This document shows, in pieces, positions 1-55,650 of a stretch of 55,650 nucleotides of DNA. The position numbers and the translations under genes are program-made. The stretch covers positions 1 through 55,650 of the forward strand of contig NZ_JAGQCJ010000017.1 of NCBI RefSeq assembly GCF_024346135.1, in the 5' to 3' direction. The stretch comes from Cyanobium sp. CH-040. Its GTDB lineage: Bacteria; Cyanobacteriota; Cyanobacteriia; PCC-6307; Cyanobiaceae. Numbering within the stretch: position 1 is the stretch's first letter; every line of letters starts with the position of its first letter. Under the pieces are notes generated by a model that saw only the letters and a program-made list of their open reading frames with translations, did no database searches and was not told the origin of the DNA.

Positions 1-49
1 CCTTCTGCTGCGCCGTGAACCGGCGCCGGGTTCTGGTGGGGTTGGTCAT
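1..49 (-). CDS. Transposase N-terminus, IS3-type OrfA (partial)
   Basis: Reading leftward from the ATG at 47-49, the first residues are MTNPTRTRRRFTAQQK and then the window ends. The copy at 55591 begins MSNPTKTRRRFTAQQK. The basic start followed by RRFTAQQK is typical of the helix-turn-helix protein OrfA of IS3-family elements, which binds the element ends. Only 16 residues are visible, so whether this copy is intact cannot be judged. Confidence 0.7.
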   Translation of the reverse strand, partial: MTNPTRTRRRFTAQQK

Positions 50-116
50 CGATGGACAGTCTGGTGGTCATGGCGTGACCCCTATGGACCTGTCCTCATA
101 ATTGGGGGAACCCCAC
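1..116 (-). mobile_element. Inner end of an IS element (left copy)
   Basis: Reverse-complemented, this segment matches positions 55523-55650 at the other edge almost base for base without gaps, starting at GTGGGGTTCCCCC and running through a short leader into a transposase start. The match stops abruptly at the GTGGGG end, so about position 116 is probably the IS terminus. The two copies face in opposite directions with their 5' ends pointing inward. Family (IS3-like) is inferred only from the transposase N-terminus. Confidence 0.8.
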
Positions 117-171
117 TCCTCTAGATCTGCGCACAGCCAGCGTTCACTCCCGGCAGCCGCTGCCTATCAAA

Positions 172-210
172 GTCCCGCTGGGCGAGAAAGACGTCCCGCT
201 GGAAGAGAAA
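172..210 (+). repeat. Two 18-bp direct repeats, 21-bp period
   Basis: GTCCCGCTGG followed by two variable bases and GAGAAA occurs at 172-189 and again at 193-210. The repeats lie between the IS end and the TonB receptor gene, in the likely promoter region of the iron island. A binding-site role is possible but unsupported. Confidence 0.5.
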
Positions 211-238
211 AGTGAGCACTCCCCGCACTACGGTCTAT

Positions 239-259
239 TGCGAACGATTCCTATTTGCA
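239..259 (+). promoter_or_regulatory. Weak Fur-box-like sequence before the siderophore receptor
   Basis: The interval begins TGCGAA and ends TTTGCA, an imperfect dyad just upstream of the receptor start. The inner 19 bases match the classic Fur consensus at about 10 of 19 positions. Iron-dependent Fur control is expected for this gene family, but this match alone is weak. Confidence 0.2.
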
Positions 260-260
260 G

Positions 261-2825
261 ATGGAACCGGGACGTGTGCTGAGTGGTTCTTCCGGAGTGC
301 TGTCGAAGACGCGGATGTTCAGATTGTTGATGGCGGCTGGACTGCTGGGCGCGGTCGCGGCGGTTCCGGTCCATGCGCGAACCGATGAAGCAACAGCGCA
401 GGTGCCGGAGGACGGGGTCCGGGCCCCAGGAGTCGCCTGGACGCGGAAGGATTGGCTGGCTCAGAACGAAACCGCAAGAGCTGTCATCACTGGCGTGCAG
501 GTGAGTGAAACCCCTGAGGGGTTGACGGTTGAGCTGGTGAGCGATCGCACCCTGACGGCAGGCCCGACGCGGGTCGAGGGCAACGCTCTGGTCACTGATA
601 TCCCCAATGCAGTGCTGAACCTCGACAATCAGGATGCCGCAGAGCAGTTTGCTCCTGCCGAGGGCATTGCGTTGGTGCAAGTCACCGGCATGCCGGATGG
701 AAGTGTGCGGCTCTCCATTACCGGAACCGAAGGACCACCCACAGCCCAAGTCATCTCAACAGCAGGAAATCTGGTCCTGAGCCTGCGACCAGGCATGGCC
801 CAGGCGAGCAGGGATGAAGACGCCATCCAGATTGGTGTAACTGGCCAAGGAGATGACGGCTATCAGGTACCAGACGCCAGTGTGGGTAGCAGGACTCCTA
901 CACCGCTCCGAAATCTGCCCTTTTCTGTGCAGGTCGTACCCCAACGACTTCTGCAGGATCGGGATGTTCAAGGCCTCAATGAAGCCCTTCGTACAGTTGT
1001 CGGTGTCATACCTGACAATTCCTCACAGTCCGCATTTCAGAGCTTCACGATCCGCGGATTTTCGGGACGAGACATCCTGCGCAATGGGTTGCGCGATGAC
1101 ACAAACATTACCACTCGCAGTCCCATACCCAATATTGAGCGCATTGAGGTGTTGCAAGGGCCTGCCGGAGCGTTATTCGGCCAGGGATCCCCGGGCGGAA
1201 CCGTTAACATCATCACCAAGAAGCCGCTAGCGACCCCACACTATATTGTAGAAGGGACAATTGGTAACTTCGAAACATACGAAGGGTCAATCGATTTCAC
1301 TGGACCCATTGATCGCGATGGGAACCTGCTGTATCGCTTTATCGCTGGGGCACGGACTTCCGATACATTCATCGACTTCTTTGATACCCGCAGCTACCTG
1401 ATCGCTCCCTCGATCTCTTGGCAGATCAGCCCCAATACCCGCCTCACGGTTGAGGGTGAATATTCAGTCGCTGAGTCACCGAACGACCGCGGCTTACCCG
1501 CCGCGGGTACGGTTCTACCTAACGTGAATGGACGGCTTCCCCGTAGCCGCTTTATTGGCGAACCTGATGACAAGCTTGACAAAAACAATCGCGACAATCT
1601 TCGTCTCGGCTACATCCTTGACCACCAGTTCAACTCTGACTGGAAGTTTCAAAACTCCTTTCGCGTCAGCTTTTTGAACTCACCGCAGAATTCTCTTTTT
1701 CCTACCAACCTGTTGGATGATCAGCGCACGCTAGAACGCGGTCTCTTCAGTACCAGCGACCAGTCCCAGGATAACTGGGCGATCGATACAAATGTGGTCG
1801 GTCGCTTCAAGACAGGCAGCGTTGGTCATCGAGTGCTGCTGGGACTTGATTATAACCGCGACTTTTACTCGGCCAGCAGCAGGGAATTCACACTCGACCC
1901 TATTGATATTTTTGATCCAGTGTATGGGCAGACACGACGCAGACTAGTTGAGAGCTTTCCGAAGGATACTTTTCTCACCGAGAACATTGGTGTGTACTTG
2001 CAAGATCAGATTGACTTGCTACCCCAGCTCAAACTGCTGATCGGTGGTCGAGTGGATTGGGCCAGGCAGCGATTCGAGTTTGGCGACGGGTCAAATGAAT
2101 CACAGGAAGACGTAGCCTTTAGCCCTAGGCTGGGAGTGGTATACCAACCCAGTGATGTGCATGCGTTTTATGCCAGCTACAGCCGCTCATTTTTACAAAA
2201 TGTAGGCTCGACATTTGATGATTCCACTTTTGAACCCGAGCGAGGAACTCAATACGAGGTTGGGGTTAAGTCAGACTGGATCAAAGGACGCCTTTCCACA
2301 ACCTTAGCCTTATATGAAATTACCCGCTCGAACGTGCTTACTGAGGATCCTCTGAATCCGAACTTTTCTGTACAGACCGGAGAACAGCGCAGTCGGGGAG
2401 TCGAGCTCACTGCAACAGGAACCATTCTGCCTGGTTGGAACATTGTAGCAGGCTATGCCTACACCGATGCCGAAGTTAGCGACGACAACACGATCCGGGT
2501 CGGCAATCAGCTCAACAACGTTCCAGAGAACGCCGCTAGTCTGTGGACAACCTATGAAATACAGGAGGGATCGCTCCAGGGCCTGGGCTTTGGACTCGGC
2601 CTATTTTATGTGGGTGAACGGCAGGGCGACTTGGAGAATTCCTTCCAGCTGCCCGGGTATACCCGCACGGATATTTCACTTTTCTACAAGCGAGAGCAGT
2701 TCCGAATTGGCCTGAACATTGAGAATATCTTTGATACTAGATACTTTGAGTCCAGCCAGAGTGATCTCCGCGTTTCCTACGGTGCCCCGCTAACAGTCAG
2801 AGCTACGGTCTCTTGGAAGTTCTAG
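261..2825 (+). CDS. TonB-dependent siderophore receptor with AMIN domain
   Basis: Outer-membrane receptor importing a ferric siderophore using TonB energy. A hydrophobic signal peptide (MFRLLMAAGLLGAVAAV, ending VHA) lies near the N-terminus. An AMIN-like domain follows at roughly residues 60-135, a fusion common in cyanobacterial receptors. The TonB-box region reads DGYQVPDASV, and the plug carries IRGF, IERIEVLQGP and GGTVNIITKK (about residues 200-320). A long beta-barrel ends in the expected terminal Phe (VSWKF). The start is uncertain: TTG 255, ATG 261 or ATG 315, the last giving the shortest signal peptide. It heads a same-strand cluster of five genes. GC is visibly lower than in most of the window, suggesting transfer. 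Confidence 0.92.
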   Translation: MEPGRVLSGSSGVLSKTRMFRLLMAAGLLGAVAAVPVHARTDEATAQVPEDGVRAPGVAWTRKDWLAQNETARAVITGVQVSETPEGLTVELVSDRTLTAGPTRVEGNALVTDIPNAVLNLDNQDAAEQFAPAEGIALVQVTGMPDGSVRLSITGTEGPPTAQVISTAGNLVLSLRPGMAQASRDEDAIQIGVTGQGDDGYQVPDASVGSRTPTPLRNLPFSVQVVPQRLLQDRDVQGLNEALRTVVGVIPDNSSQSAFQSFTIRGFSGRDILRNGLRDDTNITTRSPIPNIERIEVLQGPAGALFGQGSPGGTVNIITKKPLATPHYIVEGTIGNFETYEGSIDFTGPIDRDGNLLYRFIAGARTSDTFIDFFDTRSYLIAPSISWQISPNTRLTVEGEYSVAESPNDRGLPAAGTVLPNVNGRLPRSRFIGEPDDKLDKNNRDNLRLGYILDHQFNSDWKFQNSFRVSFLNSPQNSLFPTNLLDDQRTLERGLFSTSDQSQDNWAIDTNVVGRFKTGSVGHRVLLGLDYNRDFYSASSREFTLDPIDIFDPVYGQTRRRLVESFPKDTFLTENIGVYLQDQIDLLPQLKLLIGGRVDWARQRFEFGDGSNESQEDVAFSPRLGVVYQPSDVHAFYASYSRSFLQNVGSTFDDSTFEPERGTQYEVGVKSDWIKGRLSTTLALYEITRSNVLTEDPLNPNFSVQTGEQRSRGVELTATGTILPGWNIVAGYAYTDAEVSDDNTIRVGNQLNNVPENAASLWTTYEIQEGSLQGLGFGLGLFYVGERQGDLENSFQLPGYTRTDISLFYKREQFRIGLNIENIFDTRYFESSQSDLRVSYGAPLTVRATVSWKF

Positions 2826-2845
2826 GTGCATAAGACCTAAAGGTT

Positions 2846-3835
2846 ATGGACTTCTTGCCCTCGATCTGTAAATCACGGGGCCAACAGATCTTCTGCGTGT
2901 TGGTCGGTGCTCTGATAGCAGCCTTGATTCAGAGCTGTATTAGTTCAATCGACAGAACAACTGCAACGCCAGCAGCACTGGACCCCAATTGTCGCATGGT
3001 TCGTCACGCGCTTGGAGTGACCTGCGTGCCGACTCAACCGCAGCGTGTCATTACTCTCAGCGTGCCCAGTCTGGGAAATGCACTCGCCTTGGGCGTCACA
3101 CCCGTCGCCAGCATTATCTACTCCGACAACCCGCCAGAATACCTCGCACAGCATCTAGATTCTATCCAGATACTAGGCAATCAAGAACAGCCGAGCCTGG
3201 AAAAGATCGCCTCTCTAAAGCCTGATCTAATCATCGGCCTTAAGTATTCCATTCAACCCATATACAGTCAGCTCACCCGTATTGCACCCACTGTCGCCGA
3301 CCATTGGACCGGTTATTCTTCCTGGCGAAGACATTTTGACTTCGTAACTATTGTGTTGGGCAGGACAGACTTAGCCCAGCAAGTCTGGAGGCGATATTAT
3401 CAACGCATTGAGTCTCTAAAGGCGACCCTCCAAAAGAGTGGGCATTATCCAGAAGTCTCCTTTGCCCACACTTGTTGTGGAACGATTGACGTTGATGTTG
3501 TCAATTCATTTAATGGCAGTATCATGGCTGATGTAGGTATCCGCCGACCAACGCTACAAGCTGTCCCTGTTGATGGGGGTTTGGTCAGGCTATCTCGGGA
3601 GCGGTTGATGGACATTGATGGCGACGTGTTGTTTGTTGCCGCCAATGGACCTGAAGCGGCGCAGACCATCACCAAACTGAAGCACAATCCCTTATGGCAG
3701 GAGCTGAGGGCTGTTCAAAGTGGTCATGTTTACCCCGTGCATTATCCCACCTGGAGAGGCGGCAATCCCCTGGCAGCTGACGCGGTAATCGATGATTTAT
3801 TCACCTATCTCACTAATCCCGAATCACCGTCGTGA
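2846..3835 (+). CDS. Ferric-siderophore ABC substrate-binding lipoprotein (FecB/FhuD-like)
   Basis: Periplasmic binding protein expected to hand a ferric siderophore to an inner-membrane ABC importer. The N-terminus is a signal peptide with a lipobox-like ALIQSC. The mature part shows the class III binding-protein pattern QRVITLSVPS, then SLEKIASLKPDLIIG, and near the end LWQELRAVQSGHVY. It starts 21 bp after the receptor stop, with AAAGG a few bases before the ATG. No permease (FecCD) or ATPase (FecE) gene is present in the window, so it must rely on components elsewhere. Confidence 0.88.
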   Translation: MDFLPSICKSRGQQIFCVLVGALIAALIQSCISSIDRTTATPAALDPNCRMVRHALGVTCVPTQPQRVITLSVPSLGNALALGVTPVASIIYSDNPPEYLAQHLDSIQILGNQEQPSLEKIASLKPDLIIGLKYSIQPIYSQLTRIAPTVADHWTGYSSWRRHFDFVTIVLGRTDLAQQVWRRYYQRIESLKATLQKSGHYPEVSFAHTCCGTIDVDVVNSFNGSIMADVGIRRPTLQAVPVDGGLVRLSRERLMDIDGDVLFVAANGPEAAQTITKLKHNPLWQELRAVQSGHVYPVHYPTWRGGNPLAADAVIDDLFTYLTNPESPS

Positions 3836-3877
3836 TCGACTTCCTCAGCGACCACTAAGCACTTCCTGGCATTCACA

Positions 3878-4921
3878 ATGCAATCAGGCTGGTTCCTTTG
3901 GCAATTGAGATTAGTGATTGCAGGTGTTGCGGCGTGCGTTCTGATATCAGCATGTATGTCGCCAAACCCCCCAAGTCAATCTCTTCAAGCAACTCTATAC
4001 ATGGGTGATTGTCGGGACGTGCAGCATGAACTGGGAACCACGGAAATCTGTGGTCATCCTCAGAGAATTGCAGTGCTCAGCCCGCACACCCTTGATGTTG
4101 TTCTGTCCTTGGGAGCACAACCTGCTGCTTATGCGGAGAGCAAAGCCCTGAGTGTTGGCCGGTTTGAGAATCCAGGAGAGCAAATACCTTACCTGGGGAA
4201 TCGCATCACAACACGGCCTGTCAACCTTGGTGACCGAAAAAGTCCTTCGCTTGAAAAGCTGATTCTGCTCCAGCCTGATCTCATTCTCGGTGAGGACTGG
4301 TTGGCGGGCCATAACTATAAGCTATTGTCAAGTATCGCTCCCACCTTGCTATTCAGCGATTATCGAAACGGGATTCAGCATTGGCGCAACACTATCGAGG
4401 GTATTGCCAACGCCCTGGGACGCGATCAGGCCATTGACGAAGTGAATGCTGAGCTTGCACAAGAGTTTGAAGCAACCCGTCAATCACTCGCCCCAGTGGT
4501 CGAGGAGTTCCCCAGAGTCCTGATTCTGTCCGTCAACACCGCCATGACTGACCTGGCTATCGCTGCCGATAGCACTGTTGGGACTTTGCTGGAACAGATC
4601 GGTTTTGAGCTCGTCTTCCCGCAGACGACGCTCAATGCCGGATCGCGATGGCTGCAATCGTCGGTTGAAGTCTTGCCAACTCTCGAAGCTGACATCGCCA
4701 TCATCATAGGCTGGCATCCCTCAGAGTTCTTCAGTCCGCTGGCAGAACTGAAAAGAAACTGGAGCAAGAATCCACTATTGAAGAACATTCCTGCCGCCAA
4801 GGAAAATCGTCTGTTCTTTGTGGACTATCAGCTCTGGGGCAGCAACATCCGGGGCCCAATCACCGATCAGCTGATTCTGCAGAGACTGCCTGAACTCTTC
4901 TCCCCCCTCATTCCTGGTTGA
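3878..4921 (+). CDS. Second ferric-siderophore substrate-binding lipoprotein (FecB-like)
   Basis: Same family as the preceding gene but clearly diverged from it. The signal peptide ends in the lipobox LISAC. Family motifs include QRIAVLSPHTLDVVLSLGA, SLEKLILLQPDLILG and, near the C-terminus, NPLLKNIPAAKENRLFFVD. Two binding proteins side by side, one receptor and one exporter fit uptake of one or two related siderophores. The next gene begins within a few bases of its stop. Confidence 0.88.
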   Translation: MQSGWFLWQLRLVIAGVAACVLISACMSPNPPSQSLQATLYMGDCRDVQHELGTTEICGHPQRIAVLSPHTLDVVLSLGAQPAAYAESKALSVGRFENPGEQIPYLGNRITTRPVNLGDRKSPSLEKLILLQPDLILGEDWLAGHNYKLLSSIAPTLLFSDYRNGIQHWRNTIEGIANALGRDQAIDEVNAELAQEFEATRQSLAPVVEEFPRVLILSVNTAMTDLAIAADSTVGTLLEQIGFELVFPQTTLNAGSRWLQSSVEVLPTLEADIAIIIGWHPSEFFSPLAELKRNWSKNPLLKNIPAAKENRLFFVDYQLWGSNIRGPITDQLILQRLPELFSPLIPG

Positions 4922-4929
4922 CCGAAACC

Positions 4930-5340
4930 ATGTCAAAAGCCACTCTCCTGATCTGTCGTTCATGCCATGGAGCGGAACAACGACTTCCTGAGCAAGCCGC
5001 CGACGGTGCTGCATTGTGCGAGCGGATCCAGAACCTGTACCACACCCGGATGGGCCAGCATGAACTGGAGATTCGCGGCGTGAATTGCCTGTGGACTTGC
5101 GCCCATCCCTGCTCCATGGCGTTGATGGCAGACGGAAAGCCAAGCTATCTGCTGGCCAAAGTGATCATCCAAGATGGCACCCTTGATGACGTTGCCGACG
5201 CCGCTCTGCAATTGAGCGCGTTCTTTCTCGACAGCAAAAGCGGCAACATTCCCTGGCAGCAGTTTCCAGACCTATTAACGACTGATTCTGTTGCGCGCAT
5301 TCCGACTTCAGACTGGAACAGCGCAGACGACGATTCCTGA
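4930..5340 (+). CDS. DUF1636 small Cys-rich predicted metal-binding protein
   Basis: A protein of about 136 residues with paired cysteines (CRSCHG near the N-terminus and CLWTCAHPC in the middle), the hallmark of the DUF1636 family (thioredoxin-fold-like, predicted metal or Fe-S binding). I take the ATG at 4930; a TTG at 4918 would overlap the previous stop. In cyanobacteria such genes often sit in siderophore-uptake clusters, as here. A role in reductive iron release is inference; no activity can be read from the sequence. Confidence 0.8.
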   Translation: MSKATLLICRSCHGAEQRLPEQAADGAALCERIQNLYHTRMGQHELEIRGVNCLWTCAHPCSMALMADGKPSYLLAKVIIQDGTLDDVADAALQLSAFFLDSKSGNIPWQQFPDLLTTDSVARIPTSDWNSADDDS

Positions 5341-5357
5341 GGCAGTCGACTAAGCCT

Positions 5358-6620
5358 GTGCGTACGTTTACCGTGATCTGGTTTGGTCAGCTCGTCTCGA
5401 CCATCGGCAGCTACATGACGGATTTTGTGCTGACCCTCTGGGCCTGGGATGCCACAGGTTCGGCAACGTCCCTGGCAATGATGGGATTCTATTCTCAAAT
5501 GCCTCGCATTCCCATCACGTTGTTTGCGGGCCTCATTGTCGATCGCTTCAACCGCAAGCATCTGATGTTGGCAGGAGATTCAGTTGCTGCCCTTGTTGCC
5601 ATTGCGATTGGCTGGCTTTACTTCGCCAAATGTCTTTCCATGTGGCACCTTTACGGTGCGGTGATGCTCAGCGGCAGCTTCGGTCAGATTCAGAGTCTGG
5701 CCTACGAAACCTCACTCTCCGGCCTCGTGCCGCCAGACAAGCTCACGCGGGCAAACAGCATGAACTCAGCTGTCCACTACGGTGCCGCCATCGTTGCGCC
5801 AGCCCTGGCAGGCTTGCTCCATCCGCACATCGGCCTGCTGGGGATCCTGGGATTGGATCTTGTGAGCTTTGGCGTTGCAGTCGCTACCCTGCTGGTCCGA
5901 TTCATCCCCCAGCCTTCTACAGCAGCCGGCAGGAACCGTGACCCCCTGATGGCCAAACTGGCCTTTGGCTTTCGCGAAGTCTGGCGACAGCCCACGTTAC
6001 GTGCCTTGCTTCTGATCAGCACCCTGTTCTGTTTTTTCCACGACATGGGCGGTGCCATCTATGAGCCAATGATTCTGGCCCGCTCCACCGGCTGTGCCCT
6101 GGTGCTGGCCAGCACCGCCACGGCAGCGGGCATCGGCGGCGTGGCTGGGGCCATCCTGCTCAGCGTCTGGGGTGGCCCCAGCCGAAAGGTCAACGGCATG
6201 CTGGCCGGATTCATCGGAGCAGGGCTGAGCAAGACCGTATTCGGCATGGGTGTATCGCCCCAGGTCTGGGTCCCGGCCCAGTTTTGTTCGTCGCTCCACT
6301 TTCCTCTGTTGGGCAGCTCTGAAAGCGCAATCTGGATGACCCAGATCCACCCAGCTCAGCAGGGACGAGTCTTTGCCGCCAACGCCCTTGTGTTACAGGT
6401 CGTGAGCGCTGGAGCCGCTTTGATTGCTGGCCCCCTGGCCGAGCGAGTTCTTGACCCAGCCCTGCTTCCCAGCAGTCCATTAGCCAACCTGCTCGGTGGC
6501 ATGGCAGGCACTGGGCCTGGTGCTGGCATGGCGCTTCTCTTTGTCCTTGCTGCCCTGTCCATGGCGGGTATTGGCCTGGGTGGCTATTCGTTGGTATCTC
6601 TGAAGCAGCTCAAATCTTAG
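5358..6620 (+). CDS. MFS transporter, EntS-like siderophore exporter family
   Basis: Integral membrane protein of about 420 residues with about 12 hydrophobic segments. The N-terminal WFGQLVSTIGSYMTDFVL and the loop GLIVDRFNRK are typical of the MFS_3/EntS group, which exports siderophores or drugs by proton antiport. The start is GTG, 17 bp after the DUF1636 stop, so it is probably the last gene of the iron operon. No siderophore synthetase lies nearby, so it may export a siderophore made elsewhere or recycle an imported one. Confidence 0.85.
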   Translation: MRTFTVIWFGQLVSTIGSYMTDFVLTLWAWDATGSATSLAMMGFYSQMPRIPITLFAGLIVDRFNRKHLMLAGDSVAALVAIAIGWLYFAKCLSMWHLYGAVMLSGSFGQIQSLAYETSLSGLVPPDKLTRANSMNSAVHYGAAIVAPALAGLLHPHIGLLGILGLDLVSFGVAVATLLVRFIPQPSTAAGRNRDPLMAKLAFGFREVWRQPTLRALLLISTLFCFFHDMGGAIYEPMILARSTGCALVLASTATAAGIGGVAGAILLSVWGGPSRKVNGMLAGFIGAGLSKTVFGMGVSPQVWVPAQFCSSLHFPLLGSSESAIWMTQIHPAQQGRVFAANALVLQVVSAGAALIAGPLAERVLDPALLPSSPLANLLGGMAGTGPGAGMALLFVLAALSMAGIGLGGYSLVSLKQLKS

Positions 6621-6821
6621 TTGTCTGGGTTTCAGTTCCATCCCATCAGCATCAATGAGTAGCTTATGGACGATTGGCCAGCACGTATCGCCGAGACTAC
6701 AGATCTTCTGGCACAACTCTGTCCCGCGGGAGGGCCCAATCTGAGCGGGCTCGGAGGCGACAGATGACACTGTGCATCCCAAGCCACTTACGCACGGCCC
6801 GCCGCCTCGAGGCGAGGCCGA

Positions 6822-8012
6822 TCAGGCCTTGATGGCGGCGCGGGAGATGCGCTGCGCCGCTTCCCGGCCGCCGAACAGGTTGCGCGCGGCCGGACCCAGC
6901 TGCAACGCGGCTAGGCCCCCCATCAGGTGCACGTTGGTCCCCGGCCAGCGCAGGTCACCGCGCAGCACGGGCCAGTCCTCCACCAGTTCGATCGGACGCT
7001 GACGGTGCAGCTGACGGAGCAGCAGCTGGTGGCTCACGCCCAGCCGGTGGCCGGTCGCCAGCCAGATCCGATTCACCTCCAGACGGCTGCCATCGCTGCA
7101 GTCCAGCGCCCACTGGCGGCCACACCAGCGTGCCTCCCGTACCTCACAGTGCTCATGAATCTGCAGCCGGCCCCGCTCCCGTTCCTGCCGCAGGGCCATG
7201 GCCAGCTGCGGGGTGATCGAGCCCCCGCCGCGAGCCTCCAGCACCTGCTGCCGGCGCCGCTGCCAGCAGGGTTCGAGGCGGAAGGCCTTGAGGTGTTTCG
7301 GACCCAGCCAGCCCGGATCGGCGTCAAAGAGCTTGCTGCGCAGCTCGCCCCGGCACAGCAGGCTCACGCGGGCACCTCGACGGATCGCGCCCAGAGCCAG
7401 ATGGGCACTGGTGAGGCCGCCGCCCACCAGCAGGATGTGCTGCCCCTGGAGCCCCCGGCAGGCGGCCAGATCGATCGCGTGGCTGTGCTGCAGAGCCTCC
7501 GCGGGGTAGGCCCCCGTGATCCGCTGCACCCAGGTGGGCAGCGCGGGCTCACCCGGCCCCGTGGCGATAACCAGCCGCCTGGCCTGGATCCGTGATCCGT
7601 CGCTCAGGCCCAGCCGCAGCGATCCGGGACGACGGTCCGCGTCCAGGTGGATCTCCTCCACCGAAACCGGCTGCACCTGCCCGGCGAGCTGAAAGTCCTC
7701 CACCACGGTGTGGCAGAACGCGCCGAACAGGGCCGTGTGCGGCAGACCGTAGGGCTCCTCCAGCTCGCGGCTGCGCTGCCGTTGCTGGGCAAAGCGGCGC
7801 AGGGCATCGGGGTTGGGATGGGGATGGTGCGGCGACGGCGAGCGCAGGCAGGCGATCTCCAGGCGCTGCATCTGCCGGTGCCAGCGGTTCATCCAGCCGC
7901 CGCTGGGATCGAGGATCCGCAGACGCTGGCGCCAGCGGGGTCGCTTCTGCAGCAGCAGGCAGGCCAGGCTCAGGGCCTGGGGCCCGGCCCCGGCGATCAC
8001 CAGCTCAGCCAT
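6822..8012 (-). CDS. SidA/IucD-like FAD-dependent monooxygenase or FAD/NAD(P)-binding protein
   Basis: Flavoprotein of about 396 residues. The N-terminus MAELVIAGAGPQALSLA is a Rossmann FAD motif, and a second dinucleotide motif, LLVGGGLTSAHLALGA, lies near the middle. WMNRWH and SPSPHHPHPNPDALRRF recall the substrate-side region of lysine/ornithine N-hydroxylases used in hydroxamate siderophore synthesis. The ATG at 8012 places the FAD motif at residue 7; the reading frame stays open further upstream but without a plausible domain. It converges on the siderophore island, yet no partner acetyltransferase or synthetase is present. A general FAD/NAD(P)-binding oxidoreductase is the main alternative. 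Confidence 0.75.
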   Translation of the reverse strand: MAELVIAGAGPQALSLACLLLQKRPRWRQRLRILDPSGGWMNRWHRQMQRLEIACLRSPSPHHPHPNPDALRRFAQQRQRSRELEEPYGLPHTALFGAFCHTVVEDFQLAGQVQPVSVEEIHLDADRRPGSLRLGLSDGSRIQARRLVIATGPGEPALPTWVQRITGAYPAEALQHSHAIDLAACRGLQGQHILLVGGGLTSAHLALGAIRRGARVSLLCRGELRSKLFDADPGWLGPKHLKAFRLEPCWQRRRQQVLEARGGGSITPQLAMALRQERERGRLQIHEHCEVREARWCGRQWALDCSDGSRLEVNRIWLATGHRLGVSHQLLLRQLHRQRPIELVEDWPVLRGDLRWPGTNVHLMGGLAALQLGPAARNLFGGREAAQRISRAAIKA

Positions 8013-8128
8013 GGGCTGGCGGCTCTGGGCGTGGTGACGGGGACCTGCGTCATGGATCGGGCGACCGGAGAGGGGGTGATCGGGGAGGGGCGACCGGGCC
8101 CTGCAGGGCAAGCACCCGGAGACACTAC

Positions 8129-8143
8129 CAAGAACGGTTCTCA
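8129..8143 (-). promoter_or_regulatory. Fur-like 7-1-7 dyad upstream of the SidA-like gene
   Basis: On the minus strand the site reads TGAGAAC-C-GTTCTTG. The half-sites are inverted at five of seven positions and resemble the Fur/PerR 7-1-7 consensus TGATAAT-N-ATTATCA. It lies about 117 bp upstream of the chosen start of the flavoprotein gene. Function is inferred from form and neighbourhood only. Confidence 0.35.
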
Positions 8144-8333
8144 TTCCGAATCATCCCCTGGCTGCTGCCGGCGCCCGTCATCCGGGAGGAGGTGTCCGCC
8201 TCCTCCATCGGTGAGCTCAGCAGCCAGAGATCAAGGGCGGCGGCGGTGGTGACGGCTTCCGTCGCCATCGCCGATCGCCTCACCCTGCGGCATCACCATG
8301 ACTGGATCGAGGCGTTTCCGGTGCAGCGCCAGA

Positions 8334-8369
8334 CCGTGGCGTAGTCCCAGGCCGTGGCGCAGTCACAGA
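8334..8369. repeat. Tandem 18-bp repeat, two units
   Basis: CCGTGGCG followed by TAGTCCCAGG, then CCGTGGCG followed by CAGTCACAGA, lie back to back in the intergenic region. Together with the Fur-like site this is all I see in 8013-8406, which otherwise lacks a supported gene. Confidence 0.5.
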
Positions 8370-8406
8370 CGTCCCCATGCGCTGGGCGCCATCGACGGGT
8401 CCGGCC

Positions 8407-8760
8407 ATGCTTCAGGCTCCGACCCCGCCTGCCGTGCCCCGTCACCTGGGCAGTGCCGCTCTGGCTGCTGCTCTGATCAGCCGTGCCATGTCCCCGCCGG
8501 TCCTGGCCGCTCCGTGGAAAGACTGCGCCTTCAACGACCAGCCGATCCGCTGCCGCGACAGCCACGCCGCCGATGGCACGGTGCGCATCGTCTGGGAGGA
8601 CGGCAGGGCCACGACCTACACGCTGGTGAAGGAAGGCTCCCCCGTCTCGATCCTGCGGGATTCCCTGGGCGGCATCTGGGAGCGGGAGGCGCTGATCCAG
8701 GGCAACGCCGTGTTCACCAACCCCGCCAACGGCAACCGGATCTTCGTGCCGCTGCGCTGA
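8407..8760 (+). CDS. Small secreted hypothetical protein
   Basis: About 117 residues. An N-terminal hydrophobic stretch ends in PVLAAPW, which looks like a signal peptidase I site. The mature part carries WKDCAFNDQPIRCRD and DGTVRIVWEDGRATTYTL, a compact beta-rich domain with two cysteines. I recall similar short exported proteins in marine and freshwater Synechococcus but know of no function. The ATG at 8407 is chosen because it gives a usable signal peptide; an upstream ATG at 8377 is possible. Confidence 0.65.
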   Translation: MLQAPTPPAVPRHLGSAALAAALISRAMSPPVLAAPWKDCAFNDQPIRCRDSHAADGTVRIVWEDGRATTYTLVKEGSPVSILRDSLGGIWEREALIQGNAVFTNPANGNRIFVPLR

Positions 8761-8862
8761 TGCGGCGATGCCCCAGCCCCTGCTGGTACGGGTGTACGCA
8801 TGGTTCCGCCGCCACAGCGGCGTCAGCTGCATCCCCCCTGCTCACCCACCGCTGCCGGGGCT

Positions 8863-9240
8863 TCACTGCAACAGCAGCAGCAGGCGGTTTCCCTCCGGAT
8901 CGAGCAACCAGGCTTCCGCCCCGAAGGAGTCCCGGCGAGCCGGGTCCAGCAGCGTTGCCCCCAGGCCCAGCGCCTGCGAGATCCAGTCCTCCAGAGCCCT
9001 TATGGGGTCGGCTCCAGCCGAGGTTCGCTGCAGGCAGAGCGCCAGCCGCCCCTGCTGCCGGGGCTGGGGCCTGCTGCGGGCGGGGGCATAGAGCTCCAGG
9101 ACCCCACCGGCCGGCCAGGGCAGCCGCCAGTGGGCGGAACTCAACCCAGGCTGGGGGTCCACCTCGAGTAGAGCGCCATAGAACCGGGCCAGAGCCCCCG
9201 GATCGTCCGCGGCCAGCACGATCGAGCCCGTCATCGCCAT
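8863..9240 (-). CDS. VOC (glyoxalase/bleomycin-resistance) superfamily protein
   Basis: About 125 residues, one vicinal-oxygen-chelate module pair. The start SIVLAADDPGALARFYGALL is the usual first beta-alpha unit, and the end SFGAEAWLLDPEGNRLLLLL is the usual final strand with its Asp-Pro-Glu-Gly-Asn turn. Members bind metals or small molecules; the substrate cannot be predicted. The frame stays open upstream, but homology-like sequence starts only at the ATGs at 9240 and 9234. Confidence 0.75.
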   Translation of the reverse strand: MAMTGSIVLAADDPGALARFYGALLEVDPQPGLSSAHWRLPWPAGGVLELYAPARSRPQPRQQGRLALCLQRTSAGADPIRALEDWISQALGLGATLLDPARRDSFGAEAWLLDPEGNRLLLLLQ

Positions 9241-9569
9241 CGCCGCCACCAGGGCCTGCGGGACGGCTCGCCATGGCGGCTGGGCGGCTCCGGGCCAGCA
9301 ACGGGGGGATGGGGATCCGGCATCAGGATCAGCACTCCCGTTGGGGCCTGATCCCAGTCTGGGCTGTCCCGGCCACACCGCGCAGGTGGGCGGTGCATCG
9401 GCTTGAACGTGGACCACGGCCTCGCGCATGCACGCAGCTGGCTCGGTTTTCCATGTCGCTTGATATCGTCGCTTGACATCCGGCTCCATCTCCGGGCTGC
9501 CCTGAGCTCTGCGGGGGCGTCGTGGCTGTCCTGGTTAACGTCCAGGGGGCCGATGCAGGAGCAAGGGGC

Positions 9570-9995
9570 ATGAGGGTCATGCCCCTGCGACTCAGACCCG
9601 GCGACGACCTGCGTCTGGCGCTCGAGGACTGGATGGGCCGGCGGCCCGAGCAGGCCGGCTGCCTGATCAGCGGCATCGGCAGCCTCTCGGTGGCCCGGCT
9701 GCGGCTGGCCGGCCGGCAGAAGAGCACCACCCTGAGCGGGGAGCTGGAGATCCTGAACCTGGCCGGCACACTCTCGCCGGATGGGGCCCACCTGCACATC
9801 GCCGTCGCCGACCACGCCGGAGCGGTGACCGGCGGCCATCTCTGCGCCGGTTCGCGGGTGCGCACCACCGCCGAGCTGGTGGTGGGCCTGCTGCCGGAGT
9901 GGGAGTTCCGGCGCGTGCTGGATCCAGCCACCGGCTGCGCCGAACTGCAGATCCGCCCGGCACCGGACGGCGGCGGCCGGGGGGAGAACCGCTGA
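9570..9995 (+). CDS. PPC/DUF296 domain protein (first paralogue)
   Basis: About 141 residues with the plant-and-prokaryote-conserved domain: MRVMPLRLRPGDDLR, a middle SGIGSLSVARLRLAG, and the signature GGHLCAGSRVRTTAELVVG. Prokaryotic members form trimers; some are thought to bind DNA or small ligands. I choose ATG 9570; GTG 9522 is an alternative. The stop overlaps the next ATG (TGATG). A close paralogue lies at 49398-49802, pointing to a duplication within the window. Confidence 0.82.
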   Translation: MRVMPLRLRPGDDLRLALEDWMGRRPEQAGCLISGIGSLSVARLRLAGRQKSTTLSGELEILNLAGTLSPDGAHLHIAVADHAGAVTGGHLCAGSRVRTTAELVVGLLPEWEFRRVLDPATGCAELQIRPAPDGGGRGENR

Positions 9996-10210
9996 TGCCG
10001 GAGAGGCGCTGGCCGCCCCATCGCCCGTACCCGCTCGACAGCGGCGATGACGAGCCCCTGGTGGACCCCGGCCGCAGCCTGGTGCTGCGCCTGCTGGCCC
10101 TGCTGGGGGCGTTCTCCTTTCTGATGATCGGCCTCAGCAGCCTGGTGCCGTTGCTCCGGCCACCCCCGCCCCCGCCCCTGCCCGATCAGCGCGATGGCCC
10201 GGTCGTCTGA
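9995..10210 (+). CDS. Small single-span membrane protein
   Basis: About 71 residues. A central hydrophobic helix (LRLLALLGAFSFLMIGLSSL) is followed by a proline run (RPPPPPP) and an acidic tail. The ATG overlaps the stop of the PPC-domain gene, so the two are probably co-translated. I do not recognise a family. Confidence 0.6.
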   Translation: MPERRWPPHRPYPLDSGDDEPLVDPGRSLVLRLLALLGAFSFLMIGLSSLVPLLRPPPPPPLPDQRDGPVV

Positions 10211-10322
10211 CAGCGCGTCACCGTCTTCGGCACCTCACGGGTGCGCGCCGGCGGCGGAGCCGGGCCGGAGGAGGTGGAGGAGGACCTGGCTGAGCAGCCC
10301 ACATGAAGCAACGACCCAGCCA

Positions 10323-11459
10323 TCAGCCCAGGCTGCCGACGCTGCGGCGGAACCGGGCCAGGGCGATCAGAAAGAACAGGCTGCCGATCGACAGCAGGAT
10401 CAGGAACTCCGGCCAGAGCGTCGCCAGCCCGGCACCGCGGTAGAGGATTCCCTGGCCGAGCATCACGTAGTGGGTGTTGGGAGCCAGGAGCATCAGCAAT
10501 TGCACCCACGCCGGCATGCTCTCGCGCGGCGTGATCGAGCCCGAGAGCATCTGCAGCGGCAGCAACACCATCAGCAGCAACAGGCCGAACTGAGGCATCG
10601 AGCGCGCCAGGGTGGCGATCAGGATGCCCATCGAGGTGGTGGCGAACAGGTGCACTCCGGTGCCCAGCAGGAACAGGGGCAGCGAACCGGCCAGCGGCAC
10701 CTGCAGCACGCCCTGCACCACCACCACCAGGGAGCCGGCGGCGGCCAGCAGCACCACCAGCCCCATCGACCAGGCCTTGGCCAGCATGATCTCGAGCGGC
10801 GTCACGGGCATGGCCAGCAGATGTTCGAGGGTGCCCCGGTCGCGCTCCCGCACCAGGGCGGCGCCACTGAGCACCAGCGACAGCATCGTGACCTGGTTGA
10901 TCACCTGCATGATCGAGCCGAACCACACCTTGCTCAGCCCGGGGTTGAAGCGGGCCCGGCTCACCAGCTGCACCGCCGCCGCCGGCGGATCCTGCTCGCC
11001 ACCGAGGAACCTGCGCACCTCCCGCTGCACGATCGCCTGCACGTAGGTGCTGCCGCTGAAGGCCTGGCCGATCCTGGTGGCATCCACGTTGAGCTGCACC
11101 ACGGGCTGCCGGCCGGCCAGCACATCGCGCTGGAACTGGGGCGGGATGTCGAGTCCGAAGGTGTCCTGGCCCAGTTCCAGACGCCGCTCCATCCCGGCTG
11201 CATCCACCAGCTGAGGCGCCTGGAAGTAGGGCGGCAGGAAGGCCCCGGCGATCCGCATCGACAGCGGCGACCGGTCTTCATCCACGATCGCGATCGGCGT
11301 GTGGCGCAGGGTTTCGGGTGAGGCCCGCGTCCCCGCCACCACGGACACCGTGAAGGCGATCAGGATCAGCACCAGCAGGAACCGCTCGCGCAGCAGGCTG
11401 CGCAGCTCCTTGAGCCCCAGGTCGCGCACATGAGCAAGGCGCAGGGGCAGCCGGATCAT
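10323..11459 (-). CDS. ABC-2 type permease (YhhJ-like)
   Basis: Membrane subunit of an ABC exporter, about 378 residues. It begins with a helix after LRDLLRERF-like residues (RSLLRERFLLVLILIAF), continues with a large extracytoplasmic domain (about residues 60-190), then five hydrophobic helices containing VRERDRGTLEHLLAMPVTP, the ABC-2 family signature. The ATG overlaps the upstream ATPase stop by 4 bp. It is the last gene of a three-gene HlyD/ATPase/permease operon like E. coli yhiI-rbbA-yhhJ. Confidence 0.88.
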   Translation of the reverse strand: MIRLPLRLAHVRDLGLKELRSLLRERFLLVLILIAFTVSVVAGTRASPETLRHTPIAIVDEDRSPLSMRIAGAFLPPYFQAPQLVDAAGMERRLELGQDTFGLDIPPQFQRDVLAGRQPVVQLNVDATRIGQAFSGSTYVQAIVQREVRRFLGGEQDPPAAAVQLVSRARFNPGLSKVWFGSIMQVINQVTMLSLVLSGAALVRERDRGTLEHLLAMPVTPLEIMLAKAWSMGLVVLLAAAGSLVVVVQGVLQVPLAGSLPLFLLGTGVHLFATTSMGILIATLARSMPQFGLLLLMVLLPLQMLSGSITPRESMPAWVQLLMLLAPNTHYVMLGQGILYRGAGLATLWPEFLILLSIGSLFFLIALARFRRSVGSLG

Positions 11460-14212
11460 GCGCTCCGCTCCGTCTGCGGCAGCGCCAGCACTGCCAGGAT
11501 CTGCAGCAGCGGCCCGGCGATCAGCAGCGGCAGCATGGCCGGCCACAGGTCCGCCAGGCCCAGGCCCTTGCTGAAGATCCCCTGGCAGAGGATCAGAAAG
11601 TGGCTGGTGGGGTACACCCGCCCGATCACTGCCCCCAGACCGGTGAGCGAGCTCACCGGATCGATCAGACCGGAGAACGACACCGCCGGCAGGAAGGTGA
11701 GCAGGGTGGTGCCGAAGATCGCCGCCAGCTGACTGCCCATGAAGGAGGAGATCAGCATCCCGAACGCCGTGGAGGCGTTGACGTAGAGCAGGGCCCCGAG
11801 GCAGGCGCCCAGGAGGCTGCCGCGCAGTGGCACCGCCAGCACGGTGGTGGCCACCAGGGTGAGCAGCAGGAAGTTGGCCACCCCCAGGGCCAGGTAAGGC
11901 AGCTGCTTGCCGAGCAGAAACTCCAGCCGGGTGAGCGGGGTCACCGTGAGGTTCACCAGCGTGCCCTGCTCCTTCTCCCGCACCACCGAGAGACTGGTGA
12001 GCATCGCCGGGATCAGCATCAGCAGCAGCGGGATCATCGCCGGCACCATGGCCGTGATGCTGCGCAGTTCGGGGTTGTAGAGGAAGCGGGTCTCGACCCT
12101 GACGGCTTCGGCGTCCGCCGTCGGCAGCGGCTGCTGCAGCGCCTGCTCGGCCAGCCAGCGGGCGTGCAGGCCCTCCATGTAACTCCGGGCCGTCTCCGCC
12201 CGCTGGGGCATGGCGCCATCGAGCACCATCCCCAGGCTGGCCGACTCGCCGCGCTTGAGGGAACGGCCGAAGTGGGGGGGGATCTCCAGCGCCAGGCTGA
12301 GCCGGCCGCTGGTCAGACGGCGGTCCAGATCGCTGGGAGAGGTGATCGGCGGCTGTTGATGGAAGTAACGGGAGCCGGCGATGGCGGCCACGTAGTCGCG
12401 GCTCAGGCTGGTGCGATCGCGGTCGAGCACCGCGAAGGGCAGGTTCTCCACGTCGAAGCTGATGCCGGCGCCCATCACCACCATCAGCAGCACGCTGCCC
12501 AGCAGGGCCAGCACGGCGCGCAGGGAATCCCGGCGCAGTTCCAGCACCTCCCGCCGGGCGGTCCAGCCCAGCCGCCGAAGGCTGAACGGCGCCGGCGCCG
12601 GCAGGGTGGACGCCAGCGGCGGCAGGGCGAGCCTGGCTGCAGCAGACGTGCGGGCCGGCTCCACCGCCTCTTCCAGCACCGCGATGAAGGCCTCTTCCAG
12701 CGTGCGACAGCCCCGGCGGCGGATCAGGTCCAGCGGCGGGGCGGTGACCAGCACCCGGCCGGCGTGCATCAGCGAGACGCGGTCACAGCGGGCCGCTTCC
12801 TGGATCGCGTGGGTGGAGAGGAAGATGGTGACCTCCTCCTGGCGTGACAGGCGGATCAGCTCGCTCCAGAAGGCATCCCGGGCCAGCGGATCCACCCCAG
12901 CCGTGGGCTCATCGAGGATCAGAACCTCCGGCCGGTGGATCAGGGCCACGGCCAGCGACAGCCGCTGCCGCAGGCCCAGCGGCAGGGTCTCGGGCAGGCG
13001 GTCGGCCACCGCCTCCAGCCCGAAGCGCTGCTGAAGCTCGGCCACGCGGCGGCTGAGCTCCTGCGGCGGCACGCCGAACAGGCGGCCATGCAGCCGCAGG
13101 TTCTGCCCCACCGTGAGCTCCTGGTAGAGCGAGAAGCTCTGCGCCATGTAGCCCACCCGGCGGCGGGCTGTGAGATCGCGCTCATCCACCGGCCGGCCGA
13201 ACAGCCGGGCCTGTCCCGCCGTGGGCGGCAGCAGGCCGGTGAGCATCTTCATGGTGGTGGTCTTGCCGCAGCCGTTCGAGCCCAGGAAGCCGAAGATCTC
13301 ACCGCGCTGGATGCGCAGATCGACGCCGTCCACGGCCGTGAACCCGTCGAAGCGCCGCGTCAGCCCCTGCGCCTCGATCACCGCCTCGGCCGCCGCTGCC
13401 AGCGGCGGCGGGGCGGCCACCGGCCGATGACGGGCCTGTCGGCCGGCGGACAGCAGGGCCACGAAGGCTTGCTCCAGGCTTGTGCTGCCCGTGCTGTCCA
13501 GCAACTCGGCAGGCCGTCCGGCCGCGAGCAGGCGGCCGCCGTCCAGGGCCACGAGCTGCTCGAAGCCGGCCGCCTCCTCCAGGTCGGCGCTGGCCGCCAG
13601 CACGGTGAGATCCGGCCGCCCCCGGCGGATGGCCGCGATCAGCTGCCAGAACTGCCGGCGGGAGATCGGATCCACGCCGCTGGTGGGCTCATCGAGCAGC
13701 AGCAGATCGGGCTCGTGGATCAGGGCGCAGCAGAGCCCCAGCTTCTGCTTCATGCCGCCTGAGAGCTGGCCTGCCAGCCGATCGGCGAACGGCGCCAGGC
13801 CCACCGATTGCAGCAGAGCCTCGCGGCGTCGCCGCCGATCCTGGCCACCGACGCCGAACAGTCCCGCGAAGCCGTCGATGGTCTCGGCCACCGAGAGGCT
13901 GGGATAGAGGTTGCGGCCGAGCCCCTGGGGCAGATAGGCGATCCGGGTGCAGACCCTCCGGCGCTGGTGAGGGTCGGCCATGTCGGCGCCCAGCACCCGC
14001 AGCGCCCCGCCCTGCAGCCAGCGGGCGCCTGCGATCAGGGCCAGCAGGCTCGACTTGCCCACACCGTCGGGCCCGATCAGGCCCACCAGGCGTCCGGAGG
14101 GGATGCGCAGGCTGATCCCATCGAGGGCGCACACCGGTCCGTAGCGCAGCTGCAGGTCGCGGCTCTCGATCACCGCTGTCATGGCAGCTGCGGTCATGGC
14201 TGGAGCGGTCAT
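11456..14212 (-). CDS. RbbA/YhiH-like ABC exporter: two ATPase domains fused to a permease
   Basis: About 918 residues, close to the length of E. coli RbbA. The first nucleotide-binding domain has Walker A GPDGVGKSS, signature LSGGMKQKL and Walker B LLLLDEPTSGVDP. The second has Walker A GSNGCGKTT and Walker B VLILDEPTAGVDP, but its signature region reads LPLGLRQRL in place of LSGG. The C-terminal third is an ABC-2 permease with VVREKEQGTLVNLTVTPLT. It overlaps both neighbours by 4 bp and is thus translationally coupled. The substrate is unknown; drug or lipid-linked export is inferred from the family. Confidence 0.9.
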   Translation of the reverse strand: MTAPAMTAAAMTAVIESRDLQLRYGPVCALDGISLRIPSGRLVGLIGPDGVGKSSLLALIAGARWLQGGALRVLGADMADPHQRRRVCTRIAYLPQGLGRNLYPSLSVAETIDGFAGLFGVGGQDRRRRREALLQSVGLAPFADRLAGQLSGGMKQKLGLCCALIHEPDLLLLDEPTSGVDPISRRQFWQLIAAIRRGRPDLTVLAASADLEEAAGFEQLVALDGGRLLAAGRPAELLDSTGSTSLEQAFVALLSAGRQARHRPVAAPPPLAAAAEAVIEAQGLTRRFDGFTAVDGVDLRIQRGEIFGFLGSNGCGKTTTMKMLTGLLPPTAGQARLFGRPVDERDLTARRRVGYMAQSFSLYQELTVGQNLRLHGRLFGVPPQELSRRVAELQQRFGLEAVADRLPETLPLGLRQRLSLAVALIHRPEVLILDEPTAGVDPLARDAFWSELIRLSRQEEVTIFLSTHAIQEAARCDRVSLMHAGRVLVTAPPLDLIRRRGCRTLEEAFIAVLEEAVEPARTSAAARLALPPLASTLPAPAPFSLRRLGWTARREVLELRRDSLRAVLALLGSVLLMVVMGAGISFDVENLPFAVLDRDRTSLSRDYVAAIAGSRYFHQQPPITSPSDLDRRLTSGRLSLALEIPPHFGRSLKRGESASLGMVLDGAMPQRAETARSYMEGLHARWLAEQALQQPLPTADAEAVRVETRFLYNPELRSITAMVPAMIPLLLMLIPAMLTSLSVVREKEQGTLVNLTVTPLTRLEFLLGKQLPYLALGVANFLLLTLVATTVLAVPLRGSLLGACLGALLYVNASTAFGMLISSFMGSQLAAIFGTTLLTFLPAVSFSGLIDPVSSLTGLGAVIGRVYPTSHFLILCQGIFSKGLGLADLWPAMLPLLIAGPLLQILAVLALPQTERSA

Positions 14213-15273
14213 GGCTGCGCAGGCAGGCGCACCTGCAGCCGATCGGGCCAGGGCTCGGCCGGATCGAGACGCACCCAGGCCACACCGGGCATGCCGATCT
14301 TGGCGCCCCGCTCGTAGCGCTGCACGAGCTGCGGATCGAGGCTGGCCTTGATGCGGAACATCAGCGTCTGGCGCTCGGCGCGGGTCTCCACCGTCTTGGG
14401 GGTGAACTGGGCCTGGCTGGCCACGTAGGTGACGCGGGCCGGGATCACCAGATCCGGAGCGGCATCCAGAACCAGCCGGGCCTCATCTCCCAGGCGCAGG
14501 CGACCGGCCTCGGGAGCAGGCAGGTAGAAGGTCATGAACACATCGCTGAGATCCAGAAGGTTCAGCACCTTGCCGCCGCTTGGCAGCACCTCCCCGGGTT
14601 CGGCGATGCGGATCTGAACCCTGGCGTCGGTGGGAGCCCGCAGGAGGGTTTCCTCGAGATCGGCCTCGATCCGTTCGATGCGGGCCATGGCCGCATCACG
14701 GGCAGCGCTGGCGGCACGCAGATCGGCCGCGGCGCTGGTGATGGCCTCCTGGGCGGTGGCGGCGTCATTCCGGGCCTTGACCAGAGCAGCCTCGGCCGTC
14801 TGGAGACGCGCACGGTCCGTGTCGAAGGTTTCCTGGGTGATGGCACCACTGGCCAGCAGACGGCTGGACCGCTCGTGACGCTTGCGAGCGAGGGTGAGCT
14901 CTGCCTGCTGCTGGGCGATCACGCTGCGGGTCGCCGCCGCCTGGCTGTTGCTCTGCGCCAGACGGCTGCGTGCGCTTGCGATGGCGGCATCCGCGCTGGC
15001 CAGCTCGGCCCGGCCCTGGCGCAGTTCGGCCTCGAGGACGGCGGTATCCATGCGGGCCAGCACCTGTCCGGCTCGCACCCGATCGCCCTCACGGACCTCC
15101 ACGCCCAGCAATCGGCCCGCTGTTCGGGCTGCCACGTCCACATCCACAGCCTCCAGCCGGCCGTTGCCGCTGGCGAACGCTGCAGAACCCTGACGATGCA
15201 GCTGACGCACCACGACGACCGCCGCCAGGGCGAGACCGGAAGCGAGCGCGATCGGCAGCCAGATTCGCCTCAC
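14209..15273 (-). CDS. HlyD-family periplasmic adaptor of the ABC exporter
   Basis: About 354 residues: an N-terminal membrane anchor (LPIALASGLALAAVVVV), a lipoyl half-motif (GRLLGVEVREGDRVRAGQVL), a long alpha-helical hairpin rich in Ala, Arg and Gln (about residues 80-210), then the second lipoyl half (LLRAPTDARVQIRIAEPGEV) and a beta-barrel. It would link the inner-membrane exporter to an outer-membrane channel, for which no gene is nearby. First gene of the minus-strand operon. Confidence 0.9.
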   Translation of the reverse strand: MRRIWLPIALASGLALAAVVVVRQLHRQGSAAFASGNGRLEAVDVDVAARTAGRLLGVEVREGDRVRAGQVLARMDTAVLEAELRQGRAELASADAAIASARSRLAQSNSQAAATRSVIAQQQAELTLARKRHERSSRLLASGAITQETFDTDRARLQTAEAALVKARNDAATAQEAITSAAADLRAASAARDAAMARIERIEADLEETLLRAPTDARVQIRIAEPGEVLPSGGKVLNLLDLSDVFMTFYLPAPEAGRLRLGDEARLVLDAAPDLVIPARVTYVASQAQFTPKTVETRAERQTLMFRIKASLDPQLVQRYERGAKIGMPGVAWVRLDPAEPWPDRLQVRLPAQP

Positions 15274-15376
15274 ACAACCTCACCCCATGCAGGTGGTGGC
15301 GACACCTGCTTCCATCCTGATGGCCCGCGGCATGGCGAACGCGGCCCTACCGACCCACCAATGCCGGCGCTGATGG

Positions 15377-15752
15377 GCCATGACAAAGCCCGCTGGCGAG
15401 GCCAGCGGGCTTGCGGTTGATCGAGGTGGGGGCGGAGCTGCTGACGCTGGCGCCTGGGGCCAGGGGTCCAGTGGGGTCTCCCGTGGGGTCCGGGGCACCT
15501 GGGGCGGTGCAGTGGACGGCGACGGCGTCACACGCCTGGGAAACCAGAGATCGGGTGAGGATGTTGGAGCAGGAGCCGGATCGTCAGCACACTCCCGGGT
15601 GCTGCTGCGGTGGGTTGTCGTCCATCGCTGGTGCCTCCCGGGAGCGATGCCATCACCATCGGTCCGGCGCCGTGATCCGGCAATGGGCACCCAGGCAATC
15701 GAGAACAGCCGTTACCTGCCGACAAGGCTGTTCATGAACACAGCTTTGCGAT
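15377..15752. repeat. Dispersed repeat, copy A, with perfect hairpin
   Basis: This stretch aligns with 21907-22242 at a constant offset over its first 215 bases. It opens with a 12-bp perfect stem (AAGCCCGCTGGC / GCCAGCGGGCTT, 15386-15412). Copy A has about 43 extra bases flanked by CTCCCGGG that are missing in copy B. It fills most of the gene-free interval 15274-15870. No convincing protein is encoded, although both copies share a minus-strand reading ending LLQHPHPI. A small RNA, a non-autonomous element or a decayed gene are all possible. Confidence 0.75.
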
Positions 15753-15870
15753 CTCTGGAAATCATTCTGGCGGCCCCTGGTTTCGGCAGCCGAGGTGGGT
15801 GGCGATGCCCCGCCTCGGAGCCCTTGCCGCAGTGCCCTGGTTCTGAAGCCTGGTTCTGAAGCCAAGGGCC

Positions 15871-16248
15871 TCAGGCATCACCCGTGCCCAAACGGTGCGG
15901 GAACGACACATCCAGCACCACACAGCCCTCCTCACTGCGAAAAGGGCCGTGCACCTCCCCGGGCGGCCGGCTGGCGTAATGGCCGCACTCGAGCCATGCC
16001 CCGAAGGCCTCATCCCACAGCCGGCCACTCACGATCAGGATCTCCTCGGGAAAGTCGTGCACCGTCGCCCCGAAGGCGCTGGTGTCGGCACCGGGGTGGA
16101 AGCGGGTGAGGCGGGTGAATTCGCCGGTGGCCGGATCCTGGCTGAGGATCAGCGCCTCCACCTGCCCCTCGAGCCCCTCCAGCCAGCGCCAGTGGTGTTC
16201 CTGCCCCCCGGCCAGGGGATTCCAGTACCTGCAGGTGGTCTTGCTCAT
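15871..16248 (-). CDS. Single-domain cupin
   Basis: About 125 residues of cupin fold: FHPGADTSAFGATVHDFPEEILIVSGRLWDE forms the first metal-site region (one His and paired Glu) and RPPGEVHGPFRSEEGCVV the second (His). Such ChrR-like or DUF4437-like cupins bind a metal; their substrate is unknown. The ATG overlaps the stop of the upstream hydrolase by 4 bp, so the two form a small operon. Confidence 0.75.
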   Translation of the reverse strand: MSKTTCRYWNPLAGGQEHHWRWLEGLEGQVEALILSQDPATGEFTRLTRFHPGADTSAFGATVHDFPEEILIVSGRLWDEAFGAWLECGHYASRPPGEVHGPFRSEEGCVVLDVSFPHRLGTGDA

Positions 16249-16904
16249 GGGGGTTTGAGGGGCTGGGGGTGGCTGAGGTGTCGATCGATCAGCGGGGCAA
16301 TCACGTCCGCCCGCTCCGCCGCCAGATCATGGGTGCCGCCGGGGATCACCACCAGTTGCGCAGCGGGCAGCCGTGAGGCCAGGCGCTCACCCACCCTCAC
16401 CGGGCTGATCGGATCGGCATCTCCCCAGAGCAGCAGGGAGGGAACCGCAGCGGATGGCAGCTGGTCGGTGAGGTCCACCTCGGCGGTGGTGAACCAGTCC
16501 GGCAACCGGGGATGGGCAAGACGGAAGGCCTCGCGCCAGTCCTCGGCTCCGTGTTCCGCCATCGGCAGACCGCCGGAGGTGACGGCCAGCACCAGGTGGG
16601 TGATCCGCCCGGGTGCGGCGAGAGCGGCCTGCAGGGCCAGCACGCCGCCCATCGACTGGGCGATCAGGGCGGTGGGGCGATCCAGGCGGGCAAGCACCAG
16701 CCCCAGCAGGTCGTCGAATCCCCGCACCGATGGATCCGGCGGTGTCTCCCCGAAACCGGGCCAGCCCAGATGGAGCCGCCCAGCGTCGTGCACCAGCCGC
16801 TCGGCCACGGGCCGCCAGTGGGCGGTGTTGCCGGAGGCGCCGGGGAGGAACAGCAGCTGAGTGGGACGATCCAACGCCGGCACAGCCCTGCGATCCCATG
16901 GCAC
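16245..16904 (-). CDS. Alpha/beta-fold hydrolase
   Basis: About 219 residues. The oxyanion region LLFLPGASGNTAHW opens the fold. The nucleophile elbow is AQSMGGVLAL (Ser), the acid is in LLWGDADPIS, and the base is in IPGGTHDLA near the C-terminus, so the triad is complete. Soluble, no signal peptide. It precedes the cupin gene with a 4-bp overlap. Esterase or lactonase activity is plausible but unassignable. Confidence 0.82.
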   Translation of the reverse strand: MPWDRRAVPALDRPTQLLFLPGASGNTAHWRPVAERLVHDAGRLHLGWPGFGETPPDPSVRGFDDLLGLVLARLDRPTALIAQSMGGVLALQAALAAPGRITHLVLAVTSGGLPMAEHGAEDWREAFRLAHPRLPDWFTTAEVDLTDQLPSAAVPSLLLWGDADPISPVRVGERLASRLPAAQLVVIPGGTHDLAAERADVIAPLIDRHLSHPQPLKPP

Positions 16905-17025
16905 GTCGCTTCCACCTTGCCCTCCGCGTGGCTGATCTGACGGCAGTGGCGATGGAACGTCCGGTGGATGTCAACCGAGTTCCCTGGGAGCGGGTCTCCT
17001 GTCGCCGCCAGCGGGCACCGGGTGA

Positions 17026-17267
17026 TCAGGAGACAATCCGCAGGGCAATGCTGGGAACCAGGAAGAACAGCAGGATGCCGATCTTGTAGGGCCGAGCAGG
17101 AGAAAGACCTGCTCATCCACCTCGGCCTTGCGCAAGCCAAAGAGGCGCTTGATCAGGCCTCCGTACCAGCGCCGGTGCCGCCTGTAGGCGATGAACCAGA
17201 TGGTCGCCACCGAATAGTGCAGCACGGTCGACCACTCCAGGGCTTTCCGCAGGGTGTCGATCGTCAT
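17026..17267 (-). pseudogene. DUF6868-like small membrane protein, frameshifted
   Basis: From ATG 17267 the frame reads MTIDTLRKALEWSTVLHY, then AKRLFGL-type residues (LIKRLFGLRKAEVDEQVF), the N-terminal two thirds of a short two-helix membrane protein. Near 17088 the matching C-terminal end continues in another frame as YKIGILLFFLVPSIALRIVS and a stop. The total length of 242 bp is one base short of a whole reading frame. The family call is from memory of DUF6868; the frameshift is visible directly. It could be genuine decay or an assembly error. Confidence 0.7.
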
Positions 17268-17375
17268 CGTTTGCACCTCCACCCCGTTGCCTTCACCGTA
17301 GGGATGCAGGCTCCGGGGCCGGATCCAGGACCAGCCATGGGCCGCTCCTACCCTTGGCCTGGCGTTTCCCGAGCG

Positions 17376-17666
17376 ATGCGACGCGCTGAACTGCTGGCCC
17401 TGGCTCCGACGATCCGCGCGATCGCTGAGGCCCATGGCGCCACGAACCTGGCCGCGTTCGGCTCGGTGGCCCGTGATCAGGCCGGCCCCGCCAGCGATCT
17501 CGATCTGCTGGTCGATTTGCCGCCCCGCACCGGGCTGCTCGAGCGGCTGGCCCTCAAGCATGAACTCGAGGACGCCCTGCACTGCCGGGTGGATCTGATC
17601 CGCCGCCGCAACCTCCGCCCGGAAGCGCTGGCGGAGGCTGAGCGGGATGCCGTGCCCCTGGGATGA
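17376..17666 (+). CDS. MNT nucleotidyltransferase antitoxin (MntA type)
   Basis: About 96 residues with the minimal nucleotidyltransferase signature: FGSVARDQAGPASDLDLLVD gives GS followed by DLD. In HepT/MntA systems the MNT protein adds AMP to its HEPN toxin and so silences it. The ATG is chosen at the start of the conserved helix RRAELLALAPTIRAIAEAHG. Its stop overlaps the HEPN start by 4 bp. Confidence 0.85.
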   Translation: MRRAELLALAPTIRAIAEAHGATNLAAFGSVARDQAGPASDLDLLVDLPPRTGLLERLALKHELEDALHCRVDLIRRRNLRPEALAEAERDAVPLG

Positions 17667-17995
17667 CCTCCCGGGATCGCACCGCCCTGAAGGACATCCT
17701 CAGGACCATCCACCGGATCGAGGGGTTCCCCATCCCGGACCAGCAGACCTTCTCCGCTACGGACTACCTGCAGGATGCAGTGATTCGCTCCCTGCAGGTG
17801 ATCGGGGAGGCCACCAAGCGCCTCTCACGCGATCTGCGCGCCCAGAATCCGGACATCCCCTGGCGGGAGATGGCCGGCATGCGGGATGTGCTGGTCCACG
17901 CCTACGACCGGGTGGATCTCGAGGAGATCTGGATCACCCTCAAGGAGCAGCTCCCCCGCCTGAAGGAGCAGATCGAGACCCTGCTGGAGGAGTGA
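17663..17995 (+). CDS. HEPN-domain toxin (HepT, DUF86)
   Basis: About 110 residues, all helical. The HEPN RNase motif RX4H is present as RDVLVH, followed by AYDRVDLEEIW as usual in DUF86. The segment AVIRSLQVIGEATKRLS is the typical first helix pair. The partner MNT gene directly precedes it (ATGA overlap). The family is a ribonuclease toxin neutralised by oligo-AMPylation near the RX4H tyrosine; here RDVLVHAY keeps that tyrosine. Confidence 0.9.
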   Translation: MTSRDRTALKDILRTIHRIEGFPIPDQQTFSATDYLQDAVIRSLQVIGEATKRLSRDLRAQNPDIPWREMAGMRDVLVHAYDRVDLEEIWITLKEQLPRLKEQIETLLEE

Positions 17996-18050
17996 GGCAC
18001 CTGCCCCTCCCGGCCAGGTCAGCCCAGCTGCCCAGATCAGAATCGTGGCC

Positions 18051-18734
18051 ATGCACCTTCATGCCGACCTCAGCCAGCGCGCGTTGCTCGACACCAGCAC
18101 CCTGGCCTGGATGCCCTCGCCGAGGGCGGGTGTGGAGCGGCGCCTGCTGGATCGCCGCGGCGAGGAGGTGGCCCGGGCCACCTCGATCGTGCGCTATGCG
18201 CCGGGGAGCAGCTTTGAGCGCCATGTCCATGGCGGTGGCGAGGAGATCCTGGTGCTGGAGGGCATCTTCTCCGACGAGCAGGGCGACTATCCCGCCGGCA
18301 CCTACCTGCGCAATCCCGTCGGCTCCAGCCATGCTCCCTTCAGCGAGTCGGGCTGCACGATCCTGGTGAAGCTCCAGCAGATGCACCCAGGCGATCAGCA
18401 GCGGCTGGTGATCGACACCCACCGCGGAAGCTGGAGGCCTGGCCTGGTGGATGGGCTGGAGGTGATGCCGCTGCACGCCTTCGGCTCGGAGCACGTGGCC
18501 CTGGTGCGCTGGGCGCCGGGCACGCGATTTCAGCCCCACGCCCATCCCGGCGGCGAGGAGATCCTTGTGCTCGATGGCGTGTTCCAGGACGAGCAGGGCA
18601 GCTATGCGGCCGGGTGCTGGCTGCGCAATCCGCCGGGCAGTGTGCATCGGCCCTGGAGTGAGGCGGGTTGCACGATCTGGGTCAAGACCGGCCACCTGCC
18701 CGCCACCCTGGGGCCGGATGGATCAGAAGCCTGA
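18051..18734 (+). CDS. Bicupin, ChrR-like
   Basis: About 227 residues with two tandem cupin units. Each contains GGGEEILVLEGIF or GGEEILVLDGVF and FERHVHG or FQPHAHP, giving His-His-Glu metal sites. This is the fold of the ChrR cupin domain and of anti-sigma-like bicupins, but the ChrR zinc-binding N-terminal domain is absent. ATG 18051 is taken; GTG 18045 is in frame. Its 3' end overlaps the convergent DUF924 gene by 12 bp. Confidence 0.8.
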   Translation: MHLHADLSQRALLDTSTLAWMPSPRAGVERRLLDRRGEEVARATSIVRYAPGSSFERHVHGGGEEILVLEGIFSDEQGDYPAGTYLRNPVGSSHAPFSESGCTILVKLQQMHPGDQQRLVIDTHRGSWRPGLVDGLEVMPLHAFGSEHVALVRWAPGTRFQPHAHPGGEEILVLDGVFQDEQGSYAAGCWLRNPPGSVHRPWSEAGCTIWVKTGHLPATLGPDGSEA

Positions 18735-19292
18735 GCCAGGGGTCTGCAGGAAGGCCAGTTCCTCGGCGCTCGACACCCGGCCCAGGGCGGCATTGCGGTG
18801 GGGGAAGCGCCCAAAGCGGGCGATCACGTCACGGTGCCGCCGGGCGAACACCTCACTGTGCATCTGGGACATCAGCCAGAGCTGCCGCCGCGCCTGCTCC
18901 GGCTCAGCCGCCACCCAGCCGCGCTCCACCGCCCCCAGGCTCAGGGCCAGGGCCGAGCTGTCGCCAGCAAAGGCCATGGCGCTGCCGCGCCAGATCTGGC
19001 GCGGGAACTGATCCAGCAGCAGCACCAGCGCCAGGCCGCTCCGGGGCTCGCTGGCCCAGCCGCTCAGCTCACCCTGGATCGCCTGCCGGGTGAGGCCGCT
19101 GAAGCGCTCCCGCACCTGAGCGTCAAAGGCCGGATCCTTGCTGAACCAATGCCGCGGCTCGCTCTGCTCGAACCAGAAGCGCAGCAGCTCGGCAGCAGAG
19201 ATGGGGGCGACGGCGACCAAGGGTGAAGGGTTGAAGATCGTCACCCTGGCTGGCGAACCGCTGGACATGATGGTTCCGGCGCCGATCGTCAC
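18723..19292 (-). CDS. DUF924 family protein
   Basis: About 190 residues. The family signature is clear: ELLRFWFEQSEPRHWFSKDPAFD, LALVLLLDQFPRQIWRG, and MHSEVFARRHRDVIARFGRFPHRN. DUF924 proteins are helical, TPR-like and of unknown function; they are soluble and widespread. A start at 19268 (MSSG) would be shorter and is equally possible. Confidence 0.85.
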   Translation of the reverse strand: MTIGAGTIMSSGSPARVTIFNPSPLVAVAPISAAELLRFWFEQSEPRHWFSKDPAFDAQVRERFSGLTRQAIQGELSGWASEPRSGLALVLLLDQFPRQIWRGSAMAFAGDSSALALSLGAVERGWVAAEPEQARRQLWLMSQMHSEVFARRHRDVIARFGRFPHRNAALGRVSSAEELAFLQTPGSGF

Positions 19293-19324
19293 GGACAGAG
19301 CGGAAGGAAGGACCGCTCAGCCGT

Positions 19325-19855
19325 TCACGCCAGCCGGCGCCTTGCCGCTGCCAACAGCGTGGCCTCCCGCACCGCCTCGATGCAGCGGTGGGCACGGCGT
19401 TTGGCATCGTCCTGGCTGCGGGCGCTGCCGATGTAATCCGCCATGGCCTCCGGCGTTTCGATCAGCGCCAGCTGGCCGGCCACACGGCCGCCCAGGGAAC
19501 CATTGGCCAGCAGCCGGCTCACCGTGCCTTCCTCCCAGAGCCGCTGACCGGGCGTTCCCGGGCCGAACACCTCGCTCTGCAGCACCTCGAGCACGCTGCC
19601 CTTGAAGTCCTCCAACTGGCCGGGCCGCAGCCGGCGGCTGTTGGGCAGCCCCGCCGCAGGCCCAGCGGGGGCCTCCACGCTCCAGCTCAGGCCGGTGCCC
19701 GGCAGGCCCACCGTGGTGCGAGCCCGGCCCGGCCGCGCTACCGGGATGTTGAACGACGCTCCCCGGCCGCCCACCGAGATTGAGCTCAGGCCGCTCCTGG
19801 CGAAGTTGAACCGCAGAGGTCCCACGCGGGCGGTCTTTCTAAAGCGGAAGCTCAT
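19325..19855 (-). CDS. DUF4236 domain protein
   Basis: About 176 residues. The N-terminal 50 residues are the DUF4236 module (MSFRFRKTARVGPLRFNFAR, then GLSSISVGGRGASFNI). The rest is a helical region ending in an Arg-rich tail. The module is found at the start of many bacterial proteins of unknown role, often followed by membrane or SH3-type domains; here no membrane helix is visible. The ATG at 19855 is the obvious start since the module begins there. Confidence 0.8.
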   Translation of the reverse strand: MSFRFRKTARVGPLRFNFARSGLSSISVGGRGASFNIPVARPGRARTTVGLPGTGLSWSVEAPAGPAAGLPNSRRLRPGQLEDFKGSVLEVLQSEVFGPGTPGQRLWEEGTVSRLLANGSLGGRVAGQLALIETPEAMADYIGSARSQDDAKRRAHRCIEAVREATLLAAARRRLA

Positions 19856-19980
19856 GGCGCTCAGGTCCTCGTCAGGCAGTCGGCGCCGAACAGAGCACCG
19901 CTGAGCATCGGAGCACACCAGAAGACGCGCAAGCCCGATCCCGCCACAATGGCCGTCCCGCCTCTGGGGGGTTGAGGCTG

Positions 19981-20640
19981 ATGCCCACCAACGTGCAGAT
20001 GAAGCGCTGCATCGCCCGTGAGCGCGGGGCGCTGGTGTTCTGGTCGCCCGATGCCGCCCAGCGCCGGCCTGGTGCCCGGATGCAGATCCTCGATGTGTTC
20101 TCCCTGCAGGTGGCCACCGGCTACACCCGTGATCCCCAGGGTCGGCTGCTGCTGGAGGCGCAGCCCTCATTGGCCGCCGGTCGCAGCTGGAGCCTGGCCA
20201 AGGCGGCGCAGCTGATCCGCAACGATGTGCGCCCCCACCGGTGGGTGGCGTTGCAGCAGGACCGGCGGGCCTGGGGGCTGTTCTGGGCCGGCGGCGGGCT
20301 GCAGCACTGCCGCGAGCTGCTGGCGGCCCAGGCCAGTGGGGCTGAACCCTCCTCAGCGCTTAAGTCCTCGGCCCTGGTGCCGGTGACGCCGGAGGCCCTC
20401 CTGCGGGTGCTGCTGGATCTGGAGGCCGAGCAACCCGGCGCAGGTCGCGGTTCAAGCGCCCCCAGGTCATGGCGGCCGGGACGGGCGGCCAACCCCTGGA
20501 AGCTGGTGGCCGGGACCTCGCTCGCCTGGATGGTCGTGCTGGGCATCACCGTGGCGGGATTCCTGGCGGTGCTTGAGCGTCAGGACCGTCAGCTGGAGTT
20601 GCTGCTGGAGCGCAGCGCGCCGGCTTCTCAGGCGCCTTGA
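19981..20640 (+). CDS. Hypothetical protein with C-terminal membrane anchor
   Basis: About 219 residues. The soluble N-terminal part has ALVFWSPDAAQRRPGARMQILDVF, and HRWVALQQDRRAWGLFWAGGG; a single hydrophobic helix near the C-terminus (LAWMVVLGITVAGFLAVL) would anchor it. I do not recognise a family. A TTG at 19972 is in frame, but ATG 19981 is preferred. Its stop overlaps the TTG start of the nuclease gene (TTGA). Confidence 0.6.
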   Translation: MPTNVQMKRCIARERGALVFWSPDAAQRRPGARMQILDVFSLQVATGYTRDPQGRLLLEAQPSLAAGRSWSLAKAAQLIRNDVRPHRWVALQQDRRAWGLFWAGGGLQHCRELLAAQASGAEPSSALKSSALVPVTPEALLRVLLDLEAEQPGAGRGSSAPRSWRPGRAANPWKLVAGTSLAWMVVLGITVAGFLAVLERQDRQLELLLERSAPASQAP

Positions 20641-21293
20641 TCCGTTTGGAGCGGCGCTGGCTTCTGCCCCTTGTCGGGCTTGCGTGTCTACTGCTGCTGC
20701 CAACTGTGGTGGTGGGGTATGGATCGGCGGGCAGGGTGGTCTCGATCGGCGATGGTGACACCATCCGCGTCCGTCAGCAGGACCGGGCCATCACCGTGCG
20801 GCTGGCCTGCATCGACGCCCCGGAGATGGCCCAGCAACCCCATGGCCAGCGCGCCCGTGACTATCTGCGGATGCGGCTACCAATCGGTTCCACGGTGCGG
20901 CTGGATGTGAACACCACCGACCGCTATGGCCGCACCGTGGCTGAGGTGATCGGCGAGATCAACATTGGCCTGGCACTGGTGGAGGACGGCCAGGCCTTTG
21001 CCTACCGGCAGTACCTCAGCGGCTGCAATGCCCGGGAGTACCTGGATGCCGAAGTCAGGGCCAGTCGGCGACGCGCTGGTGTCTGGCAAGTGAATGGAGG
21101 CATCACCCGGCCCTGGGACTTCCGCCGTTCACCGCGGGGGCGCAACATCCCTGACGGCACCACCCCCGGTGGCAGGCGCTACACCTGCAGGCAGATCGGC
21201 TCCTCTGCACGCGCCCAGCAGCTCCTTCGTCAGGGCCACACCTACCTCGATGGGGATGGCGATGGGGAGGCCTGTGAATCCCTTCCCCGCTGA
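20637..21293 (+). CDS. Thermonuclease (SNase) with C-terminal excalibur domain
   Basis: About 218 residues. An N-terminal hydrophobic segment (LLPLVGLACLLLLPTVVVG) exports or anchors it. The SNase core shows VVSIGDGDTIRV, RLACIDAPEMAQ, DRYGRTVAEV and LVEDGQAFAYRQY, with the catalytic Arg and Asp pattern of staphylococcal nuclease. The C-terminus carries an excalibur calcium-binding motif (DGDGDGEACE). The start is probably TTG, overlapping the previous stop by 4 bp. An extracytoplasmic Ca-dependent nuclease is the likely role. Confidence 0.88.
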   Translation: MIRLERRWLLPLVGLACLLLLPTVVVGYGSAGRVVSIGDGDTIRVRQQDRAITVRLACIDAPEMAQQPHGQRARDYLRMRLPIGSTVRLDVNTTDRYGRTVAEVIGEINIGLALVEDGQAFAYRQYLSGCNAREYLDAEVRASRRRAGVWQVNGGITRPWDFRRSPRGRNIPDGTTPGGRRYTCRQIGSSARAQQLLRQGHTYLDGDGDGEACESLPR

Positions 21294-21329
21294 AGACGGT
21301 CGGCATTCTCCCCTTCACGGCCACGGTTC

Positions 21330-21358
21330 TTGGCAGCCTGGCCAGTAAGGTGTAGAGA
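21330..21358 (+). promoter_or_regulatory. Candidate promoter of the cyAbrB gene
   Basis: TTGGCA (one mismatch to the -35 consensus) and TAGAGA (a weak -10) are separated by exactly 17 bp. Transcription would start about 15 bp before the ATG at 21379. GGGG lies just ahead of the start codon. Confidence 0.35.
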
Positions 21359-21378
21359 CCAATCAACGTTTTGGGGAC

Positions 21379-21744
21379 ATGCTCAGCGGATCCGATCTGC
21401 TCGCCAAGGTCAAGGAACTGGGCGATGCCAGCAAGTCCGAACTGGTGCGCGAGTGCGGCTACGTCAGCACCAAGAAGGACGGCACCGAGCGGCTGAACTT
21501 CACCGCCTTCTACGAGGCCCTGCTGGAAGCCAAGGGTGTGACCCTCGGTGAATCGGGGCAGGGCCGCGGCAAGGCCGGCCGCAAGCTCAGCTACGAAACC
21601 AAGGTGCAGTTCAACGGCAATCTGCTGGTGGGCAAGGCCTACACCGCCCAGCTGGGCCTGCAGCCCGGCGATGAGTTCGAGATCAAGCTCGGCCGCAAGC
21701 AGATCAAGCTGCTGCCCATTGGCGGCAGTGACGAGGACGAGTGA
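21379..21744 (+). CDS. Cyanobacterial AbrB-like transcriptional regulator (cyAbrB)
   Basis: About 121 residues. The N-terminal half (LLAKVKELGDASKSELVRECGY) and the C-terminal AbrB-like DNA-binding part (YETKVQFNGNLLVGKAYTAQLGL, PGDEFEIKLGRKQIKL) are those of the cyAbrB family, which occurs throughout cyanobacteria and controls carbon/nitrogen balance and other regulons. It is strong evidence that the host is a cyanobacterium. It has its own candidate promoter and is followed by a strong terminator. Confidence 0.93.
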   Translation: MLSGSDLLAKVKELGDASKSELVRECGYVSTKKDGTERLNFTAFYEALLEAKGVTLGESGQGRGKAGRKLSYETKVQFNGNLLVGKAYTAQLGLQPGDEFEIKLGRKQIKLLPIGGSDEDE

Positions 21745-21863
21745 TCCGCCATCGGTAGAAGCACCGACCGGCTTGCCGCACTGACACTCGCCCAGGGCGG
21801 GTGTATCCATAGGTCAGAGGCCACGGCCCGGGCGGTGCGAGTCCAAAACCCGGCAACCGGCCC

Positions 21864-21892
21864 AAAGGCGCCCGAAACGGGGCGCCTTTTTC
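21864..21892 (+). terminator. Rho-independent terminator
   Basis: A 10-bp perfect stem (AAAGGCGCCC / GGGCGCCTTT) with loop GAAACG runs directly into a T tract of five. It lies about 120 bp after the cyAbrB stop and just before repeat copy B. Confidence 0.85.
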
Positions 21893-21906
21893 ATGGCTTT
21901 GTCTCA

Positions 21907-22242
21907 CCAATGGCAAAGCCCGATGGCGAGGCCACCGGGCTTGCGGTTGAACGAGGTGGGGGCGGAGCTGCTGACCCTGGCGCCTGGGGGCAGGGGTCCA
22001 GTGGGCTCTCCCGTGGGGTCCGGGGCACCTGGGGCGGTGCAGTGGACGGCGACGGCGTCACACGCCTGGAAGACCGGTGATCGGGTGAGGATGTTGGAGC
22101 AGGGGCCGGATCGTCAGCGCGCTCTCCGGAGCGATGCCATCACCCTCGGACCGGGACGGTAATGCGCCAACGCAGGTGGCGCCGGCTGTGACCGCTCGTG
22201 ATCTGCCGAAACGGCTCTTCATCAAGAACCCGTTGCGATCGC
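21907..22242. repeat. Dispersed repeat, copy B
   Basis: Matches 15377-15752. The hairpin (21916-21942) has one A-C mismatch in the stem compared with copy A. The first 215 bases align without gaps; the last part (CTGCCGA ... TTGCGATC) is more diverged. Copy B lies between the cyAbrB terminator and hupE and accounts for most of the gene-free interval 21893-22292. Confidence 0.75.
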
Positions 22243-22292
22243 GAACAGGGCCCCCCGTCCGGTCAGGCTTGCTGAATGCCACAACGTTGTCG

Positions 22293-22901
22293 ATGCCACG
22301 CCATCTCCTGCCGCTCTCCCTGGTGCTCGCCACCGCCGGCCTGCTTGTGCTTGGGGCGCCGGCGCCGGTGCTGGCCCATGCGGAAGCCGGGCACGCCGGT
22401 GGCTTTCTCTCCGGACTGCTCCATCCCGTCTCGGGCCTCGATCACGTGGTGGCGATGGTGGCCGTGGGCCTGTGGGGGGTGGTGCTCGGTCCACCGGCGC
22501 TCTGGCTGCTGCCGGTGGCGTTCCCGCTGGTGATGGCCCTCGGGGGTCTGCTGGGCATGCTGGGCGTGCCGATCCCCGGCGTGGAGATCGGCATCGCCGT
22601 CTCCGGGCTGGCGATGGGCCTGATGGTGCTGTTCGAGATCCGGGCGCCACTGGCTCTGGCGGCGCTGGTCGTCGCGGCATTTGCGGTGTTCCACGGCCAT
22701 GCCCATGGTGCCGAACTGCCGAGCGGCGGCGATGCCCTGCTCTACAGCCTGGGCTTCGTGATCGCCACCGGCCTTCTGCACCTGACCGGGATCCTGATCG
22801 GTGAGGCCCGCCGCTGGAGAGGAGGCCGTGCTCTCGCCCGCGGCGCCGGCGCGGTCATCGCCCTGGTGGGGCTGCTGTTCCTGCAGAAGGCTCTGGCATG
22901 A
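22293..22901 (+). CDS. hupE: HupE/UreJ family nickel or cobalt transporter
   Basis: About 202 residues. A signal-like N-terminus ends in VLAHAEAGHAGGF, followed by six hydrophobic helices. Conserved histidines appear in HPVSGLDHVVAM and FHGHAHGAELP, the HupE metal-path motifs. The family takes up nickel or cobalt as a secondary permease. ATG 22293 is chosen because it yields the signal peptide. The stop overlaps the next gene by 4 bp. I looked for a cobalamin riboswitch upstream and did not see one. Confidence 0.88.
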   Translation: MPRHLLPLSLVLATAGLLVLGAPAPVLAHAEAGHAGGFLSGLLHPVSGLDHVVAMVAVGLWGVVLGPPALWLLPVAFPLVMALGGLLGMLGVPIPGVEIGIAVSGLAMGLMVLFEIRAPLALAALVVAAFAVFHGHAHGAELPSGGDALLYSLGFVIATGLLHLTGILIGEARRWRGGRALARGAGAVIALVGLLFLQKALA

Positions 22902-23473
22902 TCCGGCCCCCCGGATGGTGCTGGTGTCTGCCCCTGGCCCATGCGCCGGTCACCGGCCTGGGGGCCTGGGCCGATGGTGCCGCCCGGCTGCTGCTGGAGC
23001 CCACCGACCTGCTGCTGGCGATCGCGCTGGTGCTGCTGGCGCTGCAGCACGGCCCCCGGACCCTGGAGCGGTTGTGGTGGCGGGTGCCGGCAGGCTGGCT
23101 GGCCGGCGCTCTGGTCGGTGTGGCCCTGCCGCGGGAGCTGCTGGTGGCCCCCCTCCTCAGCGCCGCACTCACGGCCCTCGCACTGCTGGTGAGCTTCCGG
23201 ATCCCTCTGCCTCCCCGGGCGCTCCTCGCCCTGCTGCCGCTGGGCGCCGCCGGCTTCGCTGTGGTGAGCGGCTCGGCGATGGCCGGCCACAGCGGCGGCC
23301 TGGCCGTGGTGCTCGCCGAGGCCCTCACCCTGGGGCTGGTGACGGGGCTGCTCGCCAGCGCTCTTGCGCTGCTGCGCGTCGGCTGGGGGCCGATCGCCAT
23401 CCAGGTGGCCGGCAGCTGGATCGCAGCCACCGCCCTGCTGCTGCTGGGGTGGCAGCTGCGCCATCCCAGCTGA
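22898..23473 (+). CDS. HupE-linked hydrophobic membrane protein
   Basis: About 191 residues, six or so hydrophobic segments rich in Leu and Ala. It overlaps hupE (ATGA) and must be co-translated. In several cyanobacteria hupE is followed by a second, HupE/UreJ-like membrane protein, and the layout fits that, but the histidine motifs of HupE are absent here. A helper or paralogous subunit is inferred. Confidence 0.65.
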   Translation: MIRPPGWCWCLPLAHAPVTGLGAWADGAARLLLEPTDLLLAIALVLLALQHGPRTLERLWWRVPAGWLAGALVGVALPRELLVAPLLSAALTALALLVSFRIPLPPRALLALLPLGAAGFAVVSGSAMAGHSGGLAVVLAEALTLGLVTGLLASALALLRVGWGPIAIQVAGSWIAATALLLLGWQLRHPS

Positions 23474-23508
23474 CCAGTACCGAGCCGCTCAGGGGCGGGA
23501 GGTGTGGA

Positions 23509-23931
23509 TCACTGGATGGAGAGATCCAGGTTGAAGGCCACCCTCTTGCCGGCGTCCTTGTCGTTGCCCATCAGATACACCCGGATCGTGTAGGTGCCGG
23601 TAGCGGGCAGGGTCACCAGGGCCGACCTGTCGCTGTCCTGGCTGCCGATGTAGATGGCCTCCCCCGTGCTGCCGGGCGGCAGGATGTTGAAGTACACCGT
23701 CCCATTGCCGTTGGTGCTGCTCACGGCGATCTCGGCGGCCATCTTCTGGCCTTTCCTTGCGCTGAGCTTGTAGTCGATGTATTCCCGGCCGGTGATGGTG
23801 CCGCTCACCATCGTGCCGTAGTTGCCGGGCTTGAACTGCACCTGCGACGAGCGCTGGGCCCAGGCGGCATCCATCGGCGCGAAGGAGGCCAGGGCGAGCA
23901 GGCATCCGGCGGCGATCAGGGCTTTCTTCAC
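23509..23931 (-). CDS. Secreted protein resembling g-type lysozyme inhibitors (PliG-like)
   Basis: About 140 residues. A clear signal peptide (MKKALIAAGCLLALASFAP, ending AWA) precedes a beta-sandwich domain with GREYIDYKLSARKGQKM, YFNILPPGS and GTYTIRVYLM. From memory these strings match proteins annotated as inhibitors of g-type lysozyme (PliG), which share the pre-peptidase C-terminal fold. It converges with the hupE operon. A general carbohydrate- or protein-binding role is the alternative. Confidence 0.6.
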   Translation of the reverse strand: MKKALIAAGCLLALASFAPMDAAWAQRSSQVQFKPGNYGTMVSGTITGREYIDYKLSARKGQKMAAEIAVSSTNGNGTVYFNILPPGSTGEAIYIGSQDSDRSALVTLPATGTYTIRVYLMGNDKDAGKRVAFNLDLSIQ

Positions 23932-24023
23932 GGTTTCGGTCCTTGCGTCAATTCCCTTCGCTTCTAACCTCGGCCGCTGCTGCCTGCCAGCGCCGCAGCC
24001 CAGGACAGAAACTGCGCCAAGGC

Positions 24024-24755
24024 TCAGGCCTGTTGGGCCTGTGGCGGAGCACCATCGCCCAGCCGGCCGGCCATCGCCCCCTCCAGCGAGATCAGCCCGG
24101 CAGCGAGTCCCTTCACGGCAGCCTGGGTCCGGTTTTCGACCGCCAGCTTCTGGAAGATGTGCTTCACGTGGGTCTTCACGGTCTCCGGGGTCACGAACAG
24201 CCGTTCGCCGATCCGCCGGTCCGTGAGCCCGAGCATCAGCCCCTCGAGCACCTCCAGCTCCCGCTCGGTGAGAGCATCGGCCGGAGGGCTGTCGCCCCGG
24301 CGGCGCAGCACGCCCGCCACCTCCCTGGGGTAGTAGACGCCTCCACCCGCCACCACCTTCAGGGCGGGCATGAAGCGCTCGGACTGAAAGCAGATCCCGT
24401 CACAGCCGCGGGCCAGCGCCTCGCGCACCAGCACCTCGTTGGCATCATCGGCCACCAGCAGGGTCTTGATCGAGCGGTCGCGGCGTTCGCTGCGGGCAAC
24501 GAGCGACAGACCCGTGCCGCTCTCGAGGTGCTGGCTCACGATCAGCAGGCTGGGGTTGTGCCTCTGCACCAGGGCATCGCCCTCGGCCTCGGTGGTTGCG
24601 GCACCCACCAGGCTCTTGTGTACCGCTGGGATGCACATGAACGCCCCCAGCCATTTCATGGTCTCCAGGCAGGCCACGGTGGTGTGCGGGGCCAGAAGAG
24701 CATCGAGCTCCTCCAGCAGAGCCGGAATCTCAGGCAGCAGCCTGGTGAGGTCCAT
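24024..24755 (-). CDS. LuxR/NarL-type response regulator
   Basis: About 243 residues. The N-terminal part is receiver-like (LLIVSQHLESGTGLSLV, KTLLVADDANEVLVREALARGCDG), though the usual phospho-Asp is not evident. The C-terminal HTH is a clean LuxR domain: LTERELEVLEGLMLGLTDRR and VTPETVKTHVKHIFQKL. No histidine kinase lies next to it. ATG 24755 is taken because the frame upstream lacks family sequence. Confidence 0.85.
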   Translation of the reverse strand: MDLTRLLPEIPALLEELDALLAPHTTVACLETMKWLGAFMCIPAVHKSLVGAATTEAEGDALVQRHNPSLLIVSQHLESGTGLSLVARSERRDRSIKTLLVADDANEVLVREALARGCDGICFQSERFMPALKVVAGGGVYYPREVAGVLRRRGDSPPADALTERELEVLEGLMLGLTDRRIGERLFVTPETVKTHVKHIFQKLAVENRTQAAVKGLAAGLISLEGAMAGRLGDGAPPQAQQA

Positions 24756-24816
24756 CGAGAGAGCGGGCTTGCTTGCTGCTGACCCCGAGCCTATCGATGG
24801 CCGGCCCAACAGGCGC

Positions 24817-25323
24817 TCATGCGCCCCACACGTGCTGGAGGGCCGCAACATCCGAGCTGGTCAGACCAAACCAACCCTGTTCGTTGTAGGACATCACCGT
24901 ATCCCGGGTGGAGTAGGCCGGGTTGTACCCATCACCGAAGGGATGGCTCAAGCCGAGGGTGTGCAGCAGTTCATGGGCGATTGTTGTCTTCTCGACGCTC
25001 GTCAGCCGGCTGCCGCCTTCATCTTCCCAGAGGATCCTGGCCCCGAAACGGGTCTGGACGGCCCGCCCGATCACACGTCCTTTGAGATTGGGAACGCAGT
25101 AGACATCCAGATCGCTACTGCGAAAACCCGTTGCTTTGAAGGTGATGCCGGTCAGCCTGTCGATCTGACGGAACAGCCTGGTGCTGAAACGCTGCTCAGC
25201 GCGAGACATGTAGCTGGTATCCAGCCAGTAGTTGATGATTCCATCGCGCCCTGATTGCTCATGGAGGTGACGTGCAAATCCGAGGCTGCCCCGGTCGATC
25301 AGCCCGCTCAGGGGAATGGCCAT
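24817..25323 (-). CDS. Matrixin-like zinc metalloprotease without signal peptide
   Basis: About 168 residues. The full metzincin site HELLHTLGLSH is at residues 117-127, followed by the Met-turn VMSYN near 143-147, so the catalytic domain appears complete. Unlike most matrixins it has no signal peptide or prodomain; the first residues are MAIPLSGLIDRG. It starts only 10 bp after the stop of the coiled-coil protein, which itself carries the shared two-box motif upstream, so the pair is probably one transcription unit of the motif-bearing locus. Confidence 0.85.
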   Translation of the reverse strand: MAIPLSGLIDRGSLGFARHLHEQSGRDGIINYWLDTSYMSRAEQRFSTRLFRQIDRLTGITFKATGFRSSDLDVYCVPNLKGRVIGRAVQTRFGARILWEDEGGSRLTSVEKTTIAHELLHTLGLSHPFGDGYNPAYSTRDTVMSYNEQGWFGLTSSDVAALQHVWGA

Positions 25324-25333
25324 CAGCTTCTCC

Positions 25334-26128
25334 TCAGCCGCGTCGCTGCCCCCAGTGTGGGGATGGCAGCTGCTGCGGGCCGCCGGAGATGCCGGAGCCG
25401 ATCACCAGCCCGCCTCCAAGACCGACAACCAGGGCCAGCAGCGCGGCCAGCGCCGCCTTGCGTCGGGCACTGTGGCAACGGCGTTGAATCCGCTGCAGCA
25501 GCCGGGTGATGGCCTGGGCGTTGTGCGCCAGGCGGTCGTCGCGCTCATGGAGCTGATCCTGCAGGCGCTGGATGTCCGCGAGCAGGGCGTCGCGGTGCTG
25601 GGTGCTGCGCTCCAGCTCTGCGCGGGCAACGTCCAGATGGCGCGTGATGGCGGCCTTCTCGCTCAGCACCTCCTGCACCACGGCGCGGCTGCCGATGGCC
25701 CGTGCGGTGACGACCACCGAGCGTGGACTCCTGCCGAAGCCGATCACCTGCTCACGGGGGCGCGAGCAGCGGCGGCCCCTGGTGCCCTCGGGTTGGTCGG
25801 CGGCGTCGGGATCGAGCGAACCCTTGCTGCAGCGCTGCACCTTGGCGGTGAACAGCACCGTGTCACCGGCCCGCACACCGGCCTCGCTCCAGATGTCGCG
25901 GAGAGGGAACCACCAGTGATCGGGTTGAACCGGCGCTGCCGATGCCTCCAGCCGCAGCGAACGGATGCAGATCGTGGGCACGGTCTGCTCGCCGCAGGCG
26001 AAGCTGCCGAAGCGATCCACGATGCCGCTGAAGCGATGAACCTCTCCGTGGAGAGCCGCCAGATCCATGCGGCGCAGGGGACCGCGGACCTGAGGGCGGG
26101 TACGGGGAGAAGCGAGGGTTGAGGCCAT
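25334..26128 (-). CDS. Coiled-coil protein with C-terminal transmembrane helix
   Basis: About 264 residues, unrecognised. The first 110 residues are a soluble, probably beta-rich domain (GDTVLFTAKVQRC), followed by a coiled coil of about 80 residues (ERSTQHRDALLADIQRLQ, then AQAITRLLQRIQRR) and a single helix ALAALLALVVGLGGGLVIGS near the C-terminus. ATG 26128 is chosen because the shared two-box motif lies 26 bp upstream; ATG 26191 would place the motif inside the coding region. The protease gene follows directly. Confidence 0.65.
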   Translation of the reverse strand: MASTLASPRTRPQVRGPLRRMDLAALHGEVHRFSGIVDRFGSFACGEQTVPTICIRSLRLEASAAPVQPDHWWFPLRDIWSEAGVRAGDTVLFTAKVQRCSKGSLDPDAADQPEGTRGRRCSRPREQVIGFGRSPRSVVVTARAIGSRAVVQEVLSEKAAITRHLDVARAELERSTQHRDALLADIQRLQDQLHERDDRLAHNAQAITRLLQRIQRRCHSARRKAALAALLALVVGLGGGLVIGSGISGGPQQLPSPHWGQRRG

Positions 26129-26154
26129 GTCAGTGAGTCGCGGATGCAGTCCCT

Positions 26155-26179
26155 TCGTTCCGGCAGCTCGGGGTTGATT
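26155..26179 (-). promoter_or_regulatory. Two-box motif, copy 1
   Basis: Read on the minus strand: AATCA, 13 nt, GGAACGA, then AGGGAC. The downstream box ends 26 bp before the ATG of the coiled-coil gene at 26128. One of nine copies in the window that share box sequence, orientation to the downstream gene and, in eight cases, the exact 13-nt spacing. Confidence 0.75.
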
Positions 26180-26205
26180 CATCCCCCGCACCGGCCGGGA
26201 GGCTC

Positions 26206-27543
26206 TCAGGAGTAGGTGTGGCGGCGGCCGCTGAGGCTGGAGAAGATCGCCATCACCTCGGAGACGACGGTCTGCGGGCTCTTGTCAGCTGTTTCATGGC
26301 TGACCCGGTAGACGGGAAAGCCATGGATCAGCATCACGCGATCGAGATCACGGTCCTTCTGCCACTTCTCCCAGTTCACGATCGAACTGGGTTTGCGATC
26401 CTTTTTGAGTTTGACGACATGGCTGGAGTCGTCGATCTCGATGGCGATCATCCGGCCTGCCTCGATCACCAGCAGATCCGGTGTTTTCTTCACGGCGATC
26501 TCGGCCAGGGGGAAGAGGATCTCGGGCTCGATCACCACCGCGAAACCGCGCAGGGTGAGCAGCTCGGCGATGTGTGCCTCGATCTGGGAGCGGGCCTGCC
26601 GGCGGGCCAGGTCACGCCGCCGCACCTCGGCATCGTCGATGGCGCGGTTGACGGAAAAGAGTTCCTTCAGGATGTTGCCCCCCGAGGCCAGCTCCGGGAA
26701 CACCTGATCGGGGGCCTCGAGACGGGACAGGTCGTCATGAAAGTACCAGCCTGACTCCACCTTGTCGGGTTCGGCAAACGGTGGTTCCCGCTCGTCTCCG
26801 GGCAGCAGAGCGGCCACCTCCCGGCGGAGGTGTTCCTGAGAGTAGATGTAGTCCCCGAACGACTCCTGCAGCCGGCGGGAGAGGATCTGCAGGAAGCGCG
26901 CCCAGTCGCTCGAACAGCGGTTGCACTCGGCAGTGAATCGCTGCTGGTTGTCTCCAGGGCCATTCTCGTCAACTGCGATCAGCAGGCGATAGCCATAGTC
27001 CGTTACATCCTTGACCTGGCACTTGTACTGGATGGGGTCGGAGGGATCAGCATCGGATTCGTCATCGGAGCCGCAAAAGACGGTCTCATAGCTGTCTCTG
27101 GGGAAAAGTTCGCCCTCGTGCTTATCCCAGCCAACGACAACCACCTGATCGACGGAACCCCGTCGCTTGATCGCATCGAGCTCACCGTCTCCGTAGTCAG
27201 GGTCAAAGCACCACTTCAGTGAGGTGGCGTGGGTCCTGAGGGCATAGGGCTCAAGGCCGACCAGCAGGGTGTGCTTGATCCACCAGTCCAGATCCAGAGG
27301 CTCCGCCTCAGGAAGCTCCAGCCGGCCGAGGTGGAACTCGAAGAGACTGCTGGACCAGACAGCCGCCAGGCGGATCCGGCCCTCCCTGGACTGCAGGCCT
27401 TTGCAGCTCCTGTGGAGATGGGTGGTGGAGAGATCGATCGCCTGCTGAAAGCAGTCCTGCTTCTTGAAGTCGCAGGCGATCTGCAGCTGTGGGCTGGCAT
27501 CAGCAACGGCCGGCCAGGTTGAAGGGTCCTCGGGGTTGAACAT
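26206..27543 (-). CDS. Protein with C-terminal PD-(D/E)XK-like nuclease domain
   Basis: About 445 residues, not recognised as a whole. The C-terminal third has TPDLLVI (residues 354-360) and MIAIEIDD (365-372), the PD...(D/E)XK-like core with IEID in place of the usual ExK, followed by a Lys-rich segment and VYRV, like DUF559/DUF2726-type endonucleases. The N-terminal 300 residues hold a region with two cysteines (CNRCSSDW) and an acidic loop and have no family I know. No motif lies directly upstream; it is probably transcribed with the protease gene 38 bp before it. Confidence 0.6.
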   Translation of the reverse strand: MFNPEDPSTWPAVADASPQLQIACDFKKQDCFQQAIDLSTTHLHRSCKGLQSREGRIRLAAVWSSSLFEFHLGRLELPEAEPLDLDWWIKHTLLVGLEPYALRTHATSLKWCFDPDYGDGELDAIKRRGSVDQVVVVGWDKHEGELFPRDSYETVFCGSDDESDADPSDPIQYKCQVKDVTDYGYRLLIAVDENGPGDNQQRFTAECNRCSSDWARFLQILSRRLQESFGDYIYSQEHLRREVAALLPGDEREPPFAEPDKVESGWYFHDDLSRLEAPDQVFPELASGGNILKELFSVNRAIDDAEVRRRDLARRQARSQIEAHIAELLTLRGFAVVIEPEILFPLAEIAVKKTPDLLVIEAGRMIAIEIDDSSHVVKLKKDRKPSSIVNWEKWQKDRDLDRVMLIHGFPVYRVSHETADKSPQTVVSEVMAIFSSLSGRRHTYS

Positions 27544-27581
27544 CGTGGTGGAAGTGGAGAGTGCGGTGAGACGCGCTGGGC

Positions 27582-28703
27582 TCAGTTGAGCGAGGGTTCG
27601 AGGTTGGGCAGCACGGTGACGCTGCCCTCGTTGCTGGTGATCGCCACGCCATCCCGGAACGGCTCGAAGGTCCCCAGGTGGGTATCGGGCTGTCCGGCAC
27701 CGCCCTTGCTGAGGATCTCCACGTCGCCATCGCGCCAGAACACGTAGGAGCTGCGGTAGCCATCGGCCCAGGCCACGTCGTAGACGGTGTGGCCGTTGCT
27801 GTTGCGGCGGGTGCTGACGCTGCAGCCGATCTCCTCGGCCTGGGGCGTCTTGTAGCTCTGGAACACGCAGCGGCTGCTGGCGGCCTCGGGGCCGGAGCCG
27901 ATGCCGTAGCCGCTCGGGGGTGAGGCGGGAGCCGGGGTGCGGGCGCTGCTGGAGGCGGCCAGGAAGGGGTTGATCAGCTGGCTGGAGAGGGCGAAGTTCA
28001 GGCCCTGCGAATCGCGCAGGATGAAGGTGGCCATGCCCACCACGCAGCCCAGCTCATCGAGCAACGGTCCGCCGGAGTTGCCGCCATTGATGGCGGCATC
28101 GGTCTGCACGAGGTCGCCATCGGCGCGCAGCTGGCTCACCACCCCGCGGCTGAGGCTGAACTCCAGGCCCTTAGGGGCACCGATGGCGAACACGTTCTGC
28201 CCCACCTCCGGCAGCCCCGACGCCAGAGCCAGCGGGGTGCCCCGGCTGCCGCTCACCTCCAGCAGGGCCAGATCGGTGCTGGGATCGCTGCCACCGGCAT
28301 CGGCCACCACGGCGGCCTGATCGCTGCTGCCATCGCTCCAGCGGAGCTGCACCTGGCTGTAGGGCCCCACCACATGGGAGTTGGTGAGCAGCAGGGTGCG
28401 GCCGCCGCCATGGCTCACCACGAAGGCGCTGCCCTGGCTGTCGGGCGTGTGCACCACGGCGATGGAGCCGCGGGAGGCGGCAAAGATCTCCTGGGCGCTG
28501 CGGGTTGAACCGCTGCAGGCGGCAGGCTCTGTGCCGGGTGATGCCGCTGGCGCTTCTGGCCGGGCCGGCTGGGATGCCGGCTGCCGCCAGCCCGACGGCT
28601 CCTCCGCCGGGGCGCGGCTGTCGCCGGCGACGATCAGGCAGCCGTTGAGGGCCAGCGCCACCAGGCCGGTGGCCGCCAGGGAAGCCAGCGAGCGGGTTGT
28701 CAT
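27582..28703 (-). CDS. Trypsin-like (S1C/DegP-type) serine protease lipoprotein
   Basis: About 373 residues. The N-terminus is a lipoprotein signal with lipobox LALNGC (Cys22), then a Pro/Ala-rich linker. The protease domain has His110 in LTNSHVV, Asp144 in STDLALLEV and Ser210 in GGNSGGPLL, a complete triad. No PDZ domain follows; instead there is a 110-residue C-terminal domain with CVFQSYKT and DVAWADGYRSSYVFW, which I do not recognise. Expected on the periplasmic face of a membrane. It lies 76 bp after the membrane nuclease gene. Confidence 0.85.
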   Translation of the reverse strand: MTTRSLASLAATGLVALALNGCLIVAGDSRAPAEEPSGWRQPASQPARPEAPAASPGTEPAACSGSTRSAQEIFAASRGSIAVVHTPDSQGSAFVVSHGGGRTLLLTNSHVVGPYSQVQLRWSDGSSDQAAVVADAGGSDPSTDLALLEVSGSRGTPLALASGLPEVGQNVFAIGAPKGLEFSLSRGVVSQLRADGDLVQTDAAINGGNSGGPLLDELGCVVGMATFILRDSQGLNFALSSQLINPFLAASSSARTPAPASPPSGYGIGSGPEAASSRCVFQSYKTPQAEEIGCSVSTRRNSNGHTVYDVAWADGYRSSYVFWRDGDVEILSKGGAGQPDTHLGTFEPFRDGVAITSNEGSVTVLPNLEPSLN

Positions 28704-28779
28704 GGCGGGTGTCTCTCTGGTTTCAGCTTCTGCGGCGCGGCGGCGGCTGCCATCCCCCATCCCGGGGAGTGGTGGTGCA

Positions 28780-29649
28780 TCAGCCCATCGCCGCCGCCGG
28801 CCGCCAGCCCCAGGGCGCGCGCGCGTCGGCCACATTGGCCTCGCTGAAGCGCTCATGGCGCGGCACGGCCTTGTAGTTCAGCCGCCGGTAGACCGTCTCG
28901 GGGAAATCGAGGTCGGTGAACACATCCAGCAGCCGCAAGGCCAGCCCCAGGCAGGCGTCGGTCTGGCGCCACACCTGGGCCTCGCTGAGGCGCAGCACGG
29001 GGATGCCGAGCCGGGCGGCATCGGCGTCCTTGGCATCGTCCTTGCGCTTCTGCTCCGGGGTGGTGTGGTAGCTCTCGGTGTTGTGGATGTCGCAGGGCTC
29101 GTCGATCTCGATCGCCAGGATCTGGCTCGCCTTGCCCGCCACCACCACGATGTCGTAGCCGGAGGCATCGGTGGGATTGCTGCCGCGCCGCACCCAGTTC
29201 CTGTGGGCCTCGGTGCCGTGGAACATCACTTCCCGGTAGACCTGGCTGTGGGGCCCCACCAGACGGGCTAGGAGTTCAGCCAGCGCCTGGCTGAAGTTCG
29301 GCACGGTGCGGCCATGGCGGGTGCCCAGGAACTCCTGGGTGAACACCCGCTGGGAGGCCGCGAAGGTGCGGGCCGGATCCCAGCCGTTGGCGATGTTGAG
29401 CGCCTCGGCGATCTGGCCGCCGCTGGCGCCCACCAGGGCGCTGAGATCGAAGCCCACCAGACCGGCCTGCTCGAACAGTTCGGCGATGCCGCCCAGGAAG
29501 GCGCTGGTGGCGAAGGCCCCGAGGAACTGTGCGCCCAGATCGGGTTGCTGCTGAGCAGCGGCGGCGATGGCCGGGTTTTCCATCACCCAGGCGATCGAGG
29601 CGTGGTTGCCCCGGGGCGGGGTGATGAGGGGATAGGTGGAACGGGTCAT
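28780..29649 (-). CDS. Hydrophobic N-terminus plus PD-(D/E)XK-like nuclease domain
   Basis: About 289 residues. The first 90 are hydrophobic and Ala/Gly-rich (FLGAFATSAFLGGIAELFEQ). The C-terminal domain holds GYDIVVV (Asp166), LAIEIDE (residues 178-184) and KRKDDAKD (201-208), then LGIPVLRLSE, the order seen in DUF559-like nucleases. The IEID core resembles the one in the protein at 26206-27543, which suggests related domains. It starts 10 bp after the preceding gene, so they are co-transcribed. Confidence 0.6.
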   Translation of the reverse strand: MTRSTYPLITPPRGNHASIAWVMENPAIAAAAQQQPDLGAQFLGAFATSAFLGGIAELFEQAGLVGFDLSALVGASGGQIAEALNIANGWDPARTFAASQRVFTQEFLGTRHGRTVPNFSQALAELLARLVGPHSQVYREVMFHGTEAHRNWVRRGSNPTDASGYDIVVVAGKASQILAIEIDEPCDIHNTESYHTTPEQKRKDDAKDADAARLGIPVLRLSEAQVWRQTDACLGLALRLLDVFTDLDFPETVYRRLNYKAVPRHERFSEANVADARAPWGWRPAAAMG

Positions 29650-29659
29650 GGTGCTCTCC

Positions 29660-30070
29660 TCAGCTGTAGAGGTCGTGGAGTTCATCGCGGCCGGCGGCAT
29701 TGCTGTTCACCGAAGCGCGGGTCTGCTCCTGCACGCGCCGGTCAGCGGCCTCGCCCTCCTGCTGGCGGTTGATCTCGCCGCCGAGCACATGGCCGCCGGC
29801 GATGGCGGCAGCATCAGCGGCGACGGCGACGGCACCGGCGCCTGGGATCACCGTCGAGAGGGCGACACCGCCGGTCTTGACCAGGGTGCCCTCGGGATGG
29901 CGCTCGAACTCATCGACGTAGGCGGCGACGCCGGTGGAGGCAGCCCCGAAGGGCGTCCAGAGGACCTTGCCGATGGCCTCGAGCGGATCCCTGGACTCGG
30001 TGATCCACTGGCCGTGGTCACGCATCCAGTTCTCCCAGATGGAGCCGGATGCCTTTCCGAAGGTGGACAT
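29660..30070 (-). CDS. Small hydrophobic protein of the motif-bearing locus
   Basis: About 136 residues. A Trp-rich N-terminus (SIWENWMRDHGQWI) is followed by an Ala/Gly/Val-rich hydrophobic middle (ALSTVIPGAGAVAVAADAAA) that could enter a membrane, and a charged tail. I recognise no family. The two-box motif (30135-30159) lies 64 bp upstream of its ATG and the nuclease gene follows 10 bp downstream. Confidence 0.55.
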   Translation of the reverse strand: MSTFGKASGSIWENWMRDHGQWITESRDPLEAIGKVLWTPFGAASTGVAAYVDEFERHPEGTLVKTGGVALSTVIPGAGAVAVAADAAAIAGGHVLGGEINRQQEGEAADRRVQEQTRASVNSNAAGRDELHDLYS

Positions 30071-30134
30071 GGTGAAAAAGGTGAAGGTGGGGGGTGGGGG
30101 AGGAGGCCACCCACGGGATGGCCGTGCGCTCCGT

Positions 30135-30159
30135 TCGTTCTGGATGCAGGCGGGTGATT
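30135..30159 (-). promoter_or_regulatory. Two-box motif, copy 2
   Basis: Minus strand: AATCA, 13 nt, AGAACGA (one change from the common box), then ACGGAG. The AATCA box directly continues the TGA stop of the gene at 30159-30479. The downstream box ends 64 bp before the ATG at 30070. Confidence 0.7.
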
Positions 30160-30479
30160 CAGACCGCCAGGGCCCGGGGCTCAAAGCGTGAGATCACCGC
30201 TCCACCGGGGCAGGGGCCCTGCGCCCCAAAGAAATCGCTCACGTAGTCGATGAGCTGATCGGGATCAGTGAGGAGCGAACGGAGCTGCTGCTGTTCGTTC
30301 TGAAGCCGCAGCACCTGGTTGCGAAGAACCTCCTGCCGGCCGAGAGCCTCATGGAGGGTCTGCTCGAGGTTGCAGGCATAGGTGTGGAGCCTGATCGGTG
30401 CCTCCGGCCCGAAGCGCTCCAGCACCTGCAAGGACGCATCGCTGATGTTGTCGAGGAAGGGATCGGTGGACAGGGCCAT
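30159..30479 (-). CDS. Small coiled-coil hypothetical protein
   Basis: About 106 residues. The middle is a predicted coiled coil (EALGRQEVLRNQVLRLQ, then Glu/Gln-rich), ending in a Gly/Pro/Cys-containing tail (FGAQGPCPGGAVISRF). No family recognised. The motif copy at 30531-30555 lies 51 bp upstream, and the next copy begins at its own stop codon, so it may be a one-gene unit. Confidence 0.6.
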   Translation of the reverse strand: MALSTDPFLDNISDASLQVLERFGPEAPIRLHTYACNLEQTLHEALGRQEVLRNQVLRLQNEQQQLRSLLTDPDQLIDYVSDFFGAQGPCPGGAVISRFEPRALAV

Positions 30480-30530
30480 GGGAGTGCGGAACAGAAAGAA
30501 GGGGAGGCGCCTGCCTCCGGTGCTCTCCCC

Positions 30531-30555
30531 TCGTTCCGGCCTGATGGCGGTGATT
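30531..30555 (-). promoter_or_regulatory. Two-box motif, copy 3
   Basis: Minus strand: AATCA, 13 nt, GGAACGA, then GGGGAGAGC. Here the motif lies inside a longer dyad: GGCCTGA upstream and TCAGGCC just before the GGAACGA box could pair. The box ends 51 bp before the ATG at 30479. Confidence 0.75.
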
Positions 30556-30675
30556 CGCTGACTGTCAGGCCTCTCTGGTTGGGCTCAGATCGGTCACGGT
30601 CGACGCAGCAAAGCCGCCAGCGGCCCGAGCCAGCTGGCGGCGGATGCCGATTCGTCGTCGTGCTCCAGTTCAGCC

Positions 30676-31644
30676 TCAGCCCGGGCTGAGTCTCCTGGCA
30701 CCGCCCTGCTGATTGGCCTTGCCGTACGCCGAAGCGATCGAGAGGCCCGCCAGCCCCAGCCAGCCCACGGGGCCGGCGCACACCAGGACTGTGGCGAGGG
30801 CGCCTTTGCCCACCACCTCCAGGCTCTTCTGGTTGTATTCCGCCTCGCTGAGCTGATCCTTCTGGGTGAGCAGCATCACGGCATCCGGGGCCACCAGGCC
30901 GATACCGGCCGTGAGCGGGTTGGCGCCCAGCACCGCCTGGGTCACGGCAACAGCGGTGCCGCGAACGGCGCCGTTCACCGCACCGTGAGCAGCGTCCTGA
31001 ACCATCAGCGCCTCGGCCTGTTCGGCCAGGTCGTGGCGCCCGGCATCGCGATACCCCTGGGCCTGGGCCCAGCGATGGGCCACGGCGATGCCGCCGCCCA
31101 TCACACCGCCGAGGCCGCCGGTTTCGAGGGTGTCGCCCACCACTTCGGTGAGATCACCGGTGACGCCAGGCGTGGCCGCTTCTGCCACCTCCAGGGTGTA
31201 GGCCTCGGCTTCTGCGATCTCGGTGTCACGCATCGTGCGATTACCGATGCGTGAATTGAGCCCCTCCGGGCCGTAGACGAGGTTGGAGGCATCAGCAGAG
31301 GCGCCGTGGGCATGGGGCTCGATGTGCATCGCATCGATGCTTGGGTCATTGACCACGGCGTCGACGCCATCGATGGAGCCTCTGGCTTCTGCGTTGACGC
31401 CCTGCTCGAACAGCTCGCGTGCTTCTGCATCCGAGCGGCTGGGGCCACCGTGGGTTCCGTCGGTGCGGAGCTGCTCTTTGAGGTGCGAGGGGAGGTCGTC
31501 GTAGCTCACGCGCCGGTAGGCCTCCACACCGCCGAAGGCGTTGGCGACTGTGGCAGCGGGAATGGCAACCCCAGCCGGGATGGCCTCGAGCGACTGCCTG
31601 ATGAGGTGCCCGGCTTCGTCTTTGGTGTAGCGATAGAGGGTCAT
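30676..31644 (-). CDS. Large Gly/Ala-rich protein with hydrophobic C-terminal half
   Basis: About 322 residues, unrecognised. The N-terminal half is polar with an acidic segment (GVDAVVNDPSIDAMHIEPHA). The C-terminal half has long Gly/Ala/Val stretches (GGLGGVMGGGIAVAHRWAQ; TVLVCAGPVGWLGLAGLSIA), like pore-forming or phage-type membrane-active proteins, though no known domain is evident. The motif lies 43 bp upstream. About 196 bp separate its stop from the next gene. Confidence 0.6.
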   Translation of the reverse strand: MTLYRYTKDEAGHLIRQSLEAIPAGVAIPAATVANAFGGVEAYRRVSYDDLPSHLKEQLRTDGTHGGPSRSDAEARELFEQGVNAEARGSIDGVDAVVNDPSIDAMHIEPHAHGASADASNLVYGPEGLNSRIGNRTMRDTEIAEAEAYTLEVAEAATPGVTGDLTEVVGDTLETGGLGGVMGGGIAVAHRWAQAQGYRDAGRHDLAEQAEALMVQDAAHGAVNGAVRGTAVAVTQAVLGANPLTAGIGLVAPDAVMLLTQKDQLSEAEYNQKSLEVVGKGALATVLVCAGPVGWLGLAGLSIASAYGKANQQGGARRLSPG

Positions 31645-31687
31645 GGCTGGAGAACGGGGAAAGGGCGCTGGGCTGGTCCCTGCCCCC

Positions 31688-31712
31688 TCGTTCCGGGGGC
31701 TGCGGACTGATT
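31688..31712 (-). promoter_or_regulatory. Two-box motif, copy 4
   Basis: Minus strand: AATCA, 13 nt, GGAACGA, then GGGGGCAGG. The AATCA lies at a small hairpin (GGACTG - CAAT - CAGTCC), and CCCC/GGGG flank the second box, so the RNA could fold into two stems. The box ends 43 bp before the ATG at 31644. Confidence 0.75.
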
Positions 31713-31720
31713 GCAGTCCG

Positions 31721-31918
31721 TCATTTCTGGGACTTGGGTGCCTTGGGGCTGCCCAGCTTGAGCTGGTCGCAGACCACACCGGAGAGCAGGTGGCATGCGC
31801 CATAGGACAGTGAAAGCCCGCCTGTGAAAGGGGCGAGAACGACGCCAAGGCCCATGGCCAGGAGGCCCTGTTGCGTGAAGCTCATCGTGCCCGCGCGGGC
31901 GGTTTGAGGGTTGGGCAT
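31721..31918 (-). CDS. Small membrane protein, first gene of the left arm
   Basis: About 65 residues: a short basic N-terminus, a hydrophobic centre (LLAMGLGVVLAPFTGGLSL) and a Lys-rich tail (KAPKSQK). Unknown family. The two-box motif ends 54 bp upstream. Its small size makes it less certain as a gene, but the motif and spacing support it. Confidence 0.5.
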   Translation of the reverse strand: MPNPQTARAGTMSFTQQGLLAMGLGVVLAPFTGGLSLSYGACHLLSGVVCDQLKLGSPKAPKSQK

Positions 31919-31972
31919 GTCGGAAGCGAGCGGTGGGGATGGGGAGGCAGGTCTGCTGCCCTTGCACACCTT

Positions 31973-31997
31973 TCGTTCCAGCCCCTACTGGCTGATT
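31973..31997 (-). promoter_or_regulatory. Two-box motif, copy 5
   Basis: Minus strand: AATCA, 13 nt, GGAACGA, then AAGGTG. AATCA sits at the hairpin GGCTG - GAAT - CAGCC, and a second pairing CAGCC / GGCTG spans the spacer. It ends 54 bp before the ATG at 31918 and lies just past the stop of the TPR-CHAT gene. Confidence 0.7.
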
Positions 31998-32028
31998 CCA
32001 GCCCGACCCATCAGCAGCGGCCGAGGCC

Positions 32029-35000
32029 TCAGAGCCCCTGAACGGGCCTCCAGTCGCCCACCAGCTGCCAGGCGGCCCAGTAGTAGTGCTCGCTCCAGTC
32101 TTCTCCTTGCTTTCTGCTGCTGATCACGCCGCTGCGGAAGTCCGCCTGCGTGTCCGCCAGTGCATCGGCGCGGCCGACACCAGCCTTGAGGCGCTTGTAG
32201 AAGGCCTCCATGAAGGAGGCGGTGGCGCGGTCATCCACCTTCCACAGCGACAGCAAGGTAGTGCGGGCTCCGGCGACCGTCAGCGCCCGCTGCAGGCCGT
32301 AGAGACCCTCACCGCTCTGGATGTCGCCGGCGCCGGTGGAGCAGGCCGAGAGCACCACCAGCTCGGTGCCATCGAGCTGCAGGGCGGTGGCCTCCAGGGC
32401 CGTGAGCAGGCCGTCGTCGTTGGGATCGAGACTGGGGTTGTTGGCACCGGCCAGCACGATGCCGCTGCGCAGCAGCGGGTCTTCGCCCTGAAAGCGCGCC
32501 ACCTGGCCGCCGCCGGCAATCAGGGCGCTGCGGGGATCGTCGGGCTGAATCTCCTGATCCGCCACGAAGAACCCATGGCTGGCAATGTGCAGCACCTTCG
32601 GGCCGGCGGACCGCTGCAGCAGGCTCACCGTGGCGGCATCACCGCTGATGGGCTGGGTGCCGAGCAACGAGGCGATCTGCTCCCCTTCCCGTGCCGTGGC
32701 CGGCAGTGGGGCCCATTTCGCATTGTCCAGCTCAGCCCACCGCTGCTTCGGGTGCGCCGTGGCGATCAGGGTGGAAGGGCTGCTGCGGCCGCGGTCGTAG
32801 TTGGGGTTGGCGATCACCAGCGGCGCCTTGCCTGCCTGGGGGGGCTTCTGAAAGCGCACCAGATCGCGGCCGGTGGTGAGCAGGCGGAGCTGCACCGAGC
32901 GGGCCAACACTTCACCCGGCTGGGATGGAGAAGGGAGAGCCGCAAACGGCACCCGGTGCAGTTCGCCGTCGGGAGAGAGGAACAACTGCCGGCTGCCGGC
33001 CAGATGGGGCGCCAGGGGTTTGAGCACCAGGTCGGACACCTCCGCAAGGCGAGCCGTGGCATCGAGTTCATTGCCGGCGGAAGCGGTGAAGGCAGCGGCG
33101 ATCGCCTTCTCGATGGGTTCTGCCTCGCCCAGCTGCACCACATCAACTGTCCCGTTCGGCCTGAGTATCAGTGCTTGGTATCGTTTGGAACCTAGAAGTT
33201 TCCAGGGATTGGATCCACCCACCCAAGGTCTGTATGCCTGAAACTCAACTAGCAATCCGTTCTTAGGCAGAGCAGCCGCAGCCTCCACAGCACTTACAAT
33301 TGGAATGCGAAGTTCAGGCAAGATTTGATAGAGCAACTTCTCTTTATCCTCGGCTATTCGCCTTAGGCGAATTCGTTCATCGGCTTTTACAGCGACATTG
33401 GCCAGGCGCGAGTAAATGCTTGAAATATCATGCGAGATGTCCTTTGCCTCCTGTGAGGCTGACGCGAGCAATGATTGAAGCCTATGCACCTCAAGCCCAA
33501 GAGCATGAGATGAAATTCTATAATCGATAGCAAGTGTCAGGTCTTCCGGCGCCCCATCCGATATTGCCAAGCTAAATGCCGATTCAAATTCATTTCTCCA
33601 TGAGCGTTCTCTCTGCCCCAGAGAAAGCTGAGCTGACTCTCTTGAAATGTTCAACAGATTTGCCGTCAATAAACGCCGTAGATATAGAGCCCTCGCCGCA
33701 TGATCGCCTACCGCATGACTGGCTACTGCAAGCAGATACAAAGAATTAATATTTCTTCTGCTATGCACATCAACCGAGGCCGAGCGGATTCTTTCGGCAT
33801 CTCTAAGCGCGGTCAATGCTTGATTAGGTTGACCTAGCATTAGGTCAATGACTCCTATAGACTCGTGTAAAATGGCGACTTCTGGATGAGCAGCTCCTAG
33901 CAGTCTGGCACGAATACTTAGCGCGTCTGCATAATATTCTTTAGCCTTCTCCGGCTTGCTTGCCAATAGACTGGCTTCTCCAAGCATGAATAGCAATCCG
34001 GCGTTATCAAGGCTGTCAAGCTTGCCTTCTTTAGTATAATGCTTGCCTAGTTCTTCCGCAGTGCGAATAAAGGCAGATTGCACTCTCCATGCCGTCTCGC
34101 CTAGGTCATCTTTGCGCTCAAGATAAGATTCTCGGTAAGCTATTAGCATGCGACTGTAATCCCGAAGTAAACGAATTTCATTTGCATAGCGGCTGTTCTG
34201 GCTGTAAAGTTTATCTGCAACCACCACGGCCTTTGAAAAAGCAGACTCTGCCTCACGATGGAGCGAAATCTGAGTACGAATAAATCCGACATTGACGAGT
34301 GCTTCGATGTAATTCTTATTCTCTGCATTTACTGACTCAGCCTTTTGTAGCATATCACTATAAATCAGTTCTGCCTCAGCTAATAATCCTCTGCCAGTCA
34401 GAGACTTTGCAAGATTAGCCATCATTCCGAGACTATCTTTAAGGTCGATCTCCGGAGAAGCTCTCAAGCTCAGCATCTCTTTGTAGGCTTTTATTGATTC
34501 CTGGTAATCACCAGCCCGAAGCAAGTAATCTGCCTGCATTTCAAATAACCTGTCGCTAAACTCAACATCTTCTGCGGAGCCATCCTGGAGAACGGGTATA
34601 GACTTTCCCAGAAGCTGTATCGCCTCTTGAAGGTTTCCTAGATTTTGCTCTGCCAATGCCAGCATCGCCATAGCGCGCGCTGTCATGGAATGGTTTACGC
34701 CGAAGTTACGGGCCCGAATTGCTAATGCTTTACTTAGTAGTTCCGCTGCCGCCTCATCGTTTCTGCGTAGATAGTAAGTTCCTAGTGCGTGGAACTGATC
34801 TCCAGTAAGCGAGTGATTGTCTCCATATTTCTCGCGGGATAAACTAAGGTTTTGCAGAAGGAGAGATTCGGCTTCTTGATCCCTTCCTTGTTCCTTGTAT
34901 TGCGTAGCCAGTATAAAACGGAGATTCAGAGTCTCAGGGCTATCGGCTCCAATGTTCTTCTCGCTTATCTCCAAAGCATGAGACAGAAATGCAACTAGAG

Positions 35001-35709
35001 CCGGATTGCTTTCATCGATACCGTGAATTTCCAGAAGGAGGCCGATGATAGCGGAAATCAGGGCTGTATCGCTCCCCGGCGTTTCCTCGGTTATGGCTAG
35101 AGCTCGCTCTAGAAGTGGCTGAGCTTTACTGGGAAGATTTTGGTGAATGTATATTGACGCCAGGAGCGTTTGGCTTTGGGCAACTTGAAGGTGATTGGGA
35201 CCTAATTTTTTAATACGAATCGAAAGGGCCTGTTCTAAATGGATTTCGGCTTGGCTGAAAAGACCCTGTCTGCTATAGAGCATGCCTAGATTGTCGATGC
35301 TGGTGACGGTATCAGGATGATCGGGGCCCAGTGCCTTCTCTCTGATCGCCAGGGCCCGCTTGTAGAGTGGTTCAGCCTGGCTGTAAAGAGCTCGCATGGT
35401 GTAAGTAAAAGCCAACCTGCTGGCGATTGAGGCTATGAGCGCATTTCCAGAGTCCAACTCTTGTTCGGCATCGATTAACAGCCTCTCCCATATCACTCCA
35501 GCCGCCTCATAATTACCTCCTGCCTCCAGCCCGTCGGCTTCCTTGACGAGTTCAATGATCTGATCTTCTGCGCTCAGCGCTTCTGCTTTCACCTGGCCCT
35601 CTTGTGCTGGGTTGAACAGTCGACTGCTCTGAGCTCTTGTAGCCAATGGCTCCATGCACTGCAGAAAGCCGTAGATCACCAGGGCGGCAAGCCGCGCAGC
35701 CTGTCGCAT
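32029..35709 (-). CDS. TPR-CHAT protein (caspase-like peptidase with tetratricopeptide repeats)
   Basis: About 1226 residues. Signal peptide MRQAARLAALVIYGFLQC, ending TRA; ATG 35709 fits this better than 35733. About 15 TPR units of the Kinesin-light-chain/TPR_12 type (AIREKALGPDHPDTVTSIDN; YADALSIRARLLGAAHPE) fill residues about 80-720. The C-terminal CHAT domain keeps the dyad: His1045 in IASHGFF and Cys1123 in LSACSTG. CHAT proteases relate to separase, HetF and the TPR-CHAT protein Csx29 of type III-E CRISPR. Base composition changes inside the gene: the CHAT end is GC-rich and the TPR part AT-richer from about 33150 on. It diverges from the CHAT/CHASE2 operon. Confidence 0.9.
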   Translation of the reverse strand: MRQAARLAALVIYGFLQCMEPLATRAQSSRLFNPAQEGQVKAEALSAEDQIIELVKEADGLEAGGNYEAAGVIWERLLIDAEQELDSGNALIASIASRLAFTYTMRALYSQAEPLYKRALAIREKALGPDHPDTVTSIDNLGMLYSRQGLFSQAEIHLEQALSIRIKKLGPNHLQVAQSQTLLASIYIHQNLPSKAQPLLERALAITEETPGSDTALISAIIGLLLEIHGIDESNPALVAFLSHALEISEKNIGADSPETLNLRFILATQYKEQGRDQEAESLLLQNLSLSREKYGDNHSLTGDQFHALGTYYLRRNDEAAAELLSKALAIRARNFGVNHSMTARAMAMLALAEQNLGNLQEAIQLLGKSIPVLQDGSAEDVEFSDRLFEMQADYLLRAGDYQESIKAYKEMLSLRASPEIDLKDSLGMMANLAKSLTGRGLLAEAELIYSDMLQKAESVNAENKNYIEALVNVGFIRTQISLHREAESAFSKAVVVADKLYSQNSRYANEIRLLRDYSRMLIAYRESYLERKDDLGETAWRVQSAFIRTAEELGKHYTKEGKLDSLDNAGLLFMLGEASLLASKPEKAKEYYADALSIRARLLGAAHPEVAILHESIGVIDLMLGQPNQALTALRDAERIRSASVDVHSRRNINSLYLLAVASHAVGDHAARALYLRRLLTANLLNISRESAQLSLGQRERSWRNEFESAFSLAISDGAPEDLTLAIDYRISSHALGLEVHRLQSLLASASQEAKDISHDISSIYSRLANVAVKADERIRLRRIAEDKEKLLYQILPELRIPIVSAVEAAAALPKNGLLVEFQAYRPWVGGSNPWKLLGSKRYQALILRPNGTVDVVQLGEAEPIEKAIAAAFTASAGNELDATARLAEVSDLVLKPLAPHLAGSRQLFLSPDGELHRVPFAALPSPSQPGEVLARSVQLRLLTTGRDLVRFQKPPQAGKAPLVIANPNYDRGRSSPSTLIATAHPKQRWAELDNAKWAPLPATAREGEQIASLLGTQPISGDAATVSLLQRSAGPKVLHIASHGFFVADQEIQPDDPRSALIAGGGQVARFQGEDPLLRSGIVLAGANNPSLDPNDDGLLTALEATALQLDGTELVVLSACSTGAGDIQSGEGLYGLQRALTVAGARTTLLSLWKVDDRATASFMEAFYKRLKAGVGRADALADTQADFRSGVISSRKQGEDWSEHYYWAAWQLVGDWRPVQGL

Positions 35710-35870
35710 GCGATCTGGTCCCTTGCGCCCCATACCCGCTGACCCTGGCCGCTCGCCTATTCATTCAGGCTATGGACGCCTGCAGCAACGGGTTTTCCTG
35801 TAACGCAACAGAAACCGACCCGCACCAAGGCCCGCCAAGGTTGGCATCGTGTGGACACCCGCAGACGGGA
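35710..35870. other. Divergent intergenic region of the CHAT locus
   Basis: This stretch must hold promoters for both the TPR-CHAT gene (minus) and the sigma-like operon (plus). I see no copy of the two-box motif and no clear -35/-10 pair. An in-frame ATG at 35772 could move the sigma-like start into it. Confidence 0.4.
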
Positions 35871-37160
35871 GTGACCAGCAGCAGCTACCGGGAGCTGAGG
35901 GCCCTGATCTCGGCCCGAGGCTCTAGTCAGGGCATCACTATCGGCAGCCTGCACCCCCCCCAGGCCGCCGCTGCCGCCGAGGACTATGGGGTCGATGCCC
36001 CCAGCGCAGCGGGCGACCGGCTGCTGCTGGCCGCCTGCGATGCCCCCGAGGACCGCGAGGGCGCCTTCCTCTGCCTGCGCTGCCATGTCAGCCACCCCCT
36101 CGAGCAGAAGATCTGCGGTCTGTATGGCCAGTTCGGCGACTACTACGGGCTGGATGAGATCGAGCTGGCCAGCTTCGCCCTCGATGACGACGGCCGCCCG
36201 CTCGATCCCGCCCGCCTGCGCGGCCAGCCCACCGCTGCGATCACCCCCTTCACCGCGCAGGTGATCTGCAGCTACGACCCCTCGCGCGGTGCCGGCCTGC
36301 CGCACTGGGCGCGCACCAGGCTCCAGGCCCATAACGACCTCAAGGTCTACCTCAAGGAGCACGGCCTGCTGCTCATCTCCGACTGGGCGCTGCTGGCCGA
36401 CACCAGCTCCCGCCGCATCCGCGGCGCCTGGGAGGTCTTCGGGGGAGGGTCGCTGACGGCCGATCGCGCCGTCCGCCTCCACGGCGCCTACCTGGCGGCC
36501 TACCCGGCGGCCAAGGCCGAGCACCGCCGCCGCAGCCGCCGCAGTTCCGGCTGGCAGCCCGATGCCGCCTTTCTGCACGCCATCGCCCCCGAGCAGCCAG
36601 CGGCCACCACCAGCGAGCAGCTGGAGGCCATGGCCCGCACCGTCCGCCTTGTGCTCACCCAGCAGTGGCAGCGCAGCCGCCAGGCCGATGGCGAGCAGGC
36701 CGATGCACTGGAGGTGCCCGATCCCCGCACCCTCCAGGACCTGAGCGAACAGCCCGAGCACTCCCCAGCCGACCAGCTGACCCTCATCCACGCCGCCCTG
36801 GAGCGCGCCCTCGAGGCGGTGATGCCCGCCGTGCTGGCCCCCGCCGCCAGCGACCCCCAGCTCCACTGCCTCTGGCAGGGCTATGGCGAGGGCCTCACCA
36901 ACACCCCCCTGGCCGAGCGCTGCGGCTGTTCCCGCGGCACCGTGAGCAAGAAGCTCCGCCCCGAGCAGCACGCCTCCACCATCGCCCGCCAGGCCGCCGG
37001 CGAACTGCTGCGCCAGCCGGCGTTCTCGGCCCTGGGCGGCTCAGTGGAGGATCTCGAGCGCATGGTGGAGGCGCTGCGGAATCACCTGCTCATTCCGGAA
37101 CGAGAAGGAGACATCGCCCCCCTGCGCCGCTGGGTGCACCAGCATCTGCCCGTGTCATGA
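35871..37160 (+). CDS. Sigma-like regulator at the head of the CHAT/CHASE2 operon
   Basis: About 429 residues. LRCHVSHPLEQKICGLYGQF and LKEHGLLLISDWALLADT match, from memory, the cyanobacterial proteins annotated as sigma-70-family factors that precede DUF1822 genes. A C-terminal helix-turn-helix resembling sigma region 4 reads PLAERCGCSRGTVSKKL. It probably directs transcription of linked genes; the DNA target is unknown. The start is uncertain between GTG 35871 and ATG 35772. Its stop overlaps the DUF1822 ATG (ATGA). Its 3' coding end contains one copy of the two-box motif. Confidence 0.65.
   Translation: MTSSSYRELRALISARGSSQGITIGSLHPPQAAAAAEDYGVDAPSAAGDRLLLAACDAPEDREGAFLCLRCHVSHPLEQKICGLYGQFGDYYGLDEIELASFALDDDGRPLDPARLRGQPTAAITPFTAQVICSYDPSRGAGLPHWARTRLQAHNDLKVYLKEHGLLLISDWALLADTSSRRIRGAWEVFGGGSLTADRAVRLHGAYLAAYPAAKAEHRRRSRRSSGWQPDAAFLHAIAPEQPAATTSEQLEAMARTVRLVLTQQWQRSRQADGEQADALEVPDPRTLQDLSEQPEHSPADQLTLIHAALERALEAVMPAVLAPAASDPQLHCLWQGYGEGLTNTPLAERCGCSRGTVSKKLRPEQHASTIARQAAGELLRQPAFSALGGSVEDLERMVEALRNHLLIPEREGDIAPLRRWVHQHLPVS
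37080..37103 (+). promoter_or_regulatory. Two-box motif, copy 6 (12-nt spacer, intragenic)
   Basis: AATCA, 12 nt, GGAACGA, then GAAGGAGAC, within the last 27 codons of the sigma-like gene and 53 bp before the DUF1822 ATG. The only copy with a spacer other than 13 nt. It could be an internal promoter of the operon or chance similarity within coding sequence. Confidence 0.5.
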
Positions 37161-38230
37161 CCACCTCCCCCGCCAGCCCCGTGCCTATCGAGCCGCTCGA
37201 GGCCTTTCCCCTTCCGCCCGGCGCCATCGTGCTGCCACCCCCGCTCTGGCAGCAGGTGCAGGAGGACGGTGAAAGGGAGCTGCGGCGGCTGGCGCTGGCG
37301 GCGCTGCGGCAGGCCATGGACGAGCGCGAGCTCCACCTGCCCCTCGGCCCTGAAACCGACCCCACCGATCCGTCGCGCCTGCTGGCGCTCAACCGCTTCG
37401 CCGTGCAGCTGGCCGTCACCGGCATGCTCAGCGACGAGGTGGCCGTGCCGGCAGCGCCCTGGCGTGACGCCGCCACGGCTCCCCAGCTGCTGCTGGTGGC
37501 CGCCATCGATCCGGAGAACGGCGTCGTAGGTGTCCCCGGCGTGCTCACCGCCAGCGAAGTGATCGCCGCAGTGGGGGATGGCGATCAACGGGCGGAGCGG
37601 CTGGTGCTGCCCATCTCCGCGTTCAAGGGTGGCATCGAGCGGCTGTTCACCCTCACCGCTCTGCTGGATCCCGCTGCCCTGCCCCGCCAGGCCCTGCGCC
37701 AGCAGCCCGCCCGCCCTGCCGTGCGCGTGCGTGACTGGCTGGAGGGCCTGCTGCCACCCGCGCTGGGGGATCTGGGCGCCGAACTGGTGCCCGTCACCGC
37801 CGGTGCCTTCCGCCAGGGCGGTGCCACTGCCGATTCCCTCGCCCCCGGCGCCCTGGCCGTGCTCTCAATTCCCCTCGGCCTCACCACCGCCGGCACTTTG
37901 GTGACGGGAGACGCCGCCCAGGCCTGCCTGGAACGGTTCCGTCTGCTGCTGATCCCCACCGCCCAGCCCCCATCGGCCGCCACTGCCCCCGCCACCGACG
38001 CTGCCGAGCGGCTCACGCTGCAGCTGGTGGGTGAGCTGGAGGGGGATCTGCTGCCCGATGGCCTGCTGCTCAGCGCCAGCCAGGGCAGCAGGCGCTCCAG
38101 CGTCAGCTCCGCCAATTCCACCCAGCTCGAGCTGGAACTGCCCGCGGCCCCGGATCTGATCGAGGTCACCCTCACGCCACCGGACGGCACGCCCCTGGTG
38201 CTGCCGCCCCTGCAGTTGCCGGCCGGGTGA
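37157..38230 (+). CDS. DUF1822 family protein
   Basis: About 357 residues, soluble. ALNRFAVQLAVTGMLSDE and VRVRDWLEGLLPPALGDL (for the usual VNLSQWLQG-type segment) mark the DUF1822 family, known almost only from cyanobacteria and nearly always between a sigma-like gene and a CHASE2/CHAT gene. The C-terminal 150 residues are beta-rich (LELELPAAPDLIEVTLTPPDG). The function is unknown. It overlaps the preceding stop and ends 1 bp before the CHAT gene. Confidence 0.75.
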   Translation: MTTSPASPVPIEPLEAFPLPPGAIVLPPPLWQQVQEDGERELRRLALAALRQAMDERELHLPLGPETDPTDPSRLLALNRFAVQLAVTGMLSDEVAVPAAPWRDAATAPQLLLVAAIDPENGVVGVPGVLTASEVIAAVGDGDQRAERLVLPISAFKGGIERLFTLTALLDPAALPRQALRQQPARPAVRVRDWLEGLLPPALGDLGAELVPVTAGAFRQGGATADSLAPGALAVLSIPLGLTTAGTLVTGDAAQACLERFRLLLIPTAQPPSAATAPATDAAERLTLQLVGELEGDLLPDGLLLSASQGSRRSSVSSANSTQLELELPAAPDLIEVTLTPPDGTPLVLPPLQLPAG

Positions 38231-38231
38231 G

Positions 38232-40370
38232 ATGGCCAGCATCGACCTGACCCTTCAGCCCGCCCTGGCCCCCGATCAGCTGACGGCCTTTCTGGTCAGC
38301 CCCGCTGGCAACGAGGTCTTCACCGTGACGGTCCCGCCGGATCTGGCCCACCGGCACCAGCTCTGGCTGCGGCGGTTCATGGCCCATCACGATCCGGCTC
38401 TGCCGGCGCTGCCGGCAGCGGTGCTGCAGGACTACGGCAACAAGCTGGGGGCCGCCATGAACGCCTGGCTGCAGCAGAGCGACTGGGAGCCATTGCGCCG
38501 CGTGCTGGCCCGCCTGCCGGCCCTGCCGCTGCGCCTGCGCTGCCAGGGCACACCAGAGCTGATCGAGCGTCTGCCCTGGGAGGTGCTGGAGCTGGAGCTG
38601 GAGCGGCCGATCTGGCGTCTCGGCGACCCCGGCCACTTCCCCAGCGCTGCACACGCCCGGTGTGGTGTGCGCTCTCCCCGCCTGCTGCTGCTGGTGGGCC
38701 GTGAGGAGGGGCTCGACCTGGAAGCCGACATCGCCGAGCTGCAGCGTCTCGATCGCCAGGGCCGCATCGCCCTGCACACCCTGCGCGGGCCGGACTCCTG
38801 CCTCAGCCGCCTGCGCGCCGCACTCGGCGACAAGCGCGGCTGGGATGTGCTGGTGTTCCTGGGCCATTCCGCCGGTGATCCCCAGGGCGGCGGCCGCCTG
38901 CAGCTCGGCGATGGCCACTGGCTCGGCGGCAACGCCCTCGCCCAGGAGTTCCAGCAGGCCAAGGGCCACGGCCTCTCGCTGGTGCTGCTCAACAGCTGCT
39001 CGGGGATGGACCTGGCCCACTGCTGCACCGCCGCCGGCATCCCCTGGGCCCTCTGCTTCCGCGAGGCCGTTCCCACCACCGCCGCCTCCCTGGCGTTTTC
39101 GCAACTGCTGGGGGCGATGGAGCACGGCCGCAGCTTCCCCGCCGCCCTGCAGCACACCCGCCAGGCTCTGCAGGAGAGCGGTCCGGCCGGCTGTCACCTG
39201 CTGCTCAGCGGCATGTGCGCCGGAGGCGCCCCTGAGCTGCATCTGCCCCTCAGTGCCCGCCGCCGCTTCCGCCTGCGGCTCGCCAGCAGCACGCGCCGCC
39301 AGGCCATCGCCGCTCTGGCGCTGCTGGCAGCGGCTGCCACCGCTGAGCTGCTGCCGGCCAATCCCCTCAGCACCTATCTGCTCGATCGCCGCCTCTATGT
39401 GCAGCGCCTCTGGCGAGAGGCCACCGGCCAGCCCGGCCCCCTCAGCCCCTCCCTGCCGGTGCTGCTGCTGGATGAGCGCCGCGCCTACAAGGAGCTGCAG
39501 GTGGAGGCCACACCGGGGCGGGTGGCTCGCGCCGCCCTGGCGGAGGTGCTGCGGCGCACACCGCCTGGGGCCGTGCCGGTGGTGGGGCTGGATGTGGTGC
39601 TCGACGAGCCCGCTCCCCACACTGCCGAGCTGGCCGCCGTGATCCGCCGCCAGCGCCGGCAGCAGGTGCTGGCCGGCTGGCTGGGAGCCGGCGCCGGGGC
39701 CAGAGCGGCCGGCGTGCGCTCCCAGCCCCTGGAGGAACTGCGGCAGGCAGGGTTGCACGCCCGCGATCTGGGCGTCGGCACCACCGCCGGCCAGGCCGAT
39801 CGCCAGCCGATGCCCCTGCAGCTGCTCTGGGAGGTGAACAGCCGCAACTTCGCCTCGGCTCTCAGCGCTGCTCCCCAGGTGCGCATGCCCCCCGAGGCGG
39901 TGATCGACTGGTCGATCGACTGGACACCGCTGGTTCGGCCCATCGGCGTGGCCGAGCTGAGCGAGCTGCGGGCCCCGGCGCTGGTGGTGGGCACCGACGG
40001 CACGATCGATCGCGACCAGAGCGATCTATTCCATGCCCCCGCCGCCATCCGCCCCGCCCTGGCCGTCTGGGGCGGCCCCAGCGACGTCATCCCCGGCGCG
40101 CTGGTGCAGGCGGTGCTGGCCCAGAGCCTGGCGCTGCGCCACTGGCTCACGCCGGTCTCGCTCAGCGGCTGCACGGCCCTGGCGGCGGGCCTGGGGGTGC
40201 TCACGGCGGCCGCACTGCCAGAACGGCGGCATCGTGGGGTGGCTCTGGGCGCCGCAGCCCTGCTCACCATTCCCCTCAGCCTGCAGCTGGCCACGGCCCG
40301 TCTTGTCCTGGTGCCGATCGTGCTGCCCGTGGCTGCCCTCTCCGCCACATCCCTGCTGCGCCGCGACTGA
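38232..40370 (+). CDS. CHAT protease domain fused to CHASE2-like sensor with C-terminal membrane helices
   Basis: About 712 residues. The N-terminal 350 are a CHAT domain with His212 in VFLGHSAGD and Cys256 in LLNSCSGMD, so the protease dyad is intact. A membrane helix (AIAALALLAAAATAELL) follows, then a CHASE2-like extracytoplasmic domain (VPVVGLDVVLDEP, VVGTDGTIDRDQSD) and C-terminal helices (LAAGLGVLTAAALPE; LVLVPIVLPVAALSATSLL). This layout implies that an outside signal read by CHASE2 controls a cytoplasmic caspase-like protease. It is co-transcribed with DUF1822 and DUF928 genes. Confidence 0.85.
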   Translation: MASIDLTLQPALAPDQLTAFLVSPAGNEVFTVTVPPDLAHRHQLWLRRFMAHHDPALPALPAAVLQDYGNKLGAAMNAWLQQSDWEPLRRVLARLPALPLRLRCQGTPELIERLPWEVLELELERPIWRLGDPGHFPSAAHARCGVRSPRLLLLVGREEGLDLEADIAELQRLDRQGRIALHTLRGPDSCLSRLRAALGDKRGWDVLVFLGHSAGDPQGGGRLQLGDGHWLGGNALAQEFQQAKGHGLSLVLLNSCSGMDLAHCCTAAGIPWALCFREAVPTTAASLAFSQLLGAMEHGRSFPAALQHTRQALQESGPAGCHLLLSGMCAGGAPELHLPLSARRRFRLRLASSTRRQAIAALALLAAAATAELLPANPLSTYLLDRRLYVQRLWREATGQPGPLSPSLPVLLLDERRAYKELQVEATPGRVARAALAEVLRRTPPGAVPVVGLDVVLDEPAPHTAELAAVIRRQRRQQVLAGWLGAGAGARAAGVRSQPLEELRQAGLHARDLGVGTTAGQADRQPMPLQLLWEVNSRNFASALSAAPQVRMPPEAVIDWSIDWTPLVRPIGVAELSELRAPALVVGTDGTIDRDQSDLFHAPAAIRPALAVWGGPSDVIPGALVQAVLAQSLALRHWLTPVSLSGCTALAAGLGVLTAAALPERRHRGVALGAAALLTIPLSLQLATARLVLVPIVLPVAALSATSLLRRD

Positions 40371-40371
40371 G

Positions 40372-41067
40372 ATGCCCAGCCGTCATCCCGTCTTCCACCC
40401 CGCCTCCCTGGCCGCCAGCACCGCCCTGGCCGTGCTGGTGGCCCTCACCCTCGCCGGCAGCCCCAGCGCAGCGCTGGGCGAGGGGCAGCCGACCGTGCTG
40501 CAGCAGCTGCGCGAACTGATCGGCTACAACCCCCGCCAGGCCGTCGGCGGCAGCCGCAGCGGCAGCGCGGTCACGGTGTGTCTGATCACCCCGCGCTTTG
40601 CCGAAAGCGTCGATGGCATCCCGCAAGCGTTGGTCTCGCTGCCCAGTCCCACCCTGCTGGCGGCGGGTGCCCTGAGCGAGGTGCGGCTCGAGCAGGACGA
40701 GCGGATCCTCTGGCAGCGGCGTGGGTCGTCCAGCGAGCCCATCGAGGGGCCGATCCCCTGGCCACTGCCTCCCCTGCAACCCGGTGAAAGCGTGCTGCTG
40801 CGCCTGCGGCCCCGCGGCGCCGCCGGCGCCGACTTCGCCGACATCCGGCTGGTGGCCGCAGGCGAGGCCGAACAGCAACGCGCCCTCGCCCTGCTCGCCG
40901 ATCCCCCCTCCCGCCTGGCGGTGATCGAGCGCGAGGCCCGCGCCGGCCGTGCCGCGCTGGCGTCCGAGCTGCTCTTCTCGCCGGTGGAGCAGCCCTCTGA
41001 GGCCCTCACCGAGCTCCAGCAGCTGCTGATCGCCGGCGCCTGCGGAATCACCCCAGCGGCGCCCTAA
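40372..41067 (+). CDS. DUF928 family secreted protein
   Basis: About 231 residues. The signal peptide has AASTALAVLVALTLAG, ending ALG. The mature start GGSRSGSAVTVCLITP corresponds to the DUF928 GGGTRG...C region, and a mid-protein hydrophobic-polar beta pattern follows. DUF928 genes accompany CHASE2/CHAT operons in many cyanobacteria. It starts 1 bp after the CHAT stop. Its last codons contain a copy of the two-box motif that belongs to darT. Confidence 0.65.
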   Translation: MPSRHPVFHPASLAASTALAVLVALTLAGSPSAALGEGQPTVLQQLRELIGYNPRQAVGGSRSGSAVTVCLITPRFAESVDGIPQALVSLPSPTLLAAGALSEVRLEQDERILWQRRGSSSEPIEGPIPWPLPPLQPGESVLLRLRPRGAAGADFADIRLVAAGEAEQQRALALLADPPSRLAVIEREARAGRAALASELLFSPVEQPSEALTELQQLLIAGACGITPAAP

Positions 41068-41070
41068 CGA
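41046..41070 (+). promoter_or_regulatory. Two-box motif, copy 7 (before darT)
   Basis: AATCA, 13 nt, CTAACGA (two changes), then GAGGAGGGC. The TAA of the second box is the stop codon of the DUF928 gene. The box ends 29 bp before the darT ATG. Confidence 0.65.
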
Positions 41071-41099
41071 GAGGAGGGCAGAGTTTCAGGACTCTGTCC

Positions 41100-41720
41100 A
41101 TGATCGACAGCCTCTTTCACATCACCCATCTTGACAACGTGCCCGGCATCCTCAGTGAGGGACTGCTGTGCCGCAACCGCATCGAGGAAATCAACCTCCC
41201 CTACCTCGACCTCTCCGACGCCGCCTGCCAGGCACGCCGCAGTTGCCGCTATTTCGACGGCCACAGCATCGACCTCCATGACTACGTGCCGCTGTTCATC
41301 GAGCCCCGCAACGCCATGCTCTACCGCCTCCAGAAGACCCTGACGGAAGCAGGCACAGCTGACCAGCTGGCGATTCTCGAGGTGAGCCCCGACCCGATCC
41401 GCTGGCGCGCCAGTCTGCTCGCCGATGGCATCGCCTCCAGTCCGTCCACCTCCCTGTTCCATGCCAGGGATCCCGAGGCCTGGGATGCTCTCGACTGGGA
41501 CGCCATCGACTGCCGCAGCTGGATGGATCAGCCCGACCCCCAGGCTGCCAAACGCCACAAGATGGCGGAGGTGATGGTGGACGACCTGCTGGCGCGCCAC
41601 CACATCCGCAAGGTCTGGCTCAGGACGCCCTCCGCCGCCACGTCGCTTCGCGCCAAGCTGGGGGAGGACAAGCTCCCCGAGATGGTGGTGGATCAGGACC
41701 GCAGCCTGTTCTTCTCATGA
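41100..41720 (+). CDS. darT: DarT: DNA ADP-ribosyltransferase toxin
   Basis: About 206 residues. The opening LFHITHLDNVPGILSEGLL is the DarT NAD-binding start, DYVPLFIEPRNAMLYRL the next conserved block, and HKMAEVMVDDLL holds the catalytic Glu. DarT links ADP-ribose to thymidine or guanosine in single-stranded DNA; several homologues defend against phage. The antitoxin gene overlaps its stop by 4 bp. The two-box motif lies 29 bp upstream, tying the module to the surrounding locus. Confidence 0.92.
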   Translation: MIDSLFHITHLDNVPGILSEGLLCRNRIEEINLPYLDLSDAACQARRSCRYFDGHSIDLHDYVPLFIEPRNAMLYRLQKTLTEAGTADQLAILEVSPDPIRWRASLLADGIASSPSTSLFHARDPEAWDALDWDAIDCRSWMDQPDPQAAKRHKMAEVMVDDLLARHHIRKVWLRTPSAATSLRAKLGEDKLPEMVVDQDRSLFFS

Positions 41721-42421
41721 TCCGCGACACCGCCGCCTCGGTGTTCAACACCGCCGCCGAGGTCGTCACCAACACCGTCAACTGCCAGGGGGTGATGGGC
41801 GCCGGCTTGGCCCTGGAGTTCGCCCTGCGCCACCCCGATCTCGATGCCGACTACCGGCAGCGCTGTGGGGCCGGCACGGTGCAGATCGGTCGGCCCTATC
41901 TCCATCCCGTGGCCTCTGCCGGCTACCGGGCCGTGCTCAACTTCCCCACCAAACAGCACTGGCGCTTCCCCTCACGACTCGCCTGGATCGATCAGGGCCT
42001 GGCCTACATCGCCGCCCACTACCGTCAGGCCACACCACCGATCACCTCCCTGGCCCTGCCGCGGCTCGGCTGCGACAAAGGCGGGCTGGACTGGCTGCAG
42101 GTGCGCCCCCTGATTGAGCGCCACCTGGCCGATCTCCCGGACCTCACCGTCTATCTGTGCAGCGATACCGCCCCGGCAGACGGCATGGAGGCGGCCATGC
42201 TCACGGCCTACAGCCGCGATCAACAGAGCGGTGAGCTGCCGGCTTTCCTCAAGGGCAGAGCCCGCAGTGCCCTGCTGGATGCCCCGCTGCCTGAGCGGTT
42301 CCGCCATCTCGCTGCCACAGAGGGAGTGGGCAAGCAGAGCTATGCCCGCCTGTTTCAGCACTACTACCGCCTGGGCGGCGCCGCCCAGCTCAACCTGCTC
42401 TCCACTGCCGGCGAACGCTGA
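41717..42421 (+). CDS. darG: DarG: macrodomain antitoxin
   Basis: About 234 residues. The macrodomain core reads VTNTVNCQGVMGAGLALEFA, NFPTKQHWRFPSR (with the Lys that acts in de-ADP-ribosylation) and LALPRLGCDKGGLDW. The C-terminal 80 residues form the toxin-binding part (MLTAYSRDQQSGELPAFL). It is shorter than two-domain DarG proteins of some bacteria. It removes ADP-ribose from DNA and binds DarT. Confidence 0.92.
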   Translation: MIRDTAASVFNTAAEVVTNTVNCQGVMGAGLALEFALRHPDLDADYRQRCGAGTVQIGRPYLHPVASAGYRAVLNFPTKQHWRFPSRLAWIDQGLAYIAAHYRQATPPITSLALPRLGCDKGGLDWLQVRPLIERHLADLPDLTVYLCSDTAPADGMEAAMLTAYSRDQQSGELPAFLKGRARSALLDAPLPERFRHLAATEGVGKQSYARLFQHYYRLGGAAQLNLLSTAGER

Positions 42422-42459
42422 GGCCAGGTTTCCTTCATCGGCTCAGCGTTGCGCTTCTG

Positions 42460-42484
42460 AATCACGCCCCTCAGCCCGGAACGA
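42460..42484 (+). promoter_or_regulatory. Two-box motif, copy 8
   Basis: AATCA, 13 nt, GGAACGA, then GGGGAGGG. It ends 30 bp before the ATG at 42515, in the same position relative to the gene as copies 1, 7 and 9. Confidence 0.8.
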
Positions 42485-42514
42485 GGGGAGGGTGTTCCGC
42501 AGTGGACCCCACCC

Positions 42515-42874
42515 ATGAACCAGCTCACCCTCGATCGTCTTGCCGGTGACGATCCTCACCTCCAGCAGACACCGGAGTTCGTGCTGATCGGCGCCAGGAA
42601 CGATCCCAGCCACGCCGAGCGGCGCTGCCAGCAGCGCGGCATCTCCCTCACCAAGATCCGCATCGCCCTCGCCTACGGCCGCCATGACCACCACCACGGC
42701 TGGGAGCGCTGGACCCTCGTCTCCCGCCGGCTGCGCCGCACCCCCTACGAGCGCTTCGAGCACGACCTCAACGGCCTGCAACTCGTCGGTCGCCGCCTCA
42801 GCAACAGCTCCGACGGCGGTGCGCTGGTGCAGCTGAAGACCTGCAAGTGGAGCTATCGCCTTCGGCGTCATTGA
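42515..42874 (+). CDS. DUF4258-like small protein
   Basis: About 119 residues. SHAERRCQQRGISLTKIRIALAYGR is the DUF4258 start (His, then an RxxQRGI helix), followed by a beta-rich half (GWERWTLVSRRL; GGALVQLKTCKWSYRL). DUF4258 proteins are RelE-like in fold and often occur near toxin-antitoxin modules. No antitoxin is next to it. The family call is from sequence pattern only. Confidence 0.6.
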   Translation: MNQLTLDRLAGDDPHLQQTPEFVLIGARNDPSHAERRCQQRGISLTKIRIALAYGRHDHHHGWERWTLVSRRLRRTPYERFEHDLNGLQLVGRRLSNSSDGGALVQLKTCKWSYRLRRH

Positions 42875-43010
42875 TCCCGACCTGTGCCCCCTGCGACTGC
42901 ACCCTCACCTCTTCCGGCGGCCGATGGGCGCCGCCCACAACGCCCTGGTGGATGTGGAGACCTGCGCGCGCTGTTTCTTTGAACTACGGCGCTGCGGTGT
43001 GATCGCCTGA
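42843..43010 (+). pseudogene. 3'-5' exonuclease (DEDDh) C-terminal remnant
   Basis: In one frame the last codons read GAAHNALVDVETCARCFFEL and then CGVIA with a stop at 43008-43010. This is the ExoIII motif of DnaQ-type exonucleases (H...D) with the helix after it, but no upstream catalytic part exists; it begins inside the DUF4258-like gene. It therefore looks like a leftover C-terminus. Its stop codon leads straight into motif copy 9. Confidence 0.55.
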
Positions 43011-43034
43011 ATCACCCACCCGCGGCCGGAACGA
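43010..43034 (+). promoter_or_regulatory. Two-box motif, copy 9
   Basis: AATCA, 13 nt, GGAACGA, then GAGGAGGGC. The first A is the last base of the exonuclease remnant's stop. The box ends 26 bp before the ATG at 43061. Confidence 0.8.
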
Positions 43035-43060
43035 GAGGAGGGCAACCTCCTCACCTTGCG

Positions 43061-44695
43061 ATGGCCACCTACCGCTACGCCCGCCCTGAACCAGACGCCT
43101 CATCCGCCACTCCCCAGCCTGCAGAAGCCGCCGATGTCGCCCCCATGCCGGTTGCCACCGGCAGCGCCATGGCCTTCTTGCGCTGGCTGGAGAGCGCTGG
43201 TAATGCCCAGAGCCTGCGCGTCGAAGCCGGTCAGCATCTGTTCAATCAACCCACCACTCCCCAGCCGCGGGCCCATCTCCTGCGCCGCGCTGCTGCTGCC
43301 AGCGGCCTGTGGGTGTTCGCAGATGAGCTGCACGGCAACCAGGCCGTCGCCCAGGACCTCCGCCAGCGCTCCATCGCTGCCTCCGTTCTCCTGTCGGGCA
43401 GTTCGCTGATCGACTACATCAGCTCCCTGGGCCTGTTCGCCTTCATCTTCCGCCTCGCTCCAGCCGGGCCCGTTCCCTACACCCTGGGGCTCTCCACCCT
43501 GCTGCTGCTGTTCGGCAACTGGAGCGGCCGGGCGATGGTCGACCGCCACAAGGGCCAGGCGATTCCCAACATCTCCCTCTCGATCTTCATCGCCCTCTCG
43601 CTCTTCCAGTCCCTCACCGCCGGCATCGGCGTGTTTCTCTTCAACGGGCAGGCGCGGGTGGTGGAGGCCAGGGCCGAGGCCCTGATCGAGCAGGACGTGG
43701 AGGAACGCCGCCGCCGCATCGCCGAGCTGCTCAACCCCGCCCATCCCGCCATCGCCAACGACCAGGAGGCCTGTAACGCCAACCGTCTCCAGCTCGGCCA
43801 GATCGGCGCCGACAACACCGCCTACCAGCAGCTCTCGGTGGAGACCTTCGGGCGCTGGGAGGACCGCCGCGTGCCGCCCAGCGGCCGGCCACGCTGGGAA
43901 CTGGCGAGCTGGCCCCTGGCCCAGTGGCCCCTCTGCCCCCGCGTCGAGCAGCAGCGCGGGCTGCTCCAGCAGCAGGCCGAGCAGCAGCGCACCGAGCTGG
44001 CGGCACTGGAGGCCCAGGTCCGGCAGGCACCCAGCAAGGCCGATTTCCTTGCGAGCAGCCGGCCCCAGGTCTTCCAGCAGGTGTTCCTCCGCACAGGTGA
44101 CGGCCGCATCGAACTCAAGGACGGCGTGCAGGCGTTCGGGGCGGCGTGGGAGTTCTTCTGGAACCCGCCGGCCGAGTACCGCAGCGATCTGATCCTGAGC
44201 TGGGTGTACATGGCCGTCTCGGTCATCACCTCCGCCGGTGCCGTCGCGCTCCTCTACTGGCAGTCCCGGGCCGACAACACCCGCATGTCGTTTGCGGTGC
44301 CCTGCGGCCAGTACCGCTTCAAGTTGCTGAGCGAACTGCGCGACCGGCTGCCGGCCGAGATCCAGCAGTTCTTCCTCGAGCGCCAGCGCCAGCGCCTTGA
44401 GCAGCGCATCCCACCGGCCAGCGGTGTGGCGATCGAGGACATCTCCAACCTCAACCCCGACTTCCAGACCCTCGCCTACCTGATGCAGCGCGGTGATGAA
44501 ACCACCCAGCAGGAGGCGCAGCGCCAGTACTGGCAGCACCTGATCAACCTCTACATCAACGACACCAGCAGCACTGGCGACATTGATTACGACTACCTCT
44601 ACAACAACGTGATCGGCTTCTGGCGCAACCTCAAATCCGCCCACAACGTGCAGGCCGCCCCCGCCCGCTTCATCGATCCTCCGGCCAGCAGCTGA
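43061..44695 (+). CDS. Large membrane protein of the motif-bearing locus
   Basis: About 544 residues, family not recognised. Three or four helices lie at about residues 110-200 (LIDYISSLGLFAFIFRL; SLSIFIALSLFQSLTAGIGVFLF), then a coiled coil of about 150 residues (EQQRGLLQQQAEQQRTELAAL), a further helix (LSWVYMAVSVITSAGAVALLYW) and a 150-residue cytoplasmic tail. The layout resembles membrane-bound effectors or sensors. The two-box motif is 26 bp upstream; the following peptidase has no motif of its own. Confidence 0.7.
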   Translation: MATYRYARPEPDASSATPQPAEAADVAPMPVATGSAMAFLRWLESAGNAQSLRVEAGQHLFNQPTTPQPRAHLLRRAAAASGLWVFADELHGNQAVAQDLRQRSIAASVLLSGSSLIDYISSLGLFAFIFRLAPAGPVPYTLGLSTLLLLFGNWSGRAMVDRHKGQAIPNISLSIFIALSLFQSLTAGIGVFLFNGQARVVEARAEALIEQDVEERRRRIAELLNPAHPAIANDQEACNANRLQLGQIGADNTAYQQLSVETFGRWEDRRVPPSGRPRWELASWPLAQWPLCPRVEQQRGLLQQQAEQQRTELAALEAQVRQAPSKADFLASSRPQVFQQVFLRTGDGRIELKDGVQAFGAAWEFFWNPPAEYRSDLILSWVYMAVSVITSAGAVALLYWQSRADNTRMSFAVPCGQYRFKLLSELRDRLPAEIQQFFLERQRQRLEQRIPPASGVAIEDISNLNPDFQTLAYLMQRGDETTQQEAQRQYWQHLINLYINDTSSTGDIDYDYLYNNVIGFWRNLKSAHNVQAAPARFIDPPASS

Positions 44696-44738
44696 GTTCT
44701 GCCTGCCTCCTCCCCCATCCACCGTCACCCCAGCCGTC

Positions 44739-45572
44739 TTGACCCAAGCCCTCCAGCGCCGCCTCCTGGCCCACCTCGAGCAGCTCGCCCGGCCCCGCCA
44801 CGCCCAGTGGGACCGGCTGGGACTGATGAGCGTGCGCGCCTACCTGCACGAGCAGCTCGCCGCCCTGGGCCAGGTGGAGGAGCACCACTTCCAGGAGGGC
44901 ATCGAGGCCGGCACCAACCTGATCCTCAGGCTCCCCGGCGAGCACCCCGGCCTCGATCCGCTGCTGGTGGGCGCCCATTACGACGGGCCCCTGCACTCCA
45001 TCGGCGCCGACGATAACGCCACCGGCGTCGCCGCCCTGCTGGAGCTCGCCCGCCGCTGGCGGCAGTCACCGCCCCGGCGGCCGGTGTGGATCGTGGCGTT
45101 CGATCAGGAGGAGTGGGGGATGCTGGGCAGCAAAGCCCTGGCCCGTGAACTCCGCCAGGGCGGCCAGAGGCTGCGGCTGATGGCGAGCCTGGAGATGCTC
45201 GGGTTCACCAGCACCAGCCAGGACTACCTGCTGCCGGCGATGCGCCGGATCTACGGCGAGGTGGGCGACTTCATCGCCGTGGTGGGGAACGCCGGGGCCG
45301 CCCTCACCCTCCCGCAGCTGGCGCGGCCTATGGGCCAGCACGTGAAAACCAAAGTGCTGCCGGTGCCCAATGGCGGCCGCGCCCTTCCCGATGTGCGCCT
45401 CTCGGATCACAGCCCCTTCTGGGATGCGGGCTACGACGCGGTGATGGTCACCGACACCTCGTTCCTGCGCAACCCGCACTACCACCGGATGAGCGACACG
45501 ATCGACACCCTCAATCTGCCCTTCCTGGCGGCCGTCACCGAGGGGCTCGATGCCGCGCTGAGGGGGCTGTGA
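44739..45572 (+). CDS. M28 family zinc peptidase
   Basis: About 277 residues, no signal peptide. Metal ligands of M28 aminopeptidases are present: GAHYDG, GADDNATG, AFDQEEWG and HYHRMSDT. LLVGAHYDG and VWIVAFDQEEWGMLGS are typical. The start is uncertain: TTG 44739 or ATG 44827, the latter losing the first helix. It begins 43 bp after the membrane-protein gene on the same strand, so it could be its partner. Confidence 0.85.
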   Translation: MTQALQRRLLAHLEQLARPRHAQWDRLGLMSVRAYLHEQLAALGQVEEHHFQEGIEAGTNLILRLPGEHPGLDPLLVGAHYDGPLHSIGADDNATGVAALLELARRWRQSPPRRPVWIVAFDQEEWGMLGSKALARELRQGGQRLRLMASLEMLGFTSTSQDYLLPAMRRIYGEVGDFIAVVGNAGAALTLPQLARPMGQHVKTKVLPVPNGGRALPDVRLSDHSPFWDAGYDAVMVTDTSFLRNPHYHRMSDTIDTLNLPFLAAVTEGLDAALRGL

Positions 45573-45578
45573 GGACGG

Positions 45579-46022
45579 TCAGCGCCGCAGCTGATCCAGG
45601 AGCGGGTCGGATTCAGCAGCCAGCGGATTCACCACGCGAACCCCACGCCAGCTGAAGCCTGGATGAAGGTCTTCCGTGAGCAGCAGCCGGGCACCGCCCT
45701 CGGCGGCCACGTTGAGCACCAGCGCATCCCAACTGGAAAGCTGATGGGCCACGCAGAGATCCATGGCTCCGCGCCAGGCGGCAGCACTGCTCTCCAGCAC
45801 CGGGAAGGCATCCATCCAGCTCAGCACCGCTTCCTGTGCCTGCTGTGCGCTGCGTCCGGCCTTGCCGGTGAGCACCCGGAACAATTCCCCCAGGCACTGC
45901 AACGGCACCACCAGGTCGGCATCCGCCAGCTGCCGCAGCAGCTCCCGGGTGGCGTTCACCCTCTCCCCATCTCCGAACCCCTCCGCGTAGACCAGCAGGT
46001 TGGTGTCGAGTGCTGCCCGCAT
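45579..46022 (-). CDS. PIN-domain toxin (VapC-like)
   Basis: About 147 residues: ALDTNLLVYAEG gives the first Asp, LGELFRVL the Glu, SSWDALVLNVA the third acid and LLTEDLHPG the fourth, so the PIN RNase site is complete. The ATG overlaps the antitoxin stop by 4 bp. Confidence 0.88.
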   Translation of the reverse strand: MRAALDTNLLVYAEGFGDGERVNATRELLRQLADADLVVPLQCLGELFRVLTGKAGRSAQQAQEAVLSWMDAFPVLESSAAAWRGAMDLCVAHQLSSWDALVLNVAAEGGARLLLTEDLHPGFSWRGVRVVNPLAAESDPLLDQLRR

Positions 46023-46297
46023 CAGTCGTAGAGCGCATCGCGCTGCCAGGTGCGGGGTTCGCCGCTGGCGGGCTGAGCGGCCAGCCGAGCCAGCAGTGCG
46101 CGGCGCGCCTGGCCAAAGGACTGCCTGCCGGCCTGGACCGGAGCGAGGGTGGCGACGGGGCGCCCGTGGGACTGCACCGTGAAGCTCTGCCCCTGGGCCA
46201 CCTGACGCAGCAGAGCGGAGAAGGAGCGATTGGCCTCGGAGGCACTGACTACAACGGGTTCCGCCTCAGCCACGGCCAGGGATGTAGTGAGTTTCAC
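46022..46297 (-). CDS. Phd/YefM-family antitoxin
   Basis: About 91 residues from a GTG at 46297. VVVSASEANRSFSALLRQV and FTVQSHGRPVATLAP form the Phd/YefM DNA-binding half; the C-terminal tail would wrap the PIN toxin. A perfect 8-3-8 dyad covers its start codon and is probably its operator. Confidence 0.8.
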   Translation of the reverse strand: MKLTTSLAVAEAEPVVVSASEANRSFSALLRQVAQGQSFTVQSHGRPVATLAPVQAGRQSFGQARRALLARLAAQPASGEPRTWQRDALYD

Positions 46298-46301
46298 TAC
46301 A
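46283..46301. promoter_or_regulatory. Perfect 8-3-8 palindrome at the antitoxin start
   Basis: TGTAGTGA-GTT-TCACTACA. It overlaps the GTG start of the Phd-like antitoxin and lies upstream of the divergent HD-domain gene at 46358. Autoregulatory binding by the antitoxin, perhaps also affecting the HD gene, is inferred. Confidence 0.6.
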
Positions 46302-46357
46302 GTAATGCCATCAGGTAGCGGCGGCGACACGGGAAGACCGGCGCAAGACTCCGCACC

Positions 46358-47026
46358 ATGAGCGAGAAACCACCAGCCCACAGCCCCCGTTACATCGAGG
46401 CCCTGCAGTGGGCCGCCGAGCTCCACGGCCGCCAGCGCCGCAAGGGCAAGGAGGTGCCCTACATCTCCCACCTGATCGCCGTCAGCGCCCTGGTGTGGGA
46501 GGACGGCGGCGATGAGGAACAGGCGATCGCGGCCCTGTTGCACGACGCCATCGAAGATGCGGGCGTGAGCGCCGAGCAGATCGCCGAGCGCTTCGGGGAG
46601 CGGGTGGCGCAGATCGTGGAGGACTGCACCGATACCAACGGTCCTGTGACTGCCGGCGGCGAGAAGGAACCGTGGCTGGTGCGCAAGCGGCGCTATGTGG
46701 AGCACCTGCTGCATGTACCCCTGGATTCGCTGCTGGTGAGCGCGGCTGACAAGGCCCACAACGCCCGCGACCAGATGCTCGATGCCCGCCGGGACCCCAG
46801 CAGCTGGAGCCGCTTCAACGCCGGCATCGACGGCACCGCCTGGTATCAGCTGCGCATCCACCACACACTCAAGCGTCGGCTTCCGGACAGCCGCTCCACC
46901 GAACTTCTCGGAGAGGCCCTGCAGGAGCTGCTCGACAGCCAGGCCTACCGGCAGGTCGTGCCCCAGGGCATCGCGCCCTCGGTGTGGGCCGCGGGTTACG
47001 CAAAGCGGCAGGAGCCCGGGCCCTGA
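46358..47026 (+). CDS. HD-domain phosphohydrolase, SpoT/MESH1-like
   Basis: About 222 residues. ALQWAAELHGRQRRKGKEVP, YISHLIAVSAL, and LLHDAIEDAGVS form the HD metal site as in the hydrolase half of RelA/SpoT; DKAHNARD continues it. No synthetase domain follows. It may hydrolyse alarmones or other nucleotides. It diverges from the Phd-VapC pair. Confidence 0.82.
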   Translation: MSEKPPAHSPRYIEALQWAAELHGRQRRKGKEVPYISHLIAVSALVWEDGGDEEQAIAALLHDAIEDAGVSAEQIAERFGERVAQIVEDCTDTNGPVTAGGEKEPWLVRKRRYVEHLLHVPLDSLLVSAADKAHNARDQMLDARRDPSSWSRFNAGIDGTAWYQLRIHHTLKRRLPDSRSTELLGEALQELLDSQAYRQVVPQGIAPSVWAAGYAKRQEPGP

Positions 47027-47085
47027 GTGATGAGCCGCTACGGGGGGCAGGCGCAGGGGTGAGCCTGTCCAGGCACTGGATCCGC

Positions 47086-47330
47086 CCGCCCAGGCTGCAC
47101 CCGTTTCCGATCAGATCCCCGCCCTGCAGCGAGCCCGCAACCAGGACACGATCAGCAGTGATGTGGATGTATGGGGGGAGTTGGATCCCCTCACCTTTTT
47201 CGCCACGGTGCACCTCAATCGGGAGCTGGAGGAGCTGCTGCAGCGCCCGGTCGTTCAGTGCGTCTGCGAGCGCAGGCCGATCAGGTCGCTGCTGCCCTTG
47301 TCGAGCCGGAACCACACGAGGCGCCCCCTG
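47086..47330 (+). pseudogene. Possible MNT nucleotidyltransferase relic
   Basis: One frame reads ISSDVDVWGELDPLTFF and then LNRELEELLQRPVVQ, like the second half of small MNT proteins (SDIDLLVEFDP..., ELEELLGRPVDLV), but the GS motif and start are missing and the following residues are unlike the family. This interval is otherwise gene-free. Confidence 0.35.
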
Positions 47331-47366
47331 CCGCAGGCCATACCTTCTGTTGCAGGGCGGGGCTAC

Positions 47367-47636
47367 TCACTCGTAGTGACTCCAGAGGCGCAGCACCTTC
47401 ACGATCCGCTCGTCCTCCAGCACCTGGTAGACGAGGCGGTGCTGGATGTTGATCCGCCGTGAGCAGGCCCCGCGCAGATGGCCCACCAGGGCCTCGTAGG
47501 GCGGGGGCTGCTGGTAGGGATCAATGGCCAGGATGTCGAGCAGAGCCTGGGCTTTCTGCTTGAGGGCCGGGGATGCCGACGCGAGCTTGCGGGCGTCCTT
47601 CTGCGCCTGCCTGGTGAACAGAACCGTCCAGCTCAC
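47367..47636 (-). CDS. yoeB: YoeB/Txe-type RNase toxin
   Basis: About 89 residues: WTVLFTRQAQKDARKL, PYEALVGHLRGACSRRINI and QHRLVYQVLEDERIVKVLRLWSHYE-like end match YoeB, with the terminal His-Tyr. It cleaves mRNA at the ribosome in the family. The ATG overlaps the antitoxin stop by 4 bp. Confidence 0.9.
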   Translation of the reverse strand: MSWTVLFTRQAQKDARKLASASPALKQKAQALLDILAIDPYQQPPPYEALVGHLRGACSRRINIQHRLVYQVLEDERIVKVLRLWSHYE

Positions 47637-47875
47637 CAGCCGGGTTCGCTGCTCAGCTCAGAGACATCGGTTGCCATGCCTTCGAGGATCGACTCGCGCA
47701 TGCCGGGGATCGAGACCAGATGCAGGGTCTCCTGGATGGCGCGCCAGTCATCCTGGGAGAGCAGCACGGCATTGCCCCGCTTGCCGGTGATCTGCACCGG
47801 CTCGTGGGACTGCCCCACCTCGTCGATCAGGGCGTAGAGCCGCTTGCGGGCTTCTGTGGCGGACACGGTGGTCAT
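47633..47875 (-). CDS. yefM: YefM/Phd antitoxin
   Basis: About 80 residues beginning VSATEARKRLYALIDEVGQ and continuing ITGKRGNAVLLSQDDW, the YefM N-terminal DNA-binding domain, followed by the helical toxin-binding tail. A short dyad at 47892-47907 is a possible operator. Confidence 0.9.
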   Translation of the reverse strand: MTTVSATEARKRLYALIDEVGQSHEPVQITGKRGNAVLLSQDDWRAIQETLHLVSIPGMRESILEGMATDVSELSSEPGW

Positions 47876-47891
47876 GGCATGGCTCTTGCCC

Positions 47892-47907
47892 GTACGTCAA
47901 AGCGTAC
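47892..47907. promoter_or_regulatory. Inverted repeat upstream of yefM
   Basis: GTACG, 6 nt, CGTAC, 17 bp upstream of the yefM ATG. YefM operators are known to hold short palindromes with a GTAC core, which fits. Confidence 0.45.
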
Positions 47908-48003
47908 TGGCCCTGGTTGTGCTGCGTCGGCGGTGTGGCCGCGATCCGCTCCCTGGAAGAACGCAGCGGATCCCGTGGAACCCCAACCGATCAGACTTGC
48001 GCC

Positions 48004-48231
48004 ATGAGCCTCCCCCTCGCCCAGAGCCAGCTCGATGCCATCACCGCCGCCTGCCAGCGGCACCACGTGGCGCGTCTGCACGCCTTCGGGTCGGCCCTGC
48101 GGCCCGACTACCGGCCCGGTGAGAGCGACATCGACCTGCTGGTGGAGTTTCAGGCCCTGGAACCAGGAGAACTGGCCCAGGCGTACTTCGGCCTTGAGCA
48201 GCAACCGGCCCGCCTTCAGCTCAACTGGTGA
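48004..48231 (+). CDS. MNT nucleotidyltransferase, C-terminally truncated
   Basis: About 75 residues. The N-terminal part with FGSALRPDYRPGESDIDLLVEF is complete, but after AYFGLEQQPA the usual LLG-x-PVDLV end is lost and a stop follows. No HEPN toxin gene is adjacent. Likely a decayed member of a former HEPN-MNT pair. Confidence 0.7.
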   Translation: MSLPLAQSQLDAITAACQRHHVARLHAFGSALRPDYRPGESDIDLLVEFQALEPGELAQAYFGLEQQPARLQLNW

Positions 48232-48234
48232 CTG

Positions 48235-48864
48235 TCAGCCTTGCCCAAGGCTCCCGAGCCTTGGAAGCAACAATCCAGAGCGCTCTCGATAGGCTTCAAA
48301 ATTGTCATAGCGAGACAGCGACTCATCCTTTCGGCGCATATTGGGGAGGAAGATCGCAAAGAAAAAGCCTGCCAATACGACAAAGGGCTGCCAGTGCATA
48401 GAGAGCAGGGCAAAGGATCCATAGATCAGCAGCTCACCAAGGTAGTTGGTGTTGCGAGAGCGCGCGAACAGCCCCTCATCAATCAGGCCTTTGTGATATC
48501 GCAAGGTGTAATACTTCTGGGCATCACCGACGTAATGCAGAAACACCCCGAAGATGTTCAGTGCCACGGCCCCCGCCACAATCGGCGCCGCGACCTCAAC
48601 TCCCGAGGAGATCAGCAGGAACGGCGCCAGCCAATAGAGACCCAGCACCAGCCATCCAGCGAAGGCCATACCCCAGCCAACGGGTTGCTGCCATTGCCGG
48701 TCTGGATAGATCCAGTCCTTCAGGAGCCAGAGCACCCCGTAGGTGCCGTGAAGCGCCAGGTACACCCACGCCGCCACCGAGCCATTGCCATAGATCCACA
48801 TCAGCGCTCCCACCACCACAGCCGTGGCACCTTTGTGCAGGTTGATGACGTGACGCAACTGCAT
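48235..48864 (-). CDS. Isoprenylcysteine methyltransferase/DUF1295-type membrane protein
   Basis: About 209 residues with five or six hydrophobic helices. LFARSRNTNYLGELLIYGSF and MRRKDESLSRYDNFEAYRE are the C-terminal motifs of the ICMT/steroid-reductase-like superfamily. Members methylate or reduce lipids; the substrate is unknown. GC is visibly lower than in its neighbours. Confidence 0.78.
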   Translation of the reverse strand: MQLRHVINLHKGATAVVVGALMWIYGNGSVAAWVYLALHGTYGVLWLLKDWIYPDRQWQQPVGWGMAFAGWLVLGLYWLAPFLLISSGVEVAAPIVAGAVALNIFGVFLHYVGDAQKYYTLRYHKGLIDEGLFARSRNTNYLGELLIYGSFALLSMHWQPFVVLAGFFFAIFLPNMRRKDESLSRYDNFEAYRERSGLLLPRLGSLGQG

Positions 48865-48969
48865 GACGAACCCTCAGGCGAGGTGGTGATGTCGCTGAAT
48901 CCTATGCAGGGCAGGCTTCACACAGCATCTGATGGATCAGCGCAGGAGGGCGTCCGCCTGCACGACCCA

Positions 48970-49401
48970 ATGAGCGTCCATGTGGAGACCGCAACCTGGC
49001 TCCCTGAGGAATCGCCACTGCTCAAGTTCATACTTGCTTGGAGTAAGGCCCGCCATGTCCACCTGGATGGGGCTGTGGTGAGCAGCTACTACCTCTGGCC
49101 CAACAGCCTCGCTCTCGGCGCCCATGTGGCCAATGCCGGCTATGTCGTGGCGGAGCACTGCCGCCGGCAGGGGATCGGCAGCCGCCTCTGCCAGCACTCC
49201 CTGCAGGCGGCCCGGCGGCTGGGCTTCCTGGCGATGCAGTTCAACCTGGTGGTGAGCACCAACACCGCCGGCCTGCGCTGCTGGCAGCAGAACGGCTTCC
49301 GGGTCGTCGACACCCTGCCGGGAGCGTTCCGCCACAAGCGGTTGGGCTACGTCGATGCGTTGGTGATGATCCAGTCCCTGGTTGAGGGTCCCGTCCCATG
49401 A
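48970..49401 (+). CDS. GNAT acetyltransferase, possibly N-terminally shortened
   Basis: About 143 residues. The acetyl-CoA site is AEHCRRQGIGSRLCQHSL, and LGFLAMQFNLVVSTN, GLRCWQQNGFRVV and RLGYVDALVM are typical of one GNAT subgroup. Only about 30 residues come before the core sheet, so part of the usual N-terminus may be missing; the preceding sequence gives no obvious continuation. Its stop overlaps the next ATG by 4 bp. Confidence 0.82.
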   Translation: MSVHVETATWLPEESPLLKFILAWSKARHVHLDGAVVSSYYLWPNSLALGAHVANAGYVVAEHCRRQGIGSRLCQHSLQAARRLGFLAMQFNLVVSTNTAGLRCWQQNGFRVVDTLPGAFRHKRLGYVDALVMIQSLVEGPVP

Positions 49402-49802
49402 AGGTCGTGCCCCTGCGGCTCAGACCCGGCGATGACCTGCGCCTGGCGCTCGAAGACTGGATGGGCCGGCAGCCAGAGCAGGCCGGCTGTGTGATCAGCG
49501 GCATCGGCAGCCTCTCGGTGGTCTGGCTGCGGCTGGCCGGCCGGCAGGAGATCACCAACCTGAGCGGCGATCTGGAGATCCTCAGCCTGGCCGGCACCCT
49601 CTCGCCGGATGGCGCCCACCTTCACATTGCTGTGGCGGACAGCACCGGAGCGGTGACCGGCGGCCATCTCTGCGCGGGCTCGCTGGTGCGCACCACGGCC
49701 GAGCTGGTGGTGGGCCTGCTGCTGGAGTGGCGCTTCAGCCGGGAGCTGGATCCGGGCACCAGCTTCGCCGAGCTGCGGGTCAGTCCTCAGGATCCGGGCT
49801 GA
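49398..49802 (+). CDS. PPC/DUF296 domain protein (second paralogue)
   Basis: About 134 residues, nearly identical in most blocks to the protein at 9570-9995 (PLRLRPGDDLRLALEDWMG; GAVTGGHLCAGS; VRTTAELVVGLL). Differences are concentrated at the C-terminus. Here it is coupled to a GNAT gene, whereas the first copy is coupled to a small membrane protein. Confidence 0.85.
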   Translation: MKVVPLRLRPGDDLRLALEDWMGRQPEQAGCVISGIGSLSVVWLRLAGRQEITNLSGDLEILSLAGTLSPDGAHLHIAVADSTGAVTGGHLCAGSLVRTTAELVVGLLLEWRFSRELDPGTSFAELRVSPQDPG

Positions 49803-49977
49803 GAGGCGGCAGCCGTCGCTCCACCTGCAGAAACACCAGCCAGGCCACGCCGGCGCTGATCCCGCCGGTCCAGTCGTTGCGCAGCAGCTCCACCACCGCC
49901 ACCGTGCTCGCGCCGATGCGCAGGCCCCGCAGCAGGAAGCGGCCCAGCTTCTCCAGCGTTTCCCGGTTCACCGCCAT
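49780..49977 (-). CDS. Small membrane protein, hypothetical
   Basis: About 65 residues with a hydrophobic stretch (GISAGVAWLVFLQVERRL) and a charged N-terminus (VNRETLEKLGRFLLRGLR). It converges on the PPC gene with a 23-bp overlap. No family recognised. Confidence 0.5.
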   Translation of the reverse strand: MAVNRETLEKLGRFLLRGLRIGASTVAVVELLRNDWTGGISAGVAWLVFLQVERRLPPLSPDPED

Positions 49978-50003
49978 GGCCTGGCAGCCAGCACTGAGCT
50001 GAT

Positions 50004-50513
50004 TCAGGTTGGCGGAAGCGCCGATGGTGCGCTCGCCAGCTGGGCGATCGCCTCAGGAGGCACGCCCACCTGCTGGGCGATCAGCAGCACCAGCTGCTCC
50101 AGCCGATCGAGGCGCTGCTCCAGGGCCTGCAGCTCGGCGGCACCAGCCTTGGCAGCGGTCTGAGCGGTGCTCGTCCTGCCCTTGCTGGCCTTGGTGGCCT
50201 CGAGCGGCAGGGCGCTGCGCAGGGGTGGACCGCCGGGATGGTTGAGCAGGGCCTCCACCTGTTGATCCTTGGGCCCACTGCTGAGCCGCTTGATACCCCG
50301 CTGCTTGCACAGTCCCCAGAGCACCTTGATCGAGAGGCTTTCCAGGTCAGCCCGGCTGGCCCGGGCTTCGGGGGCGGGCTCGATCAGCGTCGGCCCAGCC
50401 GCAGGCTCCCCCGGAACGTCGCGCAGTTCCTGCTCCAGCCCCCGGTAGAGGCGGGCATCGGACTGGGCCAGCTCCCGCAGCGTGGCCCGCAGCGTGTCAG
50501 TGATCTGGCCCAT
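50004..50513 (-). CDS. Hypothetical protein with SAP-like segment and C-terminal coiled coil
   Basis: About 169 residues. SLSIKVLWGLCKQRGIKRLS followed by KDQQVEALLNH resembles a SAP nucleic-acid-binding helix pair; the C-terminus (LQALEQRLDRLEQLVLLIAQQ) is a coiled coil. Its start overlaps the end of the next upstream gene by 17 bp. Confidence 0.6.
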   Translation of the reverse strand: MGQITDTLRATLRELAQSDARLYRGLEQELRDVPGEPAAGPTLIEPAPEARASRADLESLSIKVLWGLCKQRGIKRLSSGPKDQQVEALLNHPGGPPLRSALPLEATKASKGRTSTAQTAAKAGAAELQALEQRLDRLEQLVLLIAQQVGVPPEAIAQLASAPSALPPT

Positions 50514-51099
50514 CGTTCTCGGCCGCGGCGGTCTCCGGGCTCTCGATGGTGAGCTGCTGGATCGAGTCACCCGGGACTGACTGATTGACCGGGCCCTGGT
50601 GGCCGTTGCCGCCCAGGGCGAGGGGAGGCAGATCCTGGGTCTTGTCGAGGAAGGCCTGGCGCTTCTGGTCCAGCTCCACCACCCGCTCCTTGGTGCGGGT
50701 CCAGCGGCTGATGAAGCGGATCACCGCCTGCATCAGGCCGCTGAGGTAGGAACCGCCCTGGAAGGTCTTGCGGCCCAGCCGGTAGCGGCCGAACTCGTTG
50801 ACCAGGTCATCGCCGGCATCCTCGATGTCGCCGGCCAGGGCGGTGACGATCTCGAGCATCTCGTAGACGTCCTTGCGCACCGATGCCTCGCGCCGCGCCA
50901 GATCGAGGAGACGCTGCTTGAGGATCGCGGCCTCCTCGCGGGCCTTGCTGGCCAGGGTGCGGTGCTGGCCGCGGCTGCGCATCAGGCTGCTGTAGCAGCC
51001 GCGCAGCTGGAGGTAGGTGCTGTCGAGATCCTCGCGGCTGAGCAGGGTGGGATCCGGTGGGAAGTCTCTGGTGGAGGGCAGGTAGACCACACGGCACAT
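50497..51099 (-). CDS. Conserved hypothetical protein, helical
   Basis: About 200 residues, mainly helical with a basic coiled-coil part (LASKAREEAAILKQRLLDLA) and WTRTKERVVELDQKRQAFLD. No family known to me. It forms a two-gene unit with the SAP-like gene. A perfect 7-1-7 palindrome lies 61 bp upstream of its ATG. Confidence 0.6.
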   Translation of the reverse strand: MCRVVYLPSTRDFPPDPTLLSREDLDSTYLQLRGCYSSLMRSRGQHRTLASKAREEAAILKQRLLDLARREASVRKDVYEMLEIVTALAGDIEDAGDDLVNEFGRYRLGRKTFQGGSYLSGLMQAVIRFISRWTRTKERVVELDQKRQAFLDKTQDLPPLALGGNGHQGPVNQSVPGDSIQQLTIESPETAAAENDGPDH

Positions 51100-51160
51100 A
51101 CGGCTGTTCCAATCCTGCCCATCAGGGCCTGCCGAAGCCGCCGACCTGTTCGGAACATCG

Positions 51161-51175
51161 ATGCAGCTGCTGCAT
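51161..51175. promoter_or_regulatory. Perfect 15-bp palindrome
   Basis: ATGCAGC-T-GCTGCAT, 61 bp upstream of the gene at 50497-51099 (minus). It could be an operator; chance is also possible in this GC-rich DNA. Confidence 0.25.
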
Positions 51176-51506
51176 GGATTCGTACAGCGATGGCCGAAAG
51201 CCGCTGGCTCCTGGGGGACAACTGGCCCCAGTCGACATAGCGCCGGCGGAAAGAATCTTCACAGTCAGCATCGGCAGACCCTGACGAATCGCCCGACTTC
51301 AGTGGAGCATGGCTGCCAACTGGGACGGCTGCAGCCACACTGAGGACAGACCCCTCCAAGACTCGAGCGCCCTGCGGCCAGTGCTTCTCGGCACTGCGGC
51401 GCAACAAGGCAATCTTGGTCTTTCGCACAAGATCTGATCACTGCCAGTGATCTGGCGCTGATGCTTGGGAATGACCTCAACCGAGGCCCGGCTGGGCCCT
51501 GATCCC
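51176..51506. other. Intergenic stretch without supported features
   Basis: No open frame here shows family sequence or a plausible start, and no repeat or hairpin stands out. Confidence 0.5.
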
Positions 51507-51710
51507 ATGATTGACGTTGTATTGCTGGCTGAGCTGATTGTGGCGCTGCTGATTGTGGCCACTCTCAATCCGGATAAGCCACCTGCTGTCAAGCGACCCA
51601 GTCCTCCGGTCAACACGATCACTCCTACCTGGAGTCCTGACACGGATCTGCATGCGCTGCGGGTGCTCAGGCTGGAGCACATGCACCAGCTGGATCAGCC
51701 CACAGCATGA
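51507..51710 (+). CDS. Small hypothetical protein
   Basis: About 67 residues starting MIDVVLLAELIVALLIVATL, a hydrophobic helix, then a Pro-rich polar tail. The stop overlaps the next small ORF (ATGA), which is the main support for either being real. Confidence 0.35.
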   Translation: MIDVVLLAELIVALLIVATLNPDKPPAVKRPSPPVNTITPTWSPDTDLHALRVLRLEHMHQLDQPTA

Positions 51711-51868
51711 TCAAGTCGGAGGCCATCTCAATGCTTGATGGTGATAGCCAGATGGCTCTCTCCGACGACTGGCACGATCGGGTTCACATCAGGAACCTCA
51801 AGCTGATCGGCGCCAGGGAGCATGGACTCGGCGAGGTGTTGCTGATTCCAGCCTGCTCAGCTGGGTAG
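51707..51868 (+). CDS. Very small hypothetical protein
   Basis: 53 residues beginning MIKSEAISMLDGDSQ, coupled to the preceding ORF by a 4-bp overlap and converging with the next gene. No family. Confidence 0.3.
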   Translation: MIKSEAISMLDGDSQMALSDDWHDRVHIRNLKLIGAREHGLGEVLLIPACSAG

Positions 51869-52126
51869 GACGCAGAGCAGCGGGCACACCAGCAGGCTCG
51901 GAAGCCGGCAGGTGCGCCATTCACCGTTGCCCGTGCGCACCTCGACGCCGATCAAGGAGCACTGGGGATCCGAATCGATTCCATCCTCAATCCAGGCCAC
52001 GGCGTCGCCGATCGCGTCGTCCAGGCTGGAGTAGGCGCTGTCCAGCTGCTGGTGAGGTTCACAGCAGCTGTCGATCAACCGATAGATCCGCTGTGTGGTG
52101 GTGTGCTGAAGCCCAACCTGAATCAT
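51857..52126 (-). CDS. Small conserved hypothetical protein
   Basis: About 89 residues. SSLDDAIGDAVAWIEDGIDS and LIGVEVRTGNGEWRTCRLP look like a compact alpha-beta domain that I associate with short Synechococcus proteins, without known function. Confidence 0.55.
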   Translation of the reverse strand: MIQVGLQHTTTQRIYRLIDSCCEPHQQLDSAYSSLDDAIGDAVAWIEDGIDSDPQCSLIGVEVRTGNGEWRTCRLPSLLVCPLLCVLPS

Positions 52127-52234
52127 TCGCCTGCCCTCGGAAGGTCAGCCTGAGTCCCCGCCGGAGAAACCATTGTGTCCTGCCACACCGTTGGCCAGCA
52201 GAGGGGTGCAGCCGAGGTGTCACTGGTCAGAAGC

Positions 52235-54556
52235 TCAATCAGGCCTCACTCCTCTCCTGGAGCTGAACCCACCAACCTGGCTCTCACCGGTGCCATTCAC
52301 CTCCACCGCCTCCCGACACCGCTCCACCAGCTCCTGCCGCAGGGCATCCGGCCTCTCGATCCGGATCCCACCCCCAAAGGCAAACAGCCAGCTGCGCAAG
52401 TCCACATCGGCGGCCACGGTGAAGCTGGGCAGGCCCAGCTCCACCGGGTAGGGGTGGCTGCTGCCGGCCGGTCCCGGCTCCAGCTCGTGGGGCGCCTTGG
52501 GGTGGTGCCACCAGGTGTCTCCGGGGAGGGGTTTGGAGAAGCGGCTGTGCTCGATCGGATAGCGCTGCAGCCCCTCGCGGATGAAGGCGAACGCCCAGGG
52601 TGCGCAGCAGAAGCGCAGGGTCACCAGCGCCTGGCTGCGGCGCTGGGCGGAGGGGCTGGACACCGCCAGCTGCTCATCAAGATCGGTCCCGAAGTAGATG
52701 CCGCCGCTGTGGTGCAGCAGCCGCTCCAGCCGGGCCAGGGCGGCGGTGTGCTCCTCGCTGCTGCGGCGCAGGTCTCCGCTGTTGCGGCGCAGGGCGAGGC
52801 GATCGAGCCGTTCGCTGCGGATCAGGCCCTGCTCGTGGCCCACCTGGTCCTCCTCGAAGAGCAGGTACCAGCCCACGTTGTGGAAGATCAGCTGCAGCGG
52901 CCACACCCGCAGCTCACCGGCGGGGCTGTCGGCGAAGCTGCCCACCCCCGGGAAGCGCTCCAGCAGCACCCGGCGGTGGGCCACGATTGCCGCCTCGATC
53001 GCCTCGGCCCGCCGGGGTGCGGCCAGCGACTCGCGCCGCACCAGGGCCGTGTCCACGAGCGCATGGCGGGCATAGCTGCGCACCGGCGGCAGGTCGTCAG
53101 CACTGATGCCGGCCCAACCCAGCCGTTCATCCAGTTCGGCCAGCAGGTCCTGGGCGGAGGGGTCGGCGAGCCGGCCGGCGGCCTGACGCACCACGTTGTG
53201 CAGCTCCCGCAGCCGCGGCGGTGACAGCACAGCGGTGCCGAGGCAGTAGCCGTGGCGCACGTTGTCGTGGCGGTTGCGGAAGCCGTAGGGGGTGAGGATC
53301 TTCTCGAGGTCCTTGCGGAGGGTGGCGGTTTCACCGGGCAGGTAGGCGCCGGGGATGGCCTCGGTGGCGGCGATCAGGTGCTGGTGCAGGGTGCTGCCGC
53401 GCGCCGCCGGCCGATCGAACGGCACCTGCAGCAGATGGCGCAGCAGCGTCATCACCCGCAGGAACACCGGCCCATCGCCCATCGGCGGCAACCTGCCAAG
53501 GAGAGCCGATCCGGTAACCCGCGGCGCGGGGACCAGCTGGATCGGCGCGTTCACCGGCACGGCGCTGCAGAAGCCGTTGGCCTCCAGCCAGGCCAGATCC
53601 CTGCGGATGGCGGCGGCATCGGCGTAGCACTCCCCGTGCAGCCGGCCCAGGAAGGCGGCGGCGCGATCGGCCAGGTCGCCCGCCGGCAGCGGCGAGAGGA
53701 TCGCCTCCAGCTCCTCGGCGCTCACCGGATCGGTGGCCGTCAGATCGGGCCAGGTGCTCAGCAGCCGGATCAGATGGAGCAGGCGCTCCAGATCCAGCAG
53801 GCGGGAGTAGCCGTGCCGCTGCAGTTGGCGCTCGCGGTTGGTGGCCGAGCGGATGCGCCGCTCCAGACCGGCCAGCTCGGCCTGCAGCAGCGGCGTCAGA
53901 TCGTCGTGGTGGGTGGGCACCACGGCGCAGATCGCCGCGAAGCCTTCCGCACGCGACGGCCCGAAGTGCGGATCAGCCAGGGCGGCGGCCATCTCCTGGA
54001 TCACCGGCACCGGCACCGGCCGCTGGCGGCGGGCGTTCCACTCCAGCGATGTGGGCAGATCGGTGTACAGCCACCAGCCGATCCACTCCACCGGCGCCGG
54101 TAGCGGCAGGGCCTGGGTGATCGCCAGCCGCCAGGCGCGGCGGGCGTGGGTGGCATCCACGATCACCGGAATGCCGGCCGCCACGGCATCAGCGATGCGC
54201 TGATGCAGCCGCTGCTGAATATCGATCCAGGGGCCCTGCACCGCCGCATCCCCGAAGACTTCGGCGCGGATCGCATCGGTGGAGAGCACCACCGCCGCTG
54301 GTTCATTGGGCCTGGTGAGCAGGGGAGCGAGGGCCTTGGCCAGGGTGGTCTTGCCGCTGGCGGGCTGGCCGATCAGCAGGTGGCAGCGCAGGGGAGCAGG
54401 CATTGCAGCAGCCTGCACGGCCTGCAGCGCCGTTTCAAGTCGTTCCTGCGAAAGAGCACAGCCGCTCTGGAGCCCACCGTCTGGTGGCAGTCGGTACGGC
54501 CCACACCGCCGAGCAGCGGCGTCGCGATCGGACGTCTCAGGCCGAAGGTTCGGCAT
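52235..54556 (-). CDS. AAA_33-type P-loop kinase fused to a WYL-domain regulator
   Basis: About 773 residues (720 if ATG 54403 is used). The N-terminal domain has Walker A LIGQPASGKTTLAKAL and VIVDATHARR like zeta-toxin or tRNA-ligase-type kinases. A helical winged-HTH-like region follows. The C-terminal half carries the WYL domain, with LIFHNVGWYLLFE and a Gly/Arg-rich end. WYL proteins sense nucleic acids or nucleotides and often regulate defence genes. The kinase-WYL fusion is unusual; no direct target is next to it. Confidence 0.75.
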   Translation of the reverse strand: MPNLRPETSDRDAAARRCGPYRLPPDGGLQSGCALSQERLETALQAVQAAAMPAPLRCHLLIGQPASGKTTLAKALAPLLTRPNEPAAVVLSTDAIRAEVFGDAAVQGPWIDIQQRLHQRIADAVAAGIPVIVDATHARRAWRLAITQALPLPAPVEWIGWWLYTDLPTSLEWNARRQRPVPVPVIQEMAAALADPHFGPSRAEGFAAICAVVPTHHDDLTPLLQAELAGLERRIRSATNRERQLQRHGYSRLLDLERLLHLIRLLSTWPDLTATDPVSAEELEAILSPLPAGDLADRAAAFLGRLHGECYADAAAIRRDLAWLEANGFCSAVPVNAPIQLVPAPRVTGSALLGRLPPMGDGPVFLRVMTLLRHLLQVPFDRPAARGSTLHQHLIAATEAIPGAYLPGETATLRKDLEKILTPYGFRNRHDNVRHGYCLGTAVLSPPRLRELHNVVRQAAGRLADPSAQDLLAELDERLGWAGISADDLPPVRSYARHALVDTALVRRESLAAPRRAEAIEAAIVAHRRVLLERFPGVGSFADSPAGELRVWPLQLIFHNVGWYLLFEEDQVGHEQGLIRSERLDRLALRRNSGDLRRSSEEHTAALARLERLLHHSGGIYFGTDLDEQLAVSSPSAQRRSQALVTLRFCCAPWAFAFIREGLQRYPIEHSRFSKPLPGDTWWHHPKAPHELEPGPAGSSHPYPVELGLPSFTVAADVDLRSWLFAFGGGIRIERPDALRQELVERCREAVEVNGTGESQVGGFSSRRGVRPD

Positions 54557-54635
54557 GACCCAGCAGACAGCACTGGTATGAAGAGAGACGGCTTAGCGTT
54601 GACAGCAGTGCAGGCATTGCAAGCGGGAGTCACCG

Positions 54636-54902
54636 ATGGCCACGATCACGATCCGCAACCTCGACGAGCACACCAAGGCCCAGCTGCGCATCCAGGCCGC
54701 CCGCCACGGGCGATCGATGGAGGAGGAAGCCCGAACCATCCTCCGAGCCGCCATCGCAGCCCAGCAGCCCGCAGAGAAGGGCCAGGGCTTCGGCAGTCGG
54801 ATCCATGCCCATTTCGCCCAGCTCGGCGGTGTGGAACTGGAACTCCCTGAGCGGTCCTCGCAGCCAACGCCAGCCCAGTTCGATAGGGAGGGTTGCCTGT
54901 GA
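54636..54902 (+). CDS. FitA/VapB-type antitoxin
   Basis: About 88 residues. ATITIRNLDEHTKAQLRIQAA and GRSMEEEARTILRAAI form the ribbon-helix-helix domain of the FitA family. The C-terminal tail (GVELELPERS) would bind the PIN toxin. The stop overlaps the next start (GTGA). Confidence 0.9.
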   Translation: MATITIRNLDEHTKAQLRIQAARHGRSMEEEARTILRAAIAAQQPAEKGQGFGSRIHAHFAQLGGVELELPERSSQPTPAQFDREGCL

Positions 54903-55321
54903 TCCTGCTCGATACGAACGTGATCTCGGAGCTGATGCGCCCCAGGCCAGATCCGAGGGTGTTGGCCTGGGCTGATGGGCTCGATCCGGAGGCGGTGGCG
55001 ATCACCGCCATGAACGAAGCCGAGATCCTGCACGGCCTGGCACGGCTGCCGGATGGACGACGGAAACAGGCGCTGCAGCAGAGCTGGGATGCCCTGATGG
55101 CCGAGCTGTTGGCCGGCCGGGTCTGGCCCTTCACCAGCGAAGCGGCTCACTGGTACGGCGAACTGTTGTGCCGCCGCGAGCGGTTGGCGCGTCCGATGGC
55201 CACGGCCGATGCGGTGATCGCGGCCACGGCGCTGGCCCATGGGGTGCCGCTGGCGACCCGCGACGTGGCTGACTTCGCCGGCATCGGCATGGAGTTGATC
55301 AACCCCTGGGAGTGGCCATGA
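54899..55321 (+). CDS. FitB/VapC-type PIN toxin
   Basis: About 140 residues from GTG 54899. VILLDTNVISELMRP, NEAEILHGLARLP, MATADAVIAATALAHG and LATRDVADF supply the four PIN acidic positions. FitB-type proteins are RNases held by FitA. Confidence 0.92.
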   Translation: MILLDTNVISELMRPRPDPRVLAWADGLDPEAVAITAMNEAEILHGLARLPDGRRKQALQQSWDALMAELLAGRVWPFTSEAAHWYGELLCRRERLARPMATADAVIAATALAHGVPLATRDVADFAGIGMELINPWEWP

Positions 55322-55522
55322 CCACCCACCCCGTCCAAGCCGCAAGCTGATCTCGTGCGCCATCCCGCTGGAGGCGATCAAGGCGGCATCGGCGCGGTCG
55401 AGACCTCCACGAGTGCGAGTGACAACGGGCAGTCCAGCCCGCCAGGCCGCTGATGCCGCCTTCAGCACTGTCCCAGTGACGACGCGCGCCACTGCGGTAT
55501 CAGAATCTGACAATGAGATGGC

Positions 55523-55650
55523 CGTGGGGTTCCCCCGATTCTGAGGACAAGTCGACAAGGGTCACGTCCTGACCACCAGACTGTCCATCGATGTCGAACC
55601 CCACCAAGACCCGTCGCCGGTTCACGGCGCAGCAGAAGGCGGAGGCCGTG
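55523..55650 (+). mobile_element. Inner end of an IS element (right copy)
   Basis: The same sequence as 1-116 in the opposite orientation, starting GTGGGGTTCCCCC. It continues past the window. The bases just inside the two ends differ, so they are not the flanks of one insertion. Confidence 0.8.
55591..55650 (+). CDS. Transposase N-terminus, IS3-type OrfA (partial)
   Basis: Twenty codons beginning MSNPTKTRRRFTAQQKAEAV are visible before the window ends. The residues match the left copy except at two positions. A helix-turn-helix OrfA of an IS3-family element is inferred. Confidence 0.75.
   Translation, partial: MSNPTKTRRRFTAQQKAEAV

Follow-up and report, generated by a model that had tools for sequence, protein, structure and literature searches.

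A sigma factor, DUF1822, CHAT-CHASE2 and DUF928 operon in Cyanobium sp. CH-040: a possible relay from an outside signal to transcription

The stretch of DNA analysed here (the window) is 55,650 nt of a Cyanobium sp. CH-040 contig. It includes four tightly packed genes on one strand (Table 1), encoding a sigma-like protein (gene 1), a DUF1822 relative (gene 2), a CHAT-CHASE2 protein (gene 3) and a DUF928 relative (gene 4). Spacings between them are -4, +1 and +1 bp: the ATG of gene 2, at 37157, overlaps by 4 bases the end of gene 1, whose TGA ends at 37160, and genes 3 and 4 each start 1 base past the preceding stop. The GTG start of gene 1, at 35871, is backed by an N-terminus conserved in orthologues. 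The coordinates and spacings bear out the tight operon of the original prediction.

Table 1. Features of the operon and its divergent neighbour, with positions in the window.
Feature	Position	Strand	Basis
TPR-CHAT protein, 1234 aa, divergent neighbour, also adjacent in relatives	32029..35733	-	Pfam, relatives' neighbourhoods
Gene 1: sigma-70-family factor, divergent, 429 aa	35871..37160	+	AF2 model, structural comparison
Helix-turn-helix where sigma region 4 would stand (residues 329-362)	36855..36956	+	Model; weak taken alone
Gene 2: DUF1822 relative, 357 aa, 4-base overlap with gene 1	37157..38230	+	Profile-profile comparison, model
PD-(D/E)XK-like domain (residues 33-174), without conserved catalytic lysine	37253..37678	+	Model, alignment
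Arg219 codon, flexible inter-domain linker, conserved across DUF1822	37811..37813	+	Model, alignment
Ig/Fn3-like beta-sandwich (residues 232-357)	37850..38227	+	Model
Gene 3: CHAT-CHASE2 membrane protease-sensor, 712 aa	38232..40370	+	Pfam, alignment
CHAT catalytic region (residues 163-316)	38718..39179	+	Pfam
His212 codon	38865..38867	+	Alignment
Cys256 codon	38997..38999	+	Alignment
First predicted membrane segment (residues 358-376)	39303..39359	+	Hydropathy only
CHASE2 loop, predicted outside (residues 377-641; Pfam match 377-502)	39360..40154	+	Pfam, hydropathy
C-terminal membrane segments (residues 642-709)	40155..40358	+	Hydropathy only
Gene 4: DUF928 relative, 231 aa, signal-peptide-like N-terminus	40372..41067	+	Profile-profile, hydropathy

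Operons of this type were described in 2021 (eLife, PMC8195603, in its text on EACC2-caspase neighbourhoods with a sigma factor gene and DUF1822), and the window operon is an additional member. The four genes lie on the expected sides in 42 of 76 loci picked by their CHAT/CHASE2 gene and having enough flank (16 further loci, with flanks too short, were left out), which is far above chance. The original prediction had described the type as known from cyanobacteria by co-occurrence, in agreement with both.

The AF2 model of the gene 1 product (mean pLDDT 89.6) has a sigma-like fold, as had been predicted: all 50 VIA rows among the matches listed, and Foldseek ranks 1-31, are sigma-70 factors. 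The fold of region 2 is found in the comparison with RpoS region 1.2-2 (5h6x; Z 7.6, rmsd 2.8, 96/96 residues). Residues 17-265 align to RpoS 53-222 (6uu8; rmsd 8.1, 160 aligned), and together with helices at residues 171-278, in the region-3 position, this suggests a region 3; ECF sigma factors are not known to have one. The structural matches are statistically weak, with a best Foldseek E of 0.047 and a best Z of 8.4, and for helical models a Z below ~13 may, by the comparison tool's own caution, reflect merely a common arrangement. The product is, judged from the model as a whole, a divergent sigma-70 factor.

A C-terminal helix-turn-helix of sigma region 4, which might recognize a local motif, had also been proposed. 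There is a helix-turn-helix in that place, but taken by itself the evidence that it is a region 4 is weak: the NCBIfam sigma70-ECF match has an E of 0.015, far below the cut-off; a SigF match (E 0.017) is bettered by a deoxyribonucleoside regulator helix-turn-helix (3e-5); the 91-residue C-terminal part, compared alone with solved structures, had no sigma factor among its hits with E values of up to 10; and full-length sigma alignments reach residues 379-383 at ~21 Å rmsd. The proposed recognition of a local motif found no support. A motif search in the upstream regions of seven close relatives gave nothing clear of shuffles; CTGATTC and GATTCCA occur in 4/7 of these regions, a count equalled by 2 of 15 shuffle sets, and an autoregulatory promoter motif was therefore dropped. 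No noteworthy repeats were seen around the operon (35500-36000 and 40950-41150), and a search for a sigma-70-type promoter match found none.

The gene 2 product has no Pfam match at E up to 1, and is a DUF1822 relative by profile-profile comparison only (97% probability). Its model joins an N-terminal domain that is tentatively PD-(D/E)XK-like, and that apparently lacks catalytic residues, to an Ig/Fn3-like beta-sandwich. The N-terminal domain has among its top six VIA rows D212 (Z 8.4 with rmsd 3.7 over 129), Eco15I, NhoI and, twice, Hjc. D212 and Hjc are taken here to be members of the PD-(D/E)XK fold. Eco15I and NhoI are of the PD-QXK kind, according to the relevant part of PMC11347163. With the DUF1822 model Foldseek gave weak E values, Ig-type rows leading, and a viral library gave unnamed phage proteins, with one restriction endonuclease at rank 37. 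The best lysine column of residues 25-180 is filled in just 16/44 sequences, so that there is no conserved (D/E)xK lysine and nuclease activity was rejected; the acidic columns are E119 and E120 (34/44 each; P119 in the window protein) and D93 (23/44). A TPR protein was rejected as well, the model being mostly strands with few helices. Two stretches marginally exceed the hydropathy threshold (1.62 and 1.66 vs 1.6); they are strands and a helix in the model.

In the gene 3 product, a region of ~150 residues precedes a CHAT domain matched by Pfam above the cut-off (E 2e-7), while CHASE2 falls below it (E 0.002) but is matched in 14/14 aligned rows. We infer the membrane topology; the hydropathy prediction agrees with the outward-facing CHASE2 part originally described. 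The predicted catalytic residues, His212 (in FLGHSAG) and Cys256 (in LNSCSG), are invariant in the same 14 rows, comprising the window and 13 homologues chosen from 45 other places found by similarity. They are also present in 41 of 42 CHAT/CHASE2 genes that were located via DUF1822 and not through their own sequence; the one exception is a fragmentary gene, gapped at these positions. A larger count of 94/94 is partly by construction, 80 of the loci having been fetched by patterns containing GH or NSC. The domain match and the first two counts uphold the predicted protease with this dyad as it was first proposed. A lack of sigma region 4 or of CHAT would have spoken against that proposal; neither was seen, though for region 4 the evidence taken alone is weak, as described above.

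For the gene 4 product Pfam likewise gave no match at E up to 1. It matches DUF928 (PF06051) in profile-profile comparison only (97.5%, E 6e-12), with a profile built with 34 downstream proteins, 18 of them matching PF06051; a smaller profile gave nothing. On the other side of the operon, the divergent TPR-CHAT protein has, by eye, a signal-peptide-like start, which does not pass the hydropathy threshold.

The four genes make up two modules, sigma-DUF1822 and CHAT/CHASE2-DUF928, each of which also occurs alone. This was seen in 80 DUF1822 loci, selected by hand among the leading entries listed for 242 cyanobacterial genomes, and in the 76 CHAT/CHASE2 loci. A detectable sigma gene lies within 400 bp of DUF1822 in 65/80 of the former, and in 25 of the 29 that have no CHAT or caspase-like gene detected in the fetched flanks. 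A same-strand DUF928 gene accompanies 33 of 41 DUF1822 loci with CHAT/CHASE2, but none of the 29 solo ones; conversely, DUF928 with neither sigma nor DUF1822 detected was found at 11/76 CHAT/CHASE2 loci.

The sigma proteins were sorted as long or short, the short ones being handled as a separate class whose homology to the long ones is weakly supported. Over 85 loci, the DUF1822 tree shows a single change of this class, against six on the CHAT/CHASE2 tree (five on a second such tree). The single change persists when the DUF1822 tree is enlarged to 127 loci, and constraining the short-sigma CHATs to one clade is rejected (p-AU 9e-7). One change against five or six marks DUF1822 as the partner that belongs to the sigma factor, with the protease as an input that can be exchanged. 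CHAT presence itself changes seven times on the DUF1822 tree.

What DUF1822 does to its sigma factor can be read in two ways. The favoured one is that it is an inhibitor or adaptor acted on by the protease, as Csx30 is under Craspase; since many sigma-DUF1822 pairs have no protease beside them, it must work by other means at those loci. RbpA and Crl are co-activators or loading factors of sigma, and it is conceivable, if somewhat unlikely, that DUF1822 is of this kind and no inhibitor, the protease serving to end the response or to turn the pair over. Its staying with sigma at the 25 solo loci where no protease is detected would suit such a role, and a single sigma-class change suits any obligate partner; the seven changes in CHAT presence, on the other hand, by which a dedicated sensor-protease has repeatedly joined the pair, suit a controlled lifting of inhibition no less, and the sequence evidence does not separate the two.

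The best candidate for a cleavage site was Arg219, in the flexible linker between the two DUF1822 domains. It is kept in 41/44 DUF1822 sequences, and a hydrophobic-Arg pair occurs in 70/74 linkers, counting Ala as hydrophobic (2000 shuffles: mean 48.5, maximum 60). As a protease-specific site it was rejected, being present at loci without CHAT/CHASE2 too (27/29, vs 39/41 with; across 158 loci, 46/48 vs 99/110). The residue before it does differ, being hydrophobic in 38/41 loci with CHAT/CHASE2 vs 2/29 without, and in 97/110 vs 10/48 of the larger set; this association follows clades and does not hold up when relatedness is controlled for, the six independent pairs (median p 0.5) being too few for significance. 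A relay that needs no cleavage can be imagined, in which the CHAT fold is a binding platform sequestering the sigma-DUF1822 pair at the membrane. Sequestration could do without a cleavage site, and the comparisons gave none that is specific to CHAT/CHASE2, but the retention of Cys and His in both sets of homologues not selected for them argues for catalysis and makes this very improbable.

The operon probably switches genes on upon a signal from outside. In the proposed relay, to which we would give nearly an even chance, DUF1822 would hold the sigma-70-type factor inactive or position it, and an outside CHASE2 sensor would be joined to an inside, caspase-like CHAT protease, with the exported DUF928 protein as a helper. 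The protease would be activated by a signal from outside the cytoplasm, which we infer along with the inhibition by DUF1822, the proteolytic step and the target genes; the active protease would act on DUF1822, most likely by cutting; and the freed sigma factor would transcribe its targets, by analogy with CASP-sigma released through Craspase and Csx30. Weighing against this relay are the weak structural matches of the sigma model, the failure to find an autoregulatory promoter motif or a protease-specific cleavage site, and the many sigma-DUF1822 pairs that lack the protease.

The text of PMC8195603 on these neighbourhoods offers a different hypothesis, of protease auto-activation followed by sigma-driven transcription. 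A caspase-fold part that had cut itself free would then act on other targets, in cell death or defence, and the sigma factor would merely control this set and linked genes. Besides being published, this could draw on the surroundings: a second CHAT protein adjoins the operon in 5/5 informative genomes of the family, and a DarT-DarG pair follows it in the window. However, the adjacent TPR-CHAT protein may be outside the cytoplasm, because of its signal-peptide-like start, and PADLOC marks none of the four operon proteins; we consider auto-activation distinctly unlikely. Were the relay through DUF1822 correct, cyanobacterial caspase-fold proteases would act as membrane transcription switches, beyond cell death and by a Craspase logic. 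DUF1822 is present in 146 of the 242 sampled genomes, so that a function for the sigma-DUF1822 pair would annotate a large regulatory class.

Like the EACC2-caspase neighbourhoods of PMC8195603, the window operon sets a caspase-fold protease beside sigma and DUF1822; the C-terminus of these proteases varies, and CHASE2 is one of its forms. What is added here is the fold reading of DUF1822, the split into two modules, and DUF1822 as the sigma factor's own partner. In the text on these neighbourhoods the sigma factor is labelled ECF, whereas the window model can be aligned from region 2 through region 4 and has helices where region 3 would lie; DUF1822 is labelled a TPR protein, whereas the window protein is modelled with a PD-(D/E)XK-like domain and an Ig-like one; and DUF928, part of the window operon, is not named in that text.

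That a CHAT protease can lift the inhibition of a sigma factor has a precedent in Craspase with Csx30 and CASP-sigma, as presented in the pertinent parts of PMC10028731; the system is also treated in PMC11106740. In both systems a further protein stands between a His-Cys CHAT protease and the sigma factor, but Craspase is RNA-activated through a CRISPR effector, whereas the window system has a membrane sensor; a Pfam scan of the operon proteins and some of their neighbours found no gRAMP/Cas7-11 or other Cas family. Tentatively, and with real doubt, the operon might be regarded as a membrane counterpart of Craspase, in which a caspase-fold protease that senses the outside governs a sigma factor via an inhibitor derived from a nuclease fold, the cassette having been repeatedly re-plugged onto different sigma-inhibitor pairs in cyanobacteria as an exchangeable transcription input.

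Parts of this arrangement recur elsewhere. A Trichodesmium protein has the same N-terminal caspase-fold domain, outside CHASE2 and 1 + 3 membrane helices; it is classed as a metacaspase in the corresponding passage of PMC3501461, which names no sigma-DUF1822 pair for it. In Nostoc punctiforme a CHASE2 sensor gene is similarly clustered with a DUF928 gene, but with two WD40 proteins, and the passage describing it in PMC5587647, which cites an acid-stress response of the DUF928 protein sll1891, does not name a sigma factor or DUF1822. Finally, in anti-sigma proteolysis of the RseA/RsiW type, as cited in PMC10028731, an outside signal likewise leads through proteolysis to sigma release; there, the anti-sigma factor is a membrane protein cut by DegS, whereas in the window system the protease itself would bear the sensor.

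The operon is real and well formed, and it belongs to a gene set that a 2021 paper had described (PMC8195603, available portions); this bears out the original statement that the operon type was known from cyanobacteria by co-occurrence. This was the one paper found to describe the set among the matches listed; no experimental study of it turned up in the text retrieved by searches of the DUF1822/DUF928, CHASE2, CHAT, EACC2, sigma and Craspase literature. Relative to what could be seen of the 2021 description, what is new here is the reassignment of domains, the division into two modules and the link between DUF1822 and sigma seen in the trees.

Features of the operon and its surroundings
Feature	Positions	Strand	Remark
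TPR-CHAT protein	32029-35733	-	full CHAT domain; signal-peptide-like N-terminus (judged by eye)
Gene 1 (sigma-like)	35871-37160	+	GTG start
Gene 2 (DUF1822 relative)	37157-38230	+	
Gene 3 (CHAT/CHASE2)	38232-40370	+	
Gene 4 (DUF928 relative)	40372-41067	+	
DarT-DarG toxin-antitoxin pair	41100-42421	+	directly after operon
Protein matching PADLOC C3a124	43061-44695	+	E 5.5e-32
Frame with weak Phd/YefM antitoxin match	46022-46864	-	near C-terminus; E 1e-5, below cut-off

The four-gene layout is as first described, with one 4-base overlap and two 1-base gaps, and the start of gene 1 agrees with the conserved N-terminal beginning of its orthologues. The protease has His212 and Cys256 where they had been placed, and homologues keep them: all 14 alignment rows of homologues found by similarity carry both, as do 41 of the 42 CHAT/CHASE2 genes reached via a DUF1822 neighbour, the single exception being a fragment missing the dyad stretch. 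A larger count (94/94) takes in 80 loci fetched with patterns containing these residues. No RNA families (at gathering scores) or tRNAs were found in the whole window.

Pfam finds CHAT above cut-off and a weak CHASE2 in gene 3, no match in genes 2 and 4, and only sub-threshold helix-turn-helix matches in gene 1; in NCBIfam, residues 304-362 of gene 1 weakly match sigma70-ECF, at a score far short of the cut-off. Genes 2 and 4 are identified as DUF1822 and DUF928 relatives by profile comparison: the window's gene 2 clade aligns with true DUF1822 proteins at 97% probability, and its gene 4 clade with 34 downstream proteins, 18 of them matching PF06051, at 97.5%. An earlier comparison of gene 4 with a smaller DUF928 profile did not detect the relation. 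Gene 1 groups with the long sigma-like proteins that other cyanobacteria encode (99.7%).

Structure prediction, the check proposed at the outset, gave a mostly helical, sigma-like model for gene 1 (mean pLDDT 89.6). Every one of the 50 VIA rows printed is a sigma-70 factor; three are named RPSB, SIGA and RPSD, which we take to denote sigma factors. The N-terminal part matches RpoS regions 1.2-2 (5h6x; rmsd 2.8, 96/96) at Z 7.6, a range (under about 13) in which, as the structural comparison tool warns, helical models can share a common arrangement; residues 17-265 align with RpoS 53-222. Full-length alignments extend to about residue 380 at an rmsd of about 21 A, presumably from domains placed differently. 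In Foldseek, sigma factors fill ranks 1-31, with weak E-values (best 0.047). The closest sequence profile to the helix-turn-helix is a deoxyribonucleoside regulator (3e-5; SigF, 0.017), and a structural search with this part alone found no sigma factor. Because the rows are consistent, and not because of any single score, we take the modelled gene 1 product for a divergent sigma factor that has region 2, probably region 3 and, where region 4 would be, a helix-turn-helix.

The model of gene 2 (mean pLDDT 87.6), predicted for the same check, combines a putative PD-(D/E)XK-like N-terminal domain with a C-terminal Ig-like sandwich. The top six VIA rows for the N-terminal domain are D212 (Z 8.4) and Hjc (twice), which we assume to belong to the PD-(D/E)XK group, with Eco15I and NhoI (twice). 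The last two are PD-QXK enzymes of that group (PMC11347163, as excerpted). A Z near 8 is modest, and it is the agreement among rows that is notable in this predicted domain; in Foldseek, Ig-type matches lead, with weak E-values. At two columns an acidic residue is retained in 34 of 44 aligned sequences; none of the columns is a conserved lysine (best, 16/44), which makes an active nuclease appear unlikely. The 2021 paper, in the portion available, labels DUF1822 a TPR protein (PMC8195603); the predicted model does not show TPR. The linker between the two domains is much longer in six relatives (L192, L193, L210, L225, L226, L232), where a recurring pattern such as 'LIQTT.DDEIRWQSAELLW.LNPQHP' looks like an inserted helical repeat.

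The hydropathy of the gene 3 protein indicates one membrane segment before the CHASE2 part and several after it, a pattern broadly the same in relatives (in one, L045, the first segment is below threshold), and the gene 4 N-terminus is signal-peptide-like. Since the topology rests on these two features, we infer that CHAT would lie inside, with CHASE2 and DUF928 outside.

Full-length CHAT/CHASE2 proteins occur in 6 of 37 Cyanobiaceae genomes, several of them incomplete, including 4 of 13 in the genus. The gene order recurs in other cyanobacteria: all four genes are present at 42 of the 76 loci with enough flank, the others having DUF1822 and DUF928 but no sigma detected (11), DUF928 only (11), no DUF928 (7), DUF1822 only (1) or none (4). 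Of 242 cyanobacterial genomes, 146 carry DUF1822 itself. We fetched 80 loci around high-scoring DUF1822 genes: CHAT/CHASE2 follows downstream at 41, the fetched flanks of 29 (the solo loci) yielded no CHAT or caspase-like gene, and 10 are mixed. In these groups 30/41, 25/29 and 10/10 loci, respectively, have a sigma gene within 400 bp; DUF928 is present at 33/41 loci with CHAT/CHASE2 and 0/29 solo loci. By these counts sigma pairs with DUF1822 and DUF928 with CHAT/CHASE2, forming two modules; a CHASE2-DUF928 cluster was noted earlier in Nostoc punctiforme (PMC5587647, in the passage seen).

Trees were quick ones, omitting loci without a detected sigma, with sigma genes assigned by profile to a long or a short class. 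For the same 85 loci, sigma class changes once on the DUF1822 tree vs. 6 times on the CHAT/CHASE2 tree (5 on a second one), and a single clade for short-sigma-class CHAT/CHASE2 is rejected (p-AU 9e-7). With 127 loci it still changes once on the DUF1822 tree, on which CHAT presence changes 7 times among 158 loci. The tree evidence ties DUF1822 to sigma, not to the protease; it is most simply read as a match between DUF1822 and its sigma factor, the sensor-protease being an exchangeable input that reaches the pair via a common feature.

Eight loci (L049, L050, L051, L058, L059, L073, L077, L100) share a leader ahead of the long sigma gene. Its strong AGGAGGTG element resembles a ribosome-binding site but stands before a short stretch further upstream, not before the sigma start; in L051 and L100 a TTG, one codon and a stop come after it.

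The TPR-CHAT gene and the sigma gene diverge across a gap of 137 bp. All five informative family genomes (G000, G004, G005, G006, G014) have a second CHAT gene no more than about 6 kb from CHAT/CHASE2, cases not independent of one another; each shows only 2 or 3 CHAT matches, the sixth CHAT/CHASE2 genome (G030) offers a contig of 4 kb, and of the other 31 family genomes 7 contain CHAT. The second gene is upstream in some relatives and downstream in others; in the wider set, a second CHAT was seen in the flanks of 34/94 loci. In another Cyanobium (locus L047), the gene directly upstream of the TPR-CHAT gene (10651-11280, - strand) encodes a protein in which Sigma70 region 2 is clear (Pfam E 3.5e-13), a second sigma-CHAT pairing. 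DarT-DarG also follows the operon in two relatives (L031, and L032 by matching antisense frames), and in a third (L033) DUF928 is directly followed by an ortholog of the C3a124-matching gene. Just 3 of 13 genus genomes, its own included, have a close copy of this gene, placing the operon in a variable region; the G006 copy has an in-frame TGA.

A cleavage-site search found no conserved site specific to CHAT/CHASE2 in DUF1822. Arg219, in the flexible linker, is strikingly conserved. Because it is equally conserved at loci without CHAT/CHASE2, and the difference at a neighbouring residue follows clades, a step in which the protease would act proteolytically on the sigma-DUF1822 pair is one that we can only infer; DUF1822 as a partner has much stronger support. 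Among tested systems Craspase comes closest: its CHAT protease cuts Csx30, lifting inhibition of CASP-sigma (PMC10028731, in the extract consulted). Craspase-type cleavage sites vary between orthologues (PMC11106740, likewise in extract), and by analogy with this precedent a conserved site would not be required.
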